From contig NZ_WJIE01000022.1 of NCBI RefSeq assembly GCF_009649845.1, positions 1-64,000 on the forward strand: a stretch of 64,000 nt of DNA, written 5' to 3'. Position numbers and translations under genes: made by a program. The notes beneath the pieces are model-generated. The model had not been told where the DNA came from. It ran no database searches and was given only the letters and a program-made list of their open reading frames with translations. This DNA comes from Polyangium spumosum. GTDB lineage: Bacteria; Myxococcota_A; Polyangia; Polyangiales; Polyangiaceae. Of the stretch, positions 1 to 64,000 are shown piece after piece (the first letter of the stretch is position 1; each line of letters begins with the position of its first letter).

Positions 1-2
1 TC

Positions 3-488
3 GTCGACGAGGTGTTCGTCGAGCCCGGCAACCACGCGATCAAGGCCATGAAGGGCGGCTACTGGTTGAACCAGACGTTCGTGAAGATCGGCCCGGGGGA
101 GCGACAGCCGCTCTCGATCGCGATGCAGCTACGCTACGAGAGTCATCACGTCGCGTTCGGCCGGCCCGTGAGTCTCAACATCAATGCCAACCTGGGGGAG
201 AGGTCGGAGCCGACGTGGCCGAGGAACCTCATGATTGCGAGCGGGGTGGGGATAGGGCTGGGTCTCGGGGGGCTCATCACGGGCCTGATCATGAACGTGA
301 ATGCACCGGACGACGGGACCGTGACAACAGGGAAGGGGCTCGCTTATGCGGGTGGTATCGTTGGAGCCCTCTCCGTGACGGGCCTCATCATCGGCATCGC
401 CAGCCGTCCGACCCCGCCCAATGTCATCATTCAGCCCCAGGTCTCGAACGACGGGGGCGGCATCGGGGTCAGCGGTGTGATTCCGTAG
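3..488 (+). CDS. C-terminal part of a membrane-associated protein (5' end outside window)
   Basis: The reading frame is open from the first bases of the window, so the start lies upstream and only about 161 residues are visible. The first part resembles a PEGA-like beta domain (an EPGNH segment followed by alternating beta-type residues). Two glycine-rich hydrophobic segments follow, near visible residues 78-98 and 115-135, probably a membrane hairpin. The C-terminus is short and polar. This layout is common in myxobacterial envelope proteins with an N-terminal TPR or PEGA region, but the diagnostic part is missing. Function not assigned. Confidence 0.6.
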   Translation, partial: VDEVFVEPGNHAIKAMKGGYWLNQTFVKIGPGERQPLSIAMQLRYESHHVAFGRPVSLNINANLGERSEPTWPRNLMIASGVGIGLGLGGLITGLIMNVNAPDDGTVTTGKGLAYAGGIVGALSVTGLIIGIASRPTPPNVIIQPQVSNDGGGIGVSGVIP

Positions 489-567
489 GGGCATCGGAGC
501 ATCCTTTGCCTCATGATTTCTTGCACAGCGGAGCCTGCGGCCCTTGTCGCGGCGGCGGATCGTGGGA

Positions 568-1182
568 TCAAGTCCCGAAACAATGCCGTCCCGGATAATT
601 ATCAGGGGCGCGCGCAGGGCCGCATGTTACGGGGTACGTGGATTGCGAGCCCGGGTGTATCTCCTGCCGTTTCTTCTCGCATTCCTCGTCGGAGATGCAC
701 GATCGACAGCGCCCCTCGAAGCAGACGCCGCGGCAGTAACGGCTCTCCGAACATTGGTTTCCCATGTTGTGGCCGCAGGTAAAGATGGGCTCACAATGCC
801 CTCGATTGCAGAACCCCTCGCCACACTCCTCGTCCTTCGTGCACGCTCGGTCCGGCACGTCCTTCGACCATAAACGCATGGGACAGGTGTCCATGATCTC
901 CTTCTCTCGCGGCGTGAGGGTGAGACCAAAGTCCTCCTCGGCGCGTCGCGAGAACGGTCGCTCGTCGGGGTAACGTTGGCAGTCTGCTACATTGCAAACA
1001 TTCTTGTCACTGCCCGCAGACGCATCGGCTCCCCCGTCCGTCGATGCAACCGCGCCCCCATCCACCGAGCCCGCGCTCGCCTGTAGAGGAGGAGCCTCGA
1101 CACCGCCTCCTCCCAGCGGCGGCGTACCCGACGAACACGCGACCAGCGTGACGAGAGCGTACAGCCCACAACTTCGGCTCAT
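568..1182 (-). CDS. Cysteine-rich lipoprotein, function unknown
   Basis: Predicted 204-aa secreted lipoprotein. The ATG at 1182 follows a GAGG box with 6-nt spacing, and the N-terminus is a short hydrophobic stretch ending in a VACSS lipobox. A Gly/Ala/Ser-rich spacer comes next, then a C-terminal cysteine-rich region with CTKDEECGEGFC-type spacing, as in EGF- or Dickkopf-like disulfide domains of myxobacterial surface proteins. It starts 8 nt after the stop of the neprosin-type gene, so the two are probably cotranscribed. A longer N-terminal extension is open but would overlap that gene and has no better ribosome site. Substrate and partner unknown. Confidence 0.7.
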   Translation of the reverse strand: MSRSCGLYALVTLVACSSGTPPLGGGGVEAPPLQASAGSVDGGAVASTDGGADASAGSDKNVCNVADCQRYPDERPFSRRAEEDFGLTLTPREKEIMDTCPMRLWSKDVPDRACTKDEECGEGFCNRGHCEPIFTCGHNMGNQCSESRYCRGVCFEGRCRSCISDEECEKKRQEIHPGSQSTYPVTCGPARAPDNYPGRHCFGT

Positions 1183-1190
1183 CGTTTGCC

Positions 1191-2522
1191 TCACGGTTTC
1201 TTGCATAAAGGATCCTTGCCGCCCGGGCCGCCGAGCAGAAAGTATTGCCATGGCCATCCCAAATCCACCATCGACGACCGCGTGTAGCACGAAGGCTCGT
1301 ATGGCTTCGACCAGCGCTCGAACGCATCGTCCTGCGGATCCGTCACCAGCCAGTTCATGTCCAGGTACTTGGGTTCTCGCACCCAGGCCACGTGGCCCGC
1401 CGGCGCCGTGGCGAACTGCCCGCTGCCCATCTCGGTTGGCGCCCAGCCGTCTTCTGGCTTCGGATCAAAAACCTCACCGTAATAGTGCACCCCGCACGCC
1501 CCCTGTTTCAGAGTCGGCAAAAGTTCGTGCGAATAGTGTCCCAGGGGGCGGCCATTGTAGAAGGCCCACCAGCTCCCCTGGGGGTCCATGACCCAGGCGA
1601 GCCACGCCTCCGTCTGCGCCCCGCCAGGCACCGACGGCGTCACGACCTCGCCAAGCGTCGTCCACGGCCACCCGTTCACCGCCTCCGGGGGCATCTCCGT
1701 GAAGTGCGCTGCCTGGAAATCGTAGCTGTGCGTGACATTTCCGTTGACATTTTGATAGTACTCGACTCGTAGCCGCAACTCCTGCTTGTTCGTGACCCAG
1801 TCCGCGCCGCTGTTGACGCGATCGACCGTGAGCAGGAGCCCGATGAACTCCGTGGCGTCGCCGACCGCCGGGCAGCGCACGGCGAGCTCGATCAAGCTGA
1901 AGGTCCGATCCGCCACCTCGGGCTTGAACTGGTTGATCCGCGCCGAAGCACCCCGGTTCGGCGCCACCACGTTGAGCCCCGCGTACAGCCGATACGCCGC
2001 ATCCGGCAACCCATGCACCTGATGGTTCGTGATCCAGTCCTGGATCGACGTCGCCCCCGTGTCCTCCAGGATGTATCGCGAGAAATCCGGCCGGTTGAAC
2101 AACGTCGCGTCCGTCGGCCCCCACAGCTCCGGATATTGCTCCACCTCGGTGAGCGCATGCGTGACGCCCTCGGGCAGCGCCGTGCTGGAGAGCAGCGCCG
2201 GGATCTCCGGCACCGTCACGCCGAGCGGAGGCATCTGGACATAGTCCAGGATATCCCCCGAATACCCCTGCACCGTCTTCGTGATGGGCTTGTCCTTGTA
2301 GACCACCTTCGCGATGTACGCGTCCACCTCGTCCTTGCGCCTTTGTTGCTCGGGCGTGAACTCCGGCGGCGGGACGCGCCATTCCTCGGGATCGGGCAAC
2401 GCGGACGTCTTGCCGTCCGCGCCGCCCGCGCCCGAAGGCCCGGTCCCGTCACCCAGGACGATCACACACGCGCCATTGAAGGGTAGGAGCGAGGTCACGA
2501 CGACGAGCGCCATGTTTCGCAT
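1191..2522 (-). CDS. Neprosin-family prolyl endopeptidase-like lipoprotein
   Basis: Predicted 443-aa lipoprotein (signal MRNMALVVVTSLLPFNGAC, lipobox FNGAC). The C-terminal half matches the neprosin (DUF239) pattern: a GSWWAFYNGRPLGHYS segment, then HYYGEVFD and TEMGSG. These correspond to the WW..Y..G..VGYWP, WGGEV and T.MGSG blocks of plant and bacterial neprosins, glutamic peptidases that cleave after proline. The N-terminal half is the less conserved activation/NAP region. The start at 2522 was chosen because it directly precedes the signal peptide; an in-frame GTG at 2576 is possible. Probably acts at the cell surface or outside, with the cysteine-rich lipoprotein encoded just downstream. 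Confidence 0.72.
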   Translation of the reverse strand: MRNMALVVVTSLLPFNGACVIVLGDGTGPSGAGGADGKTSALPDPEEWRVPPPEFTPEQQRRKDEVDAYIAKVVYKDKPITKTVQGYSGDILDYVQMPPLGVTVPEIPALLSSTALPEGVTHALTEVEQYPELWGPTDATLFNRPDFSRYILEDTGATSIQDWITNHQVHGLPDAAYRLYAGLNVVAPNRGASARINQFKPEVADRTFSLIELAVRCPAVGDATEFIGLLLTVDRVNSGADWVTNKQELRLRVEYYQNVNGNVTHSYDFQAAHFTEMPPEAVNGWPWTTLGEVVTPSVPGGAQTEAWLAWVMDPQGSWWAFYNGRPLGHYSHELLPTLKQGACGVHYYGEVFDPKPEDGWAPTEMGSGQFATAPAGHVAWVREPKYLDMNWLVTDPQDDAFERWSKPYEPSCYTRSSMVDLGWPWQYFLLGGPGGKDPLCKKP

Positions 2523-2625
2523 GGCTTCACGTCGTCGGCGTATGCGGCGGGAAGGAAGGATGGTCACGGCGCACACTACGAGGGCGCCGTCGAGGCGTCA
2601 AGCCGCCATCCAGGCTCGTGCGGGC

Positions 2626-3111
2626 TCAGTCTTTTTTGGGGCCCTTCGCCTCTTTGGCCTTTTGCCGCGTGGCGGCGCCTTTTTGCGCGGCGCCGTATTG
2701 GTATTCCAGGAGCGATTCCAGGGGCCCGATCACCTCGGCGGGGTTGTTCGTGCGCTCGGCGCGGCGGCGGGTCTGCGCGGCGGCCTCGGCGACGAGGGTG
2801 CCGATGACGTGGCGCGTCTCCTGGCGCCCCTCGAAGAGCAGCTCGGTGAGCTTCACGGACGCGGCATGCAATTTCGTGAGCCGCTGCTCCTTCGCGAACT
2901 CCTCGGAGAGACGCTCGATATCCTTCGGATTGATCCCCGCGCGATCGAGAACATCGGGTTTGGCATTGATGAGCAAGCGGGCGACGTCTTCGTAGCCATC
3001 ATGGACCTTGGTGAGGCCCTGCACGCGCTCGGCCGTGATATCGGGGAGCGTCAGATCACTGGCGTCGATATGTTGTTCACCGACGTCCGGGAACTTGGGA
3101 TCTCCTGCCAT
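2626..3111 (-). CDS. Conserved helical protein, function unknown
   Basis: 161-aa soluble, charged protein, mostly helical by composition, with a lysine/alanine-rich C-terminus (KAKEAKGPKKD). The ATG at 3111 is fixed by an excellent ribosome site (AAAGGAGG, 4 nt before the ATG). The frame stays open upstream through the 21-bp repeat array, which would add an Arg-Pro-Ser-Glu repetitive N-terminus, but no start there is as well supported. No signal peptide, membrane segment or catalytic motif was seen. It is divergent from the operon at 3591, with the array in between. Confidence 0.7.
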   Translation of the reverse strand: MAGDPKFPDVGEQHIDASDLTLPDITAERVQGLTKVHDGYEDVARLLINAKPDVLDRAGINPKDIERLSEEFAKEQRLTKLHAASVKLTELLFEGRQETRHVIGTLVAEAAAQTRRRAERTNNPAEVIGPLESLLEYQYGAAQKGAATRQKAKEAKGPKKD

Positions 3112-3194
3112 CCTGCCTCCTTTCGGTATTGCTGGAAACGGAGGACGAGCTTGCCATGATGTCTTGGTCGTTTGCAAGCACGATCGCGTCGGAC

Positions 3195-3530
3195 GAGGCT
3201 CCAAGGGTCTTGGACGAGGCTCCAAGGGTCTTGGACGAGGCTCCGAGGGTCGTGCGAGAGCCTCCAAGGGTCGTGCGAGAGGCTCCAAGGGTCGTGCGAG
3301 AGGCTCCAAGGGTCGTGGACGTGGCTCCGAGGGGCGTGCGAGAGGCTCCGAGGGTCGTGGACGTGGCTCCGAGGATCGTGGGCGAGGCTCCAAGGATCGT
3401 GGACGAGGCTCCGAGGATCGTGGACGTGGCTTCGAGGATCGTGGACGAAGCTCCGAGGATCGGGTGACAGGCTCCGAGGGTCGTGGATGAGGCTCCGAGG
3501 ATCGTGGACGAGGCTTCAGGGATCGTGCCT
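3195..3530. repeat. Tandem array A: 16 copies of a 21-bp unit
   Basis: Sixteen consecutive units, each exactly 21 bp, consensus GAGGCTCCRAGGRTCGTGGAC, with no spacers. Copies differ by one to several substitutions and never by an indel, so the phase is kept throughout. The unit is two helical turns of B-DNA. Because 21 is a multiple of three, long artificial frames run through it on both strands (Asp-Glu-Ala-Pro-Arg heptads on plus, Arg-Pro-Arg-Ser-Glu-Pro on minus). No ribosome site supports translation. It fills the divergent gap between genes starting at 3111 (minus) and 3591 (plus). Confidence 0.9.
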
Positions 3531-3590
3531 CCTCTTCCAAGGCATCCCGACCGCCAGCTACCATCACTCGTCAAGCGAGGGGGTGCGCTC

Positions 3591-4292
3591 ATGGGCAAGG
3601 CAGGCAGGAGGGGGCGGCGGCAGCTTGCAGGGGCGGCGCTGCTCGGTACGGGTTTGGCCGTATGCATGGCGCCGATGGGATGCGGGGCGACGGACGAGCG
3701 CGCCGCGCTGCCCGAGCGCCGGGCGAATGGGGCGCTCCCTGCGAGCACGGTGCGCGCGCTTCAGGCGTGCGCGGAGGAGCGAGCGGGGCGGCTCCAGCGT
3801 CGGGCGTACGAAATCGAGTTCGCGGTCGAGCTGCGGGGCGATCGCGTCACGGAGGTGAAGCCCAAGGGCGCGCGGCTCGACGATACCAGCCTCGAACGGT
3901 GCATGATCGACGCGCTGCGGACGATGCCGGACGCGGGGTTCTCACCGGACCCGGACGAGCTGACCTCGCGCGGAGGCCTCTTGCCTGCACGAGGCGTGCT
4001 GGCGAACACGTCGCTGTTGCCCCAGGTGTACCGGTTGATTCCGGTGGTCGTTGGGTCGTCCGGGACCATGATCGTGATCGCGGTCGTGGTGCTCGTGGTG
4101 GTCGCGGTCGTGGCGTCGAGGGACGATACCGATGAGGAGGCCGAGAGGGAGCGGTGCAGGAAGGTGAAGGCACGATGCATCGATGAATGCACCGACGAAT
4201 TCATGCCGTCTGGCTCGCTGGACGGCATGCCATACCATGATTGCTTGCGAAAATGCCTGGAGGCAGAGGGCTGTTTCAAGCTTCTCAAGTGA
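3591..4292 (+). CDS. Secreted/lipid-anchored protein with AgmX-like region, membrane segment and Cys-rich tail
   Basis: 233 aa. The ATG at 3591 follows a GAGGGGG box. A hydrophobic signal ends at a possible lipobox (APMGC). The region near residues 45-110 (ACAEER ... VTEVKPKGA ... LERCMIDALR) resembles the AgmX/PglI TonB-like C-terminal fold also seen in the gene at 34320. A strong hydrophobic helix of Val/Ile follows near residues 160-180. The tail has six cysteines with CIDEC and CLRKC spacing. First gene of a close plus-strand run (gaps of 37, 23 and 13 nt to the next three genes). Role unknown. Confidence 0.7.
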   Translation: MGKAGRRGRRQLAGAALLGTGLAVCMAPMGCGATDERAALPERRANGALPASTVRALQACAEERAGRLQRRAYEIEFAVELRGDRVTEVKPKGARLDDTSLERCMIDALRTMPDAGFSPDPDELTSRGGLLPARGVLANTSLLPQVYRLIPVVVGSSGTMIVIAVVVLVVVAVVASRDDTDEEAERERCRKVKARCIDECTDEFMPSGSLDGMPYHDCLRKCLEAEGCFKLLK

Positions 4293-4329
4293 CACAACAT
4301 GGATCGTCGGTAGATACAGGGAGCAACCA

Positions 4330-4773
4330 ATGGACAAGAAGACCGCCGAGGAGCTGCTCGCGATATCGATGGATTGCTCGCGCGAGACGAACGAGTCGAT
4401 GAGGCGAGTCATGGAACGGTGCGACGAGGAGACGTTCAAGATCTATCGTGGGCATGGCGGGAGGATCATGGGCTACCTCTTCACCGAGGTCATTGCGCCG
4501 ATTCAAAGCGAGCATCTCGAGCTCGCGCCGCCGGATTTCAAGCCCATGCAGGTCGTCGAGCGGCCGAGGCTGAGGCTCACGAAGGAGACCCAGGACGAGT
4601 TGATCGCGTCGCTGAACCAACTCCACGAGCGGATCGAGGCGATGGCAGGCTTCGTGCGCGAGAACAGCGACGCGGTGGAAGCTGCGGCGTATCGTGGCAG
4701 GATCCATGAAGTGCTCGTTCACATTTGCGAGGCAATGGCGTGTGTGCTGGCTGCACACGTCGAAGAGAAGTGA
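4330..4773 (+). CDS. Small helical protein, paralogue of the next gene
   Basis: 147-aa soluble protein with an AGGGAG ribosome site before the ATG. Its first 65 residues align with the whole of the next product: MDKKTAEEL against MDRDTAEKL, then GYLFTEVIAPIQSEHLELAP against GYLYTDVLSPLYQEHPDLKP. The two are therefore tandem paralogues, and the longer one carries an extra helical C-terminal half (about residues 75-147). No known domain recognised. Position between a membrane-anchored protein and an AAA ATPase suggests an adaptor or regulator. Confidence 0.65.
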   Translation: MDKKTAEELLAISMDCSRETNESMRRVMERCDEETFKIYRGHGGRIMGYLFTEVIAPIQSEHLELAPPDFKPMQVVERPRLRLTKETQDELIASLNQLHERIEAMAGFVRENSDAVEAAAYRGRIHEVLVHICEAMACVLAAHVEEK

Positions 4774-4796
4774 TGGCACCTGCGCGAGAAGAGACA

Positions 4797-5012
4797 ATGG
4801 ACCGAGACACCGCCGAAAAGCTGAACACGATCACACTCGAGACGTATTTCAGGATCTACGACGCCATCGCCATCGTACGCGCGAGCCTCTCGGAGCCCGA
4901 ACGAAAAGAATACATCATGGGATTCGGGAGAGCGCTCGGGTATCTCTACACGGACGTCCTCAGCCCTCTCTACCAAGAACATCCGGATCTCAAACCCGAC
5001 AACATCGCATGA
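4797..5012 (+). CDS. Small helical protein (71 aa), paralogue of the preceding gene
   Basis: Predicted 71 aa, aligning with the N-terminal half of the preceding product. The start at 4797 is chosen because MDRDTAEKL aligns with the paralogue's MDKKTAEEL and a GAAGAG box precedes it. A second in-frame ATG at 4773 overlaps the upstream stop (TGATG), so coupled initiation there is an alternative that would add eight residues. The AAA ATPase begins 13 nt after the stop. Function unknown. Confidence 0.6.
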   Translation: MDRDTAEKLNTITLETYFRIYDAIAIVRASLSEPERKEYIMGFGRALGYLYTDVLSPLYQEHPDLKPDNIA

Positions 5013-5025
5013 TCGAGCACCACCC

Positions 5026-5808
5026 ATGACCTCGAAGAGAGCCACGAAGCCGCCCTTCGCGGGCCAGATGTACCTCCAGGGGCTCTACTCCCTCGCCGAG
5101 CGTATCCCCGCCGAGGCGCGCTTCCCGTTCAACCTGCCCTTCGTCCGTGGCCTCGACCTCGGGCTCGATCGGCCGGTCACCTTCTTCGTCGGGGAGAATG
5201 GCTCCGGGAAGTCCACGCTGCTCGAGGCCATCGCGGACCTTTGTGGTTTCCACGTGGCCGGCGGAGGGGGCACCGACACCTTGTACGCCGCGCACGAGGC
5301 CGGCTCCGAGCTCGCCCGCGCGCTCCGCCCGCGTTTTCGGCATCGTCCCCGCGACGGCTTCTTTTTCCGCGCCGAGACGCTGGTGAACTTCGCCACGCTC
5401 CTCGAAGAACGCGAGCGCGATCCGGATTTCAACGGCGATCCCTACATGCGTTACGGCGGCAAGACATTACACCGCCGCTCGCATGGCGAGGCGTTCCTCG
5501 ACGTCTTCCAGCATCGCGTCCACGAAGGGCTCTTCCTCATCGACGAGCCCGAAGCGGCGCTGTCTCCGCAGCGACAGCTCACGCTCCTTTATCTGCTCCG
5601 GGATCGCGTCGAGCGCGGCGGCGCGCAGTTCATCATCGCCACCCACGCGCCCATCCTGCTCACATTGCCGGGGGCCGTCATCCTCGACTTCGACGATCCC
5701 GCGTTGCCGGTGGTCACTTTGCAGGACACGAAGCATTACCAGATCACGCGAGGGATCCTGGAGCGCCCCGAGCGGTACTGGAAATCCGAGGGACCGCCCC
5801 GGCCATGA
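5026..5808 (+). CDS. AAA-family ATPase of the ABC/SMC-like type (COG3910-like)
   Basis: 260-aa soluble ATPase with Walker A GENGSGKST (residues 56-64), a signature-like SHGE (152-155), Walker B LFLIDEPEAAL (169-179) and an H-loop TH (206-207). The order and short length match the stand-alone predicted ATPases of COG3910, related to AAA_21/SMC heads, rather than a transporter; there is no membrane partner. The ATG is 13 nt after the small paralogue gene, so it is likely cotranscribed with the three genes before it. Its substrate or effector is unknown; such ATPases often power DNA- or nuclease-linked reactions, which is only inference here. Confidence 0.8.
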   Translation: MTSKRATKPPFAGQMYLQGLYSLAERIPAEARFPFNLPFVRGLDLGLDRPVTFFVGENGSGKSTLLEAIADLCGFHVAGGGGTDTLYAAHEAGSELARALRPRFRHRPRDGFFFRAETLVNFATLLEERERDPDFNGDPYMRYGGKTLHRRSHGEAFLDVFQHRVHEGLFLIDEPEAALSPQRQLTLLYLLRDRVERGGAQFIIATHAPILLTLPGAVILDFDDPALPVVTLQDTKHYQITRGILERPERYWKSEGPPRP

Positions 5809-5824
5809 GGCCCATACCGCTCGC

Positions 5825-6199
5825 TCACTCCGGCGCGCCCGCCTCGATCCACGCGCGCACCGCCGCCGCGGAGTCACCCCACGAGACCGGGTGGCCCTGG
5901 CCCATCGGGACGGTGTAATAGGGGCTGGCGTCGGGATCGCCGGGCGTGACGCGGGCTCTTGCGTTGCGATAGGCGCTCATCGCTCCGCCCGGCATTCGCT
6001 CGTGGCACCCGTCGCAGCGGTCCTTGGCGAGCGGACCCACGCCTTCCTGGAACGTCGCCGGCGCCAGCGCGGACGAGGCATCCGCGCATGCCGGAAGGCC
6101 GAGGCCGACGACCAAAACGAACCCGAGGAGCTTGCTCCCCCTCGCCGCGGGCGCAGCGGGCGCGACGGCCCTGCGCGGGGTCGGGCGAATGCCTACCAC
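5825..6199 (-). CDS. Cytochrome c-type lipoprotein (single CXXCH)
   Basis: 124 aa from a GTG at 6199, chosen because AGGAGG stands 5 nt upstream. The N-terminus is an Arg/Pro/Ala-rich stretch followed by a hydrophobic segment ending at LPAC, a likely lipobox. The mature part has one heme-attachment motif, CDGCH, a possible distal methionine in VPMGQGH and a closing VRAWIEAGA helix, as in small periplasmic mono-heme cytochromes c. Divergent from the oxidoreductase operon at 6358, with 158 bp between the starts, which suggests one electron-transfer module. Confidence 0.75.
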   Translation of the reverse strand: MVGIRPTPRRAVAPAAPAARGSKLLGFVLVVGLGLPACADASSALAPATFQEGVGPLAKDRCDGCHERMPGGAMSAYRNARARVTPGDPDASPYYTVPMGQGHPVSWGDSAAAVRAWIEAGAPE

Positions 6200-6357
6200 G
6201 GTGACCTCCTGTGCGAGCGGCGCTCGAATGGGATGCGCCGCGCAGGGTCGCTCATGCAGCCCACGGGCCGCGTTTCCCCGATCCGGGTCGCTCGCCTCCC
6301 ATTCCACGCGCAAACACGTCGTATTCGAGCGGGTCCGATGCTTGCCAGGACGAGCTC

Positions 6358-7641
6358 GTGCTGAACCTCCCGCCCCGGCTCCTGGTGCTCGTCGCCGCCG
6401 CCCTCGCGGTGATACCCGCGCTCACGTGGGCGTGCTCCGCGGGCGCGGACGTCTTCACGTGGCGCGGGTTCTCTCGATTCTCGGGTTTCGCCGCCGCCGG
6501 TCTGTTCGCGGTCTCGATGTTGCTCATGATGCGCCTGACCTGGCTCGATCGGGCGTTCCGAGGCCTCGGGCACGTCTACCAGGCCCATCACGCGCTCGGG
6601 GTTGCGGGGTTTTTGCTGCTCCTCGTCCACCCGCTCGCGCTCGCGCTCGGCGCCTTTCTGGTCGAGCCCGCCGCGGCGCTCCGCCTCCTCTGGCCCGATC
6701 CTTCATCCGCGACCGTGTTTTCGGGCTGGATCGCGCTTCTCCTGTTCCTCTTCTTTTTTATCGTGACCGTCGCGCAACACATGCCGTTCCATCGCTGGCG
6801 TCGATGGCACCGGGCCATGGGGCTGGCGTACGGCGCCATGGTCTGGCACCTGGTCGCGGCGTATCGCGGCTCGTTGGCTGCCGGGCTCGCGCTCGGGCTC
6901 GTCGCGCTGGGGGTCCTCGGCTTCGCGCATCGCCTCCTCGTGGAGGATCCGCCCGGGCGAGGCCTCCGCTATCGGATCACCCGCGTGCGGCGCCGCGGAC
7001 CGAAGGTCGTGGACCTCGTGCTCGAGCCCCTCGACAAGGAGCTCCGCTTCGAGGCCGGCCAGTTCGTGTATCTCGCCATGCGCGATTCACCCGATTATCA
7101 GGCGTGTGGCGAGTCCCATCCTTACACCCTGACCGGTCGTCCCGACGATCCGTGCCTCCATGTCTCCGTGAAATCGTTGGGCTTCTGCACGCGGCACATC
7201 CAGGAGGTCACGGTCGGCACGGAGGCCGTGGTTCAGGGGCCCTTCGGCGGGCTGTTTCCGGCGCAAGCGCAGCATCGACCCCAGGTCTGGATCGGCGGAG
7301 GGATTGGAATCACGCCGTTCCTGGGCCGCGTGTCGATCCTCGCCGCCGACGGGCCGCCGATCGACATCGTGTACTGCGCCGGCAATGAAGCCGCGGCGCT
7401 TTACCTGGAGGATCTCCGCGAGCTGACCCGGGATCGCGCCAAAGTGCACATTCACACGATGTACGAGGATACCGACGGACTGCCGACGGTGCCCGCCATC
7501 GAATCACGCGTGGGCTCGCTCGAAGGGAGGGAGCTCATGCTCGCCGGCCCGCCGGCCATGGTGGAATCTCTCCGCCGAGCTCTGCGCGCGCACGGCGTGC
7601 CGGCGTCGCGTATTCACGCCGAGGAGGGCATGGCGCGATGA
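6358..7641 (+). CDS. Ferric-reductase-like transmembrane flavocytochrome
   Basis: 427 aa from a GTG at 6358 preceded by AGGA. The N-terminal 200 residues hold about six membrane helices with paired histidines (HHALGVAGF, LLVHPL, RWHRAMG, MVWHL), the bis-heme b pattern of ferric-reductase/NADPH-oxidase-like proteins. The C-terminal half is a ferredoxin-NADP reductase module, with an FAD site in SHPYTLTGRP and a nucleotide site in GGGIGITPFLG. It should move electrons from NAD(P)H across the membrane to an acceptor. The stop overlaps the cytochrome b5 start by 4 nt (ATGA), and a cytochrome c gene is divergent, so a periplasmic heme acceptor is plausible. Confidence 0.82.
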   Translation: MLNLPPRLLVLVAAALAVIPALTWACSAGADVFTWRGFSRFSGFAAAGLFAVSMLLMMRLTWLDRAFRGLGHVYQAHHALGVAGFLLLLVHPLALALGAFLVEPAAALRLLWPDPSSATVFSGWIALLLFLFFFIVTVAQHMPFHRWRRWHRAMGLAYGAMVWHLVAAYRGSLAAGLALGLVALGVLGFAHRLLVEDPPGRGLRYRITRVRRRGPKVVDLVLEPLDKELRFEAGQFVYLAMRDSPDYQACGESHPYTLTGRPDDPCLHVSVKSLGFCTRHIQEVTVGTEAVVQGPFGGLFPAQAQHRPQVWIGGGIGITPFLGRVSILAADGPPIDIVYCAGNEAAALYLEDLRELTRDRAKVHIHTMYEDTDGLPTVPAIESRVGSLEGRELMLAGPPAMVESLRRALRAHGVPASRIHAEEGMAR

Positions 7642-7997
7642 ACACGCGGCGCGTCGTCCTCGCTGCGGTGCTCGCCTTCGTGCTCGCGTGGGGCACGCTC
7701 GTGGGCCTCGCCGTGCAGAAAACCCGTCATCCTACCGCGCCCCGAGGAGCGCGGGTCCTGAGCCGCGCCGAGGTCGCGCGCCACGACCGACCCGAGGATT
7801 GCTGGCTCGTGATCCGCGGCAAGGTGTACGACGTGTCCGATTACATCGCCGCGCACCCCGCGCCGCCGCGGACGATCACCGAGCATTGCGGCGAGGAGAG
7901 CACGACGGCCTTCGAGACCAAGGAGCGCGGGCGATCCCATTCCCCGCAGGCCTGGCAGCTCCTCGAGAGTTACCTCGTCGGCGAGGTGGCGGATTGA
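7638..7997 (+). CDS. Membrane-anchored cytochrome b5-like heme protein
   Basis: 119 aa. The N-terminal hydrophobic segment (residues 5-27) is a signal anchor. The rest is a cytochrome b5 fold: LSRAEVARHD, CWLVIRGKVYDVSDY, HPAP (in place of HPGG) and a second axial histidine near SHSPQAWQLL. Translation is probably coupled to the upstream flavocytochrome through the ATGA overlap. The HPAP substitution and a compact core make it a divergent member, but both heme histidines are present. It likely accepts electrons from the reductase. Confidence 0.8.
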   Translation: MNTRRVVLAAVLAFVLAWGTLVGLAVQKTRHPTAPRGARVLSRAEVARHDRPEDCWLVIRGKVYDVSDYIAAHPAPPRTITEHCGEESTTAFETKERGRSHSPQAWQLLESYLVGEVAD

Positions 7998-8097
7998 GAA
8001 GATGTGCCGCGCACCCTGCGCCCGACCACGATCGGCCGATCGCCCCGTTCACGCACCCGCTTCCGTTCCCGCTCCCCCTTCTGCTACTGTCCGCCCG

Positions 8098-10422
8098 ATG
8101 GAGATCGTGGCGCTCGGCCCGTTCTACGTAGCTTCTCTTCCCTGGCAAAGGCAGAGCCGCGAGTGGGTCCTCACCGTCGTCTGCAAGGCCACGTTCGAGC
8201 TCGCCCCGGGGGAGCTGCGGCTCTCGTCGGGGCAGGAGCCGATCAACGAGGCGGACAACCACTGGGACGACGATCCACGCCGCAGCGTCTACTCCCCGAG
8301 TGACCTCGTCCCCTTCCGCAAAGGCGCCGACGTCACGCTCGTCGGGCACGCGTTCGCCGCGCATCACAAGCCTTGCCGCTCCCTGCTCGCGCGTCTGGTC
8401 ATCGGCTCGCTCGACAAGGCCGTCGAGGTCCACGCCGACAGGTCCTGGTCGGGCGAGGCGCAGATCACCGAGGGCCCCGCCTTCACGCACATGCCGCTGC
8501 GTTACGAGCGCGCGCAGGGCGGGCCGGGGACGATGAACCCGGTCGGCCTGCCCGTCGCCCCCGGGCCCCTGCCGAACCTGCATCCGGCGCGTAGACAGCA
8601 CACGCTGAAGGATGACGGCTCGCCCGTGGGTTTCGGGCCCATCGCCGCCGGCTGGCCCCAACGCGAGAGCCGCCTCCGGCGCCACCGCGGCAGTTTTTCC
8701 CACGACGGGTGGCACACGCGGCCGCTGCCCGACGACATCGAGATCGAGTACTTCAACGCCGCGCCCGCCGATCAGCGCCTCCCCGAGATCACGCCCGATC
8801 TCGAGATCGTCCTCGAGCACCTCCACCCGGATCATCCACGCCTCACGTCCCGCTTGCCGGGCCTGCGGCCACAAGCGTTCGTCGAGCGCCCGCGCGGCGC
8901 GCCGCAGGAGATCTCCCTCGTCGGTGACGCATTGTGGATCGACACCGATCGCGCGATCTGCACCGTGACATGGCGCGGGCAGATGCCGCTCGTCTCCCGC
9001 GACGAACGCGGGCGCGTGCTCGTCGCGATGGGCGCGGCCCGCCAGAAGCTCGGCTGGGAGGACGTCATGAGCCTGAGCCGCGCACTCGCGCCGCAAAAGG
9101 CGCCCGCGCCCGCGCCCGCGCCTGCTGCGCCCACGAAGGCCGCGCCCGCCGCCCCGCCGAAGCCGGCTCGTCCCGCCGAACAACACATCTTCGAGGAAGA
9201 GTCGGTCGAGACGGAGATCATCTCCACCGAGGAGCTCGCGCGCGCCGAGGGCGGGAACGTGCCGGCCTGGCTCGCGCGCGGCAGGGCCCGCGGCGCGACG
9301 GCCGCGCCCGCTGCCGCGCCTGCTGCCGCGCCCGCTGCCGTTGCCGCGCCCGCTGCCGTGCCCGCGATGCCGCCCGTGCCCGCGAGGCCGCCCGTGCCCG
9401 CGATGCCGCCCGTGCCCGCGATTCCCCCGGCGCCCGCGATTCCCCCCGCGCCCGTGGTTCCCCCGGCGCCCGCGATTCCCCCGGCTGCCGGCGAGACGAG
9501 CCCCTGGGCGGCCGGCGCTTCGGCGAACGTCCTCGGCGCGCCCACGCATACCCCCGTCGCGGCGCCCGTCACGTTATCACCTTCGGCCCAGGACGACACG
9601 CGCCCCCGCGTGCCGCCGGCGCGCCCTTCACGCAGGCTCGGCCCCGAGGTCGTGGACCTCCTCTGGTTCGAGCCCCAGGGCGTCGCCCGCATTCGCGCGG
9701 CATACCCGGACATCGTGGACGAGCTCGAATTCGAGCCCCTCGATCCCAAGCACGACCTGCCCACCGATGATCCGAATGCCTCCCGGGATCGGCACGACAC
9801 CTTCGGCGTCCTCACCCGGGCTGCGCCCACGGACGGACGCGGCATTCAGCGGGCGATGCTCGAATCCATCAGCGAGACGGGGCGCTTCACGCCGCCCGTC
9901 GTCTTGCTCACGGGCGAGCTCAGGTTCCCCTTCGACGAGGTCGAGTCCCTGAAGGCCGCCGTCGCCGCGATGACCCCGCTCGTGACCGAGGACAACAAGA
10001 AACTCAAGGACGCGCTCGAAGCGGCGAACGAGGTCCTGAAGACCCCGCTCCTCCAGGCGCCCGGCAACGTGGACGTCGTCACGAGCGAGCTACGCGACGC
10101 GCTCCGCCAATCGAAGCGCAGCGTCACGGTGAGCCAGCTCGACAGCCACATCGAGCGCGTGCTCCTCGATCAACGCAAATACCAGAAGCGCACCGTGTTC
10201 GGCGACGAGCAGATCCGCGCCCTCTGCGTCCCCGCGGGCGAAAATGCGCCCATCCCCGTGTATCTGCCGCTCGCCCTCGCGATGAAGCTGCCGCTCATGC
10301 TCAAGATGAAGGCGCGCCTGCTCGCCGAGGCCCACGCCCAGCAGGACCAGTACGAGTCTCACCCGAATGCATTACGCGTCCTCGCGCTCGGCCGGGTGGT
10401 CTCCCTCGACGGCTGGCGATAG
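8098..10422 (+). CDS. DUF2169-family protein (type VI secretion accessory), long form
   Basis: 774 aa from the ATG at 8098 (EIVALGPFYVASLPWQ); upstream in-frame starts lack a ribosome site. The N-terminal 320 residues fit DUF2169, found as an adaptor/chaperone that helps load effectors on the VgrG/PAAR tip of type VI secretion systems. A low-complexity Ala/Pro linker with repeated VPAMPP/APAIPP units follows (about residues 345-470), then a C-terminal helical domain of about 270 residues that I do not recognise. No VgrG, PAAR or structural T6SS gene is visible, so it is an orphan here. Confidence 0.75.
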   Translation: MEIVALGPFYVASLPWQRQSREWVLTVVCKATFELAPGELRLSSGQEPINEADNHWDDDPRRSVYSPSDLVPFRKGADVTLVGHAFAAHHKPCRSLLARLVIGSLDKAVEVHADRSWSGEAQITEGPAFTHMPLRYERAQGGPGTMNPVGLPVAPGPLPNLHPARRQHTLKDDGSPVGFGPIAAGWPQRESRLRRHRGSFSHDGWHTRPLPDDIEIEYFNAAPADQRLPEITPDLEIVLEHLHPDHPRLTSRLPGLRPQAFVERPRGAPQEISLVGDALWIDTDRAICTVTWRGQMPLVSRDERGRVLVAMGAARQKLGWEDVMSLSRALAPQKAPAPAPAPAAPTKAAPAAPPKPARPAEQHIFEEESVETEIISTEELARAEGGNVPAWLARGRARGATAAPAAAPAAAPAAVAAPAAVPAMPPVPARPPVPAMPPVPAIPPAPAIPPAPVVPPAPAIPPAAGETSPWAAGASANVLGAPTHTPVAAPVTLSPSAQDDTRPRVPPARPSRRLGPEVVDLLWFEPQGVARIRAAYPDIVDELEFEPLDPKHDLPTDDPNASRDRHDTFGVLTRAAPTDGRGIQRAMLESISETGRFTPPVVLLTGELRFPFDEVESLKAAVAAMTPLVTEDNKKLKDALEAANEVLKTPLLQAPGNVDVVTSELRDALRQSKRSVTVSQLDSHIERVLLDQRKYQKRTVFGDEQIRALCVPAGENAPIPVYLPLALAMKLPLMLKMKARLLAEAHAQQDQYESHPNALRVLALGRVVSLDGWR

Positions 10423-10449
10423 GTCGCCGCCTCGACGAGGCGACAAAAA

Positions 10450-10494
10450 AACGAGGATCCGAGCGGCGCGAAAGACGCCGATCGGATCCTCGTT
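10450..10494 (-). terminator. Strong Rho-independent terminator
   Basis: Perfect 13-bp inverted repeat AACGAGGATCCGA / TCGGATCCTCGTT (10450-10462 and 10482-10494) enclosing a further CGGCG/CGCCG stem and a CGAAAGA loop. Read on the minus strand the hairpin runs straight into TTTTTTT, a canonical terminator for the gene ending at 10529. On the plus strand it lies 28 nt after the DUF2169 stop but lacks the T-run. Confidence 0.9.
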
Positions 10495-10528
10495 CATTCG
10501 TCTCGATTCGAGGGCTCGAGGCTCTCGA

Positions 10529-10927
10529 TCAGAGGCAGCCGCCGATGCGGCCGTGCGCCGCCGCCCAGTAGGGGTGGCCGTAGCCGAAGTAACCGCGCCC
10601 GTAGCCGCCGCACGGCCCGTAGTACGGCCCGCGGATGAAATGGCGCCCGCCGGCCAGGCAGTCGAATCCGCGGCCGATGCCGCAGCCGCCGTACCCGCCG
10701 ATGAAGCCGGCGCCGCCCCAGCCGCCCAGGCCGCCCGTCGAGAGCGCGTCCTCGCTCTCCGCCGTGTTCTCCTCCGCGTCGCTCACCGCGAGCTCCGCGC
10801 TGTCGTTCGCCTCGTCCGCGAGGGCCAGTTCGGACTCGGGATCCTCGACCTCGGCCGCGCAGCCGGCGCCAAACGCCATCGACGCGGACAGACCAAGCAG
10901 CGCGAACAACTTCGTGAACTGATTCAT
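10529..10927 (-). CDS. Small glycine/tyrosine-rich lipoprotein
   Basis: 132 aa. The ATG at 10927 follows a clear GGGGAGG box. The signal peptide ends in FGAGC (lipobox). The next 45 residues are acidic (repeated Glu/Asp with Ala/Leu/Ser). The C-terminal half is dominated by Gly, Tyr and four Cys, with GYGGCGIGRGFDC and GGYGRGYFGYGHP segments. The composition suggests a flexible surface or matrix protein. Followed by a strong terminator, so it is a single-gene transcript. No enzymatic motif. Confidence 0.75.
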   Translation of the reverse strand: MNQFTKLFALLGLSASMAFGAGCAAEVEDPESELALADEANDSAELAVSDAEENTAESEDALSTGGLGGWGGAGFIGGYGGCGIGRGFDCLAGGRHFIRGPYYGPCGGYGRGYFGYGHPYWAAAHGRIGGCL

Positions 10928-11269
10928 CGTTGGCCTCCCCAATTCGTTTTTTCGTCCGGCGGTCTTCCGCCCCGGCCACGGCGAGATCCACTCGCCCTCG
11001 GCGGAGCACATCTGACCACCGCGCTGTTTCTTTGGCCCGGGCGAGCCCTCGTCGAGCGGGGCGGCCACGCGCTCCCCCACAAACATTGGAAGTTCTATCG
11101 AGGACGGGACAAATTGCCCGCGTCAGAGGCCCTCCGTGCCGGTCGAGCGCTTCCGATCGATCCCGGGCGGTCTCATGGGAACGGGGCAACCGAAGAGGGC
11201 GGGGGCTCGCCTTCGTCCATAACGAAAACCCGCCGCGCGAAGACCCGCGCGAGCAAGGAGGAAAACGCC
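10928..11269. other. Divergent intergenic region, no gene seen
   Basis: 342 bp between two divergent genes for secreted proteins (starts at 10927 minus and 11270 plus). It must carry both promoters, but no sigma-70-like pair with convincing spacing could be picked out by eye. Neither strand shows an open frame with start, ribosome site and coding-type third positions. AAGGAGG at its right edge belongs to the 11270 gene. Confidence 0.6.
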
Positions 11270-11842
11270 ATGGGACGACCGATTCAATTCGTCATGCTTG
11301 CCGCGCTCGCCGCCGCGCCGCTCCTCGCGGCGACGCCCGCGGAGGCACAGCGCCGAGGTCGTGACCCCGTCTTCCGGGCTGCGAACCCTCAGATCGAACG
11401 CGACGGGGATTTCGAGGTCGAGTTCCGGCAGGAGAACCTCGATCGGCGCGCGGTCGTCGACATTCGCCTGAGCGCCGAGGTCCGCGCCGTGTTCCGCTGC
11501 GCGACCCGGAGCGGGACCGTCACGGGAGGCCAGGGCGATCGGCGCATCGTCCGAAAGCGCGTCACGGAGCGTCAGGCCTTCCGCGCGAACCCGAGCGGGC
11601 GGCTCATCGGCTCGATCGACCTCGACGCGCCCGAGGTCGGCAACTTCTGCCCGCGCGGCCGCGTCCCGGTGCTCGTCCGCGTGACGTACGACGACGTCGT
11701 CCTGCGCGACGCGACGAACGGCGTGAGCGCGCGGCTCCCGGGTCGCTACAGCGAGCGCATCGCGAATCGCTTCAACCCGTTCGCCGTGTTCGATCGTCGC
11801 GACGACAACGGCCGCCCCGGGGATCGGTTCCGCCTCGACTGA
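11270..11842 (+). CDS. Secreted protein, function unknown
   Basis: 190 aa with a perfect AAGGAGG ribosome site 8 nt before the ATG. It has a cleavable Sec signal (hydrophobic to about residue 20, predicted cleavage after PAEA). The mature part is basic, rich in Arg/Asp/Val and looks beta-rich, with two cysteines (FRCAT, NFCPRG) that could form a disulfide. No domain recognised. Much longer upstream frames exist but are shadow reading over the intergenic region. Single gene, divergent from the Gly-rich lipoprotein. Confidence 0.75.
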   Translation: MGRPIQFVMLAALAAAPLLAATPAEAQRRGRDPVFRAANPQIERDGDFEVEFRQENLDRRAVVDIRLSAEVRAVFRCATRSGTVTGGQGDRRIVRKRVTERQAFRANPSGRLIGSIDLDAPEVGNFCPRGRVPVLVRVTYDDVVLRDATNGVSARLPGRYSERIANRFNPFAVFDRRDDNGRPGDRFRLD

Positions 11843-11892
11843 GGCGCGCGCGAGCGGTTCGCAACGCCGAACGCTCCTGGTAAGCTCGCGCC

Positions 11893-13104
11893 GTGACGTC
11901 CCGATCCCTCGAACTTGGCGGCGCATCCGAGGCCGCGATCCCTGCAAAACCCGCCGCGAGCGTGCGCCTCGACGCGGTCGACGCCCTGCGAGGCATCGTG
12001 ATGATCCTGATGGCGATCGATCACGTGCGGGACTTCGTGGGCCCGCAGGTCGGCTTCCGGATCGACGTCGAGAAGACGGGCGCCGCGCTCTTCTTCACGC
12101 GGTGGATCACCCACTTCTGCGCCCCCGTCTTCGTCCTGCTCGCGGGCACGAGCGCCTTCCTGCAGGCCGCGCGGGGCAAGAGCCGGAGCGAGCTCTCCCG
12201 CTTCCTGCTCACGCGCGGCGCGTGGCTCGTCCTCCTGGAAATCACGGTGATCCGCGTCGGCTGGACCTTCGATCTCGGCTACCACCTCACGCCGCTCCAG
12301 GTGATCTGGGCGATCGGCTGGAGCATGATCGCGCTCGCGGGCCTCGTGTTTTTGCCCGTGCGGGCCGTGGCCGCGATCGGCATCGGCATGATCGTGGGGC
12401 ACAACCTCCTCGACGGCGTCTCGCCCGAGCGATCGAGCGCGCTCGGGGTCCTCTGGTCGATCCTCCACGAGCCGGGGCCCTTCCAGCCTGCGCCGGGGCG
12501 CTACGTGTTCATCGCGTATCCGCTCGTGCCGTGGATCGGCGTGATGGCCGCGGGGTATGGCCTCGGCGCGCTGCTCGAAGGCTCGCCGGCCGAGCGGCGG
12601 GGCCGGCTCTTCAAGCTCGGCGCGGCGATCACGCTGGCCTTCGTGATCGTCCGGCTCGTGAACGTCTACGGCGATCCCGCGCCCTGGTCCTCGCAGGAGA
12701 GCGCCCTCGGCACGGTCCTCTCGTTCCTCAATTGCCGCAAGTACCCGCCGTCGCTCTCGTACCTGCTCATGACGCTCGGGCCTGCGCTGCTCGTGCTCGG
12801 CGCGCTCGAGGGGCGCGCGCTGCCGGGCAAGGACGTCTTGCTCGCGTTCGGCCGGGCGCCGCTCTTTTATTACATCCTCCACCTCTTCCTGATCCACGCC
12901 TCCGCGGCCGTCATGCACTACGCCCTCCACGGCGACGCGGTCTTTTCGTGGGAGCACTTGGGTTTGCCCGCGGAGGCGCAGCACGGCTTGCCGTTCGTCT
13001 ACGGATACACCTTCGCCGTGGTCGCGGCGCTCTACCCGCTCTGCCGCTGGTTCGCGGATCTCAAGCGAAGGCGGCGGGATCTCACGATACTCGGTTATCT
13101 TTGA
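11893..13104 (+). CDS. Multi-pass membrane protein, HGSNAT/DUF1624-like acyltransferase
   Basis: 403 aa from a GTG at 11893. After a short cytoplasmic tail comes LDAVDALRGIVMILMAIDH, the conserved opening of the DUF1624 / heparan-alpha-glucosaminide N-acetyltransferase-like family, then about nine or ten membrane helices. Conserved-looking polar residues sit at HVRDF in helix 1 and THFCAPVF in helix 2. Members are thought to move an acyl group across the membrane onto sugars; the substrate here is unknown. The acyltransferase gene starts 20 nt after its stop, so the two probably form one transcript. Confidence 0.75.
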   Translation: MTSRSLELGGASEAAIPAKPAASVRLDAVDALRGIVMILMAIDHVRDFVGPQVGFRIDVEKTGAALFFTRWITHFCAPVFVLLAGTSAFLQAARGKSRSELSRFLLTRGAWLVLLEITVIRVGWTFDLGYHLTPLQVIWAIGWSMIALAGLVFLPVRAVAAIGIGMIVGHNLLDGVSPERSSALGVLWSILHEPGPFQPAPGRYVFIAYPLVPWIGVMAAGYGLGALLEGSPAERRGRLFKLGAAITLAFVIVRLVNVYGDPAPWSSQESALGTVLSFLNCRKYPPSLSYLLMTLGPALLVLGALEGRALPGKDVLLAFGRAPLFYYILHLFLIHASAAVMHYALHGDAVFSWEHLGLPAEAQHGLPFVYGYTFAVVAALYPLCRWFADLKRRRRDLTILGYL

Positions 13105-13124
13105 CTCGAAAGGTGACAGGCACG

Positions 13125-13961
13125 ATGCGCGCGCTGGAGGGCCTCTTCGAGGCCCTGGATCGACGGATACCCCGGGAGCTCGCGGAGATCGTGGAGGCGG
13201 TGTCGCCCACGGTGAACGCGCTCGGGTACGACAAATGGGGCTTCTCCACGGCGGCGGCGAAGCGGACGCTCTACGTCGCGGCCTGGTTCTACCGACACTA
13301 TTTCCGGGTCGAGGTCCACGGCATCGAGCGCGTGCCCGAGGGCCGAGGCCTGCTCATCGGCAACCACTCGTCGCAGCTCGCCTACGACGGCATGATGGTG
13401 GCGACCGCGATGATGCTCGACGCGCGTCCGCCGCGGGCGGTCAAGGCGATGATCGAGAAGGTCTTCCAGCGCGTGCCGCTCGTGAACGTGTGGATGACGC
13501 GGGCCGGTCAGATCACGGGGCTGCCCGAGAACTGCGAGCGCCTGCTCGCGGACGACGAGCTCATCATGGTCTTCCCGGAGGGCGCGCGGGGCAGCGGCAA
13601 GCTCTGGAGGGACCGGTACAAGCTGCTCGACTTCGGGACGGGCTTCGTGCGCCTCGCGATGAAGACCCGCGCGCCGATCACGCCCTTCGCGTTCGTCGGC
13701 GGCGAGGAGGCGTGCCCGTCGATCGTCGACATCAAGCCGCTCGCCCGCGCGCTCGGCGTGCCGTATTTCCCCATCACGCCGACGCTGTTGCCCCTGCCGC
13801 TGCCGGCCCGCTGCTCGATCTGGTTCGGCGAGCCGATGTGGTTCGAGGGCACGGGCAACGAGGAGGACGCCGAGGTGATCCCCAAGGTGGAGGCGGTGAA
13901 GCGGCGGATCGCAGAGCTCATCGACGAGGGGAGGGCCGCGCGCACGAGCCTCTACCTGTGA
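13125..13961 (+). CDS. Lysophospholipid acyltransferase (PlsC-like) family protein
   Basis: 278 aa from the ATG at 13125. The glycerophospholipid acyltransferase signature is present: an NHSSQLAYD block (a longer variant of NHX4D), an [10 protein letters not shown] block (EGTR motif) and a proline-containing [11 protein letters not shown] segment. One weak hydrophobic segment near residues 45-60 suits membrane association. The His-to-Asp spacing (six residues) is that of the diacylglycerol-acyltransferase-like subgroup rather than classical PlsC. It likely acylates a lysolipid or glycolipid at the inner membrane; 20-nt spacing to the HGSNAT-like gene hints at joint lipid or sugar acylation. 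Confidence 0.82.
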
Positions 13962-14037
13962 CGCGGACGGACGATCGCCTCTGACGTTCGGGTCTGGCTT
14001 GGCAAGTGCGCGCGTGATGGTGCACATTGCGCCCGCC

Positions 14038-16101
14038 ATGAAGCCTTTGCTCGTCACCAGCGCGCTTCCCTACGCGAACGGCCACATCCACCTCGGGCAC
14101 GTGCTCGAGTACACGATGACGGACATCTTCGTCCGGTACCAGCGCATGACCGGGCGCCGCTGCATCTACATCTGCGCGGACGACACGCACGGCACGTCGA
14201 TCATGATTCGCGCGCGCAAGGAAGGTCGCTCCGAGGAGGCGGTGATCGCGGACATGAGCGCCGCGCACCAGCGCGACTTCGCGGACCTCATGATCCAGTT
14301 CGACCACTACGGCAGCACGAACTCGGCCGCGACGCGCGAGGTGTGTCACGAGATCTGGGCCTCGCTCCGGAAGAACGGGCGCATCGCGACGCGCGAGGTG
14401 ACGCAGCTCTTCGATCCGCAGGCGGGCACGTTCCTCGCCGACCGCTTCGTGAAGGGCGCGTGCCCGCGCTGCGGCGCGCCGGACCAGTACGGCGATAGCT
14501 GCGACAAGTGCGGCTCGACGTACACCGCGACCGAGCTCGTCGAGCCGAGGAGCGTGCACACCGGCGCGCGCCCCGAGCTCCGGAGCGCCGAGCACCTGTT
14601 CGTCGCGATCGAGCCCGACCACGCCTTCCTCGCCGAATGGACGGCCGCCGAGGGCCGGATGCCGAGGGAGATCTCGAACTACCTGGCCGGCCACTTCCTC
14701 GCCGAGCCCTTGCGCGACTGGGACGTCTCGCGCCCCGCGCCTTATTTCGGCTTCGAGATCCCCGACGCGCCGGGGCATTACTGGTACGTCTGGTTCGACG
14801 CGCCGATCGGATACGTGGGCACGACGCGCGAGTGGTGCGACAAGAACGGTGAGTCGTTCGACCGGTGGTGGCGCTCCGACGAGACGGAGATCGTGCACGT
14901 CATCGGCAAGGACATCGTTTATTTCCACACGCTCTTCTGGCCCTCGATGCTGAAGAGCGCGGGCTATTCGCTGCCGAGCCGGGTGCAGGTGCACGGCTTC
15001 CTCACGGTGAACGGCGAGAAGATGTCGAAGAGCAAGGGCACGTTCGTCATGGCGCGGACGTACCTCGAGCACCTCGATCCGTCGTACCTCCGTTATTATT
15101 TCGCGAGCAAGCTCGGCTCGCGCGTGGAGGACTTCGACTTGAACCTGGACGAGTTCGTCCAGAAGGTGAACGCCGAGCTCGTGAACAAGATCGTGAACCT
15201 CGCGAGCCGCTCGTCGCGCTTCGTGGCGAAGACGGGTCTGTCCGCGAGTTACCCGGACGACGGCGGGCTCTTCGAGGCGGCGGCGAAGGCGGGCGCGGAG
15301 ATCGGCGAGGCGTACGCGTCCTTCGATTTCGCGCGGGCGATGCGGCTCATCGTCTCGCTCGCGGATCGGGCGAACGAATACGTCGATCGCGTGGCGCCCT
15401 GGGCGCTCGCGAAGCAGCCGGGCAAGGAGCAGGAGGTGCAGAACGCGTGCACGGTGGCGCTGAACCTCTACCGGCAGATCGTCCTGTACCTCGCGCCGGT
15501 CTTGCCGAAGCTCGCGGCGGAGTCGGGGGAGCTCCTGCATTGCGTGATGGATCGGCTGGACCTCGCGCAAAAGCCGCTCGTGGGCACGCCCGTGGCGCCG
15601 TACAAGCATTTGATGAAGCGAATGGAGATGGATGCCGTGAACAAGATGATCGAAGCGAGCCGCGCGGGTGAGCCGGGCGAGGCGCCGAAGGCCGAGGCGG
15701 CCCCGGAGGCGGCCGAGGCGGCGCCGGCGAAATGGGACGACGCGGGCGACGCGCTCGCGAAGGAGCCGCTCGCGCCCGAGTGTACGATCGACGATTTCAC
15801 GAAGGTCGACATGCGCGTGGCGCGGATCATCGCGGCCGAGGGTGTGCCCGGGGCGAAGAAGCTGCTCAAGCTCACGGTGTCGCTCGGCGGCGACACGACG
15901 CGGCAGGTGTTCGCCGGGATCAAGGCGTATTACGACCCGAAGGATCTGCTCGGGCGGCTCGTGATCGTGTGCGCGAACCTCGCGCCGCGGCAGATGAAGT
16001 TCGGGATGAGCGAAGGAATGGTGCTCGCGGCGGGCGACGGGCAGAGCGTGTTCGTCCTGTCGGCCGATTCCGGGGCGAAGCCTGGGATGCGGGTGCATTG
16101 A
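14038..16101 (+). CDS. metG: Methionyl-tRNA synthetase
   Basis: 687 aa. Charges tRNA-Met in the cytoplasm. Visible motifs: HIGH-class HIHLGH at residues 16-21, KMSKS at 328-332, a zinc knuckle C142-x2-C145 ... C155-x2-C158, and a C-terminal EMAP/Trbp111-type tRNA-binding domain (about residues 585-687, containing [11 protein letters not shown]) after an Ala/Glu-rich linker. This is the long, dimeric bacterial form. The ATG at 14038 places [14 protein letters not shown] at the N-terminus, as in the family; an upstream in-frame ATG at 13999 is less likely. Essential core gene. Confidence 0.97.
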
Positions 16102-16109
16102 GCGGGCGA

Positions 16110-16128
16110 AGGGGCCGTCGAGGCCCCT
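16110..16128. terminator. Hairpin between convergent genes
   Basis: Perfect 7-bp stem AGGGGCC / GGCCCCT with a GTCGA loop, 9 nt after the metG stop and 9 nt before the stop of the convergent gene. There is no T-run on either side, so it may act as a weak bidirectional terminator or transcript end stabiliser. Confidence 0.5.
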
Positions 16129-16137
16129 CGGCCGCCG

Positions 16138-17988
16138 TTACTTGAGCGGCGGCGGCTCGTACACGCGCTTCACGTCTGCGCCGCCCGCGAACGCATACGA
16201 TCCGGCGCTTCCATACCCGTACGCGATGATCCCGAAGGGCTTGTCGCCCGAGAGCCGGTGCACGCCCGGCGCGAGCGGGCATTTCCGGGAATGGTACGTC
16301 TTGCCCTCGACCATACCCGCGGGCTCGATCTGGCAGAAGTTCGTCGTGGCGCCGTCGAGCGTGATCTCCGAGCCAACCTCGGCCGCGATGACCACCCAGT
16401 TCTGCGACCACGAGTTCGGCGTCGGAATGACGTATTCGGTCCGGAACTGCTCGATCGGCGGGAAGACGGTGAGCGAGGGATCGCCGAGCGCGGGGCCGTC
16501 GACGTATCCGTTCGAGACCTGGATCTGGCCCACCATGACCGGCTTCGTCGCGCCGACCACGAAATTGTCCTGCGCCCACGTGGTCTTCACCTCGCCCGCC
16601 TGGAGCGTGAACGAATCGAAGGGCGGGGGCAGGTTCGTCGTGACGGTCGCGTCCTCGGCGACGCCGAGGAATCGAATGACGTCGGGCTCGCGGTAGCTCG
16701 ACGTCGAGCGCACGGGGCTGCGCGTGATCACGTACCGCGAGCCGACGGACTCCACGGGGAACATCTGCTCTTCGAGGTGATCGAGGCAGCACGTGCTGCC
16801 ATCCTCCCACCCCGGCGGCTTCGGGACCTCGACCGAGCCCGGCGCGCCCGTGGTCTCCACGCCGGAGAAGACGGCGACCGGCAACGTGGCCGTGACGATC
16901 GTGGACGAGAGATCGGTCATCGTCGCGGGATCTTCCTGGAACGTGCCGTCGTCGGTCTCGAGGTTCAATACGTCGAACGGATTGAGCGTGACCTTGATCT
17001 CGCCGCCGGCGGGCGTCGCGGCGACGGGCGGGTTGCCCTTGATGCGCCAGCTCGGCTTGACCGTGACCAGGGTGTTCGGCCTGGTGCCGACGACGGTCAC
17101 GTACGAGCGATCGATGATCTTCCCGATGCCGGGGAACTCCGTGGGGATGGGGTGGCCCGCGGGCCAGCCGATGACGCGATAAATCTTGCCGAGCCCCGTC
17201 GTCGGCAGGAGGAGCGAGGCGTCGTTCGAGAAGGCATTCTCGAAGACGTTGAACTGATACACGACGATCGGCGTCGACGAGGTGATGCGGTACGCGTTCG
17301 AGGAAAGGCACGTACCGGGGGAGTTGGCGTCGTTGGGTTTGACCCCGCAATCGAGCTCGCGCGTCGGCAGGGGCGCCGTGAAGAGCTCGCCGGGCTTGAC
17401 GTCCACGCCGATCACGAGCTTCGGCGTCGCGGGCATCCCGAGCGGCGCGTCGTTGAGCTCGATCACGACCTTCGCCGTGGCCTGACCGGGGTTCGAAAGC
17501 ACGACGCCCCAGGGCGCGCTCGCCGGGTCGTTGCCCCCGAAGTCCTGCTGATCGAGGTCCACGGCCCAGAACTCGCAGCCCACATTGGAGGGTTGATCGG
17601 CGGCGACGTCACAAGCGCCGGTACATTGCCCATTGGAGCAGCCGAACCCCGCGGCGGCGTCGCAGACCTCGACGACCTCGCCCGTGTCCTTGCCTTCCTC
17701 CGAGCAGCGCCGGACCTCGTTGCCCACGCAGGTCGTGGCGCCGGGCTGGCAATCGACACAACCCACGTTCGGCGCGCATACGCCGGACTCGCAGGTGACG
17801 ACCGCGCCGGGCGTGCCGTCGGGATTGCAGGGCGTGAAGAGGGCGCCAAAGCATTGACCACAGCCGCTGCTGCCGCCGCCGCCGCCGCCGGCGCCGCCGG
17901 AGGTCGTGGCCGTGCGGTCGCCGCCGGCCGAGCAAGCGAAGGGGATCACGAAACATGGGAGGAGAAAGAGAGCGAGCAGGGTGCGCAT
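16138..17988 (-). CDS. IgGFc-binding-domain lipoprotein
   Basis: 616 aa. Signal peptide with lipobox PFACS, then a Gly-rich spacer and a cysteine-rich N-terminal part with repeated CxxGxxxC elements (residues 40-135). Most of the rest matches the IgGFc-binding N-terminal domain pattern found in large bacterial surface proteins: EFWAVDLDQQDF near the start, ITSSTPIVVYQFNVFENAF, then TLPVAVFSGVET, SYVTVVGT and a terminal YGYGSAGSYAFAGGA. The domain is named after human FCGBP; no immunoglobulin role is implied here. Surface adhesion is the usual guess. It lies 72 nt after the YkgJ-like gene. Confidence 0.8.
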   Translation of the reverse strand: MRTLLALFLLPCFVIPFACSAGGDRTATTSGGAGGGGGGSSGCGQCFGALFTPCNPDGTPGAVVTCESGVCAPNVGCVDCQPGATTCVGNEVRRCSEEGKDTGEVVEVCDAAAGFGCSNGQCTGACDVAADQPSNVGCEFWAVDLDQQDFGGNDPASAPWGVVLSNPGQATAKVVIELNDAPLGMPATPKLVIGVDVKPGELFTAPLPTRELDCGVKPNDANSPGTCLSSNAYRITSSTPIVVYQFNVFENAFSNDASLLLPTTGLGKIYRVIGWPAGHPIPTEFPGIGKIIDRSYVTVVGTRPNTLVTVKPSWRIKGNPPVAATPAGGEIKVTLNPFDVLNLETDDGTFQEDPATMTDLSSTIVTATLPVAVFSGVETTGAPGSVEVPKPPGWEDGSTCCLDHLEEQMFPVESVGSRYVITRSPVRSTSSYREPDVIRFLGVAEDATVTTNLPPPFDSFTLQAGEVKTTWAQDNFVVGATKPVMVGQIQVSNGYVDGPALGDPSLTVFPPIEQFRTEYVIPTPNSWSQNWVVIAAEVGSEITLDGATTNFCQIEPAGMVEGKTYHSRKCPLAPGVHRLSGDKPFGIIAYGYGSAGSYAFAGGADVKRVYEPPPLK

Positions 17989-18060
17989 GCGCGGGAGAAT
18001 GCCACGGTTCGGCGCGTTCGGGATCGCCGTCTCGCGCGCCTCGCCTGGAATTCCGGGGCG

Positions 18061-18717
18061 TCAACCTTCGAGCGCGCGGAGGAGGCCGAGCTCCAGCCGG
18101 TGGCCCGAAGCGTCCACCCCGGCGGCGACGAGCGCGTCGTCGTAGCCCGCCTCGACGGCGTCCGCGGCGCGCGCGAGGAGCGGCGAACGGGAGGGCAAGA
18201 GGTCGCTCCTGCCCTCGAATGCGTCCCGACAATCCTCGGCGGAGCACGAATGAAAGGCCCGGCAGCGCAGCGGCCGCGCCGGGTGCACCGAGCAGAGGCC
18301 ACGCGCGTCGAGCAGCGCGCAAGGGATCCGCGCGGCCCAGCGCGCCTCGTCGGAGAGCGGCTCGACCCGCGCCACGTGCGCCGCGAGCCGCTCCTTCAGG
18401 GCGCACAGGGCCTCCGGGGCGAGCGAGCGGCAGAGCCACGCGGCGACGGCCAGGATCTCGGCCGCGGTCGCATACGCGTGCACATGACAGCAATACGAGC
18501 AGCCGGCCGCGCAGGCCGGGGCGCGGGCGCTCTGCACGCGTGACGTCTCCCGCTCCATGGCCGCGTGGGCCACGAGGGCCGCCGATTCGAGGTCCGCGCG
18601 GTCGAGCGAGCCCGTCACCTCGGCGGCGACGCGGCCGCGGATGGCCTGATCTCGTTGCGAGAGGACGCGGAGGGCGCGCACGGCCCGGGTTTTACGCCCC
18701 GGGCTGCGGCGCGTCAA
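18061..18717 (-). CDS. YkgJ-family cysteine-cluster protein
   Basis: 218 aa. The diagnostic cluster is CAAGCSYCC followed by two later blocks, CSVHPARPLRCRAFHSCS and CRDAF, the CxxxCxxCC plus downstream Cys arrangement of the YkgJ/UPF0153 group, which probably binds iron-sulfur or zinc. The frame opens with a TTG at 18717, one base after the stop of the protease gene; a GTG about 12 codons downstream is an alternative. It is embedded between two secreted-protein genes on the same strand, which is odd for a cytoplasmic metal-cluster protein; a maturation role is speculative. Confidence 0.72.
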   Translation of the reverse strand: MTRRSPGRKTRAVRALRVLSQRDQAIRGRVAAEVTGSLDRADLESAALVAHAAMERETSRVQSARAPACAAGCSYCCHVHAYATAAEILAVAAWLCRSLAPEALCALKERLAAHVARVEPLSDEARWAARIPCALLDARGLCSVHPARPLRCRAFHSCSAEDCRDAFEGRSDLLPSRSPLLARAADAVEAGYDDALVAAGVDASGHRLELGLLRALEG

Positions 18718-18718
18718 A

Positions 18719-20872
18719 TCACTTCACCTCGGCGGAGTCGACCCGGAAGGTGGTGATCGCGGAGATGTCGGTCGTCGCGCGGAACTGGACGCGGACGGTC
18801 TGGCCGCCGTAACCCGCGAGCGAGAGGCTCTTTTGCGTGTAAGCGCCGGCCGCGGCCTTGTTCAGGTTGCTGTAGGTGGCGAGCGTCTTCAGCAGCGCGC
18901 CGGAGGTGCTCCGGAGCTCGACGTAGAGCTTGTCGTATTGCTGCGTCGCCGTGGTCTCGGACGAGCTCACGTTCAGGTGAAACTCGAGCGTCGGCGAGGC
19001 GCCGGCGGGGATCGTGATCTGCTGGTACATCGAGCCCGAGACGCTGTTCGCATATCCGAGATACGCGTATCCCGTGCCCGCGTGGGGGAAATTGCCGTTG
19101 CTCACGTACAGCGCGCCCGCGCCGCTCGCCACCCACGGGCTCACGCTGCCCTCGAACGCGCCGTTCGTGAGCAGGTTCGTCCCGCCGCCGCCGCCGCCGC
19201 CGCCTGCGCCCGGGCATTCTCCGACGCCGACGGCGCACCAGGCCCTCTGCGTGGAGACGTATTGTGCGCTCGAGGCGCCGAAGATCGCGCCTGCCGCGCT
19301 CAGGGTGGCCTGGCGGGCGCCGGCGAAGTTCGTGTTCGAGGTCATGTAATCGACGAGGGCCTTGTACCAGATGCGGCCCGCGTCGTCGGCGCCGATGCCC
19401 GTGACCGTGACGCCGCTCAGGTGGTGCGTCCCGCCCTTGGCGAGCAGGTAAAACGCGTGGTTCGGGATGCCCGAGTTGATGTGGACGCCGCCGTTGTCCT
19501 CGGTGCCCGTGTACCGCTCGCTGTAATGGTCCGGATCGTCGTCCGACGTGTAGCCGCCGTCGCCCGCCAGGTGCGGGTCGTCCAGGTAACGGAGCGCGTC
19601 GCCGGCGGCGCCGGGCGTATAACAATCCTCGCCGATCCTCCAGGTATCTGCGCTCTCGCCGAAGACGTGCCGCTCGACGAGCGCGCCGAAGACGTCGGAC
19701 CACGACTCGTTCAGCGCGCCGGATTCGTTCTCGTAAGTGAGGTTCGCCTCGTACTCCGTCACGCCGTGCGCCATTTCGTGCGCGGCGATGTCGAGGGAGA
19801 CGAGCGGCGAGAACGTCGCGCCGTCGCCGTCGCCGTAGACCATCTTGGTGCCGTCCCAGAACGCGTTGTTGTAGGCCGAGCCGTACTGGACGACCGAGCT
19901 GATGAGGCCGGCGCCGCCGCTCGCCGCCCCGTACACCACGGGGCCGCCCGCGCCGTCGATGCCATTGCGGCCGTGGACGTCCTTGAAGTAATCGAACACC
20001 ATCGCGGCGCCGAAGTGGGCGTCGATCGCGACGCGCTGGCTCGTCGCGTTCCAGACGTCGTCGGTGTCGGCGATGCGATAGGCCGTGCTCGTACCATTGT
20101 TGTACGTGAACGTCCCGACCCTGCGCGTGAGGTCCTCCGTGTAATACCGGCCGCTCGCCAGGCTCGTGCCGATCGTCACGGTGCCGCTGTAGAGCGTGGT
20201 CCCCTGCGCGGTCTGGAGGTTATCGTAACGGTGGATCTCCTCGCCGCTGTGGGCGTCGATGAAGATCACCGGCATCGCGGTGCCGCGCGTGTCGTCGATG
20301 CGGCGGAGTTTCACGCGATAAGCGAGGTAATCCTCGCCTTCGCGGCGCATCACGAGCAGATCGGCCTCGGGCGCCGCGGTGATACACGACGCGCAGGCGT
20401 ATCGAGCGAGCGCCGCGCGGATCGCCTGCTCTTCGCTCAGGGTGGGCTTCACGGAGAGGCCGCGGCGGATGTGCTTCACGAGGCCGTCGGTCACGCGGTG
20501 GAGGTCGCCGTTGGGATCGAGGTGCACGATCGCCTCGCCCTCGAAGACGGGAACGCCCTTGAATGTCTGCTGGATCCGGGTGTGGGCGAGGGAGAGCTCG
20601 TCGATCCGGACGCGCCGGACCTCGAAGTCCTCCGCGCTCTCGAGGCCCAGCACCTCGGCGTTCACGGCGATGTGCGCGCGGCTGATCGCCTCGGCCAGCG
20701 CGCGCTCCGCGGCGTCGCCGCCGGGGGTGAAGACGGGTTTGCCCGCGTTCGCCGCGGCCTCCTCCTCCGCCGGCGCCTCGGAGGCCGCGCAGCCGGCGCA
20801 GAGCAAGAGCAAAAGACCGCAGGACCTTCCTCCGAGACGATGTGCACCAAGCGTCAGGCGAATTCGTGCCAA
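18719..20872 (-). CDS. M4-family (thermolysin-like) metalloprotease, secreted lipoprotein precursor
   Basis: 717 aa from a TTG at 20872 with a GTGAGGT box upstream. Layout: signal peptide with lipobox LCAGC; FTP/PepSY propeptide (about 45-210); catalytic M4 domain with HEMAH at 365-369 and the third zinc ligand Glu389 in NESWSD; M4 C-terminal domain with NGGVHINSGIPNHAFY; a poly-Gly linker; then a beta-sandwich tail of about 150 residues resembling a carbohydrate-binding or MAM-like module. All catalytic residues are present. Expected to autoprocess and degrade proteins outside the cell, consistent with predation or scavenging. First gene of a minus-strand run with YkgJ and IgGFc genes. Confidence 0.9.
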   Translation of the reverse strand: MARIRLTLGAHRLGGRSCGLLLLLCAGCAASEAPAEEEAAANAGKPVFTPGGDAAERALAEAISRAHIAVNAEVLGLESAEDFEVRRVRIDELSLAHTRIQQTFKGVPVFEGEAIVHLDPNGDLHRVTDGLVKHIRRGLSVKPTLSEEQAIRAALARYACASCITAAPEADLLVMRREGEDYLAYRVKLRRIDDTRGTAMPVIFIDAHSGEEIHRYDNLQTAQGTTLYSGTVTIGTSLASGRYYTEDLTRRVGTFTYNNGTSTAYRIADTDDVWNATSQRVAIDAHFGAAMVFDYFKDVHGRNGIDGAGGPVVYGAASGGAGLISSVVQYGSAYNNAFWDGTKMVYGDGDGATFSPLVSLDIAAHEMAHGVTEYEANLTYENESGALNESWSDVFGALVERHVFGESADTWRIGEDCYTPGAAGDALRYLDDPHLAGDGGYTSDDDPDHYSERYTGTEDNGGVHINSGIPNHAFYLLAKGGTHHLSGVTVTGIGADDAGRIWYKALVDYMTSNTNFAGARQATLSAAGAIFGASSAQYVSTQRAWCAVGVGECPGAGGGGGGGGTNLLTNGAFEGSVSPWVASGAGALYVSNGNFPHAGTGYAYLGYANSVSGSMYQQITIPAGASPTLEFHLNVSSSETTATQQYDKLYVELRSTSGALLKTLATYSNLNKAAAGAYTQKSLSLAGYGGQTVRVQFRATTDISAITTFRVDSAEVK

Positions 20873-21022
20873 GCGAACCTCACTTCCCGTGGATGAAGGA
20901 ACGTTCAGAAATCCGCCAGCCTACGATGCACCGGATCCGTGACGCGTGGCGACATCATCACGAAAAGCTTTCCACGTTGTCGGGGGTCGCGGTAAGATTT
21001 CCGATCGACCCCGGAGCGCACC

Positions 21023-22045
21023 GTGAACATTCGATCCATCACCGGTCTGCTGTTGTTATCCTGCTCCCTCGTCGCGTGCGGGGGGGAGCCGGATCCTCCG
21101 CCCGGCTCGGGCGGCGCCGGTGGAATGGGCGGCGGCGCGGGCGGAATGGGAGGCGCGGGCGGGGCCGGCGGAATGGGCGGGGTCGGCGGAATGGGCGGCT
21201 CCGGCGGCATGAGCGACGCGCGTGTGGTCGTCGGCGTGATCCAGGCGCCGAACGAGCTTGTCTGGCAAGCGGCCTCGGTGCACGTCGTGGTGAAGGTGGA
21301 CGGCGTGGTGGTCCGGGACGCGACGATAGGCACGGGCGTGCCGGCGCCAATCGTGTTCCCCCAGGAATTCGAGCTCGAGGGCCTCGCGGACGGCGCGCTC
21401 GTGGAGGTCTCGGTGGAGACCGATTTCGACGGGACGGGGCAGGACGTGCATCCGCGCCTCGCGAGCACCCGCGCCAAGGCGGGCAAGACGCCCCTGCTCC
21501 GGGTCACGCTGAGCCATCAGGGTTGCGGCGCGGGTTGTGGCGCGGGCCTGACGTGCAACTGGGGGCGTTGCCTGGATCCTCATCTCGCGCCGGAGGTCCT
21601 GGAGGCATATTCGTCCGACTGGGCGAAGTATAGCTGGTGCAAGCCGAAGGACGCGGGCGCGCCGACGCTCATGCTCGGGCAAGGCGACGCGATGTGGAGC
21701 CCGCTCTCGGACCAGGACACCTTGCACGTCTGGCCCGGCGATCAGGGCGGGCACCACATCTTCGCGGCGCTCCGCACGCGAAACTTGAAGCAGATGGCCG
21801 TCGTCAAGGTCTCCGGGATGCTTTCGGACACGGGCGAGGTGCTCGGGCCGGTGCAGTCGATGCGCGTTTTTCCGGACAGGCCGGCGCAGGGGTTCTGCGA
21901 GGCGACGGGGATCCTCTTCCAGATCGACACGAAGCTCCCGATGGCGGAGCTCGTCGGCAGGCAGGTACACCTGAAAGCCGAGGTCTCGGACGCCGACGGG
22001 GCGGCCGTCGTGGAGCAGAAGACGGTGGTGATTGGATCGCCCTGA
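21023..22045 (+). CDS. Lipoprotein with Gly/Met-rich spacer
   Basis: 340 aa from a GTG at 21023. Signal with lipobox SLVAC, then a low-complexity GGMGGAGG-type spacer (about residues 29-62). The mature part begins with a beta-sandwich-like region (VVVGVIQAPNELVW; VHVVVKVDGVVVRD) and a short Cys block CGAGCGAGLTCNWGRC. No enzymatic motif. It precedes a much larger VCBS-repeat lipoprotein with the same spacer type by 48 nt, so the pair may be cotranscribed. Confidence 0.75.
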   Translation: MNIRSITGLLLLSCSLVACGGEPDPPPGSGGAGGMGGGAGGMGGAGGAGGMGGVGGMGGSGGMSDARVVVGVIQAPNELVWQAASVHVVVKVDGVVVRDATIGTGVPAPIVFPQEFELEGLADGALVEVSVETDFDGTGQDVHPRLASTRAKAGKTPLLRVTLSHQGCGAGCGAGLTCNWGRCLDPHLAPEVLEAYSSDWAKYSWCKPKDAGAPTLMLGQGDAMWSPLSDQDTLHVWPGDQGGHHIFAALRTRNLKQMAVVKVSGMLSDTGEVLGPVQSMRVFPDRPAQGFCEATGILFQIDTKLPMAELVGRQVHLKAEVSDADGAAVVEQKTVVIGSP

Positions 22046-22093
22046 CGAACGGCCAGGGATGACTTGTTCAGCGGAGGATCGGAGGACTTGGTG

Positions 22094-24484
22094 ATGAAGC
22101 GTGACAAGCTTGTGATAGGGGCGGCTCTCTCGCTCGTGCTCTCGGCGTGCGGGGACGGGACGACGGGGACCCCGTCGGGGACGGGCGGATCCGCCGGTGC
22201 GGGCGGAATGGCCGGGGCGGGTGGAATGGGCGGCGCGGGAGGAATGGGCGGCGCGGGAGGAATGGGCGGCGCGGGAGGAATGGGCGGCGCGGGAGGAATG
22301 GGCGGCGCGGGAGGAATGGGCGGCGCCGGAGGAATGGGCGGCGCGGGAGGAATGGGCGGCGCCGGAGGAATGGGCGGCGCCGGAGGAATGGGCGGCGCGG
22401 GCGGCGGCTCGATGGGCCTTCAGTTCGTCGTCGACGGCTCGTATCCCGCCGCGGTCGGCGCGGGCAATACGGCCGTCCGCGCGGGCGACATGGATGGCGA
22501 CGGCAAGCTCGACCTCGTGGTCGCGAATCCATCCGGCGGCTTCCTCGGCGTCCTGCGCGCCTCGGAAGGTGGCTCGTTCCAGGAGGTGCAACGCACGAAT
22601 TTCGCCTCGCTCGGCAGGAACATCGGCCTCGCCGACATGAACGGCGACCAGAAGCTCGACGTCGTCGTGACCGTCAGCGGACAGAGCGAGGCCACGGGCG
22701 TGTTCGTCCTCCTGAATCAAGGGGACGGCACGCTCCTCGCGCCCGTGCAATACGCCGGCAGCGTCACCACGATGGGCGCCTTCGCGGCGAAGGACCTCGA
22801 CGGCGACGGTGATGTCGATCTCGTGGTCTCGCGCGACTTGAACGGCATCGACGTGTTCAAGAATGCGGGCGACGGCACGATCGCACTCTCGGCGACGTTC
22901 ACGGTGGGCGGCGCGCACGCCATGCTCGGGCTCGCGCTGGGCGACCTCGATGGCGACGGGAACGACGACGTCGTGACGACCAGCACGGCGAGCGCGAACG
23001 TGATCTGGTTCTTCAAGGGAATGGGCGACGGCACGTTCGCGGCCGGAGAGACGCGGCCGGCGCAGCGGTCGGATTCGATCGCGCTCTTCGACGTCTCCGG
23101 CGACGGGATCCTCGACCTGGTCGTGGGCCCGAGGGCGTACACCGCGGGAGGGTATGGCGTCCTCGTGAACAACGGCGACGGGACGTTCGCGCCCATGGTG
23201 AAATCGGCGGCCTCGGAGTTCAGCAGTATCGCCGGGGTCCTCGACGTCGACGCCGACGGCGCGCTCGACCTGCTCACGACGGATCCCTTCGGGGGCGCGT
23301 ATTCTCTGAGAAACCTGGGCGGCGCGGCGTTCGACGCGCCGGTCGAGATCGCGGCGGGGCGCCTGCCGAGGGCCCTCGCGATGGGGGACGTCGACGGAGA
23401 CGGCCACACGGACCTCGTCGCGGGCAACAACGGCCCCGGGCTCTCGATCGTGCGGAGCGACGGAATGGGCGGCTTCTTGCCCCCGACCGGCATACCCTAC
23501 GGCGGGGGCGCCCGCAAATCGGTCGCCGCCGATTTCGACGGCGACGGGCGAAAAGACATCGTGTTCAGCCATCTGGCGGCGGTCGATACGATACTACGAG
23601 GAATGCCCGGCGGCGGGTTCGAGATCGCCGGATCCCACGAGGTGCTCGAGGTTCCGATCGGCCTCTTCGCGTTCCAAGCGGACGCGAACCCGGGCGCGGA
23701 CCTCGTCGTCGTGCTGCCGGGCGGGACCGACGAGGGGTACATGGTGCAGACATTCCCGAATACGGGCGGCCTCTCGTTCGGGCCCGGGATTCCATCCCAT
23801 TCGGGTTATATCGGCGCTGAGGACGTGGGCGTGGGCGACACGGACGGCGACGGGGATCTCGACGTCCTGGCGGTGGCCGATCCGAACAACGGCGGCACCT
23901 CGCTCCGGAACAACGGCGATGGCACGTTCTCGGAGGCGGAGCCGCTCTACACGGACGGGGTGGCGCTCGCCGATTACAACGAAGATGGGAAGCTCGACTT
24001 CGCGGGAGCGGGCGAATTCGTGGTCTTCGTGGAGCTCGGCAACGGCGACGGGACCTTCGCGAGCCCGCAGGAATTTCTTATGGTGGACGACATCATCGGG
24101 GAGATGGCGGCGGGCGACGTGAACGGCGACGGGCACGCGGACTTCGTGGCGATGCACGCCCAGAAGGACGGCGTGTCGCTCATGCTGGGGCAGGGCGACG
24201 GGACGTTCATCGGGACGACGTTCTCGCTGGGCCTCGGGACCGGGCAAAACCCCCTGCTCGAGGATCTCGACGGGGACGGCGACGACGATCTCGTGGTCCT
24301 CGCGGGCGGGCGGGTGAACGTGCTGCTCTGGGACGGCGATTTCTTCACGGCCGGGCCCATGATCGGCGAGGTCTCGCGCCCGACGTCCGTGTCGGTCTCG
24401 GACGTGACCGGCGACGACCGGCCGGACCTGCTCGTGACGTCGAATGCGACGAACGCGCTCGTCGTCCTGCGCAACGTGCCCTGA
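22094..24484 (+). CDS. VCBS/FG-GAP repeat lipoprotein
   Basis: 796 aa. The ATG at 22094 follows GGAGG with 8-nt spacing. Lipobox LSAC, then a long GGMGGA repeat spacer (residues 30-105), then about 13 copies of the calcium-binding FG-GAP/VCBS motif with the core DxDGDGxxD (for example DMDGDGKLDLVV, DLDGDGNDDVVT, DVNGDGHADFVA). These copies are expected to fold as one or two beta-propellers with Ca2+ bound in each blade. Such proteins act at cell surfaces in adhesion or ligand binding. Two copies are weakened at the Asp positions (DYNEDGKLD, DVTGDDRPD). Confidence 0.88.
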   Translation: MKRDKLVIGAALSLVLSACGDGTTGTPSGTGGSAGAGGMAGAGGMGGAGGMGGAGGMGGAGGMGGAGGMGGAGGMGGAGGMGGAGGMGGAGGMGGAGGMGGAGGGSMGLQFVVDGSYPAAVGAGNTAVRAGDMDGDGKLDLVVANPSGGFLGVLRASEGGSFQEVQRTNFASLGRNIGLADMNGDQKLDVVVTVSGQSEATGVFVLLNQGDGTLLAPVQYAGSVTTMGAFAAKDLDGDGDVDLVVSRDLNGIDVFKNAGDGTIALSATFTVGGAHAMLGLALGDLDGDGNDDVVTTSTASANVIWFFKGMGDGTFAAGETRPAQRSDSIALFDVSGDGILDLVVGPRAYTAGGYGVLVNNGDGTFAPMVKSAASEFSSIAGVLDVDADGALDLLTTDPFGGAYSLRNLGGAAFDAPVEIAAGRLPRALAMGDVDGDGHTDLVAGNNGPGLSIVRSDGMGGFLPPTGIPYGGGARKSVAADFDGDGRKDIVFSHLAAVDTILRGMPGGGFEIAGSHEVLEVPIGLFAFQADANPGADLVVVLPGGTDEGYMVQTFPNTGGLSFGPGIPSHSGYIGAEDVGVGDTDGDGDLDVLAVADPNNGGTSLRNNGDGTFSEAEPLYTDGVALADYNEDGKLDFAGAGEFVVFVELGNGDGTFASPQEFLMVDDIIGEMAAGDVNGDGHADFVAMHAQKDGVSLMLGQGDGTFIGTTFSLGLGTGQNPLLEDLDGDGDDDLVVLAGGRVNVLLWDGDFFTAGPMIGEVSRPTSVSVSDVTGDDRPDLLVTSNATNALVVLRNVP
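22223..22402 (+). repeat. Ten 18-bp repeats inside the VCBS lipoprotein gene
   Basis: Ten uninterrupted 18-bp units, mostly identical to GGAATGGGCGGCGCGGGA, encode the Gly-Met-Gly-Gly-Ala-Gly spacer. Copies differ only by a few C/G changes in the Ala/Gly codon region. Because the unit is six codons, copy-number changes keep the frame, so spacer length can vary between strains. Confidence 0.9.
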
Positions 24485-24532
24485 AATTTCGTCCCACCGG
24501 GCCGGGGAGCTTTGCTAGGATCGTCCCGGCCG

Positions 24533-25297
24533 ATGTCCGAGAAATCCGAAAAGCTCCCCCTCGTCGCCTACCACACCAGCACCGGAGAGCCGCCCGAGCT
24601 CGTGCCGGGGCCCATCCAGCGGCAATGGATGAACGACACGCGGGACGCGTTCGCGAACCGCTGCCTGCCGCTGCTCATCGCGAACCAGGCCGGCTGGCTC
24701 GTCCTGTCGCCGCACACGGTGCGCGCGATCTGGGACGGGACGGGCTCGCTGAAGAGCGTGTGTATCGAGAACCTCGAGGGCCCGCAGCCCTACCTGGCCA
24801 TGAGCCATTTCGGGCACGGGATCCTGACGTTCTCCATTCCGTTCCTGTTCCGCACGCCGCCCGGATACAACCTGCTCGTGCGGGGCCCGGCGAACATGCC
24901 GAAGGACGGGGCCTCTCCGCTCGACGGGATCGTCGAGACGGACTGGAGCACGGCGACGTTCACGATGAACTGGCAACTGACGCGGCCGCAGCACCCGGTG
25001 ACGTGGAAGCGCGGCGAGCCCATCGCGATGCTCGTGCCGATGCGCCGCGGCGAGCTCGAGTCGTTCGAGCCGGAGCTACGAGGCCTCTACGACGACCCGG
25101 AGGAAGCGAAGGCATACCTCGAATGGCGGAACAGCCGCTCGCAATTCATCAAGGAGCTGCCGATCGAGGGCTCGACCGCGAACCAGGCCGAATGGCAAAA
25201 GGACTACGTGCACGGCCGCGCGCCGGACGGGACGATGGCGAAGGAGCACCAGCGCAAGCTCGCATTGAAGGCCTGGCGGAAGGTGAAGAAGGCGTGA
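24533..25297 (+). CDS. DUF6065-like protein
   Basis: 254 aa from the ATG at 24533. No signal peptide. Features are PIQRQWMNDTRDAFANRCLP, LIANQAGW and a SHFGHGILTFSIPFLFRTPPGYNLLVRGP core, resembling the DUF6065 family, whose biochemical role is unknown; several polar residues (His, Arg, Trp) in the core look enzyme-like. The C-terminal 60 residues are charged and helical. It is the last intact gene before tandem array B and the toxin-like locus; cotranscription with them is unlikely because of the array. Confidence 0.65.
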   Translation: MSEKSEKLPLVAYHTSTGEPPELVPGPIQRQWMNDTRDAFANRCLPLLIANQAGWLVLSPHTVRAIWDGTGSLKSVCIENLEGPQPYLAMSHFGHGILTFSIPFLFRTPPGYNLLVRGPANMPKDGASPLDGIVETDWSTATFTMNWQLTRPQHPVTWKRGEPIAMLVPMRRGELESFEPELRGLYDDPEEAKAYLEWRNSRSQFIKELPIEGSTANQAEWQKDYVHGRAPDGTMAKEHQRKLALKAWRKVKKA

Positions 25298-25431
25298 TCG
25301 AGCGCCTCGCCGACGCAATCGTGCACGGCTTCGGCCCGCAGCGGAGATCGACGCGGAGCTCGAGGCGCTGAAGAAGAAGGTGGGGAGGAAGTAGGGGGCG
25401 GGGCGCGGGCGCCCGGGGGAGCGAGGTTCGG

Positions 25432-25578
25432 TCAGGTCGAGCCCATCTCCGCCTCGAGCTCGGCCTTTGGCTGGGTGAGGCGGATGCGACGAGGGAACGC
25501 GGCCGGGGGCACGCGTGTGCGAATCGAGCGGGCGCGGTTGCGGGGAGGGTGTTGCGTCGACGCAAAAGGGGCCAACAC
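25432..25578 (-). pseudogene. Possible 3' remnant or very small ORF abutting array B
   Basis: Minus-strand frame ending in a TGA at 25432, 48 codons from a GTG at 25578. The last 30 codons have strongly coding third positions and a natural-looking charged end (LTQPKAELEAEMGST). Upstream the frame runs into array B, where it loses coding character. No ribosome site precedes the GTG. I read it as the C-terminal remnant of a gene whose 5' part was lost or replaced by the array; a real small gene is the alternative. Confidence 0.25.
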
Positions 25579-25590
25579 ATCGACATGGAG

Positions 25591-25860
25591 TGTCTTGAAC
25601 CGGTTCGAGGCAGGTCCCGCGGAGTGTGGGGGGTGTCTTGAACCGGTTCGAGGCAGGTCCCGCAGCGTGTTTGAGGTGACTTGCGTCGGTTCGAGGCACC
25701 TCCAACAGAGTGTTTGAGGTGTCTTGCGTCGGTTCGAGGCAGGTCCCGCGGAGTGTGGGGAGTGTCTTGAACCGGTTCGAGGCAGGTCCCGCAGAGTGTG
25801 GGGCGTGTCTTGCGTCGGTTCGAGGCAGGTCTCGCAGGATCCAGGAGGCTTCTTGCGTCC
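25591..25860. repeat. Tandem array B: six full copies plus a partial of a 43-bp unit
   Basis: Units begin at 25591, 25634, 25677, 25720, 25763 and 25806, with a partial at 25849, always 43 bp apart. The core is TTGAACCGGTTCGAGGCAGG, containing the 10-bp palindrome GAACCGGTTC in some copies and TTGCGTCGGTTC in others. There are no spacers and 43 is not a multiple of three, so the array is not coding as a repeat. A perfect 14-bp palindrome (TTGCGTCGACGCAA, 25552-25565) lies just left of it. The toxin-like frame at its right edge emerges directly from the last units. Confidence 0.9.
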
Positions 25861-27033
25861 CCGTGGATCACGCTGATCGCGGAGAGCAGCGCGCACCATC
25901 CGATCTTCGTCTTCAATCCGCGGGTGGGGTCGAAGACCCGGTACATGATCCCGACCGAATACAGCAACCACCCTTGCGAGCCTGTGCCGCCGGATCCGAA
26001 GCCGCCTCCGCCGCTGAAGCCTGTTCCTGCGAAGCGGCCTGCGGCGAAGGAAGCTGAGGACGAAGGTGGAGGGCGGGGCGGCGAGGATCCCGTGGACGAC
26101 GAGAGGCCCGTCGAGGAGCGCGTCCGCGAGAAGTTGATCACGCAGCCGAAGGAGGAGGAGAAGCCACCGCCGTCACGCCTCGCGAAGCTGCGGCAGGAGC
26201 CGATCCTGCCGCGTGAGGGCGTCTTGTCGAAGGAATCGATCCTCCCGAAGCGCGAGGAGAAATGGGTTGACCAGGAGCACGGGCTCGTCGACCGCGGCGG
26301 CGTGTTGCCGAAGCTCGTCGATGTTCCGGAGCGGAAGCCGCTGAGCGTAAGCTCGTGTGAACAGACGAAAGAGGGCTGCCCGGCGCGGAAGAAGAAGACG
26401 CGAGCCGGGGCCATTCTGGAGCAGGTGGTGATCGCGGGGGCGATCTTCAACCTGCAAATGAATGAAAACCTGCATCGCGCCGACGGGAAGGAATACGGAA
26501 TCGTCGGCGGGATGAACGCCGACGGGCCGAACGACCCGCGGCTCCAGGCTGCGGCCGCGGCGGTGTTGTTCTCGCCGGTCTCGATGGCGGTCGGCAACAA
26601 GTTCATGAAGGCCACGTCGGAGGCCTTGAAGCGCGGCGAGAAGGTGATCATCAAGGACGTGAGTGGGCTGTCGGAGGATGCGGCGAAGTACCTGGCGGAG
26701 GAGTTCGGCGAGGAGCTGACGCAGGCGATGGCGGAGGCGGGCGTGGTCGGGCCGTATCGGGTGATGCGGCACTTCACGGCGAAGTACAAACGGAAGTGGC
26801 AAGCTCACCACATCTACGAGACGGCGAGGATGGAGAAGATCGGCCTTGATGCCCTGGATGGGCCGTCGGTGATCCTTTCGAGCCAGGAGCACCAATTGTT
26901 TACGAACAAGCTTCGCGATGCTACGAGGGGGATCGCAGAAAGAGACCTACCGAAGCTCTGGACGGCTTACCAGGGAGTCTACAAGTTGAAACCGCACTGG
27001 CTGAAGGCCATGGAGCATTATTTCGTGGATTGA
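25798..27033 (+). CDS. Nuclease-toxin-like protein (HNH-type C-terminus), N-terminus uncertain
   Basis: 411 codons from the earliest in-frame GTG, which lies in array B; coding character is clear only from about 25850, so the native N-terminus may have been cut. A later in-frame ATG is at 25945. The middle is a Pro/Lys/Glu-rich linker, followed by a hydrophobic AGAILEQVVIAGAIFNL segment and a C-terminal domain with AHHIYE (His 337-338), SSQEHQ and TNKLRD, the layout of HHI-type HNH nuclease toxins of polymorphic toxin systems. The next gene is a double-CXXCG protein 27 nt downstream, the usual partner of such toxins in Myxococcus. No lipobox is visible. Confidence 0.62.
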   Translation: MGRVLRRFEAGLAGSRRLLASPWITLIAESSAHHPIFVFNPRVGSKTRYMIPTEYSNHPCEPVPPDPKPPPPLKPVPAKRPAAKEAEDEGGGRGGEDPVDDERPVEERVREKLITQPKEEEKPPPSRLAKLRQEPILPREGVLSKESILPKREEKWVDQEHGLVDRGGVLPKLVDVPERKPLSVSSCEQTKEGCPARKKKTRAGAILEQVVIAGAIFNLQMNENLHRADGKEYGIVGGMNADGPNDPRLQAAAAAVLFSPVSMAVGNKFMKATSEALKRGEKVIIKDVSGLSEDAAKYLAEEFGEELTQAMAEAGVVGPYRVMRHFTAKYKRKWQAHHIYETARMEKIGLDALDGPSVILSSQEHQLFTNKLRDATRGIAERDLPKLWTAYQGVYKLKPHWLKAMEHYFVD

Positions 27034-27060
27034 TTCGAGCGAAAGCGCAGGGCATCGTCA

Positions 27061-27963
27061 ATGAAAACCAAAGTTCGGCTGCACTTCGATAGCAACGATG
27101 TCCCGGGTGGGGAACAGACCGTCCTCTCGCCCTCGGGCTGCGGGCCCGACGTGGCGGAGGTACAAGAATGGCCAGTCAGGAGGCAAGTCGTCGAGGTCCG
27201 ACTGGACGCGGATGACCCTCGCCTGCCCCTCCTGCAGAAGCTTCTCCTCGCCTACAAGGTCGACTGGTTCGAGGATCGCTGGGACGAGTACACGGACGAG
27301 GAATTCGAGGCCGCCCCCCTCATCCTTGCGGGCGGCACCTGCGAAATAGACGTCCTCGGAGGCCCTCGGTTCGGCACGGACTACGACATCTCGAACGCGT
27401 GCGGAGCTTGTGGCGCAGGGATGCGGCAAACCTCCGCGTACGTGCTCGATGGCACCAGCAGGGACAGCATGCCGAAGCTCGGGCAGTTCCGCGTCGTGGT
27501 CAGCTATAACGAGATCCTTGTCGACGAGCGGCTCGCCGAGACGCTCGAGAACGCCGGGCTCTCGGGGCTCTCCTTCCGGAGCGTGTACGCAAGGCAGAAG
27601 GACATGCGGCAGACCAAGCTGCCCTGGAGGCAAATGTGGGCGTCGCACACGCTCCCCCCGATGTCGCCGCGCTCGACGGGCGTCGAACGGAACAAGGTGT
27701 GCAAGACGTGCGGGCGCGGCAAGTTCAACACCTCCACCAAGGAGCCCTTACGACTCGCCTACCACGCTCGGGACCTCGTCGGAGCCCAGGACGTCAACCG
27801 GATGTGGGAGCGCTTCGGGATTGCCCGGTGGAGCGGCGACCTGAAGACGGCCGTCTTGTGGCAACCCGATTTCCTCGTCTCCCCCAAGGTCTGGCGTATC
27901 TTCAAAGACGCAGGCGTCACCGGGTTCAAGTGGCTGCCCATCCGCGTCGTCGACGACGAATGA
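27061..27963 (+). CDS. Double-CXXCG motif protein, putative immunity protein
   Basis: 300 aa, 27 nt after the toxin-like gene. Two zinc-knuckle halves are seen, CGACG near residue 118 and CKTCG near residue 219, the signature of the Myxococcus xanthus double-CXXCG paralogous family. The C-terminal block (WQPDFLVSPKVWRIFKDAG, then WLPIRVVDDE) matches the usual family end. In Myxococcus these genes sit next to lipoprotein toxins with HHI nuclease domains, so an immunity role is inferred. No signal peptide, consistent with a cytoplasmic antidote. Confidence 0.75.
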   Translation: MKTKVRLHFDSNDVPGGEQTVLSPSGCGPDVAEVQEWPVRRQVVEVRLDADDPRLPLLQKLLLAYKVDWFEDRWDEYTDEEFEAAPLILAGGTCEIDVLGGPRFGTDYDISNACGACGAGMRQTSAYVLDGTSRDSMPKLGQFRVVVSYNEILVDERLAETLENAGLSGLSFRSVYARQKDMRQTKLPWRQMWASHTLPPMSPRSTGVERNKVCKTCGRGKFNTSTKEPLRLAYHARDLVGAQDVNRMWERFGIARWSGDLKTAVLWQPDFLVSPKVWRIFKDAGVTGFKWLPIRVVDDE

Positions 27964-27998
27964 TCGATGGCCTCCCACCCCGCTACCATCCCCCCGCC

Positions 27999-28662
27999 GT
28001 GAACATCGTCACCCTCTCGATCCCGGCCTTCTTCCTCCTGATGGGCCTCGAATGGCTCGCCGGGCGCGTCAAGGACCGGCGCGTCTTCCGCGGACCGGAC
28101 GTGCTCGCCAATCTGCTCCTCGGCTCCGCGCAGACCCTCTTCGGCGTGGTCGCGGCGGGCTTGCTGCTCGGAAGTTACCTCCTGCTCTACGAGCGGCGCT
28201 TCTTCGACGTCTCGCCTCGCTCGGCTTCCCGCCCGCCATGTTCGCCACGGCCGTCGGGATCGATACGGTCTATCAGTTCTGGATTCATACCGAGCTCGTC
28301 GGCAAGCTCGGGCCCCTCGAATGGGTGCTGAATACGCCCTCCCATCACCGGGTGCATCACGGGTGCAATGGGCGGTATCTCGACCGGAACCACGGGGGCA
28401 TTCTCATCGTCTGGGATCGGCTCTTCGGCACGTTCGAGCCCGAAGCCGAGACACCGGTGTATGGCACCGTGAAGCCCGTCGCGTCGTGGAACCCGCTCTT
28501 CTGCACCTGGGCGCCGCTCCGCGACATCCTCGAGACGGCCGCCCGCGCCCCGCGGCGCTCGGCGGGCTCGGGGGCGTGCTCGAAGGGCGCGCTTGGGCAA
28601 AGCCGCTCGAGGCCACGAGGCTCGTCGCCACGCCGCTCGTGCTCTGGATGCTGGTCGGATGA
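27999..28662 (+). pseudogene. Broken sterol desaturase/fatty acid hydroxylase family gene
   Basis: Three consecutive reading frames together spell one desaturase. From the GTG at 27999 the first frame gives the N-terminal membrane part up to ERRFFDVSP. A second frame, from about 28215, gives LGFPPAMFATAVGIDTVYQF and the third histidine cluster SHHRVHHG. A third, from about 28555, gives the C-terminus ending at 28662. The segment that should carry the first two histidine clusters (HX3H and HX2HH) is missing at the first junction, so there is an internal deletion with frameshift plus a second frameshift. It cannot make an active di-iron enzyme. Remaining codons are still well preserved, so the decay looks recent. 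Confidence 0.85.
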
Positions 28663-28703
28663 GCGATTTCGATTGACTCGCTCGACGTGGGGCGTGACGC
28701 GTC

Positions 28704-28826
28704 AGAGGGTGTTCCACAGGCTGCTGCGCGGCGCGATGCGTCGGTCGGACTCGCTCAGCGTACAAAGTACGCCTCGCTCGCCCTCCCTAGCCTCGCGCCG
28801 CTCGCGACGCCTGTAGAACACCCTCT
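28704..28826. repeat. Long imperfect palindrome (REP/MITE-like)
   Basis: 123 bp with 18-bp outer arms AGAGGGTGTTCCACAGGC (28704-28721) and GCCTGTAGAACACCCTCT (28809-28826), 17 of 18 complementary. Inner halves also pair (GCGGCGCGATGC with GCCTCGCGCCGC) down to a perfect GCGTAC AAA GTACGC centre. It lies between a decayed desaturase and a small minus-strand gene, whose stop codon overlaps its right end. No flanking direct repeat or transposase is seen. Confidence 0.75.
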
Positions 28827-29167
28827 CAGCCGACGCGGATCTTGGCGTCGCCGCGCTGCCGGCCCGTCAGGGAGCGGACCTCGATGCGGTAGACGCCCGG
28901 GGCCGACACGACGAACTCGATCGGCGGAGGGCTCTGCGGGGCGCCCGTGGGCGGATCACGCACGAGCGTGTCGAGGATGTTCGCGCCCGAAGGCGAGAAG
29001 ACCTTGAGGGCGTACGGCGGGACCGACGTCTCGCTGGGGACGAAGACGAGCGAGAGGCGATCCCCGGCCGAGATCTTGTCGAAGAAGGGCATGGTGCCGC
29101 GGCTCGAAGATCGGGCCGGATGGCAGAAGATCTCGATTTCGCCTGAGCTCTCGATCGGTCCTGACAT
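28826..29167 (-). CDS. Small beta-rich protein, function unknown
   Basis: 113 aa from the ATG at 29167. The sequence looks like a single pre-peptidase/DUF-type beta-sandwich (LSLVFVPSETSVPPYALKVFSPSG ending in GVYRIEVRSLTG), but with no signal peptide and one cysteine. The stop codon lies in the outer arm of the palindromic element, so the insertion may have set or changed its C-terminus. Divergent from the Ser/Thr kinase gene. Confidence 0.6.
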   Translation of the reverse strand: MSGPIESSGEIEIFCHPARSSSRGTMPFFDKISAGDRLSLVFVPSETSVPPYALKVFSPSGANILDTLVRDPPTGAPQSPPPIEFVVSAPGVYRIEVRSLTGRQRGDAKIRVG

Positions 29168-29417
29168 GTTCTCGGTTTCGCCCCCGAGAGTGCCATGGAG
29201 GCCCGGGGCGACGAGAGGACGCTAGCAGCCTTGGGGCTTCGTCATCAAGCCCCGTCGACGCGGCGCGCGCTCCCCTGGTAGTATCCGCGACGATGCCGCA
29301 AGGCCTCGCCTCCGCAGCCGCACGAAGACACGTCGGGCGCCCCTGCGAGGGATCGAGCGGGCGGCGCGTGGACCGTCACGCGATCAAGCCCCGTACCCGA
29401 GGAGAACACGAAGGAAC

Positions 29418-31163
29418 ATGGATCAGCGCGCGCTCCAGCGATCGTTAGGCCCGAAGACCGCGAGCGCGGACCCGATGATCGGAAAGGTCGTCGCAGGCCG
29501 CTACCGCCTCGAGACCAGGATCGGCGAGGGCGGTATGGGCGTGGTGTACCGCGCCCGCCACGTGCTCATCGATCGGGTGGTCGCGCTCAAGCTCATACGG
29601 CCGGATCTCCGCGGCGAGACGCACCTCCGCGCATGGATGCTCCGCGAGGCCCGCGCCGCGAACCGGGTGGATCACGCCCACATCATCGACATCCACGACA
29701 TCGGCGAGACCGAGGAGGGCGAGCTCTATCTCGTGATGGAGTACCTCGTCGGCACGCCGCTCAGCGCCGAGCTCGCGCGAGGTCCCATGCCGATCTCGCG
29801 CGGCGTCGACATCCTCGAGCAGATGTGCGCAGCGCTCGCGCGCGCCCACGACCTCGGCGTCGTGCACCGCGATCTGAAGAGCGACAACATCCTCCTCACC
29901 CAGCGCGGCGGCCGGAAGGACTTCGTCAAGATCCTCGACTTCGGCCTCGCCGCGATCGCCCGCGACCCGCGCCTCGCCCCGAAAGGCGCGGTCTTCGGGA
30001 CACCGGAGTACATGTCCCCGGAGCAGGCGCGCGGCGAGGAGGCCACGCCCCACGCGGACCTCTACGCGCTCGGCGTCCTCTTCTACGAGATGCTGACGGG
30101 GCAACTTCCTTTCAGGGCCAACGATCGCGAGACGCTGCTCGAGATGCAGCGGACCGCGATCCCGAGGCGCCCGCGCTCGATCCGCCCCGACGCGCACCCG
30201 CAAGGCGAGACGATCGCGATGCGGCTGCTCGAGAAGGACATCCGCAAGCGCTACCGCGACGCCCACCATCTCCAGGAAGAGCTCAAGGCCCTGCAGCGCA
30301 GCCTGCCGAGCACGCCGTGGGAGATCGAGTCGGGCGGCGAGGCCGTGCCCGCGCCGCCGCCGCCGCCGCCGCCGCAGTCGGCAGGCGTGACCGAGTGGGC
30401 GAACCGGACGGCGCTCTTCGCGCGTATGGCGGCGCGCGCGTATCCGGCGGGCAACGCGCCGCCCGACATCCAGACGGCGCTCGCGCAGCTCTGGGAGCTC
30501 GCGGCGAAGGCGAACCGCCTGGAAGGCGAGGTCGCGAGCCACACGCGCAAGCTCGAGGCGCTCGAGCGGCGCGGACGCGCGCTGCGCGCCGAGATCGGCC
30601 GCAAGGTCGAGGAGCTCGCGCACGAGGAGTCACGCGTGATGCGCGAGGCGGGCGCGGACGGCGAGGACGTGGACAAGGTCCGCGGCGAGCTCGCGCAGGC
30701 GGAGAAGCTCGCCAGCGAGGCGAAGCAGCTCGCGGACGGCGCGGCGCGGCAGGGCGCGTTTGATCGTTCGGTCTTCGAGCGCGCGGGCGCGACGGCCGCG
30801 ACGGTGCAGGCGAAGCGCGAGCAGCTCGCGCGGTACGAGTCGAAGAAGAACACGCGCGAGACGACGGCGCGGGATCTGCGGCGCCAGATCGACGAGCTCC
30901 GCGGGCAACTGACGCGGTACGCGGAGGCGCTCGAGGAGGATCTCGGGCAGGGCCGCGAGAAGGTCGCGCAGCGGACGCGCGAGGGCCTCGGCTTCGAGAA
31001 GGCCTTCAGCGACGCTTCGAACCTCCTGCTCGCGCACCTGCGCAACAAGCCGGAGTGCCGGGACCTCGTGGCCGAGCTGCTCACGGCGAACAAGGACGCA
31101 AACGCGGTGCCGAGCGAGAGCGGGGAGCCCAAGGTGTCCCTCGAAAAACGCCCCGGGGCCTGA
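29418..31163 (+). CDS. Hanks-type Ser/Thr protein kinase with C-terminal coiled coil
   Basis: 581 aa; AAGGA precedes the ATG. The kinase domain (about 28-290) has the G-loop GEGGMG, the catalytic Lys58 in VALKLI, HRD at 150-152 in HRDLKSDN, DFG at 174-176 and the activation segment GTPEYMSPEQA, so it should be active. A Pro-rich linker (poly-Pro near residue 315) leads to a long Ala/Glu/Arg/Lys coiled-coil region (about 345-550). No membrane helix, so it is a soluble kinase, unlike most bacterial PASTA kinases. It is transcribed toward hppA but separated by 365 bp with hairpins; target unknown. Confidence 0.92.
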   Translation: MDQRALQRSLGPKTASADPMIGKVVAGRYRLETRIGEGGMGVVYRARHVLIDRVVALKLIRPDLRGETHLRAWMLREARAANRVDHAHIIDIHDIGETEEGELYLVMEYLVGTPLSAELARGPMPISRGVDILEQMCAALARAHDLGVVHRDLKSDNILLTQRGGRKDFVKILDFGLAAIARDPRLAPKGAVFGTPEYMSPEQARGEEATPHADLYALGVLFYEMLTGQLPFRANDRETLLEMQRTAIPRRPRSIRPDAHPQGETIAMRLLEKDIRKRYRDAHHLQEELKALQRSLPSTPWEIESGGEAVPAPPPPPPPQSAGVTEWANRTALFARMAARAYPAGNAPPDIQTALAQLWELAAKANRLEGEVASHTRKLEALERRGRALRAEIGRKVEELAHEESRVMREAGADGEDVDKVRGELAQAEKLASEAKQLADGAARQGAFDRSVFERAGATAATVQAKREQLARYESKKNTRETTARDLRRQIDELRGQLTRYAEALEEDLGQGREKVAQRTREGLGFEKAFSDASNLLLAHLRNKPECRDLVAELLTANKDANAVPSESGEPKVSLEKRPGA

Positions 31164-31187
31164 GCTTCCCCACGATCCACCCGGCGA

Positions 31188-31220
31188 GGGGCTTCGCTCG
31201 GACAGCCCGAGTGAAGCCCC
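31188..31220 (+). terminator. Hairpin downstream of the kinase gene
   Basis: GGGGCTTCGCTCGG (31188-31201) pairs with CCGAGTGAAGCCCC (31207-31220), one G-T wobble, 5-nt loop, starting 25 nt after the kinase stop. A second perfect 7-bp hairpin (GGGACCG/CGGTCCC, 31234-31255) follows. Neither has a clear T-run, so termination may be factor-assisted. Confidence 0.55.
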
Positions 31221-31279
31221 CGGAGCCTCTTCAGGGACCGGCCTACAGCGGTCCCGCTCTCCAAACAAAAGAAAGATGA

Positions 31280-31500
31280 CGGGGAAGGCGCGCTGTGGTA
31301 GTCAGCGCGCGCCTCGGCGGGGAAAACCGTCGAGGGCGAGGCTGTGCTGAAGCGTCGGCGTCAGGGCTAGCGGGTCGTTCTTCGACGGAGCCTGCGCCGC
31401 GGGGGAGAACCCCGTCGGTGCCCGCTCATCCGCGACTCACGCAGGCGGCCAACCCCTCGGAACCTGGGAGATCACCGCGGGGCGAAGCCTCGCTCGGCGG
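31280..31500 (+). promoter_or_regulatory. Structured leader region upstream of hppA
   Basis: About 220 bp without a gene. It holds a perfect 8-bp hairpin GCGCGCTG/CAGCGCGC (31288-31310) and an outer stem GCCTGCG/CGCAGGC (31390-31396 with 31440-31446) enclosing a tight CGGGG-GAGAA-CCCCG hairpin (31400-31414). A GAAGGAGG ribosome site then precedes the hppA start at 31529. I could not match it to a known riboswitch class; the GAGAACCCCG-type hairpin is only loosely reminiscent of cobalamin elements. It could be an attenuator or simple UTR structure. Confidence 0.4.
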
Positions 31501-31528
31501 TCTCCTCGTTTGAAGGAGGCACACCGTC

Positions 31529-33997
<2,469 letters not shown>

Positions 33998-34039
33998 TCT
34001 GTCCCGTCTGACGGGCCGCCACGAGCGGTCCTGGCCGAG

Positions 34040-34077
34040 CGCCCTCGCTCCTCGCGGAGCGGGGGCGTTCGCTTTTT
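34040..34077 (+). terminator. Rho-independent terminator after hppA
   Basis: CGCCC-T-CGCTCC (34040-34051) pairs with GGAGCG and GGGCG (34056-34067) around a TCGC loop, followed by TTCGCTTTTT. It begins 42 nt after the hppA stop. Confidence 0.75.
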
Positions 34078-34115
34078 CGAAGCGAGCGTTACGCCTTCGA
34101 ACTATAAATCAGGCC

Positions 34116-34319
34116 ATGCGAGCTCTCTGCCCGTCGTGCGGTTTCCACCACGAGGTCGTCCGCGTGCTCGAAGACGGGCACGGCGAAAGCCGCAAAGACG
34201 TCTACCAGGTCGCGCCGCTGCCCGAGTGTGACCGCACGTGGCTCAGCGAGCAGGACCTGCTCGACGCGCGCGCGCGCCACGGCCTCGAAGCGATCCTGCA
34301 CGAGGACGACGACGTCTGA
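34116..34319 (+). CDS. Small CPxCG-type protein (67 aa)
   Basis: 67 aa beginning MRALCPSCGFHHEVVR, with a half zinc-knuckle (CPSC plus HH) at the N-terminus and an acidic C-terminus. Third positions are coding-like and the stop abuts, without a gap, the stop of the convergent gene (TGATCA). The ribosome site is weak. A conserved small zinc-binding regulator is plausible; a chance frame cannot be excluded. Confidence 0.5.
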   Translation: MRALCPSCGFHHEVVRVLEDGHGESRKDVYQVAPLPECDRTWLSEQDLLDARARHGLEAILHEDDDV

Positions 34320-35072
34320 TCAGAAGATGACGGGCAGGAGCACCTTCACCTGCGCGCCCTGGGGAGGCGCGGGGAAGCGGAAGGTGCCGACGACCTGCGC
34401 GACGCAGCTCGAGAGCTCGCGCGACCAGAAGCTCTGCTCGGGGACCCAGACCTCGATCACGCGGCCCGCGTCGTCGATCGTGAACGAGAGCGTCATGCGG
34501 CCGCGGACGCGGCTCGCGCGTTTGCCTTCGAGCAGGTAGCAGTCCTGCACGTCGTTGTGATGATCCGCGAGGATCCGCTGCACGACGTCGTCGGTCAGCG
34601 GGCCGGTGATGGTGGCGGCCTCGATGCGGGCCTTCACGCGCTCGTGGGGGCGGCTGCCGCCGTAGTCGTAGCCGCGGCCTGCGGTGCCGATCGTGCCGAG
34701 GCCGCCGATGCCCTCGGCCGTGCCGCCGCCGCCCCTGCCGATCCCGCTGAGGCCGAGCCCGCCGAAGCCGGCGCCGCCCCCGCCGACGAGGCCGCCGACC
34801 ACGCCGCCCTCCACGCTGTCAATGCGCGCGGACGGACCGCCGAGGACGCCGAGGATCCCGTAGTTGGCGGCGTCTTCGAGCGCCTTCCTTCGCGCCTCGC
34901 CGGGGTCCTTCTTGGCCTCGGCGACGACGGGTTTGTCTGCGGCCCTGGGCTTGACCGCGTCGCCGACCATCACGACGGGCTCCGGGCCGCCGGGGCGGGC
35001 GGCGCTGCTCGCGCAACCGACGACGAGCCACGCCGCCGCTGCGAGCGCCACCAAGCGAGCCTGAGTGTGCAT
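34320..35072 (-). CDS. AgmX/PglI C-terminal-domain lipoprotein (gliding-type)
   Basis: 250 aa from the ATG at 35072, chosen because it opens the signal peptide (HTQARLVALAAAAWLVVGC, lipobox VVGC). A Gly-rich segment (about residues 90-135) separates the anchor from a C-terminal domain with ITGPLTDDVVQRILADHHND, CYL and GRMTLSFTIDDAGRV, then VAQVVGTFRFPAP. This is the TonB-like module named after the M. xanthus gliding proteins AgmX and PglI, with two cysteines likely bridged. Such proteins are numerous in myxobacteria and not all act in motility. Confidence 0.8.
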   Translation of the reverse strand: MHTQARLVALAAAAWLVVGCASSAARPGGPEPVVMVGDAVKPRAADKPVVAEAKKDPGEARRKALEDAANYGILGVLGGPSARIDSVEGGVVGGLVGGGGAGFGGLGLSGIGRGGGGTAEGIGGLGTIGTAGRGYDYGGSRPHERVKARIEAATITGPLTDDVVQRILADHHNDVQDCYLLEGKRASRVRGRMTLSFTIDDAGRVIEVWVPEQSFWSRELSSCVAQVVGTFRFPAPPQGAQVKVLLPVIF

Positions 35073-35112
35073 GAAGAGGAGGGTAGAAGCGGGGGACGGG
35101 GGCGTCAACGCG

Positions 35113-36933
35113 TCACGCGGCCGTCGACGCGCTCTGCTCCTTGGACTTGCCCGCGGCGTAGAGCGCGTCGATCTGCTGGCCGTAGCGCTGCCAGACCACG
35201 CGCCGCTTCACCTTCAGCGAGGGCGTGAGCAGGCCGTTCTGCGTGGTGAAGTCCTCGCTCGTCAGCGTGACCTGCTGGATCTTCTCGAAGCCCTTCCACT
35301 CGGCCGAGTACTTGTGGATCTCGTCCATCACGAGCTGCCTGACGCGCGCGTTCTCGCACATCGCGTCGTCGCTCTCGAGCGAGAGCCCTTGGCCCTGCGC
35401 CCACGTCTTCACGGCCTCGACGTCGATGGCCACGAGCGCGACGTTGTAGAGGCGGTTGTCGCCGTAGACCATCGCGTTGAGGATGTAGGGCGAGAGCTTG
35501 AGCTGCTCCTCGAGCGGCGCGGGCGAGACGTATTTGCCGTTCTCGAGCTTGTACTGCTCCTTGATGCGGCCCGTGATGTAGAGGAAACCCTCGTCGTCGA
35601 CGTACCCGAGATCGCCCGTGCGGAAGCCACGATCCTCGGTGAAGACCGCTTTGTTCTCCTCGTCGCGGTTGTGGTAGCCCTGCATGATGTTCGGGCCGTG
35701 GATGATGATCTCGCCCTGGTCCTTCTCGCCCGCGGCCTCCTTGTCGATCACGATCTTCACGCCCGGGATCGCCTTGCCGACGCTGCCGATGCGGTGCGCG
35801 CCGGGGCGGTTGGCCGTGGCGATCGGGCTCGTCTCCGTGAGGCCGTAGCCCTCGTAGACCGTGATGCCGAGCGCGTCGATGAACTCGGCGACCTCGCGCG
35901 AGAGGGCCGCGCCGCCGCTGAAGGCGTACTTCATGCGGCCGCCGAACTTGGCGCGGATCTTCGAGAAGACGAGCTTGTCGGCGAGCGCGAGCTTGATCTT
36001 CTCGCCGAGCGAGAGCGAGCCCGGGCCCTCCTTGCGCCGCTTCGTGGCCGCGGCGATGCCGGCCCTGAAGAGGGACTGGATGGCCTTGGGCTTGGCGGCC
36101 ATCTGCTTGTTCACGCCGTCGTAGATGCGGTTGAAGATGCGCGGCACGCTGCAGAGCATCGTCGGCTGCACCTCGGCGAGGTTCGCGACGATCTTGTCGA
36201 CGCTCTCGGCGAGGGCCATCGCGCCGCCGAGCGAGAGCAGGGCGTGCAGCTCGCAGGTGTGGCCGAACGAGTGCGCCCACGGCAAGAACGAGAGGCTCCG
36301 GTCGTCGGTGACGAGCGGCAGGATCTCGTGCACGGCGTTGATGTTCGAGGCGATGTTGCCGTGCGAGAGGATCACGCCCTTGGGGTTGCCCGTCGTGCCC
36401 GAGGTGTAGATGAGGCACGCGGTGTCGGCGGGCGTGGGCCGGATGGCCGGCGCGGGGCTCTTCGCGCCCGCCTCGAGCAGCGCCGCGTAGGACGTCTCGT
36501 CGCTCTTCGGGCGGGTGAGGCCGATGATGTGCTTCAGCGAGGGCGCCTTCTCCGGGATCTCCTTGGCCTTCTCGTAGATCTCGTCGGTCGCCGCGATGAG
36601 CGCGACGGCCTCGCAGTCGTTCACGATGAAGGCCCACTCCTTGGGGAGCTGCGCCTCGTACATGGGCACGAGCGCGGCGCCGAGGCCGTAACAGGCGTAG
36701 GCCGCGACGGCCCACTCGATGCGGTTGTTCGAGATGATGGCGACGTTGTCGCCGCGCTTCACCCCGAGCGACGCGAGGCCCGCGCGGAAGTCGTCGACGA
36801 GCTTTCCAACCTCGCCGTACGTGGTCCACACCCACGCGCCGTCCTTCTTCACGCCGAACAGTTCCTTGTTCTTGAACTGCTTCACGGAGCGCTCGAACAG
36901 GTCCACGAGTGTCTCGAATTTCGCCGACGACAT
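35113..36933 (-). CDS. AMP-forming long-chain acyl-CoA synthetase
   Basis: 606 aa. The ATG at 36933 follows GAAGGAGAGGAC; two upstream in-frame ATGs lack such a site. ANL-superfamily motifs are all present: the P-loop YTSGTTGNPKG, the acyl/adenylate site YGLTETSP, the TGD aspartate in GFRTGDLG, and the hinge ITGRIKEQYKLENGKYVSP with a catalytic lysine region. Length and FTTQNGLLTPSLKVKRR at the C-terminus match the FadD15/FACL bacterial long-chain group. It activates fatty acids to acyl-CoA for degradation or lipid synthesis at the inner membrane. Divergent from miaB. Confidence 0.93.
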   Translation of the reverse strand: MSSAKFETLVDLFERSVKQFKNKELFGVKKDGAWVWTTYGEVGKLVDDFRAGLASLGVKRGDNVAIISNNRIEWAVAAYACYGLGAALVPMYEAQLPKEWAFIVNDCEAVALIAATDEIYEKAKEIPEKAPSLKHIIGLTRPKSDETSYAALLEAGAKSPAPAIRPTPADTACLIYTSGTTGNPKGVILSHGNIASNINAVHEILPLVTDDRSLSFLPWAHSFGHTCELHALLSLGGAMALAESVDKIVANLAEVQPTMLCSVPRIFNRIYDGVNKQMAAKPKAIQSLFRAGIAAATKRRKEGPGSLSLGEKIKLALADKLVFSKIRAKFGGRMKYAFSGGAALSREVAEFIDALGITVYEGYGLTETSPIATANRPGAHRIGSVGKAIPGVKIVIDKEAAGEKDQGEIIIHGPNIMQGYHNRDEENKAVFTEDRGFRTGDLGYVDDEGFLYITGRIKEQYKLENGKYVSPAPLEEQLKLSPYILNAMVYGDNRLYNVALVAIDVEAVKTWAQGQGLSLESDDAMCENARVRQLVMDEIHKYSAEWKGFEKIQQVTLTSEDFTTQNGLLTPSLKVKRRVVWQRYGQQIDALYAAGKSKEQSASTAA

Positions 36934-37055
36934 GTCCTCTCCTTCCGGGACCGGCATGATCGCGGCTCCCTTCGCCCGCTGCAACAGCCATGGCGGCAAA
37001 GAAGCGCGCACGCGCGCTGGCCGCCCCTCCGCGGTTTTGTTACATGAGCGGCGCC

Positions 37056-38531
37056 ATGCCTCGTTACGCCATCACGACGTTCGGTTGCCAGATGAACGTC
37101 CACGACTCCGAGCGGATGCACGAGGTCCTCCGGCGCGCCGGGTACACGGAATCGGAGGACCCCAAGGCCGCGGACGTGGTCGTCCTGAACACCTGCAGCG
37201 TCCGGGAGAAGGCCGAGCAGAAGCTCCTCAGCGAGGTCGGCCGCCTCGCGAAGTGGAAGCAGAAGCACCCCGAGATGGTCCTCGTGGTGGCCGGGTGCGT
37301 GGCCCAGCAGGAGGGCGAGCGCCTGCTCGGCCGCAGCCAGGGCATCGACCTCGTGCTCGGTCCCGACAACATCCCCGAGCTGCCGCGCCTGCTCGACGAC
37401 ATCGGCCTCGGCGCCCCGCCGCTCGTGCGGACGGTGTTCGACCTGGAAGCGCCGCGCTTCCTGACTGCGCTGTCCGTGGCTTCGAAAACGCCCACGGCGT
37501 ACGTGACCATCATGAAGGGCTGCAACGAGCGTTGCTCCTTCTGCATCGTGCCGTATACGCGTGGCCCCGAGCGGTATCGGCCGAGCGCGGAGATCGTCGC
37601 GGAGATCGCGGGCCTCGTTGAGGCGGGCGTGCGCGAGGTGACGCTGCTCGGGCAGACGGTGAACAGCTACCGCGATCCGAGTGAGGCCCTGCCGCGCGCT
37701 CCGGGCGCCTCGCCCGACGATCCGGACGAGAGCGAGTTCGCCGCGCTGCTGCGCCGCATCGCGGCCGAGGTCCCTGGCCTCGCGAGGCTCCGGTACACGA
37801 GCCCGCACCCGCGGCACCTCACGCCGTCGCTCCTCGAGGCGCACGCGGATCTCGGGGTCCTCGCCCGCCACGTGCACATGCCCGTGCAGTCGGGCAGCGA
37901 TCGGATCCTCAAGCGCATGATCCGGCGCTACACGCGCGCCGAGTACGTGGCGCGGGTCGGCTCGCTCGTCGCGCGGCTGCCCGATCTCTCGCTCTCGACC
38001 GACATCATCGTGGGCTTCCCGGGCGAGACCGAGGACGACTTCGCGGCGACGCTCTCGCTCGTGCGGGAGGTGGGCTTCCGTGGATTGTTTGGGTTCAAAT
38101 ATTCGCAGCGGCCCTACACGCCGGCCCGCAAGCTCGCGGACGACGTGCCCGAGGCGGAGAAGAGCGAGCGGCTCGCGCGGCTCTTCGAGGTGAGCGAGGA
38201 GCTGCTCGGGGCCCACCTGCAAAAGCTCGTCGGCAGCCGCCAGCGCGTGCTCGTGGAGGGCGCGGGCAAAGAGGGCACGAACGCGTGGTCGGGCCGCACC
38301 GAGCGCAACGAGATCGTGCACGTCGCCGGGGCCGAGGGGCTCGATCTGCGCGGCGAGATCGTCGAGGTCGTGATCACGCGCGCGAACAAGCACTCGCTGC
38401 AGGCCGAGCTCTCGGAGGAGGCGCGCGCCGCTGCGAAGCCGCTGCCGTCCGCGCCCGCGGCGCCGCCGCCGAAGCCCCGCGTCGCGGGGGAGCGGCGATC
38501 GCTTCCGATCGTGCCTGTCGGGGGAGGGTAA
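37056..38531 (+). CDS. miaB: tRNA-2-methylthio-N6-dimethylallyladenosine synthase
   Basis: 491 aa. Adds a methylthio group to i6A37 of tRNAs reading UNN codons. The N-terminal UPF0004 domain carries TFGCQMN (C11) and further cluster cysteines in LNTCSVREKAE and VAGCVAQ. The radical SAM domain has CNERCSFC (C156, C160, C163). TRAM-like C-terminal domain near residues 380-455, then a Pro/Ala-rich tail. Both iron-sulfur clusters are complete. The ATG at 37056 gives the family N-terminus; ATG 37044 is also in frame. Four nucleotides separate its stop from the carbonic anhydrase start. Confidence 0.95.
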   Translation: MPRYAITTFGCQMNVHDSERMHEVLRRAGYTESEDPKAADVVVLNTCSVREKAEQKLLSEVGRLAKWKQKHPEMVLVVAGCVAQQEGERLLGRSQGIDLVLGPDNIPELPRLLDDIGLGAPPLVRTVFDLEAPRFLTALSVASKTPTAYVTIMKGCNERCSFCIVPYTRGPERYRPSAEIVAEIAGLVEAGVREVTLLGQTVNSYRDPSEALPRAPGASPDDPDESEFAALLRRIAAEVPGLARLRYTSPHPRHLTPSLLEAHADLGVLARHVHMPVQSGSDRILKRMIRRYTRAEYVARVGSLVARLPDLSLSTDIIVGFPGETEDDFAATLSLVREVGFRGLFGFKYSQRPYTPARKLADDVPEAEKSERLARLFEVSEELLGAHLQKLVGSRQRVLVEGAGKEGTNAWSGRTERNEIVHVAGAEGLDLRGEIVEVVITRANKHSLQAELSEEARAAAKPLPSAPAAPPPKPRVAGERRSLPIVPVGGG

Positions 38532-38535
38532 GCGC

Positions 38536-39060
38536 GTGGCGCTCGTCCTTCCTTACGGCGACCACGCGCCGCGGCTCGGGCGGGGCGTCTTCCTCGCGCC
38601 GAACGTGACGCTCGTGGGTGACGTCGAGCTCGGCGACGAGGCGAGCGTGTGGTTCGGTGCCGTCGTGCGCGGCGACATCGGCCCGATCCGCATCGGCGCG
38701 CGCACGAACGTGCAGGACCTCGCCTGCCTGCACCTCACGGACGGCGTCTCCAAGACGACGATCGGCGCGGACGTCACAATCGGCCACGGCGCGATCCTGC
38801 ACGGTTGCACGGTCGAGGATGGCTGCCTCATCGGCATGGGCAGCATCGTGCTCGACAACGCGGTGATCGGCGCGGGCTCGGTCATCGCCGCCGGCGCGCT
38901 CGTGCCGCCGCGCATGGTGATCCCGCCGCGATCGATGGTGAAGGGCAGCCCCGCGAAGGTCGTCCGCGAGGTGACCGACGAGGAGGCGATGCTCGGCCTC
39001 GCCGGGGCGGCGCACTACGTCGTGAATGCGCGGCGGTATCGCGGGATCTGCGGCGACTAG
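38536..39060 (+). CDS. Gamma-class carbonic anhydrase-like hexapeptide protein
   Basis: 174 aa from a GTG at 38536. Left-handed beta-helix repeats run through the first 125 residues (VTLVGDVELGDEASVWFGAVVRGD). Metal-binding histidines appear in LACLHLTDG and IGHGAILHGC, the three-His arrangement of gamma carbonic anhydrases (Paa/YrdA type). The C-terminal helix VVREVTDEEA fits the family. Many members bind zinc but show low CO2 hydration activity. Likely cotranscribed with miaB. Confidence 0.9.
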   Translation: MALVLPYGDHAPRLGRGVFLAPNVTLVGDVELGDEASVWFGAVVRGDIGPIRIGARTNVQDLACLHLTDGVSKTTIGADVTIGHGAILHGCTVEDGCLIGMGSIVLDNAVIGAGSVIAAGALVPPRMVIPPRSMVKGSPAKVVREVTDEEAMLGLAGAAHYVVNARRYRGICGD

Positions 39061-39115
39061 CGCCGAGAAACTTCCAAAGACCGGAGGATCGCCGCTACGA
39101 TTGCGGCCGTCGTCC

Positions 39116-40570
39116 GTGCAGAAATCCACCCTTCTCCTCGTCCTGGGCATCAGCTCCACGGTCGCCGCGGGCCTCGGGCTCGGCGCCTATCGATACGGGC
39201 CACGTTCTCCCGTCGTGGAGGGCCTGTTCCTCGGCGAGCAACGTGTGCCCGACGAGGGCTCGCCCGCCTCGTGGCTCGCGCGTCGTCAGCTCGACGCGCT
39301 CGGCTGGGAGGCGCGTTTCCATCATGACGGCGAGGTCGTCGAGACCTCGCTCGGCGCGATCGGCGTCGAGATCGACGTGCAGGCCTCGCTCGATCGGGCT
39401 GGCGAGGTCGGGCATACGGGCTCGCTCTCGCGGCGCGTGAAGGAGGCGAGCCTCGCGCGGCAGGGGCAGGTCTTCGTGCCGCTCTCGTTCTGGATCGACG
39501 AGCCGAAGGCGCGGCGCTTCCTCGAGTCGATCGCGCCGCGTTTCGTGGTCGCGCCCGTCGACGCGGCGCTCGACCTCGAGAACAAGCGCAAGATCGAGGA
39601 CGTCCCTGGCCGCGAGCTCGACATCGACGCCTCGCTCGCCGAGATGCGCGCGGCGAAGTTCGAGGACGGCGTCGTGGTCCGCCTGGTCACGCGCCGCGTG
39701 CCGGCGAAGGTGACGGCGCTCGATCTCGCGAACGTCGACGTGACGAAGGTCGTCTCCTCGTTCGAGACCTCCTTCTCGCTTTTTGGCTCGGGCGCGGGGC
39801 GCGCGGTCAACATCCGCAACGCTGCGAGCAAGATCGACGGCGTCGTCTTGCCGCCCGGGGCCATGATCTCCTTCAACGACCGCGTCGGGCCTCGCACGCG
39901 GGAGAACGGTTTTACCTTGGCGCCCGAGATCCAGGGCGACGAGCTCACCGACGGCATCGGCGGCGGCACCTGCCAGCTCTCGTCGACGCTCCACGCCGCG
40001 GCCGTTTATGGCGGGCTCGAGGTCGTCCAGCGCAAGGGGCACTCGCGCGCCTCCAGCTACACGAAGCTCGGCCTCGACGCGACCGTGAGCTTCCCTCTCG
40101 TCGACCTCAAGCTGCAGAACCCGTATCCGTTCCCCATCCTGATCCACGCGTATTCGCCCGAACCCACGAAGATCCGCGTCGAGATCCTCGGCGGCGCGCC
40201 GGTCGCGAAGGTCGAGTACGCCTACGGCGTCGGGCAGTCGTACGATTTCGTCCGACGGATCACGGTGAAAGAACATTTCCCGCCCGGGAAACGCGTGCGG
40301 CGTCAGAAGGGCGTGCCCGGGTACGACGTCACCTCGACGCTCCGCATTTCGTATGTCGACGGCCGCGTCGAGGAGCGGCGCTGGTACAGCGGTTATCGCC
40401 CCTCGCCCGAGGTCTTCTGGGTCGCGCCCGGGTACGACGAGGCGAACCTGCCGCCTTTGCCCGAGCGCGCGAAGGGCGTCGAGGGGCGGCTCGAAGAGGA
40501 CGAGATTCCTACGGAGACGGCGTCATTTCCTGTGTCGCAGCCGGCGCCGGAGCCGGCACCGGCTCCGTGA
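39116..40570 (+). CDS. VanW-family protein with peptidoglycan-binding-like domain
   Basis: 484 aa from a GTG at 39116, giving an N-terminal membrane anchor (TLLLVLGISSTVAAGLGLG). Residues 100-230 resemble the PG_binding_4 domain that precedes VanW in many proteins. VanW follows at about 235-380, with SFSLFGSGAGRAVNIRNAA, GAMISFND, GPRTRENGF and GIGGGTCQLSSTLHAAA. The C-terminus is Pro-rich. VanW was named from vancomycin clusters; its exact reaction is unclear, though a cell-wall role is generally assumed. The last 62 nt overlap the convergent gene. Confidence 0.88.
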   Translation: MQKSTLLLVLGISSTVAAGLGLGAYRYGPRSPVVEGLFLGEQRVPDEGSPASWLARRQLDALGWEARFHHDGEVVETSLGAIGVEIDVQASLDRAGEVGHTGSLSRRVKEASLARQGQVFVPLSFWIDEPKARRFLESIAPRFVVAPVDAALDLENKRKIEDVPGRELDIDASLAEMRAAKFEDGVVVRLVTRRVPAKVTALDLANVDVTKVVSSFETSFSLFGSGAGRAVNIRNAASKIDGVVLPPGAMISFNDRVGPRTRENGFTLAPEIQGDELTDGIGGGTCQLSSTLHAAAVYGGLEVVQRKGHSRASSYTKLGLDATVSFPLVDLKLQNPYPFPILIHAYSPEPTKIRVEILGGAPVAKVEYAYGVGQSYDFVRRITVKEHFPPGKRVRRQKGVPGYDVTSTLRISYVDGRVEERRWYSGYRPSPEVFWVAPGYDEANLPPLPERAKGVEGRLEEDEIPTETASFPVSQPAPEPAPAP

Positions 40571-41333
40571 CGGTCTCCTCCGGGTCCTTGCAGCAGCGGA
40601 ACCCGATCTCGTAATAGCGGAACATCGGCCCGTGTGAGTCGTTCGTCCCGCGGCAATGGGCCCAGGGTTTGGCCCAGAATCCCCCCTTCAGCGACGAGCG
40701 GTATCGCCAGGCCTTGCGTGAGGTCAACACCCACTCCTCCACGTTGCCCACGAGGTCCTTCACGCCGAAGCTCGACGCGCAGCGCGGCCGTGATCCGCTC
40801 GTCTCGCCCTGGTAGAGGCGCCACGTCTCGACCTCGCGCACGCGTTTCTCCTCGTGGTTCAGCTTCGCCTCGCTGTAGGGGATGAACTCCTTCGACGCGT
40901 TGCACGCGTCCGCGTCGAACGTGTGTCCGTAGGGCCAGGGCAGGGTCTCGGGGCCCTCGCAGGCGAGCTCCCATTCGAATTCGCTGCAGAGGCGCTTGCC
41001 CACCGAGGCGCATTTCTTCTCGGCCTCGACGAACCGCATCATCACCTCGGGCCGCTTGCCCTCGCGGTTCGGCCACTCGTGCTCGTCCATGCACACGCGC
41101 ACCGGCGTGGCGACGGGCTCGAGCGCCAGCATTCCGGGGAGGAACGAATAACAATGCCCCCTTCGCCAGGTGGTGCAGAGGCGCTGCACGTGTTCGTAAT
41201 GCGTCCCCTCCACGAGCCTCGTGCCCGCGGGACAAACGGCGGGCGGCGGGGCCACGGGCGCGGCGGGCGCGGGCTCGGGCGCGGCGAAGAGCAGGGCGAG
41301 GAGCGTTGTGAGCTGCACCGAAGCGGGGCCCAT
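40509..41333 (-). CDS. FGE/SUMF1-fold secreted protein
   Basis: 274 aa from the ATG at 41333, giving a signal peptide (LTTLLALLFAAPEPAPA). The formylglycine-generating-enzyme fold is seen from CMDEHEWPNREGKRP through GKRLCSEFEWELAC, DLVGNVEEWVL, SSLKGGFW and IGFRCC. Ring residues around the active site are present, but the catalytic cysteine pair of true sulfatase-activating enzymes is not clearly recognisable, so this is probably one of the non-FGE members common in myxobacteria. Its 3' end overlaps the VanW gene by 62 bp in antisense. Confidence 0.8.
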   Translation of the reverse strand: MGPASVQLTTLLALLFAAPEPAPAAPVAPPPAVCPAGTRLVEGTHYEHVQRLCTTWRRGHCYSFLPGMLALEPVATPVRVCMDEHEWPNREGKRPEVMMRFVEAEKKCASVGKRLCSEFEWELACEGPETLPWPYGHTFDADACNASKEFIPYSEAKLNHEEKRVREVETWRLYQGETSGSRPRCASSFGVKDLVGNVEEWVLTSRKAWRYRSSLKGGFWAKPWAHCRGTNDSHGPMFRYYEIGFRCCKDPEETVTEPVPAPAPAATQEMTPSP

Positions 41334-41441
41334 CCTAGCGCAGAAAAACGCGGGCGGGGGCGAGGAGCACGCGCGGCGACGAACCCGGGGCGGCGCGTCC
41401 GTCCCCTCGCCGGCCCCGTCCGTCCGGGTTAGGATGCTGCG

Positions 41442-41867
41442 ATGCAACGGATGAGGCTTGGCTTCGTGGGGATCGTCGCGCTCGTGTTCGCGGGGCTCGG
41501 GGCTTGTGGCGGCAAGGTCGTGATCGACGCCGAGGGCAACGGCGGCGACGATGGCGTGGGCGGCGCGGGCGCGGGCGGTGCGGGTGGCGTGGGCGCGGGC
41601 GAGCCCATGACGACGTCGGTGAGCGTCGGGGGATCCGTGACCTGCAACGGCCCGATCCTCAGCGGCAATGACGACTCCTGCCAGCTCGTGGCCGAGTGCA
41701 GCAACGGCAGCACCTTGAACACGGCTTGTTTTCCGACCAGCGACAGCACCGCGTCCTGCAAGTGCAGCGTCGACGGCGTGTCGGTCGGCTCGTGCACGGG
41801 CGCGAACTCGTCCGGCGCCCCGGCCTGCTCGGCCACCGAGGGCTGCTGCGCGCAGTTCTTCTTCTAG
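41442..41867 (+). CDS. Small cysteine-rich lipoprotein
   Basis: 141 aa from the ATG at 41442. Signal peptide with lipobox GLGAC, then a Gly/Ala/Val spacer of about 30 residues. The mature domain has ten cysteines (CNGP, CQLVAEC, ACFP, CKCS, SCTG, ACS, CCAQ), pointing to a small disulfide-bonded surface domain. Convergent with the HPr-kinase-like gene: the four bases CTAG at 41864-41867 hold the TAG stop codons of both genes. Function unknown. Confidence 0.72.
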   Translation: MQRMRLGFVGIVALVFAGLGACGGKVVIDAEGNGGDDGVGGAGAGGAGGVGAGEPMTTSVSVGGSVTCNGPILSGNDDSCQLVAECSNGSTLNTACFPTSDSTASCKCSVDGVSVGSCTGANSSGAPACSATEGCCAQFFF

Positions 41868-42844
41868 AACACCGCCTCCACGCGCGCAGGGAGTGTCGCG
41901 GGATCCGCGAGCAGATCGCGCCCCATGCGCAGCTCGAAGTGGCGCGCGCCGTTCGTGATCCGCGCGAGCAGGGCGAGGTGCTCCGTTTTTCGGGGCACGT
42001 CGTCGATGACCAGGCCGCCGCTCGACGCGACGAGGTTGCCGAGGGCCTCGGCCTTCACGAGCGGCGTGAGCGTGGTCGGCTCATCGGGCTCGATACGCGG
42101 GTGCAGGACGAGGCGCGGGGCCGCGGCGGTGGGCAGGGATTGGCCGGGGAAAGCGCCTCTCGGGTCGAGGTCGCGTTTGTCACCGTGCGCCTTCGTGGGG
42201 CCTGCGAGGGCGGCGAGGCGCGGGAAGGCGGCGAGCGTCGCGGGGCCCAGGTGGAACGGGCGCGGGAAGGCGCAGAGGCGCGGGCCTGCCGGGCCGTCTT
42301 CGAGCAGGAGCGCGTCGTCGCCGAGGAAGCCGTACCCCGCGGACGCGAGCGTGATCGTGGTCGTCGTCTTGCCCGCGCCCGCGCCCCCGACGACGAGCAC
42401 GGCGTCGCCGTGCGCAGGCCGGACGAGGGCCGCGGCGTGCAGGTGGAAGAGGCCGACGTCGCGCAGGGCGAGCGAGAGCGCGATCTCGAGGGACGCGCGG
42501 GCCGAGCCAAAAACGAGCTCCTCGGCGGCGAGCAGAGCCTCGATACGCGCGGCGCCGCGGGGGACGAGGATGCGGCTTTTGCGATCCCAGAGCAGGAACG
42601 TCGGCGGCGCGCCCGCGGGCTCGCGGTAGGCCTGCACGACGCCGTGGAAAAACGAGGGGCGGAACCCCTCGGCGGCGGGATCCGAGGCGAAGGGTCCTTC
42701 CGCGCGGCGGAGGATGATCTCGATACGCCCGCGGCCTTCGGCGTGTCCGATCCCCTCGGCGAGGCCGAGGGACGTGACGAGATCGGGCGCGCCGTCCTCC
42801 GTGGTCCAGGCGAGCGTCGCGCCGTGTAGCGCCGCGGTCTTCAT
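41864..42844 (-). CDS. HPr-kinase-like P-loop protein of the RiPP cassette
   Basis: 326 aa. The C-terminal half is an HPr kinase/phosphorylase-type P-loop domain: Walker A GGAGAGKT (153-160), LHAAAL before it, GDDALL (175-180) as the acidic motif and LVVHP-type LVLHPRI later. The N-terminal 130 residues are the extra domain found in homologues from lasso-peptide loci, where the kinase phosphorylates the peptide C-terminal residue (paeninodin type) or acts in an unclear way. Last gene of the minus-strand run starting at 44820, 6 nt after PqqD. Its presence without HPr strongly favours a peptide-modifying role. Confidence 0.8.
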   Translation of the reverse strand: MKTAALHGATLAWTTEDGAPDLVTSLGLAEGIGHAEGRGRIEIILRRAEGPFASDPAAEGFRPSFFHGVVQAYREPAGAPPTFLLWDRKSRILVPRGAARIEALLAAEELVFGSARASLEIALSLALRDVGLFHLHAAALVRPAHGDAVLVVGGAGAGKTTTTITLASAGYGFLGDDALLLEDGPAGPRLCAFPRPFHLGPATLAAFPRLAALAGPTKAHGDKRDLDPRGAFPGQSLPTAAAPRLVLHPRIEPDEPTTLTPLVKAEALGNLVASSGGLVIDDVPRKTEHLALLARITNGARHFELRMGRDLLADPATLPARVEAVF

Positions 42845-42850
42845 CGGGCG

Positions 42851-43129
42851 TCAGGCGGGCAGGACGAGGCCGTCTTCGAGCATCTCGCCGAGCACGTTGT
42901 CGACGTCGCGCGCCGCGGTCTCGTGATCGACGCGGAAGAGCTTGGTGATCCGCTCGGCGATGGCGCTCGGGCCAGAGGTGGGCTCGGCGAGGGACTTCCA
43001 GACGATCACGGCAGATGGGTTCAGCGTGAAATAGAACTTCGTGTCGAGGTGCAAGAGCACGCCCGTGCCGTCGTCGAGCTCGGTGAAGAGCACCTGGGGA
43101 TTCGGCCTGGGCAGGCGCGGCTCGGTCAC
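42851..43129 (-). CDS. PqqD-family RiPP recognition element
   Basis: 92 aa from a GTG at 43129, chosen because AGGAG precedes it and because GTGA overlaps the upstream stop by 4 nt. The winged-helix PqqD fold is visible: VLFTELDDGTGVLLHLDTKFYFTLNPSAVIVWK in pieces, then a helix with ITKLFRVDHETAARDVDNVL and a short C-terminal strand. PqqD/B1 proteins bind the leader peptide of a RiPP precursor and present it to the enzymes. Sits between the B2 peptidase and the kinase. Confidence 0.9.
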   Translation of the reverse strand: MTEPRLPRPNPQVLFTELDDGTGVLLHLDTKFYFTLNPSAVIVWKSLAEPTSGPSAIAERITKLFRVDHETAARDVDNVLGEMLEDGLVLPA

Positions 43130-43545
43130 GCGGTGGGCTCCTTGGGGGTTGTACAGGGGTAGGCGTACGTCACGACGAGGTCCGGATCCAGCTCTTCGCC
43201 GTACGGCGCGCCGTCGAGCTCGACCCACGCGTGCCCCTCGATCTCGCCCGGGCGCGACAGGCCCATCACGAAACGAGCCGCGTGCCCGGCGCGGCGCAGG
43301 AGCGAGAAACGCGCGAGCGAGCGGTAGAAGCAGGTGTCGGGCACGAACGGCAAGTGATGGGTGAGCGCGTCCGCCCGCGCGAGCGCCTCGTCGATCACGT
43401 CGAGCGGCGCGGGCTCGATCGTGCCTCGCGAGAGGGCGTCGAGCAGCGCGGGCAGGCTCGATCGCCGGGCCCGCGCGGGTAACGACAAGCGCAAGGCGAG
43501 CGCGCTCGCGGCGAGGCGCAGGCGCTTTCCGAGGGGCGCGGGCAT
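43126..43545 (-). CDS. B2-type transglutaminase-like leader peptidase
   Basis: 139 aa from the ATG at 43545, which overlaps the radical SAM stop by one base (TGATG). It matches lasso-peptide B2 proteins: FVPDTCFYRSLARFSLLRR with the nucleophile Cys72, GHAWVELDG with His105 and a following acidic residue, and a closing YPCTTPKEP tail. These enzymes cut the leader off the precursor using a Cys-His-Asp triad. Small size is normal for split B2 proteins that work with a separate PqqD-type B1 domain, encoded next with a 4-nt overlap. Confidence 0.88.
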   Translation of the reverse strand: MPAPLGKRLRLAASALALRLSLPARARRSSLPALLDALSRGTIEPAPLDVIDEALARADALTHHLPFVPDTCFYRSLARFSLLRRAGHAARFVMGLSRPGEIEGHAWVELDGAPYGEELDPDLVVTYAYPCTTPKEPTA

Positions 43546-44600
43546 CAGCGCACGACGGGCAAGACGACCTTCTTCGCCCACGCGCCGCGCCACCGCTCCC
43601 GCTGCGCCTCCGGGCCGCGGGCGCCCTCGTCCGTCCAGTGGGGTTTGTCGAAGTGCTTCATGCACCAGTTGCAGGGGAAATGGTCCCACGTGCCGAGCGA
43701 GCCCTCGGCCATGGCGGCGAGCTTGGCCGCCTGCGTCTCGTGGATGATGCCGAGCAAGCGGCGGTGCGCCTCGAGCAGGCTCGTCGTCGTGAGGTCGGCG
43801 GCGACGTCGCGCGCGGGGCCCTCGCTCGGCACGCCTGCGTGCTGGCAGCAGAGGTTCAGCCGGCCCTCGACGTCGACGTGGAGCAGCTCGCTCTTCATGG
43901 GCTCGCAGACGTGGAACGGCTGCTCGCGGTAGAAGCCCTCGGGCATCGTGACCGGCAAGGTGAGCACGGCGGCGAGGCGCTCGACGCGGTGCTGGGCGTT
44001 TTGCCAGGCGCGTGGCGGCAGGGCGAGCGCCTCGTCGTGGTGCGTGCCCGTCGCTTGCAGCATGGAGAACGAGGCGCGCGTGGCGCCGAGCTCGGCGGCC
44101 ATGAGGCCGAAGGCCTCGATCTGGTGCACGTTGCGCGCGTTCAGCACCATCTGGAGCACGAACGGGATGCCGTGCGCGGCGCAGAGGGTGACGGCCTTCA
44201 TGACGTCGCGGAAGCTGCCTTTGCCGCGGATCGTGTCGTGTGTGGCCTCGTCGGCGCCGTCGAGGCTCAGGTTGACGGCGGTGAGCCGCGCGCGCCGCGC
44301 CGGGTCGTCGTGCACGAGGCCGAGGAGCTGCTCGAAGCGCCTGCCGTTCGTGACGACGTGCCAGGTGAAGTCGTGCTCCACGATCGCGTCGAGCACGCCC
44401 TCGAGCTCGGGGTGCAGCGTGGGTTCGCCGCCGGTGAGCGCGACCTGCTTGGTGCTGTAGAGCCGCCGCGCCTCGCCGAGGACCTTGCGGATCGTCGCGA
44501 GTGAGAGGTCCTTCGGCTTCTGGCCGGGATCACGCAGGCAATGCTGGCAGTCGAGCTGGCAGCGGTCCGTGAGGTGAAAGGCGATCCACGTGACGGCCAT
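43545..44600 (-). CDS. Radical SAM enzyme of the RiPP cassette
   Basis: 351 aa. The 4Fe-4S site is CQLDCQHC (C14, C18, C21), followed by the SAM-binding TGGEPTLHPE and a TIM-barrel of usual length. C-terminal cysteines (HVCEPMKSE, LCCQHAG, CNWCMKH) could bind auxiliary clusters as in SPASM/twitch enzymes, which install carbon-carbon, thioether or other bonds in peptides. It starts 37 nt after the precursor gene and its stop is coupled to B2. The peptide is the most likely substrate. Confidence 0.88.
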   Translation of the reverse strand: MAVTWIAFHLTDRCQLDCQHCLRDPGQKPKDLSLATIRKVLGEARRLYSTKQVALTGGEPTLHPELEGVLDAIVEHDFTWHVVTNGRRFEQLLGLVHDDPARRARLTAVNLSLDGADEATHDTIRGKGSFRDVMKAVTLCAAHGIPFVLQMVLNARNVHQIEAFGLMAAELGATRASFSMLQATGTHHDEALALPPRAWQNAQHRVERLAAVLTLPVTMPEGFYREQPFHVCEPMKSELLHVDVEGRLNLCCQHAGVPSEGPARDVAADLTTTSLLEAHRRLLGIIHETQAAKLAAMAEGSLGTWDHFPCNWCMKHFDKPHWTDEGARGPEAQRERWRGAWAKKVVLPVVR

Positions 44601-44637
44601 GGCGGGATGGGGACTCCGGGGCGGGCGCGGGGGGCGC

Positions 44638-44820
44638 CTACCCCATGATGGTGACGCCGGTCATGGCCGGGCCCATCGGCGTGAAGAGCGTCGCGCGGGC
44701 CACGGAGCGCTTCTTCGTGAGGCGCGGCGGCTCGTAGGGCTTGCGCGTGTCCTCGGCCTCGGCGCCCTGCGTGAGCTGCTCGCCTTCGAGCTCGGCGCTC
44801 CTGTCTTTGATGTCGGCCAT
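44638..44820 (-). CDS. RiPP precursor peptide with lasso-like leader motif
   Basis: 60 aa. A strong AGGAGGAG ribosome site precedes the ATG at 44820. The leader is acidic (residues 1-25), then comes PYEPPRL (28-34), matching the YxxPxL motif that PqqD-type recognition elements bind in lasso leaders, followed by TKKRSVARAT. The rest (about residues 45-60, LFTPMGPAMTGVTIMG) is a likely core: hydrophobic, Met/Gly/Thr/Pro-rich, with no Asp, Glu or Cys. A lasso ring needs an Asp/Glu acceptor, so this core cannot form a classic lasso. Boundaries of leader and core are inferred. Confidence 0.75.
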   Translation of the reverse strand: MADIKDRSAELEGEQLTQGAEAEDTRKPYEPPRLTKKRSVARATLFTPMGPAMTGVTIMG

Positions 44821-44894
44821 ACGCGTCGTTCTCCTCCTGCCAGCGTACCACAACGGGAGCGCCGAGACTTCGTTGCGTCCGCGCGTCGCGCCAT

Positions 44895-45743
44895 TCAGGC
44901 CCGGAGCGGCGCGAGCAGGGCGTGCGGGTAGGGGCCCTCCTCGAAGAGCGCGACCTCGTAGCCGGCCTCGAACGCGGCGCGTGGGATCTCGTCGGGCGAG
45001 AGATACGAGAAGAATCCACCATCCGGGAAGAACTGGTCCCCCGGCTCGCTGCGGCCGGGCGCGCCCATCGTCGTGAAGGCGCGCCGGAGCGCGTCGCGCA
45101 GGCGGCCCTTGGTCTCGGTCTTCGCCTCGGTGTCGTGTCGGAGCTGGAAGCTCGTGAGCACGACGGCGCGTGGCGCGAGCGTGCGGACGGCGCGGAGGAG
45201 GCCGAGGCGCGCGGAGGCGGGCAGGACGTGCGAGAGGCTGCCCCAGCCGAGGATGACGGCGTCGAAGGAGGGAGGCTCGGCGAGCGAGGCGAGCGCGCCG
45301 CCGCGGCCTTCGGAGGCGGCGACGAGGTCGTCGTAGGAGCCGAGGAGGATCTTTGCTCGGCGATTCTGGACGAGCGCACGAGCGCTCTCGACGAAGTCGA
45401 CGCAGGGGTCGAAGGCGGTGACGGAGTAGCCACGATCGAGCAGGGCGACGACCTCGCGACCCGCGCCGGCGGCGCCGACGAGGACGCGGCCTTCACGAGG
45501 AAAGGCGGGGGCGTCGAGGGCGCGCTTCTCCCAGGTGAAGAGGCCACTCTCGAAGCGATGTCCGCCGGGGAGGTAGGTGCGCTGGCGGGCGTAAAGCGCG
45601 GCGGTGAGGGCGGCGCGATCGGTTTCGGGGATCCAGGCGAGGAGGAGCTCGTCGCGTAAGCCTTCCCGCGCGGTGGCGAGGCGGTGCGCGAGGCGATCGG
45701 CCGCGAGGAGGGCGCGGACCCAGGAGGGGATGCGGTAGGGCAC
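44895..45743 (-). CDS. Class I SAM-dependent methyltransferase
   Basis: 282 aa from a GTG at 45743. The Rossmann motif I is VLVGAAGAGREVVALLDRGY, motif II has VTAFDPCVDFV, and a GWGSLSHVL block matches motif IV. Same strand and 74 nt upstream of the precursor gene, so it could be the first gene of the RiPP transcript and methylate the peptide, but no ribosome-site or overlap evidence ties it firmly to the cassette. The N-terminal 80 residues are helical and not recognised. Confidence 0.7.
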   Translation of the reverse strand: MPYRIPSWVRALLAADRLAHRLATAREGLRDELLLAWIPETDRAALTAALYARQRTYLPGGHRFESGLFTWEKRALDAPAFPREGRVLVGAAGAGREVVALLDRGYSVTAFDPCVDFVESARALVQNRRAKILLGSYDDLVAASEGRGGALASLAEPPSFDAVILGWGSLSHVLPASARLGLLRAVRTLAPRAVVLTSFQLRHDTEAKTETKGRLRDALRRAFTTMGAPGRSEPGDQFFPDGGFFSYLSPDEIPRAAFEAGYEVALFEEGPYPHALLAPLRA

Positions 45744-45764
45744 GGGGGCGTATGGTAGCCGGCG

Positions 45765-45940
45765 GGGGTGGTGCTCGTGGGTTCGGGTTCGAGCTCTTCG
45801 GCCGGTTCGTTCTTGGCTTTCCGGCTCTCCTCGATCACGGGAAAGCGCTTGTCCTGCTGCGCCCCGAGCGCCTCGGTCACGGCCTGGATGTCATTCCCCG
45901 CGGGAGCGGTCTCCAGAGGGAGCAGAAATTCGACGATTGT
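45765..45940 (-). pseudogene. Coding remnant next to array C
   Basis: Minus-strand frame with strongly coding third positions over about 58 codons: TIVEFLLPLETAPAGND, then IQAVTEALGAQQDKRFPV and EELEPEPTSTTPAG. It has no start or ribosome site, emerges directly from array C at its 5' side, and has no stop at a natural place: the frame runs on into the methyltransferase gene. It looks like the C-terminal piece of a gene that lost its front to the array and its stop to a frameshift. Family unknown. Confidence 0.35.
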
Positions 45941-46220
45941 CGTGGGGAGCGTGGGTGGACGTGCGTCAGGGGAGGCTCCTCGTCGTGGGGAGCGAAGGTG
46001 GATGGGCGTCAGGAGAGGCTCCTCGTCGTGGGGAGCGTGGGTGGACGTGCGTCAGGGGAGGCTCCTCGTCGTGGGGAGCGGGGGTGGACGGGCGTCCGGG
46101 GGCGCTGCTCGTTGTGGGGAGCGGGGGTGGATGGGCGTCCGGGGTGGCTCCTCGTTGTGAGGAGCGGGGGTTGACGGTCGTCGGGGGGCGCTCCTCGGGG
46201 TGAGGAGCGTGGGTGGATGG
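45941..46220. repeat. Tandem array C: six full copies plus a partial of a 43-bp unit
   Basis: Units start at 45941, 45984, 46027, 46070, 46113 and 46156, with a partial at 46199, every 43 bp exactly. Each has CGTGGGGAGCGTGGGTGGAC at its left and a GAGGCTCCTC-type self-complementary end in the better-preserved copies. The plus strand is G-rich with runs of 3-5 G. No spacers. Sequence differs from array B although period and copy number are the same. It fills most of the gap before the ATPase-HNH operon. Confidence 0.9.
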
Positions 46221-46313
46221 GTGGCGTGGGGCCAGGTGAGGCGTGGGGCCGAACTTTCTTGGCCCCGCTCTGCGGTCGGGTGGCAGAATCACGCCGATGG
46301 ACGACTGTCTACG

Positions 46314-47627
46314 GTGCGCGTCGTGCTGAAGCACATGCGTTTGACCCACGTCGGGCCGGTAGATCCGCTGGAGGCCGAGCTCGACGAGCGGTTGAACGTC
46401 TTCACAGGTGACAACGGGCTGGGCAAGAGCTTCCTGCTCGACGTGGCGTGGTGGATCCTCACGCGAACCTGGGCAGGCAGACCCGCGATGGGACGTCGGA
46501 AGGTGGCCGTTCCCCTGCGTCGTGACGCGCGCAAGGGGATCGTGCAGATGTCTTCACCGTCGATCCATTGGAGTCTGCGCGGGCGCAGAGCCGTCGAGGG
46601 GTCTGCGACGATCAAGCCCGGGGCGTCGCCGACGGAGTGGACACGCTCCAAGGGCCGGCCGCCTCTCGTGGGCCTGGTGCTCTATGCCCGCATCGACGGC
46701 GGATTCTCGCTCTGGGATCCAGCGCGTAACTACTGGTGGGACGAGGAGCACGAGCGGCCGCCCGCGTATCACTTTACGCGGGAGGAGGTCTGGGACGGCA
46801 AGCCGCTCGATGCGCCTGGCAAGATCTGCGAGGGGCTGATCCGCGATTGGCGGGATTGGCAACAGAATTCGTCCTCCAACGAGTTCCGGCTCCTGACCGA
46901 ACTGCTGGAAATTCTGTCTCCCGAACCGTCGGAGCGCATGCGCCCGGGAGGCCCTCCGCGCGTCCTCGAACCCGATGACGGGCGGCGTATCCCGATGCTC
47001 GAGCTCCCCTATGGCGAGGTGCCGCTGATCCACGCTTCGGCGGGGATGCGTCGTGTGCTCGCGCTGGCCTATCTGCTCGTATGGTCGTGGGAGAAGCACC
47101 GTGAGGCCAGCGAATCCCGCGGAATCCCACCCGAGACGCGTATGGTGCTGCTGGTGGACGAGGTGGAGGCGCACCTGCATCCACGGTGGCAGCGGGTCAT
47201 CGTGCCTGCGATCCTGAAGGCCATCGAGCACGTGCAGCGCGACGTGAGCGTGCAGGTGCTGATGACCACGCATTCGCCCATGGTGCTCGCCTCCCTGGAG
47301 CCGCACTTCGAGGAGGAGCGCGATCAACTGTTCCGCTTCGCAATGGAAGAAGGACACGTGGAGCTTCATCGCATCGACTGGACGAAGCACGGTGACGCGA
47401 CCGGCTGGCTCGTGAGCGAGGTCTTCGGGCTGCAAGAGGCTCGCTCTCCCGAAGCGGAGGAGGCCCTCGAGCAGGCGCACACGTTCCTGCTGGGCGAAGG
47501 CGCGATGCCTCGCCGCGCGCGCGAGATCCAGCGAAAGCTCGCGGAGCTCCTCCCGTCCACCGATCCATACTGGGCGGTATGGCGCTTCGGATTGCAGCGC
47601 ATGAAGCTGAAGGTCGAGGGTTCGTGA
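46314..47627 (+). CDS. AAA ATPase of a Septu-like (PtuA-type) pair
   Basis: 437 aa from a GTG at 46314; GTG 46323 and ATG 46335 are also possible and none has a clear ribosome site. Walker A GDNGLGKS (32-39), signature-like HASAGMRR (240-247), Walker B MVLLVDEVEAHLHP with Asp282-Glu283 and an H-loop TTHSP (His320). The unusual insertion between Walker A and signature (about 60-235) is typical of AAA_15/AAA_21 defence ATPases such as PtuA, OLD and RloC types. Stop overlaps the nuclease start by 4 nt. Likely senses invasion and controls the nuclease; no partner reverse transcriptase seen. Confidence 0.75.
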   Translation: MRVVLKHMRLTHVGPVDPLEAELDERLNVFTGDNGLGKSFLLDVAWWILTRTWAGRPAMGRRKVAVPLRRDARKGIVQMSSPSIHWSLRGRRAVEGSATIKPGASPTEWTRSKGRPPLVGLVLYARIDGGFSLWDPARNYWWDEEHERPPAYHFTREEVWDGKPLDAPGKICEGLIRDWRDWQQNSSSNEFRLLTELLEILSPEPSERMRPGGPPRVLEPDDGRRIPMLELPYGEVPLIHASAGMRRVLALAYLLVWSWEKHREASESRGIPPETRMVLLVDEVEAHLHPRWQRVIVPAILKAIEHVQRDVSVQVLMTTHSPMVLASLEPHFEEERDQLFRFAMEEGHVELHRIDWTKHGDATGWLVSEVFGLQEARSPEAEEALEQAHTFLLGEGAMPRRAREIQRKLAELLPSTDPYWAVWRFGLQRMKLKVEGS

Positions 47628-48235
47628 TTCGCGTACGACGTCCTCGCGAACCGAAGGATTTCGACACGCGCTGCCGTAGCGAAGGGAAGAGGTGGCTCAA
47701 AGCCAACGCGTCGCGGCTGGATAAGCAGCCGAGGGATTTCTGGAGCCAGTTCGAGCCGGAGCTGCGCAGAGCGTTCAAGTGTCGCTGCGGCTGGCTGGCG
47801 ATGTGGATCGCGCGCGGCCAGGTCGACCATTACCTCAGCAAACATCATCCCGACCCCACGGTGCGCAAGCAGCAACGAGCGCTCGCCTACGAGTGGCGTA
47901 ACCTTCGTTATGCCGACGGCGAAGTGAACAACCGGAAGCGAAATCGCGACGCGGAGATCCTCGACCCGCACGAGGTGCGTGATGTCTGGTTCCAGTTGAA
48001 CAATGCGCTGGAGCTGGAGGTCACCACGGCCTGCCCGAAGAGCAAGCGCGCGAAGGCAGCGTTCACGATCGAGCACCTGGGGCTGGACCGCGGCACGGCC
48101 GTGATGCGATTGCGTCAGAGCTTCCTGGCGAGGTACGAGGAGGAGATCGCAAACGGAATGGACGCCGACGCAGCCCTGAAGGTGCTGGAGCGCGACGCGC
48201 CCTTGGTGGCTGCGTACGTGCGGTCGAGCTCGTAA
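47624..48235 (+). CDS. HNH endonuclease-like protein of a Septu-like (PtuB-type) pair
   Basis: 203 aa from a GTG at 47624, coupled to the ATPase through GTGA. The HNH core is visible as GQVDHYLSK (His69), YEWRNLR (Asn93) and NNRK (102-104), matching the IEHFLPK / W.NL / CN..K blocks of PtuB and retron-linked HNH proteins. The zinc-knuckle cysteines normally framing this core are mostly replaced; only CRC (53-55) remains. The catalytic histidine and asparagines are kept, so activity is possible. C-terminal 90 residues are helical. DNA cleavage of invading elements is the inferred role. Confidence 0.7.
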   Translation: MIRVRRPREPKDFDTRCRSEGKRWLKANASRLDKQPRDFWSQFEPELRRAFKCRCGWLAMWIARGQVDHYLSKHHPDPTVRKQQRALAYEWRNLRYADGEVNNRKRNRDAEILDPHEVRDVWFQLNNALELEVTTACPKSKRAKAAFTIEHLGLDRGTAVMRLRQSFLARYEEEIANGMDADAALKVLERDAPLVAAYVRSSS

Positions 48236-48268
48236 ACGGCGGACGTAGGCGGTTTCCTGTCGAGGACG

Positions 48269-49732
48269 CTACACCGCCCCCGGCGGTCCGAACCACGTCG
48301 TCAACGCCTCCCCGAGCCCCACCTGCATTCGGTCTCCCACCCAGGCCACATATCCATCCGGCCGAACCAGGACCGCGCCAGGCGCAGCGACCGCCCCGAT
48401 CACCGGAAGCTCCCAACCACCCTCGTATCTCGCGTCGACCCGCCGAACACGATCCGCCCACGGAGCGACGTCGAAACTGCCGGGCTCGCCGAAGTTCAGC
48501 AGCACCGGCCGCGCATCGTGCAGCAGCGTGAACACCCGCCGCGGGCCGTCGGCGGTCAGCACGTCGAGATCCGGCATCCGGCGCCCGAGCAGCGGGTGTC
48601 CCTCGCCCAGGTTGTAATGAATGCCCAGGCCGGACATCTCCGCGGCCCATCGCTTGCGAGGCTCCTCCATGCGGAGCAGCTCCGACACGTGGTCGCCCAG
48701 CGCCTTCGTGCGGTCGTCCGTGCGGCGAAGCGCCATTTGCGCCATCGTGTTTTGAAGCGCGCGCGCGGCGACCGGGTGCCGCTCGGCGTGATAGGTGTCG
48801 AGCAGGCTCTCCGGCGACCTCCGCTCGATCACCTGCGCCAGCTTCCACCCCAGGTTCACCGCGTCCTGCACGCCGAGGTTGAGCCCCTGTCCGCCCACGG
48901 GCGGATGCACGTGCGCCGCGTCCCCGGCCAGCAAAACCCGCCTGTCGCGGTAGGTCGCGGCCTGCCGCGTCATGTCGGTGAATCGCGAGATCCAGGTGGG
49001 GCTGTGGATGCCGAAATCGGTCCCGTAGACGGCGATCAATGCTTCCCGGACGTCCTGCAGGGTCGGTTCGCCGGCGGGGGCGACCCGCGGTTCGGTCAGC
49101 ACCACCCGCGCGCGTTTCCCGTCCTCCATTTTGCCGATCGCATGGGTGCCCACGGCGTCGTTGCGGAAGCCCCAGGCCGGCTCGTCGGCCATCTCGGCCT
49201 CGGCGATGAGCCAGCTCGTCGTCGGATCCCAGCCGGGGAACTCGATGCCGGCCGCCTTGCGGACCAGGCTGCGTCCGCCGTCGCAGCCGACGAGCCATTG
49301 CGCGCGTAACGATTGTCCGTCGGACAGCGCGACGTCGACGCCGGTGTCGTCCTGCACGAAGCCCGTCACCTCGCGTCCGCGGTACATCGGCACCGAGAGC
49401 TCGGCGACCCAGCCGGCCAGGATGCGCTCGATATGGTTCTGCCACAACGCGAGCACGTAGTTGTGCCGGGTGGGAAAGTCGCTGATGTCCAGGGGGATGT
49501 GGAAATGCACGACCTTGTGCAACTGTCCCTGCGAGACGAACCGATCGGCGATTCCGCGCTGATCGAGGACCTCGATCGTGCGCGCGTGTAGACCCCCCGC
49601 GCGTGAGCCGACGAGGTCCTGGCTCGTGCGCCGCTCGACGATGGCGACGTCGACGCCCGCCAGCGAGAGCTCACCCGCCAGCATCAGCCCCGTCGGACCT
49701 CCTCCGGCGATCACCACCGCATGGCCGGTCAT
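48269..49732 (-). CDS. FAD-dependent aromatic monooxygenase (PheA/TfdB family)
   Basis: 487 aa from the ATG at 49732. The dinucleotide site is GGGPTGLMLAGEL near the N-terminus, the DG motif is WLVGCDGGRSLVRK and the flavin-binding GD motif is LLAGDAAHVHPPVGGQGLN. This is the class A flavoprotein hydroxylase family (phenol hydroxylase, polyketide RdmE/PgaE types). A C-terminal thioredoxin-like domain (about 395-487) is present as in that subgroup. It hydroxylates an aromatic ring using NAD(P)H and O2; with no polyketide genes nearby, catabolism or detoxification is as likely. Single gene. Confidence 0.92.
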   Translation of the reverse strand: MTGHAVVIAGGGPTGLMLAGELSLAGVDVAIVERRTSQDLVGSRAGGLHARTIEVLDQRGIADRFVSQGQLHKVVHFHIPLDISDFPTRHNYVLALWQNHIERILAGWVAELSVPMYRGREVTGFVQDDTGVDVALSDGQSLRAQWLVGCDGGRSLVRKAAGIEFPGWDPTTSWLIAEAEMADEPAWGFRNDAVGTHAIGKMEDGKRARVVLTEPRVAPAGEPTLQDVREALIAVYGTDFGIHSPTWISRFTDMTRQAATYRDRRVLLAGDAAHVHPPVGGQGLNLGVQDAVNLGWKLAQVIERRSPESLLDTYHAERHPVAARALQNTMAQMALRRTDDRTKALGDHVSELLRMEEPRKRWAAEMSGLGIHYNLGEGHPLLGRRMPDLDVLTADGPRRVFTLLHDARPVLLNFGEPGSFDVAPWADRVRRVDARYEGGWELPVIGAVAAPGAVLVRPDGYVAWVGDRMQVGLGEALTTWFGPPGAV

Positions 49733-49873
49733 TGCACGCCTCCGGTCGGTTCACGCCCGTCCGTCGATACCATTGCGCTCATATCGTCCTCCCATGGCCC
49801 CGTGTGCTGGTGTCGGCCAGCTCGTCGGGCCGAGGCGGGCGACTCTACGGCACGTCATGGGTCTTCCCGCAAG

Positions 49874-49923
49874 CCCCCCCCTGTGATATAGGCTGGAAGC
49901 AAGAGGGGGGAAAAATCACCCCC
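49874..49923 (+). other. Mutually exclusive G/C hairpins upstream of a lipoprotein gene
   Basis: AGGGGGG at 49904-49910 can pair either with CCCCCCT at 49876-49882 (left) or with the CCCCC run at 49919-49923 (right), so only one stem can form at a time. It lies 70-115 bp before the start at 49991. Could be a regulatory switch or chance runs of G and C. Confidence 0.3.
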
Positions 49924-49990
49924 TGTCGCCCATCGGCCGTATCGCCGCCGCAGCCTTGTGAGACGCTCGTGATACGTCTACGGTATCCCG

Positions 49991-50674
49991 GTGCGCCACC
50001 GACCTCTTCTTGTTCCGCCGCCGCTTGCTCTCGCCGCTGCGATCGTCTCGATGACGGCGGCGTGTACACCCGCGCCACCCCCCGAGCCGCCCCCCGTCGT
50101 GCCCGTTCCCGCGGAGACACCACCACCGCCGCAGACCGCCGTCGCCGCGCCCACCCCCGCGCGTGCCGTGGCGCGAGGCATGGTCCAGCCCACGAAAGGC
50201 GGCTACGAGGTCGGAGGCGCCATCGTCGACGGTGAGCTCCTGCAAGAGGCGCTCGCCGACGCGCCGGGGCGGGATCCGGACAAGGCAGATTGGTTTCTCG
50301 GCGCCGTCGTGCGTATCGAGGGGGAGGTCCACGAGGTCGCGGCGTCACCCGCGAAAGACGAGGACGGTGTCGCGGTGCAGATGCGCTCGGGGCCGTTCAC
50401 GCAGGTGACGCGGATCGATGCGGCCTCGATCGAGAAGCCCGCGGTGAGGATCGAAGGCACGCTCGCCCGATCGAAGGGTTTCTTCGCGCTCGCCGGGCAC
50501 CTGATCACCCAGGACGATCTCGCCTGGTCCCTCGCCCCGAACGGCGGCCGCGCGGGGGATCGGGTGCGGCTCCACGGGCAGCCGCGGACGGTGGTCTGCG
50601 AGCCGAATGCGCAATGCCTGATCGAGGGGTCGCTCCCGCTCTTCGATGTGGCCCGCGCCGAGCGGTTGCCGTGA
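49991..50674 (+). CDS. Proline-rich lipoprotein, function unknown
   Basis: 227 aa from a GTG at 49991. Signal with lipobox MTAAC, then a Pro/Val-rich spacer (about residues 26-60). The mature part has a beta-rich domain (FLGAVVRIEGEVHEVAAS, VRIEGTLARSKGFFALAG, GDRVRLHGQPRTVVC) that looks like two OB-like beta units, with two cysteines near the C-terminus. No enzyme motif. Convergent with the cysteine-rich lipoprotein gene that ends at 50698. Confidence 0.68.
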   Translation: MRHRPLLVPPPLALAAAIVSMTAACTPAPPPEPPPVVPVPAETPPPPQTAVAAPTPARAVARGMVQPTKGGYEVGGAIVDGELLQEALADAPGRDPDKADWFLGAVVRIEGEVHEVAASPAKDEDGVAVQMRSGPFTQVTRIDAASIEKPAVRIEGTLARSKGFFALAGHLITQDDLAWSLAPNGGRAGDRVRLHGQPRTVVCEPNAQCLIEGSLPLFDVARAERLP

Positions 50675-50697
50675 TGGGGCGCGGGCACGCCCCGGGC

Positions 50698-52059
50698 CTA
50701 GATGCCGTCACACACCAGCACGCAGCTCTTCGCGCCCATGGCGTCGGCCACGCACTTGCCCTCGACACATTCGTTCGTCGTGTCGCACGCCGCGCCGATC
50801 ACCTTTTGCGGCGCGCACGTGCCGGCCGCGCAATAGAGCGACTCCGCGCACGTGTCCGTGCAGGGGGCGCCCACGCCGGGCAGCGCCGCGCACGTGCCCA
50901 TCGGCTGGCCTGACGGCTCGTTGCAATATTTGCTCGCGCATTGCCCGTGATCCGTGCAGCTCTGGCCGTCGGCGACGAGGCCGACGAGGGCGCCCTCGCA
51001 ATCCAGGCCGCTCTGGTCCTTCGCCGATTCTTCACACGTGAGCGCCTCGTACGCCTGCGCGCAGGACGCGAGCTTCTCGGGGTCGACGGAGACGCGGCCC
51101 TCGGCGACGTCGTTGTGGATGCTCACGAGCCGGACGCCGAGGAAGGCGCCCGTGAGGAGGCGGCACTCGGCCTCGGTGTCGAACAAGGAGTCCATGCGCT
51201 CTTGCTCCGTGCAACACGCGAACGTCCGCTTGCACCCCGCGATGACGTAGGCCGCGCCCACGGTCTCGAGCGCGGCGTCGATGCTGCCGGGCCCAGGGCC
51301 GCCGCCCTGGCAAACCGTGGCGCACGTCCCCATGCCGTTCTCCAGGGCGCAGGTGCCGTTCTGGCAATGGTTGTTGCTCGTGCAAGCCTGGCCGTCGGGC
51401 TTCTTCTGCGCGCACGTGTCGGTGGGGCCGTCGCAATAGAGGCCCTCGGCGCAATCGTCATTGCCGGCGCAGGCCGCGCCCTCGGCCGCGGGGGCGGGGG
51501 CGTCGACGCAGGTGCCCATGGTCGCGCCGTCCGGGACCTCGCACGCCTTGGTCTTGCATTCGAAGTCGTGCGCGCACGCGCCGCCCTTCTCGACCTTGGC
51601 GATGATGAAATCGTCGCAGCCCGCCGAGAGGCTCGTCGCGAAGTCGTTGCAGCTCTGCCCCTTCAGCGCGTCGAGGCAGGAGGCGAACGCGGCCTCGTCG
51701 AACGTGGCGCGCCCGCTCGCCTCCGACTCCTTCACCGTGGGCTCGTAGCCGCCTTCCCAGAACGTGCGATAGAGGATCCGGCAGCCCGCGTAGTCGACGA
51801 TGCCCGAATTGCCGACGCGGGCCACGAGGTCCTGGGCGTTGCAGCACTCGAAGAGCTTGCCGCAGACGGCGTCGACGTACTGCGCGCCCTGGCTCGATCC
51901 GCCGCCGCTGCCGCCGCTGCCGCCGCTTCCGCCGCTTCCGCCGTTGCCTCCGCCTCCCGTCGTTTTCGGGTCGTCCCCGTCGTCGCAAGCCACGCCCGCG
52001 AGCCCGAGGACGACGGCGAGAGCCCCGGTCGCAATGCGCTTCGTGATGTGCTGGATCAT
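50698..52059 (-). CDS. Large cysteine-rich lipoprotein with Dickkopf-like repeats
   Basis: 453 aa. GGAGG stands 9 nt before the ATG at 52059. Lipobox AGVAC, then a GGSGG spacer. Repeated disulfide modules follow, with spacing such as CAGNDDCAEGLYCDGPTDTC, CTSNNHCQNGTC and CTDHGQCASKYC, which resemble Dickkopf-type cysteine-rich domains seen in many myxobacterial surface proteins; a duplicated helical half (DAVCGKLFECC and IAGCKRTFACC) precedes each set, so the protein is an internal duplication. Ligand unknown. Encoded 61 nt after the nucleotidyltransferase-like gene on the same strand. Confidence 0.8.
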   Translation of the reverse strand: MIQHITKRIATGALAVVLGLAGVACDDGDDPKTTGGGGNGGSGGSGGSGGSGGGSSQGAQYVDAVCGKLFECCNAQDLVARVGNSGIVDYAGCRILYRTFWEGGYEPTVKESEASGRATFDEAAFASCLDALKGQSCNDFATSLSAGCDDFIIAKVEKGGACAHDFECKTKACEVPDGATMGTCVDAPAPAAEGAACAGNDDCAEGLYCDGPTDTCAQKKPDGQACTSNNHCQNGTCALENGMGTCATVCQGGGPGPGSIDAALETVGAAYVIAGCKRTFACCTEQERMDSLFDTEAECRLLTGAFLGVRLVSIHNDVAEGRVSVDPEKLASCAQAYEALTCEESAKDQSGLDCEGALVGLVADGQSCTDHGQCASKYCNEPSGQPMGTCAALPGVGAPCTDTCAESLYCAAGTCAPQKVIGAACDTTNECVEGKCVADAMGAKSCVLVCDGI

Positions 52060-52120
52060 GGTGGAGAACCTCCGGCGCCGAGGATCACTCGACCGCGCAC
52101 GGGCGTCGAGCGTCGCCTCG

Positions 52121-53029
52121 TCACCACCTCCCGATCCGATCCTCCACCCGCGCCACCGCATACCGCGCGAGCCCTCGTATCCAGGCCGCGAGGTCGTCCC
52201 GCAGCGGCGTCTGACCGACGACCCACCGGATCCCGAGCGCCGCCTTCGTGCGCGGCACTTGAAATGCTCCCACGTCGTAGAACGGCGCGAGCGCCACGCG
52301 CCGCAGCCTCCCCGGCTCGAACGCGCGCACGAGCTCCGCATCCACGCTCGCGGCCCCGAGCGCGCGCAGCGTCGAGAGCATCACGAACATCACCGTTTCG
52401 AGCCGGAACGCGCGCGCCCTCTCCACGAGCACCCGCCGGTCGAGCCCCGCTCGCAGCAGGAGCTCCAGGTCGAGCCACGCCATTTCATGCCGGAACTCGT
52501 GGCCCGCCGCGTGTAGCGCCACGAGCAGCGCATGATCCTCCACCGACGGCAAGGAGAGCCCCGGGAGCCCCGGCGCAGGCGTCGCGCGTGTTTCGATCGC
52601 CGCCACGTCGATCGGCCGCGGCACGATCTTGTCGAGCGTGCCGTGCACCTCCACGAGCAGCCGCATCTGCCCGGCGCGCGCGACGAGCTGCGTCTCGCCG
52701 AGCATCACGCGACTCCTGGGGCGCAAAGGATGCTCGTGCACCTCGAGCCCCGCGCCCGCGAGCGCCTCGATCACCACCCGCTCCCGCCGCGGTGGCACGA
52801 GCAGATCGACGTCGCACATCGGCCGCGCGGCAGCCGAAGGGTAGACCGTCAGCGCGAGCGCCGCGCCCTTCACCAGCATCACGCGCTCGCCTCGCGAGAC
52901 GAGCGCGCGCGAGATCGACACGAGCACGTGCGCGCGGAGGAGCGCCTCGGCGTGCGCCTCGGGCGTCGGCGCGGGCATCACGGCGCGTGGATCGCGGAGC
53001 AGGTCGAGGAGCGGCGTCGGCGGCGTCAT
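52121..53029 (-). CDS. Nucleotidyltransferase-fold protein (NTP_transf_5 type)
   Basis: 302 aa. The ATG at 53029 overlaps the ABC transporter stop by 4 nt (ATGA), so translation is coupled. Family pattern: LVKGAALALTVYPSAAARP, then MCDVDLLVP with Asp73 and Asp75 as metal ligands, and later HAAGHEFRHEMAWLDLELLL. Such proteins are common beside lasso-peptide and related RiPP genes, usually with an ABC exporter, but their reaction is not firmly established. The frame stays open far upstream on this strand, but that is antisense shadow over other genes. Confidence 0.78.
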   Translation of the reverse strand: MTPPTPLLDLLRDPRAVMPAPTPEAHAEALLRAHVLVSISRALVSRGERVMLVKGAALALTVYPSAAARPMCDVDLLVPPRRERVVIEALAGAGLEVHEHPLRPRSRVMLGETQLVARAGQMRLLVEVHGTLDKIVPRPIDVAAIETRATPAPGLPGLSLPSVEDHALLVALHAAGHEFRHEMAWLDLELLLRAGLDRRVLVERARAFRLETVMFVMLSTLRALGAASVDAELVRAFEPGRLRRVALAPFYDVGAFQVPRTKAALGIRWVVGQTPLRDDLAAWIRGLARYAVARVEDRIGRW

Positions 53030-54669
53030 GCGGAGAGGCGGAGCACGTGTTTCTCGAAGCCGAGCACGGCGGGATCGTGGATCGCGGCGATGACGCGGCG
53101 ACGCTCGGCGAGGCGGCGGAGCAGGGCGGCGAGCTCGGCGACGCTCGTGGCGTCGAGGTGCGCTTCGGGCTCGTCGAGGACGACGAGGTCGGCCTCGCGC
53201 ACGAGCGCCCGCGCGAGCATCACCCGACGCGCTTGCCCACGCGAGAGCGAGCCGAGGCGCAAGGCGAGCGCCGCCACGTCGGAGCCGGCGCGGGCGCGGA
53301 GCGAGGCCCAGAGCCCGACCTCGTCGAGCGCAGAGGCGAGGCGAGCGTCGGGCGCGTCCGCGTCGAAGGCGCGGAGGAAGGCGGCGATCGTCGCGTCGGG
53401 TGGCTCGAAGGGCTCCTGCGAGACGAACGCGACGCGATCGCCGAACCAAGCGCGGCGCTCCGGCGCCTCGCCGCCGACGAGGACACGCCCCTCGTCCGGA
53501 CGAACGAGCCCGAGCAGGAGGTAGAGCAGCGTCGTCTTGCCCGCGCCGTTCGGGCCAAGCACGGCGAGGCTCTCGCCCTTCGGCAGCACGAGCGAGACGC
53601 CACGGAGCGCGCGGGTGCGCTCCGCCCCGGCCGCGTCGTCCCGCGGAGGATAGGTGTAGGCGACGTCCTCGACGCGGATCTCGGCGCGTGGATCGAGCGC
53701 GTGTCCCTCGGCGTCTGCCCTCGCGGCAGGCCCGTCCGCCGCGCCCCTCGCGAGCATGTCGCCGAGCGATACGAGCTCCCCGCGCGCGTGGACGAAATTG
53801 CCGAGGCCCGCGATCGTCATCTGGAGCGTGGGGATCGCCGCCAGCACGAGCAGCAGCGAGCGGTGCACGTCGCGCCCCTCGCCCGCCTGAAACGCCGTCG
53901 CGCCGAGCAGCTCGGCCGCGCCGAGGGCCGCGGCGACCGTCGCGAGCAGCGCGCCCCAGCCCGCGACGGCGCTCGTGGCGCGGGCGCGGAGCTCGGCCGA
54001 GGACCACGCGGCGACCTCGGCGCGGAGCTCGTCCACGAAGGCCCGCGCGCGACCATGCGCGACGAGCTCGGCCGCGCCGGAGAAGCCCGCCGAGGCCCGC
54101 GCGAGCAGGAGGCGTGATCGATCGAAGACGAGCGACCAAGCCGCCTCCACGCGTGACGCGCCGAGCATCGTGACGAGCCCGCCCGCGAGGGCCGCGCAGG
54201 CGAGCGGCGCGAGCGCCGAGGCCCCGAGCGCGGAGACGAGCAGCGCGGTCACGGCAGGCACGGCGACGAGGCCGGCGAGCAGGATGGCCACGCCCTCGAC
54301 GGCCCAGCTCACGAGCACCGGCAGCGCCGTGGAGAGGCGCGCGGAGGTGATCGCCGGCGGCGGCATCCCGACGACCGCGCCGCGCTCGAGGGGCGCGACG
54401 AAGAGGTCGACGAGGCGCAGGCGCACCTCGCGGGCGAGGGCGTCGGCGGCCCGCGCGCGGACGAAGCTCAACGCGGCGGCGGCCGCGAGCAGGACGAGGG
54501 CGTCGCGGGGGCCGCGGTCGCCGAGCCAGAGGGCCGCGAGCGGCAGGGCCACGCGTTGCGCGCACGCGGCGGCCGCGACGAGCACGAGGCTCGGCCCGGC
54601 CCCGCGGAGCAGCACGCGCGCGGGGTGAGGTCGGGACGGTCGCGGGGGGATGGGGGCCTCGTGCGGCAC
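53026..54669 (-). CDS. ABC exporter (fused permease and ATPase)
   Basis: 547 aa from a GTG at 54669. The N-terminal half has six predicted membrane helices, very Ala/Leu-rich and degenerate in sequence. The nucleotide-binding domain has Walker A GPNGAGKTT (about 372-380), a Q-loop SQEP, signature LSRGQARR (in place of LSGGQ), Walker B LVVLDEPEAHLD and an IHDPAV switch region (His kept). Half-size homodimeric exporter architecture, as for bacteriocin and RiPP export. Coupled to the nucleotidyltransferase-like gene, forming a minimal pair without a precursor beside it. Confidence 0.85.
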   Translation of the reverse strand: MPHEAPIPPRPSRPHPARVLLRGAGPSLVLVAAAACAQRVALPLAALWLGDRGPRDALVLLAAAAALSFVRARAADALAREVRLRLVDLFVAPLERGAVVGMPPPAITSARLSTALPVLVSWAVEGVAILLAGLVAVPAVTALLVSALGASALAPLACAALAGGLVTMLGASRVEAAWSLVFDRSRLLLARASAGFSGAAELVAHGRARAFVDELRAEVAAWSSAELRARATSAVAGWGALLATVAAALGAAELLGATAFQAGEGRDVHRSLLLVLAAIPTLQMTIAGLGNFVHARGELVSLGDMLARGAADGPAARADAEGHALDPRAEIRVEDVAYTYPPRDDAAGAERTRALRGVSLVLPKGESLAVLGPNGAGKTTLLYLLLGLVRPDEGRVLVGGEAPERRAWFGDRVAFVSQEPFEPPDATIAAFLRAFDADAPDARLASALDEVGLWASLRARAGSDVAALALRLGSLSRGQARRVMLARALVREADLVVLDEPEAHLDATSVAELAALLRRLAERRRVIAAIHDPAVLGFEKHVLRLSA

Positions 54670-54790
54670 TTGCGTGGGGACGTCCGCGGGCGAGCTCGAC
54701 CATGAACTTCACCCGCAGGCGCCTCGGCTTGATAGCATCGGCGCGGCCGCCGCGGGGGACGCCCGCGCGCGCCCTCCCGCGAGCACCCCG

Positions 54791-56770
54791 ATGTCGACCA
54801 ACCGATCCGCGCTCCGCTCGTCGCCGCTCTTCCCTGGCCGTCGCCCTGGCCGCGCACGGGCGCTGTCGCTGCTCTCGGCGCTCGCGTGGGCGGGCCTCTC
54901 CTTCGTGGCCTGCAGCCGCACCGGCATCGGCACGCCGCCGGAGGAGTCCGCCGCGGGCCCCGGCGGCGCAGGGGGGCAGGGCGGCGTCGGCGGTGTGGGT
55001 GGTGTCGGCGGCGTGGGTGGCGTGGGTGGCGTCGGCGGCGCGGGCGGCTCCGAGCCGTGTGTCGTGCCTCAAGATTGCGTCGACGCCGACCCCTGCACGA
55101 CCGACACCTGCGTGGGCGGCGTCTGTCAGAACGGGCCCCGCGACGACGACGAGGACGGCTTTCCCCCGCTCGCCTGTGGCGGCGGGGATTGCAACGACCT
55201 GAACCCCAAGGTGTTCCCGGGCAGCCCCGAGGTATGCACCGACGCGGCCGACAACGACTGCAACGGCGTCGCCGACTGCGCGGATCCCGCCTGCCAGAAC
55301 GCGCCCACCTGCGGCTGCGTCCCCTCGCCGGGCGGCGAGGCCTGCGCGAACGGCGTGGACGACGACTGCGACACGATCGTCGATTGCTTCGACAGCGATT
55401 GCGCGGGCACGCCGGCGTGCGGCTGCAAGCCGAGCGAGGGGCTCGATTGTGACAACGGGTTCGACGACGACTGCGACGGCAGCATCGACTGCGCCGATCC
55501 GGACTGCTTCGGCTCCACCGCCTGCTCGTGCCAGGCGAAGGCCGAGCTCTGCGACAACAAGGCCGACGAGGACTGTGATCTGCTCGTCGACTGCGCCGAT
55601 CCCGATTGTTTCGGCGTCTTCCCTTGCGCCTGCCAGCCGCCGGGTTCGCCCGAGGTCTGCACGGGCGGCGTCGACGAGGACTGCGACAAGCTCGTCGACT
55701 GCGCCGACCCGAGCTGCTTCGTCTCGCCGGCCTGCCAGACGTGCACGGCCGAGGTCTGCGACGACGGCAAGGACAACAACTGCGACAACAAGATCGACTG
55801 CGCCGATCCGGCGTGTTTCTTCGCGCCGAACTGCGCGCCCAAGCCCGAGGTCTGCAACAACGGGCTCGACGACGACAACGACACGCTCGTCGATTGCCAG
55901 GATCCCGACTGCGCGAACAACCCGATCTGCGTGCTCCAGCAGGCGAACTGCCTCTCGCCGAAGCTCATCCCGGGCACGGGGACGTACACGGGCGACACGA
56001 CGGGCAACGTGAGCGAGACGAAGGGCGTCTGCGGCGGGGACGCGGGCGAGGCCGTGTTCTATTTCGTGCTGAACCAGCCGTCGCGGGTCTACCTCGACTC
56101 CATCGGGACGAGCTTCGACTCGGTGCTCTACGTGCGCACGGGCAAGTGCAACTCGGGCAAGGAGATCGGCTGCGACGACGACAGCGCGGGCGTCACCTGG
56201 TCGGCGAAGCTCGAGTTCACGCTGCTCTATCCGGGCACGTATTACGTGTTCCTCGACGGATACACGATCGACCCGGAGCTCGGCGCGAACGAGGGGCCCT
56301 TCGTGCTCAACGTGGAGATCGAGCCGAACCCCAAGGAGAAGTGCGACGACGGGAAGGACAACGACGGCGACGTCTACGTCGATTGCGCCGATCCGGATTG
56401 CACGAGCGTCGGGTTCTGCGCGACGTGCCTCGGGGGCGGGCCCGGCAAGCCCGAGTTCGGCACGGCCGCCTGCAAGAACGGCCTCGACGACGATTGCGAC
56501 GGGACCGTCGACTGCGCCGACGACGACTGCAGCGCGAGCGATTATTACGTGACCGAGTGCTGCGACGGCGTCGACGAGAACGGCAACGGGATCCCCGACG
56601 ACTTCAACTGCCGCTGCGCCTCGGACGCCGACTGCCCCGGCGGGCAGGTCTGCTACACCCACACCGCGTTCGCCTGCGGCATCCCCTGCACGCAGTACTT
56701 CGGCGACGTCTGCCCGTTCGTCGCCGCCGGTTCATATTGTAATTCCGCGACAAACCAATGCGAGTTCTGA
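54791..56770 (+). CDS. MopE-like lipoprotein with repeated Cys/Asp metal-binding motifs
   Basis: 659 aa from the ATG at 54791. Signal with lipobox SFVAC, GGVGG-type spacer, then roughly a dozen copies of a motif with the form C.DG.DNDCDG.VDCADPDC (for example ANGVDDDCDTIVDCFDSDC and DNKADEDCDLLVDCADPDC), related to the putative metal-binding motif of MopE-type proteins. A beta-sandwich resembling a pre-peptidase C-terminal domain is inserted near residues 400-520 (VFYFVLNQPSRVYLDS). Each motif offers several Asp and Cys, so calcium or copper binding is plausible. Surface-exposed. Divergent from the ABC exporter. Confidence 0.85.
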   Translation: MSTNRSALRSSPLFPGRRPGRARALSLLSALAWAGLSFVACSRTGIGTPPEESAAGPGGAGGQGGVGGVGGVGGVGGVGGVGGAGGSEPCVVPQDCVDADPCTTDTCVGGVCQNGPRDDDEDGFPPLACGGGDCNDLNPKVFPGSPEVCTDAADNDCNGVADCADPACQNAPTCGCVPSPGGEACANGVDDDCDTIVDCFDSDCAGTPACGCKPSEGLDCDNGFDDDCDGSIDCADPDCFGSTACSCQAKAELCDNKADEDCDLLVDCADPDCFGVFPCACQPPGSPEVCTGGVDEDCDKLVDCADPSCFVSPACQTCTAEVCDDGKDNNCDNKIDCADPACFFAPNCAPKPEVCNNGLDDDNDTLVDCQDPDCANNPICVLQQANCLSPKLIPGTGTYTGDTTGNVSETKGVCGGDAGEAVFYFVLNQPSRVYLDSIGTSFDSVLYVRTGKCNSGKEIGCDDDSAGVTWSAKLEFTLLYPGTYYVFLDGYTIDPELGANEGPFVLNVEIEPNPKEKCDDGKDNDGDVYVDCADPDCTSVGFCATCLGGGPGKPEFGTAACKNGLDDDCDGTVDCADDDCSASDYYVTECCDGVDENGNGIPDDFNCRCASDADCPGGQVCYTHTAFACGIPCTQYFGDVCPFVAAGSYCNSATNQCEF

Positions 56771-56928
56771 GCCGGGCCCGAGGCGGCCGGCGCCCCTCGA
56801 CGCGACCGACGCGACCGACGCGGGCGTCGAGGTACCGGATCAGCCCGCTCCGGAACTCCCCGACGTAGGTTCAGGATCTTCACGGGTTTCGCGCCTGGCC
56901 CCGAGCGGGGAAGAATCTCCCGCAAATC

Positions 56929-59280
56929 ATGGATCGTGCTGGACATTGGGAGGGGGATTCTGGGACCGACCTCTTCTTCACCTCGGACGCTCGATCCTCG
57001 GTTGGCCACGAGGAGAGCCGGGCTCCCGCGCCGCGAGGCGACACGCACGCCTGCAGCGCCCGGAGGCGGCTCGCGTGCCTCGAAGAGATCACGATCGCGC
57101 TCCTCACGGCGACCAGCGAGGACGCCGTCGCGAAGGTGATCCTGGAGCTCGGCGCGGCCGCGCTGGGGGCGAGCGCGGCGCTCGTCGCGCTGATCGAGGA
57201 CGATACGCTCGTGATCCTCGACGTGAAGGGGATGTCCGAGGAGATGCTCTCGTCGTGGCGGCGGCACCCGCTCGACGCCTCGACGCCGATCGCGATGGCC
57301 GTACGAACGCGGGCGCCCGTCTTCTTCGAGACCGAAGCGGAGTGGGCGGCCATCTGTCCGGACGCCGCCAGGCGGGCCACGATCGGCCCGCGAGGCCCGC
57401 GCATCGCGGTCCCCTTGATCGTGGGGGATCGGGTCCTCGGCGGGCTGGGCTTCAGCTTCACGAGCAACGTGCGCTTCTCCGAGGAGGACCGCGCGCTCGC
57501 CGTGACGCTCGGCCGCCAGTGCGCGCTCGCCCTCGATCGAGCCCGCCTCGAAGGCGCCGAGCGGAAGGCTCGCGCCGACCTCACGCTGCTCGCGCGGCGG
57601 CTCGATCACCTGCACCGCACGACGGCCGCGCTCGCCGCCGCCCGCACGCCGCTCGACGTCGCGCGCGTGGTCGTGGGCGACGCGCGCGCGGCCCTCGCGG
57701 CGGATCGCGCCATGCTGGTGATCCCCTCGCGGGACGGGCAGAGCCTCGTCTCGCTCGCACACGAGGGCGAGGCGCCGTTCGCGAGCGAGCGGCCGGCGTT
57801 CCCGCTCGACGTGGACATCCCGCTCACGGTCGCCTTCCGCACGGGCGAGCGCCTGTGGCTGCCGTCGAGGGCCGCGATCGAGGCGCGGTTCTCGCCCGCG
57901 GCCTGGGGCAGCGCGGCCTTGCCGGGCTCGGTGCTCTGCTCCCCGCTGGTCGCGCGGGGTTGCGCGCTCGGCGTGCTCATCTTCGGCTGGAGCGCCGAGG
58001 ACGCGCCGGACGAGGAGGGCGCTTCGATCGTCGAGGAGCTCGTGCAGACGAGCGCGGTCGCGCTCGATCGGGCGCTCATGCATGCGCACGAGGACGGCAG
58101 CGTGCAGTGCCTGTCCATCTGCATGGACATCCGCGAGCGCAAGCAGGCCGAGTCCGAGCTGCGCCGCGCCTACGAGGTCGCGCGTGACGCCGATCGGCGC
58201 AAGGACGAGTTCCTCGCGCTGCTCGGGCACGAGCTCCGGAACCCGCTCTCGCCGATCCTCACGGCGCTCTACCTGATGCGCCTCAAGGGCGGCGCGAGCG
58301 GCATCGAGCGCGAGCGCGAGGTCATCGAGCGGCAGGTCCAGCACCTCATCTCGCTCGTCGACGACCTGCTCGACGTCTCTCGCATCACGCGTGGCAAGAT
58401 CCAGCTCAGCACGCGGCCCCTGGAGATCGCCCGCGTCTTCTCGCGCGCCATCGAGATCGCGAGCCCGCTCTTCGAGCAGAAGCGGCACGAGCTCCGCGTG
58501 GACGTGCCGGCCGAGGGGCTCGTCGTCGACGTGGACGAGACCCGCATGGCGCAGGTCCTCGCGAACCTGCTCACGAACGCGGCCCGGTACACGGACGCGG
58601 GCGGGCACATCGCGGTCGCGGCGCGGCGCGAGGGGGCCGAGGTCGTGCTCTCCGTGCGCGACGACGGCTGCGGCATCACGCCCGAGATGTTGCCGGTGAT
58701 CTTCGACCTCTTCGTGCAGGGCGCGCGCGGCGCCGATCGCGCGGGCGGCGGGCTCGGGCTCGGGCTCGGTCTCGTCCGGAGCCTGGTCAAGCTGCACGGG
58801 GGCGTGGTGAACGCGCGCAGCGAGGGCCCCGGGAAGGGCAGCGAGTTCGAGGTGCGCCTGCCTGCGCTCTCGCCTCGCCGCGCGTCTTCGCCGGAGCTGC
58901 CGCCGCTCGTCTCGCCGCGGCTCGGCGAGGCGCGGCGCGTGCTCGTCGTGGACGACAACCTGGACGCGGCGCAGATGCTCGCCGAGGTGCTCACGAGCCA
59001 TGGCCACGAGGTCGAGCTCGCGCACGACGGCCCGCAGGCGCTCGCCGTCGCCGAGGTGTTCCGGCCCGAGATCGGCATCCTCGACATCGGCTTGCCGGTG
59101 ATGGACGGTTACGAGCTCGCGCTCGAGTTACGCGCGGCCCACGGGGACGACCTCACGCTCGTCGCGGTGACCGGTTACGGCCAGGAGCACGACAAGCGCC
59201 GCGCCTTCGACGCGGGTTTTTCCCGGCACTACGTCAAGCCCGTCGCGACCGACGCGCTCTTGCGCGAGGTGTTTTCTTGA
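56929..59280 (+). CDS. Hybrid histidine kinase/response regulator with two GAF domains
   Basis: 783 aa. Domains in order: GAF (about 48-205), second GAF (225-385), HisKA with the phosphorylated His434 in LLGHELRNPLSPI, HATPase_c with N-box LLTNAARYTDAGG, G-box DDGCGITPEM and GGGLGLGLGLV, and a C-terminal receiver domain with phospho-acceptor Asp719 in GILDIGLPVMDGYE and the conserved Lys near the end (YVKPV). No membrane helix, so it is a cytoplasmic sensor. The output must pass to another protein; no partner response regulator with DNA-binding domain lies nearby. Confidence 0.93.
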   Translation: MDRAGHWEGDSGTDLFFTSDARSSVGHEESRAPAPRGDTHACSARRRLACLEEITIALLTATSEDAVAKVILELGAAALGASAALVALIEDDTLVILDVKGMSEEMLSSWRRHPLDASTPIAMAVRTRAPVFFETEAEWAAICPDAARRATIGPRGPRIAVPLIVGDRVLGGLGFSFTSNVRFSEEDRALAVTLGRQCALALDRARLEGAERKARADLTLLARRLDHLHRTTAALAAARTPLDVARVVVGDARAALAADRAMLVIPSRDGQSLVSLAHEGEAPFASERPAFPLDVDIPLTVAFRTGERLWLPSRAAIEARFSPAAWGSAALPGSVLCSPLVARGCALGVLIFGWSAEDAPDEEGASIVEELVQTSAVALDRALMHAHEDGSVQCLSICMDIRERKQAESELRRAYEVARDADRRKDEFLALLGHELRNPLSPILTALYLMRLKGGASGIEREREVIERQVQHLISLVDDLLDVSRITRGKIQLSTRPLEIARVFSRAIEIASPLFEQKRHELRVDVPAEGLVVDVDETRMAQVLANLLTNAARYTDAGGHIAVAARREGAEVVLSVRDDGCGITPEMLPVIFDLFVQGARGADRAGGGLGLGLGLVRSLVKLHGGVVNARSEGPGKGSEFEVRLPALSPRRASSPELPPLVSPRLGEARRVLVVDDNLDAAQMLAEVLTSHGHEVELAHDGPQALAVAEVFRPEIGILDIGLPVMDGYELALELRAAHGDDLTLVAVTGYGQEHDKRRAFDAGFSRHYVKPVATDALLREVFS

Positions 59281-59315
59281 GGGTGGGGGAAGGGGAGGGA
59301 GGGGTGAGGGGAGGG
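59281..59315 (+). other. G-quadruplex-forming tract
   Basis: Seven runs of three or more G in 35 bp, separated by one to three A/T bases, right after the histidine kinase stop and 30 bp before the convergent lipoprotein stop. It fits the G3+N1-3 quadruplex rule with several alternative foldings. It could act in transcript termination between convergent genes. Confidence 0.7.
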
Positions 59316-59344
59316 CGATCGGGACGACGCCCGCGTCGAGCGTC

Positions 59345-60337
59345 TCAGAAGTGGATGTGAACGCCGCCCTTGGGGCCCCTGCCCCTGTGCTTCCACTTCC
59401 ATTTGCCCTTGCCCTTGCCCTTGCCGACGACGATGACGCCGGGGGTGGGGACGACGACGACCGGGGCCCAGTTCGCCACGACGAACAGGCCCACCACGGG
59501 CGCGCTCGGGCCCACGACGACGACGTGGCCGGGGTGCCAGCCGCAGAGCACGGTGACGGGCGGCGACGCGTCCTCCGGGTGGAGCACGACCGTGAGCTTG
59601 TGCGGGTTCGTCTTCACCACGAGTTTGCCGGTGAAGAAGAGGCCCTTCGGCTCCGGGGCGAGCTCGACGTACTCCGGCGCGCTCGCCACGACCGCGACCT
59701 TCACCTTGCGCTTGCCGACGGGGATCGGCTTGAGTTCGTCGTCGAGCACGTAGACGCGTGTCTCGCCGGTCTTCGCGTCGGCCGCGATCTCCAGGAGATC
59801 GTCGCCCGCGACCTGGAGCACGCCGCCGTTCGGGCCCTTCTTGCCCTCGGGGATCTTCACCTCGGCGTTGAGCTTCGCGGTCGCGACGAGCTCGTGCGTG
59901 CCACCCCTGGGCACGAACAGCGTGCTCTTCAGGGGTTTGCCCTCGACCTGGACGTCGTAGCTGACCTCGGTGAGCTCATCCTCGAGCTTGGGGATGTCGG
60001 CCGTGTGGACGCCGGCCTTCGCGTCGAAGACGAGCTTCGCGCTCACGGGCTCGGCGCCCTTGCGCGCGGGCCTGACGCTGACGGTGCCGGTCACCTTGTC
60101 GTCGAGCGGCTGGCCGTCCGGCGTCTTGAAGCGGGCCTTCACCTTGCCTTCGGGCGCGACGGCCCAGGTCACGGTCGCCGCCTCGTGTTGCTCCGTGATC
60201 GCGTCGTCGGCCGCGATGTTCTCGGCCGTCACCTCGGCCTCGATCTTGTCTTCCTTCTTCGAGCACGCGGGCAGCGCCGCCACGGCGGCGAGGGTGAGCG
60301 CGACGAACGTGGAGTGCAGGAGCTTTTCGAGTCGCAT
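59345..60337 (-). CDS. Lipoprotein with basic Gly/Lys-rich C-terminus
   Basis: 330 aa from the ATG at 60337 (ATG 60346 also in frame). Lipobox LPAC, then SKKEDKIEAEV. Beta-sandwich-like segments follow (VTGTVSVRPARKG; VSYDVQVEGKPLKSTLFVPRGG), with a KKGPNGGVLQVAGDDLLEI block like those in metal-efflux accessory domains. The last 45 residues are a hydrophobic V/P/G stretch, then GKGKGKGKWKWKHRGRG and a GVHIHF end. The His/Lys tail could bind metal or nucleic acid. Function unknown. Confidence 0.7.
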   Translation of the reverse strand: MRLEKLLHSTFVALTLAAVAALPACSKKEDKIEAEVTAENIAADDAITEQHEAATVTWAVAPEGKVKARFKTPDGQPLDDKVTGTVSVRPARKGAEPVSAKLVFDAKAGVHTADIPKLEDELTEVSYDVQVEGKPLKSTLFVPRGGTHELVATAKLNAEVKIPEGKKGPNGGVLQVAGDDLLEIAADAKTGETRVYVLDDELKPIPVGKRKVKVAVVASAPEYVELAPEPKGLFFTGKLVVKTNPHKLTVVLHPEDASPPVTVLCGWHPGHVVVVGPSAPVVGLFVVANWAPVVVVPTPGVIVVGKGKGKGKWKWKHRGRGPKGGVHIHF

Positions 60338-60480
60338 CCCGGACATCCTACCCAGATTCCCGCCGCCGCGCGATATCCACGACGCCGGATCCTTGCCATT
60401 TTCGACTCGGCAGACTGCGCGGGGTGACAATCACGCCTGGTCACTGGAATGGTCAGTGGCCGGCTCCCCGTGCCGGGACA

Positions 60481-61545
60481 TCAGATTTGTCGTTTGCGGA
60501 CGGACCAGACGAAGCCGTCGTAGAAAAAATGCATGAGGGCCACGGTCTGGACGAGGCTCCACATGGCGCGGCTCTCGTCGGACGTGATTTCGGCGAGCGC
60601 CCCGTAGGCGAGGGTCACGCTGACGAACACGGCGGCCGCGATCGGCGCGCCGGCGCGGGATCGCCGGAGCCCGAGCCGCTCGACGAGCACGCGCCGCTCC
60701 GACCACCAGACGAGGCCGAAATACTGCACCGCGTGGAAGAGGTTCATGATGAGGAAGGCCTGCCCGAAGGGGTTCCAGCCCCAGGCCCAGATCGAGCAAA
60801 TGCCCGTCGTGACGAGCAAAAACACCTTCGGAAAGCTCACGGCGTGGCCGCGCCGCGCGAGGCGGACGTAGGCGAGCACGTAATAGGCGAGGAAGAGGCC
60901 TCCCCCGAGGATCACGGCCAGGGCGACGCTCCGCTGGTGGGTCGCCATCACGACGGGGATCTCCGTGAGGAAGAGGGCGCCGACGTCCTCGAAGAGCTCG
61001 AACCTCTGGAAATGCGTGAGCATCGTGGCGCCAGAGACGATGGGGCCCGCGTACAGGAGGAGGTTCAGGCCGAGATCGAGGCCGCGGAGGGCCGTGGGGT
61101 CATTGCCCTGGTTGCGCTCGTAAATGCGCCCGAGGCCGAAGGTCTGCAGCGCCGAGTGATAAACATCCCAGAAGGTGACGAGCACCGTGGTGATCACCAC
61201 GGCCCACATCGAGGTCATCATCGCGGCGAACGCGGCGATCGGGACGACGAGGAAGCGGAAGCGGTGGCGCGGGAAGACGTCCGGGTTGAGGTGGCTGCGG
61301 ACGAACACCGCGACGAGGTGGGCGTTCACCACGACGCCGAGCAGGAGCGCGCTCCAGGTGACGCGCTTGCCGGCGAGCCAGAATCGATCGTCCGCGATCC
61401 AGGTGCCCGAGACGAGCGCGCCGACGAGCACCGAGGCGATCGGCGGGAGCAGGAAAAACACCCAATCGTAGACGGGCCCCGCGATGTAGGCGGATCGAGC
61501 CCTGGTGACGCCCTCGGGGCTGATCGTCGCGCTCTGCGTGGTCAT
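60481..61545 (-). CDS. Multi-pass membrane protein, function unknown
   Basis: 354 aa from the ATG at 61545, about nine membrane helices. Histidines and acidic residues sit at membrane edges in VVNAHLVAVF, WDVYHSALQTFG, IYERNQGND, NLFHAVQYF and MHFFYDGFVW, a His-rich pattern that could bind metal or heme. Coupled to the upstream membrane gene by ATGA overlap, so the two proteins probably form a complex. No family recognised. Confidence 0.7.
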   Translation of the reverse strand: MTTQSATISPEGVTRARSAYIAGPVYDWVFFLLPPIASVLVGALVSGTWIADDRFWLAGKRVTWSALLLGVVVNAHLVAVFVRSHLNPDVFPRHRFRFLVVPIAAFAAMMTSMWAVVITTVLVTFWDVYHSALQTFGLGRIYERNQGNDPTALRGLDLGLNLLLYAGPIVSGATMLTHFQRFELFEDVGALFLTEIPVVMATHQRSVALAVILGGGLFLAYYVLAYVRLARRGHAVSFPKVFLLVTTGICSIWAWGWNPFGQAFLIMNLFHAVQYFGLVWWSERRVLVERLGLRRSRAGAPIAAAVFVSVTLAYGALAEITSDESRAMWSLVQTVALMHFFYDGFVWSVRKRQI

Positions 61546-62264
61546 GGCGCGTCCGCGGCCTCGGCTGCGGGCTCGGCGGGCGCTTCGGGGGCCGCGGCGA
61601 AGCGCAACGTGACGCCCTTCTCCGCGAGGTGGTCCACGAGCCAGAGCAAAAACAGGTTGATCCCGAGCATCTCCAGCGACTCTTCGACCGCGTCGATGAG
61701 GCCGTAGCCGAGGTTGTGCGAGCCATGCTGCTCGGTCCAGTACCCGAGCGGCAGCTCCATCCCCACCGCGCCGCCCACGTAAATGGCGCCCGCGACGAGG
61801 AACCGGAGGCTCGTCCGCCGCGGCAGGTGGCGCAGGAACGGCACGTACGAGAGGCCCACGACGAGCACCACGATCGCGGCCGGGATCACCCAGCTGAAAT
61901 AGAGGACGCCCGAGAGCTGGAAGAAGGTGCCGGCCATTTCGTGAAACTGGAACACCTCATCCACGGCGATGTAGGCGAAACCCGCGGCGAGCACCCACCA
62001 GTGCGCGGCGAAACGCTCGCCCGCTCGCCGCGCGGCCGCGGCGGCGATCATGAGCAGGAGCGAGGTGAACCCGAGGAGCGCCGACGTGTAGAACGTCGGC
62101 ACGTTGCCCTCGTAGCTCATCGAGAAAAATGGCACGAACCCGGAGCGGCTCGGGAGCCCATAGACCGGCCGGAGCACCTCCACGAGCACGCCCGCGAGCA
62201 CGACGAGGCCGAGGGGCACGAAAAGGAGGGGCCGGAGCCGCGATTTCGACAGGACGACGTCCAT
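61542..62264 (-). CDS. Multi-pass membrane protein, partner of the next gene
   Basis: 240 aa from the ATG at 62264, six or seven predicted membrane helices and an Ala/Pro/Glu-rich C-terminal tail. Conserved-looking polar residues occur within helices: YIAVDEVFQFHEMAG, MELPLGYWTEQHGSHNLGYG and DAVEESLEMLGINLF. The His/Glu clusters resemble metal-dependent membrane hydrolases or carboxylate metal sites, but no family was recognised. Its stop overlaps the next start, so cotranslation is likely. Confidence 0.7.
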   Translation of the reverse strand: MDVVLSKSRLRPLLFVPLGLVVLAGVLVEVLRPVYGLPSRSGFVPFFSMSYEGNVPTFYTSALLGFTSLLLMIAAAAARRAGERFAAHWWVLAAGFAYIAVDEVFQFHEMAGTFFQLSGVLYFSWVIPAAIVVLVVGLSYVPFLRHLPRRTSLRFLVAGAIYVGGAVGMELPLGYWTEQHGSHNLGYGLIDAVEESLEMLGINLFLLWLVDHLAEKGVTLRFAAAPEAPAEPAAEAADAP

Positions 62265-62386
62265 CGGGGTGCCTTTACGCTCGCCCTTCGATCGAGCCCA
62301 TCATGCACCCGCGCGACGCCCGCGCGCAAGCCTCGTGTTCGTGGTATCTCAGGTACGTGCACGACGGTCGTCCCAGCATCACATCC

Positions 62387-63238
62387 ATGGGCGTGGCCAC
62401 GATCCGGGCGCTCTACACCGAGCTGCCGGAGCCTGTCGGCGTGGCGCGTGATCCCATCGCGGGCGCGATCCTCCCGCGGCCCCTCTCGTTCGCGGCGCGC
62501 CTCGCCTCTCGCGCCTCCTCCGAGCGTTCGGCCGAGCGCGTACATCACGCGCTCGGGCTCGCGTCGCTCGGCATGACGTACCACGTCGCGCTTCGGACGC
62601 GGGCGATCGACGACGCGCTCCGCGACGCCCTTTCGAGGGGCGTGCGGCAGCTCGTGGTGCTCGGCGCGGGCCTCGACGGCCGGGCGTATCGGATGGACGA
62701 GCTCGCGGGCGCGGCCGTGTTCGAGGTGGATCACCCGAGCACGCAGCGCGACAAACGAGCGCGCCTGCGAGGCGCGCGGATCGAGCCCAGGGCGCGCGAG
62801 GTGCGGCTCGTGTCCGTCGATTTCGAGCGTGACGAGCTCGGCGCCTCGCTCGCGCGGGAAGGTTTTTCCGCGGACGAGCCCTCGTTCTGGATATGGGAGG
62901 GCGTCACGGTGTATCTGACGCGCGCGGCCATCGCCGGCACGCTCTCTGCCGTGGGCGCGGCGAGCGCGCCGGGCAGCCGGATCGCGCTCACGTACGTGCC
63001 TCCGCGGGAGCCATGGCTCGAGCGGGCGCTGCTCGCGGGCGGGCGGGTCTTGGCGCGTGTGATCGGCGAGCCCATTCGTGGGTTCGTCACGCCCGAGGAG
63101 GTCGCCGCGCTCGGCCGGGAGGCGGGGCTCTTCGTCTCCAGCGACGAGGGCGCGGACGAATGGTCCCGGCGGTACTGGTCGAGCGAGTACGAGGGCATAT
63201 TCGAATGGGAGCGCCTCGTGATCCTGGAGCGGCGCTGA
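62387..63238 (+). CDS. SAM-dependent methyltransferase (leucine carboxyl methyltransferase-like)
   Basis: 283 aa from the ATG at 62387, which puts the family-type N-terminus (GVATIRALYTELP, then DPIAGAIL) at the start; ATG 62303 upstream is possible. Motif I is VVLGAGLDGRAYRM, followed by FEVDHPSTQRDKR and EGVTVYLTRAAI, the pattern of the TIGR00027/LCMT-like group of small-molecule methyltransferases in actinobacteria and myxobacteria. Substrate unknown. Divergent from the membrane-protein pair. Confidence 0.85.
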   Translation: MGVATIRALYTELPEPVGVARDPIAGAILPRPLSFAARLASRASSERSAERVHHALGLASLGMTYHVALRTRAIDDALRDALSRGVRQLVVLGAGLDGRAYRMDELAGAAVFEVDHPSTQRDKRARLRGARIEPRAREVRLVSVDFERDELGASLAREGFSADEPSFWIWEGVTVYLTRAAIAGTLSAVGAASAPGSRIALTYVPPREPWLERALLAGGRVLARVIGEPIRGFVTPEEVAALGREAGLFVSSDEGADEWSRRYWSSEYEGIFEWERLVILERR

Positions 63239-63247
63239 GATCGGCCG

Positions 63248-64000
63248 ATGAAGACCCACCTTGCCTTGTTTGTATTCGTCTCCGGCCTCGCGGGCTGCGG
63301 CTCCGTGGTCGATACCGGCGGCAGCACCTCGACCGCGGCGAGCAGCGGGAGCGGCGGTGACGGAGGCATTGGCGGCGGATCGTCCGGCGCCGGCGGATTC
63401 GGCGCAGGTCCCTCGGCGCCGTGTGTGCCGGCCGAGGGGCCGGAGGGGCCACCGTCGCCGCTCTGCGGCCCGGGTGCGACGCCTTGCCAGGTCCTCCACG
63501 ACGAGCTGCTCCCCGTCCCGCCCGCGTTCCGGAACGACGCGCCGGCGCTCTCGCTCGGCGCGTCCTGCCAGCCGCAAATCCTCTTCTCGTCGGCCGAGAA
63601 TGGACAGTACAATGGGTTTTACGCGGCACGCAAGGCCCCGGGCGACTGGCAGGTGAGCCCGACACCTTTTGCCATGGCCACGGCCGGGCTCGTGTCGGTC
63701 GGCGCGGGTTTGCCGGTCGCGCTCGTCAATGATGGGGCGTTCGGGGCTTCGCTCTGGTCGTTCACGGCGGAGGGGTGGGTCCTCGTCGCGGATGTCCCGG
63801 CGGCCGGCACGCACCTCGCGCGGGGATTCGCGCTCGGCAAACACGGCGAGCTCTTCGCCGGCTTTCGTGGACCCGGCGACGAGCTCCTCTTCGGGAGGTA
63901 TGGTTCGTCCTGGAACGTCGAGGCGCTCGGCGGGACACCCTCGCCGTTCGCGGTCGCGGTCTCGCCCGAGGGCGTGCCGCACATGGTGGCGTGGGAGGCC
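63248..64000 (+). CDS. Lipoprotein, 3' end outside window
   Basis: 251 residues visible from the ATG at 63248, 9 nt after the methyltransferase stop; no stop is reached. Signal with lipobox GLAGC, Ser/Gly spacer, then CVPAEGPEG and PLCGPGATPC. The rest reads as beta-propeller-like repeats (FAMATAGLVSVGAGLPVALVN, GWVLVADVPAAG, FAVAVSPEGVPHMVAW), similar to kelch/WD-like surface lipoproteins of myxobacteria. Truncated, so total length and C-terminal domains are unknown. Confidence 0.75.
   Translation, partial: MKTHLALFVFVSGLAGCGSVVDTGGSTSTAASSGSGGDGGIGGGSSGAGGFGAGPSAPCVPAEGPEGPPSPLCGPGATPCQVLHDELLPVPPAFRNDAPALSLGASCQPQILFSSAENGQYNGFYAARKAPGDWQVSPTPFAMATAGLVSVGAGLPVALVNDGAFGASLWSFTAEGWVLVADVPAAGTHLARGFALGKHGELFAGFRGPGDELLFGRYGSSWNVEALGGTPSPFAVAVSPEGVPHMVAWEA

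Follow-up and report, generated by a model that had tools for sequence, protein, structure and literature searches.

Phosphorylated lasso peptides, such as paeninodin, pseudomycoidin and Bsf of Bradymonas, are associated with a discrete RRE, a B2 leader peptidase, an HprK-like kinase, an NTP transferase and an ABC exporter, and lasso leaders carry a YxxPxL motif at positions -17 to -12 and, in most cases, Thr at -2 (PMC10368454, PMC9266682). Linear polyphosphorylated peptides (LPP), described from Bacillota and characterized by a polyphosphorylated core Ser, combine an RRE, an HprK-like kinase, an NTP transferase and an ABC exporter with a YxxP leader and have no cyclase (Popov et al., 2026; PMC13381572); in the main text of that paper, the term ‘radical SAM’ does not occur. 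Lasso-type RREs have been linked to radical SAM (rSAM) enzymes: about 300 proteins retrieved with the discrete lasso RRE model of RRE-Finder co-occur with such enzymes and are counted there as false positives, the words ‘HPr’ and ‘kinase’ being absent from its main text (PMC7470986). In the open-licence PMC literature, we found no description of a cassette combining an rSAM enzyme, B2 and HprK.

Here, we describe such a cassette in a window of 64,000 nucleotides (the whole stretch of DNA analysed) from contig NZ_WJIE01000022.1 of Polyangium spumosum. It is probably a RiPP cluster that draws on the leader-handling machinery of phosphorylated lasso peptides and has the rSAM enzyme where these have the lasso macrolactam cyclase. 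The most fitting reading is that of a third branch, next to lasso peptides and LPP, with a putatively twitch-type rSAM enzyme in the cyclase's place. The gene set is found again in genomes of relatives, and this recurrence suggests a peptide family not yet described. Gene content, conservation, the lack of a cyclase gene nearby, leader spacing, catalytic residues and predicted folds were all computed here; from these, we infer that the product is a different kind of peptide from a lasso peptide. The first-pass annotation of this DNA had likened the locus to lasso peptides; more precisely, among described systems, phosphorylated lasso peptides come nearest to it, together with the cyclase-less LPP (PMC13381572).

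Organization of the locus and its precursor peptides

The genes discussed below are the following:

45743-44895, minus strand: methyltransferase (MT), Class I-like, with sub-cut-off matches to Pfam methyltransferase models
44820-44638, minus strand: precursor peptide of 60 aa with lasso-leader spacing, located upstream of the rSAM gene in relatives
44600-43545, minus strand: radical SAM enzyme (rSAM) of 351 aa, PF04055, with a CX3CX2C motif
43545-43126, minus strand: B2 leader peptidase, a transglutaminase-like cysteine protease (NF033537), with Cys72 and His105
43129-42851, minus strand: PqqD-type discrete RRE (B1-like), PF05402
42844-41864, minus strand: HprK/PEPCK-fold kinase-like protein, assigned on weak sequence matches, the predicted fold and a kept His-Lys-Asp-Asp set
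54669-53026, minus strand: ABC exporter of 547 aa (PF00005), first half of the split cluster
53029-52121, minus strand: NTP_transf_5 protein of 302 aa (PF14907)

The minus-strand run from the MT to the kinase-like gene (45743-41864), proposed in the first-pass annotation, is borne out by the reading frames, as are its couplings: the rSAM stop and the B2 ATG have one A in common (TGATG), and the GTG start of PqqD overlaps the B2 stop (GTGA). The gene content given for the run was exact but incomplete, in that the exporter and NTP_transf_5 genes, the latter starting within the end of the former (ATGA), had been missed. In the window, this pair is separated from the cassette by a gap of 6.4 kb that contains a Septu defence pair; in two relatives, both genes are contiguous with the cassette, and the window exporter (PF00005, 97.4 bits) is 51-53% identical to the cassette-contiguous exporters of these genomes (G008 and G043, the latter with an rSAM reading frame split in two). 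The NTP_transf_5 protein matches PF14907 at 81.9 bits (cut-off 31.2), and this domain is present in 23 of the 25 related genomes that encode the rSAM enzyme. The MT, which bears a weak likeness to daptide methyltransferases (38.5 bits, cut-off 175), is an accessory gene that is present at 12 of 25 further loci.

The leader of the window precursor is predicted to end in YEPPRLTKKRSVARATL and to be followed by the core FTPMGPAMTGVTIMG. The lasso-leader YxxPxL motif claimed for it is present with the spacing given in PMC10368454, that is, Tyr-17 to Leu-12 and Thr-2, and this spacing (Y-17xxP-14xL-12 ... T-2) is kept in the precursors of relatives, but with Leu-1 at the leader end. Position -2 is occupied by Thr in 21 of 26 precursors and by Val or Ala in five, counts that are limited by a leader pattern permitting only T, A or V at -2 and L at -1. 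Relatives of the precursor were found upstream of the rSAM gene in 24 of 25 wide loci; the leader pattern occurs within 400 nt upstream of it in 26 of 27 loci, where the precursor adjoins the rSAM gene, and at only one other place in the 460 kb translated in six frames, which is above chance, the pattern having been derived from these very precursors and several of the 27 loci being near-copies.

The cores range from 9 to 30 residues, differ widely in sequence between genera and lack Cys in most of them. They usually start with a hydrophobic residue followed by Ser or Thr, with Ser/Thr at core position 2 in 24 of the 26 precursors. The earlier observation that the core provides no acid for a lasso ring is true of the window, which has no Asp or Glu at positions 7-9, and of 23 of the 26 precursors (three have one), and none of the 26 has Gly at core position 1. 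Lasso precursors of the same relatives have the leader in common, but their cores begin with Gly, Ala or Ser and carry the ring acid. Compared with phosphorylated lasso peptides, the cassette precursors are set apart by the hydrophobic start of the core, by the rarity of an acid at core positions 7-9 and by Leu-1.

The locus could also be, in essence, an LPP-kind linear phosphopeptide pathway, with phosphorylation at core position 2 defining the class and the rSAM enzyme as mere decoration of one lineage. The prevalence of Ser/Thr at this position would suit such a pathway, as would the presence here of the RRE, HprK-like kinase, NTP transferase and ABC exporter of the likewise cyclase-less LPP; yet we regard it as unlikely. 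LPP employ an SpI-like (signal peptidase I) peptidase and a leader of the form YxxPxVLxHQxIxFETxxS (PMC13381572), whereas the cassette encodes B2 and the rSAM enzyme, and the window leader does not match that form; no SpI-like leader peptidase was detected by a Pfam scan among the proteins of the cassette and the gap. LPP were described from Bacillota, in contrast to the occurrence of the cassette in Myxococcota and Nitrospirota. Furthermore, the rSAM gene adjoins the precursor almost invariably, and one locus (L041), which is without B2, PqqD and kinase, retains just these two genes.

The radical SAM enzyme and the leader-handling proteins

The rSAM enzyme matches PF04055 at 81.2 bits (cut-off 29.5) and contains, besides the cysteines of the CX3CX2C motif (C14, C18 and C21), C232, C251, C252, C310 and C313, all of which are invariant (21 of 21 sequences in one alignment and 19 of 19 in another). 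Its predicted model (pLDDT 87.9) has a peptide-maturase fold across residues 1-326 and resembles SuiB (Z 26.0, 3.3 A, 295 residues), SkfB (Z 23.7) and EpeE (Z 18.5), SPASM/twitch enzymes that also carry CX3CX2C, at an identity of only 13-18%. Unlike in these enzymes, no fused RRE is seen in the fold match, and the substrate cores are mostly devoid of Cys. No SPASM match was obtained with Pfam; the invariant C232-X18-C251 and C310-X2-C313 pairs, with the fold aligned through residue 326, would fit a single, twitch-type auxiliary Fe-S cluster.

None of the curated rSAM models scored above its cut-off with the window enzyme, the best ones including mycofactocin MftC (88.8 bits) and PqqE (75.5 bits). 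Since PQQ- and mycofactocin-type pathways likewise involve a small precursor, PqqD and a protease, a redox cofactor of this type might come to mind. This is very improbable and was rejected, considering that both scores fall far below the respective cut-offs (265 and 381) and that the cores vary too widely between genera, in length as in sequence, for one fixed cofactor structure, with no invariant core dipeptide seen. A kinase, an NTP_transf_5 protein and an exporter are not known to be part of the PQQ and mycofactocin pathways, which also counts against a cofactor. A viperin-like rSAM enzyme was rejected as well, the best pVip model aligning over 166 residues with 62 bits and the surrounding genes being those of a RiPP cluster.

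B2 is recognized by PF13471 (58 bits, cut-off 26) and by the lasso_biosyn_B2 model NF033537 (53.6 bits, cut-off 33), and its catalytic Cys and His are kept in 28 of 28 sequences; a PDB sequence search with B2 returned chance-level matches only. PqqD matches PF05402 at 53.8 bits (cut-off 23.4), its best NCBIfam model being lasso_PqqD_Strm at 53.9 bits, under the cut-off of 70. The HPr-kinase-like identity assigned earlier holds, although by sequence the protein stays under every curated cut-off (HprK_rel_A, 35.7 of 200): its AlphaFold model (pLDDT 91.7) has a PEPCK/HprK fold, similar to PEPCK 1j3b (Z 15.2, 4.1 A, 269 residues) and HprK/P 1knx (Z 12.8, 2.5 A, 133 residues), and the His-Lys-Asp-Asp set is conserved (H136 and D176 in 31/31 sequences, K159 and D177 in 30/31).

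Distribution of the cassette and of the lasso cyclase

With a threshold of E<=1e-40, the rSAM enzyme was found in 25 of 193 related genomes. B2 is present in all 25, as opposed to 47 of the 168 others (p 9e-13, the genomes not being independent), as one copy per genome, with an extra weak, sub-cut-off match in three. B2, PqqD and kinase lie near the rSAM gene in 23 of 25 further loci, and also in a Nitrospira locus (L072), which supports the earlier proposal that lasso leader-processing machinery has been joined to rSAM chemistry. In the B2 tree, 25 of 26 rSAM-type sequences (25 myxobacterial rows) form one clade (support 96/90), and in the kinase tree those from rSAM and cyclase settings separate cleanly (100/100; 29 versus 18 rows). 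Homologous clusters lacking the rSAM gene had been named as potential counter-evidence: 25 of the 27 B2 proteins of the clade are accompanied by it, but two that nest inside the clade and lie near contig ends (G082 and G110) are not, a search of both assemblies with the rSAM alignment having yielded no close rSAM and generic rSAM matches only (65 and 78 bits).

In contrast to phosphorylated lasso peptides, the cassette has an rSAM gene and no macrolactam cyclase gene nearby, as initially noted. When the 25 rSAM genomes were all searched with PF00733 (Asn_synthase; E<=1e-3), no match lay on the window's contig and none within 9 kb of any of the 26 rSAM places, 10 of which lie less than 9 kb from a contig end on at least one side. 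Distances were computed by script for matches down to E 6e-17, and the 34 weaker rows, inspected by eye, include none within 39 kb of the rSAM gene on its contig. In the Nitrospira genome, going by the lengths of the contigs or the positions of the matches, PF00733 matches fall on contigs other than that of L072 (17,011 bases), and tblastn for Asn_synthase in 46 loci of the set gave no match beyond the two source regions. A cyclase encoded elsewhere and conserved with the locus, which had also been suggested as counter-evidence, was not found in the 25 rSAM genomes.

A degraded or split lasso cluster served by a cyclase elsewhere in the genome might be invoked, given that P. spumosum encodes two Asn_synthase-domain proteins, both on other contigs, and that lasso-type clusters are common among its relatives. 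We find this scarcely credible: in the same-genus genomes G004 (on 2 contigs) and G005, Asn_synthase matches are weak and partial (best E 5.6e-9 and 1.5e-5), none being full-length; most cores lack the ring acid and in none is Gly the first residue; the 25 rSAM genomes encode only one B2 each above cut-off; and the kinase lineages are distinct. A lasso peptide with a distant cyclase was rejected on the PF00733 searches described above.

Among 34 relatives that have B2 but not this rSAM enzyme, a cyclase-type gene lies near B2 in at least 24, a count that includes G047, detected by a custom two-sequence profile (E 1.2e-5), and G031, with an AsnB-like match 2.6 kb away that may not be a lasso cyclase. 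As for the other ten, five are on contigs of <=5.6 kb (G145, G007, G132, G091 and G110), the B2 of two is not confirmed by the B2 profile (G142 and G109), two show neither PqqD nor a kinase within the stretch examined (G050 and G028; 10.0 and 15.9 kb), and one is G082, with its rSAM-type-clade B2 and no close rSAM. A third, cyclase-less PqqD-B2-kinase type (L179, L181, L183 and L185) was rejected, since Pfam identified divergent Asn_synthase proteins at E 1e-13 to 1e-16, weaker than the E<=1e-20 cut. Close relatives hold both lasso and rSAM versions, making the modularity of RiPP pathways testable side by side.

Proposed pathway and relation to other systems

In the pathway that we propose, PqqD would bind the 60-residue precursor at its YxxPxL leader, presenting it to the enzymes. 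The rSAM enzyme would alter the short core using SAM and one auxiliary Fe-S cluster, and the HprK-fold kinase would phosphorylate core residue 2, a conserved Ser/Thr. This phosphate might then receive a sugar or nucleotide cap from NTP_transf_5, in line with what is reported for PsmK/PsmN. The MT may methylate the product in some species. B2 would cleave after Thr-2/Leu-1, and the ABC exporter would release a short, probably not lasso-knotted peptide, in the window derived from the predicted core given above. The core of the window lacks Cys and has Phe1 as its sole aromatic residue; hence, judging from sequence, epimerisation or other H-abstraction chemistry appears likelier for its rSAM enzyme than thioether formation.

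A more far-reaching and tentative reading, possible rather than probable, is that of a distinct RiPP class of Myxococcota and Nitrospirota, in which a very short core receives a new backbone modification from one rSAM enzyme that acts via a lasso-type RRE. Its H-atom donor, were it to act as a D-amino-acid epimerase, could be Cys252, an invariant residue next to a presumed ligand of the auxiliary cluster, and the altered linear peptide, phosphorylated on Ser/Thr2 and capped with a sugar or nucleotide, would be freed by B2 and exported.

Returning to the probable reading, in which the rSAM enzyme fills the cyclase slot, the leader-handling module (RRE, B2, kinase, NTP transferase and exporter) looks like an evolutionary plug-in unit, partnered by a cyclase in lasso peptides, by neither in LPP and by an rSAM enzyme here. 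The cassette defines an enzyme family with a recognizable substrate signature. It could also account for some of the rSAM-linked ‘false positives’ encountered when lasso RREs are searched for.

SynChlorMet (NCBIfam ScmC-ScmF), for which no paper was found by name in the open-licence PMC literature, is related in combining rSAM, PqqD and HprK-like proteins. The window proteins are far from reaching its cut-offs (rSAM against ScmF, 87.4 bits, and ScmE, 71.6, cut-off 400 each; ScmD, 22.4 of 100; ScmC, 10.4 of 125), and SynChlorMet comprises two rSAM models, ScmE and ScmF, whereas the cassette has one rSAM enzyme and B2.

Gene content and extent of the cluster

The cassette is encoded on the minus strand, and its reading frames bear out the coupled run with TGATG and GTGA overlaps described in the first-pass annotation. 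The radical SAM enzyme (rSAM), B2 leader peptidase and PqqD, a discrete RRE, recognized there all exceed Pfam/NCBIfam cut-offs. The HPr-kinase-like identity of the last gene product is upheld by the PEPCK/HprK fold of its model and its conserved catalytic residues, although every sequence cut-off is missed; the His-Lys-Asp-Asp set, corresponding to the residues named for lasso kinases (excerpt of PMC9266682), is kept in 30–31 of 31 aligned proteins. The cluster is larger than the six-gene cassette, adding an exporter and an NTP_transf_5 protein on the same strand.

Genes of the cluster, with the basis of assignment
45743-44895, minus: methyltransferase (reading frame)
44820-44638, minus: precursor, 60-aa peptide (reading frame)
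44600-43545, minus: radical SAM enzyme (Pfam/NCBIfam, above cut-off)
43545-43126, minus: B2 (Pfam/NCBIfam, above cut-off)
43129-42851, minus: PqqD (Pfam/NCBIfam, above cut-off)
42844-41864, minus: kinase-like protein (PEPCK/HprK fold of model; sequence below all cut-offs)
54669-53026, minus: exporter (on the strand of the cassette)
53029-52121, minus: NTP_transf_5 protein (on the strand of the cassette)

The order ABC–NTP–methyltransferase–precursor–rSAM–B2–PqqD–kinase is uninterrupted in two related genomes, G008 and G043, the latter with one additional 479-aa gene ahead of the precursor. Within the genus of the window the two halves are apart, with gaps of 6.4 kb in the window, 11.3 kb in G004 (stretch L140) and ~15 kb in G001, and with the exporter/NTP half on other contigs than the cassette in G002, G003 and G005. 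PF14907 is present in 23 of the 25 rSAM genomes, in 17/25 on the contig of the rSAM and at most 16 kb away (manual count), and ABC-family ORFs group in 16/25 loci, a family-level result that does not imply orthology.

Between the halves lies a Septu anti-phage pair (46200-47627 and 47579-48235, both plus strand; PADLOC scores of 518.9 bits for PtuA and 160.3 bits for PtuB); nothing in the G004 stretch matches this pair or the window's other gap-filling genes. A minisatellite (45939-46221; 43-bp unit, 6.6 copies, 85% matches) is located just upstream of the methyltransferase gene. The exporter/NTP half is flanked by Cys-rich, secreted-looking proteins (50698-52068, minus; 54650-56770, plus), with motif matches to Dickkopf_N (below cut-off) and Cu-binding_MopE (over cut-off).

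Conservation of the cassette and absence of a lasso cyclase

The rSAM occurs in 25 of the 193 genomes compared, own genome included, and in 13 of 93 genera (E<=1e-40). Wide stretches were examined around 25 further rSAM places from 24 genomes, and profile scans detected B2, PqqD and the kinase beside the rSAM in 23 of them; this is the co-occurrence for which the first-pass annotation suggested a genome search. The exceptions are L041, a second copy in G038 consisting of rSAM and precursor alone, and L053, where the rSAM is at a contig end and B2 is on another contig, adjoining NTP_transf_5. The methyltransferase is present in 12 of the 25.

The reported lack of an asparagine-synthetase-like cyclase also holds: across the 25 rSAM genomes, none of the 26 rSAM places has a PF00733 match (E<=1e-3) closer than 9 kb, a contig end being <9 kb away on at least one side in 10 of these places. 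The nearest matches, both strong, are 9.2 kb (G151; E 7e-97) and 11 kb (G131; E 8e-74) away. B2 matches were obtained in 72/193 genomes (57 over cut-off), and the 34 genomes with over-cut-off B2 and without this rSAM served as a positive control. There, PF00733 (E<=1e-20) lies within 3 kb of B2 in 19, a cyclase candidate ~5 kb from B2 in G047, and divergent family members adjoin the kinase in four more, giving a cyclase-type gene near B2 in at least 24/34. No locus among the stretches scanned combines the rSAM with a cyclase-type gene.

In the kinase tree, a single branch (100/100) separates 29 rSAM-type rows, Nitrospirota included, from 18 lasso-type rows, the rows having been collected with a profile built from rSAM-type members and the root being for drawing only. 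In the B2 tree, all rSAM-type rows but one (25/26) fall into a single clade (96/90), and the exception, from Nitrospira, is unplaced. Among the matches listed in a genome-collection scan (best 80 of at least 516 related stretches), Nitrospira L072 carries rSAM, B2, PqqD and kinase, all four, and Nitrospiraceae L073 carries rSAM, kinase and PqqD; their candidate precursors, picked by eye, are FVRPVLTRHATLPAVTA/AFFGTFRPK and YIEPKLTKQGNATNITF/SAPFSPIPN.

In 8/25 loci (L035-L040, L042, L043; e.g. L037:6264-7724), the gene for a protein of 445-494 aa whose N-terminus resembles that of a lipoprotein lies next to the precursor gene; the five scanned gave no Pfam match over cut-off and one weak NIDO match. 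Near the cassette, L047, L048, L051 and related loci encode a large PD40 beta-propeller-repeat protein, which could be a partner of the peptide or its target.

Precursor peptides and the radical SAM enzyme

The lasso-leader YxxPxL motif claimed for the precursor is indeed there, as YEPPRL at -17 to -12, assuming cleavage after Thr-2/Leu-1, a spacing matching that of Bsf, the phosphorylated lasso peptide of Bradymonas (excerpt of PMC10368454). In 26/27 loci, six of the 27 being from one genus, the pattern Y..P.[LIVT].{9}[TAV]L occurs in the 400 nt preceding the rSAM, and it recurs once elsewhere in 460 kb; in L058 a candidate precursor is ~2 kb upstream. Position -2 is Thr in 21/26, Val in 3 and Ala in 2, Leu-1 and T/A/V-2 being true by construction since the pattern was drawn from these precursors. 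Core 2 is Ser/Thr in 24/26; the first core residue is never Gly and in 23/26 is a Phe, Leu, Val, Ile or Ala; Asp/Glu occupies core 7-9 in 3/26. In a search restricted to the canonical lasso form (Gly/Ala/Ser at position 1, an acid at 7-9), the lasso-type loci of the relatives yielded 21 such precursors in 20/24 loci. Judged by sequence, the two types share a leader grammar, whereas their cores differ.

Eight rSAM cysteines (14, 18, 21, 232, 251, 252, 310 and 313) are invariant in 21/21 sequences and in a second alignment (19/19) reaching down to 30% identity. Residues 1-326 of the model (pLDDT 87.9) align with known rSAM folds, the match starting at residue 104 in SuiB (Z 26.0; 295 residues at 3.3 A) and at residue 99 in SkfB (Z 23.7); further matches are anSME, with Z 23.5, and EpeE, with Z 18.5. 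The N-terminal parts of SuiB and SkfB lack a counterpart, which fits the discrete PqqD. The spacings C232-X18-C251 and C310-X2-C313 would be suited to a single auxiliary cluster, that is, a twitch domain (sense of PMC9012708, excerpt), leaving Cys252 as an extra residue. A critical Cys is used by peptide epimerases, and two clusters are present in EpeE (excerpt of PMC8326336); on this basis, epimerization may be entertained, purely as a hypothesis. The G043 rSAM gene (L043:7834-8897) reads in two overlapping frames and is therefore broken or mis-assembled there.

Proposed pathway and relation to known systems

Most likely, the RRE would bind the precursor, which would then be modified by the rSAM, phosphorylated at Ser/Thr2 and capped by NTP_transf_5, comparable to PsmK/PsmN (PMC9266682), before B2 removes the leader and the product is exported. 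Phosphorylated lasso peptides have everything except the cyclase in common with this cluster; linear polyphosphorylated peptides, a cyclase-less family, share the RRE, kinase, NTP transferase and exporter but differ in the protease and rSAM (PMC13381572). The RRE-Finder study noted ~300 lasso-type RREs adjoining rSAM enzymes as false positives (excerpt of PMC7470986). The pairing has thus been glimpsed before, whereas no description of the rSAM, B2 and HprK cassette was found among the open-licence PMC papers searched. Once its product is known, the cassette could plausibly be recognized as a new RiPP class. A poribacterial relative (L071:5305-10148) resembles SynChlorMet: it has two rSAM genes, a kinase and PqqD, along with two small peptides that carry Gly/Cys-rich repeats at their ends.
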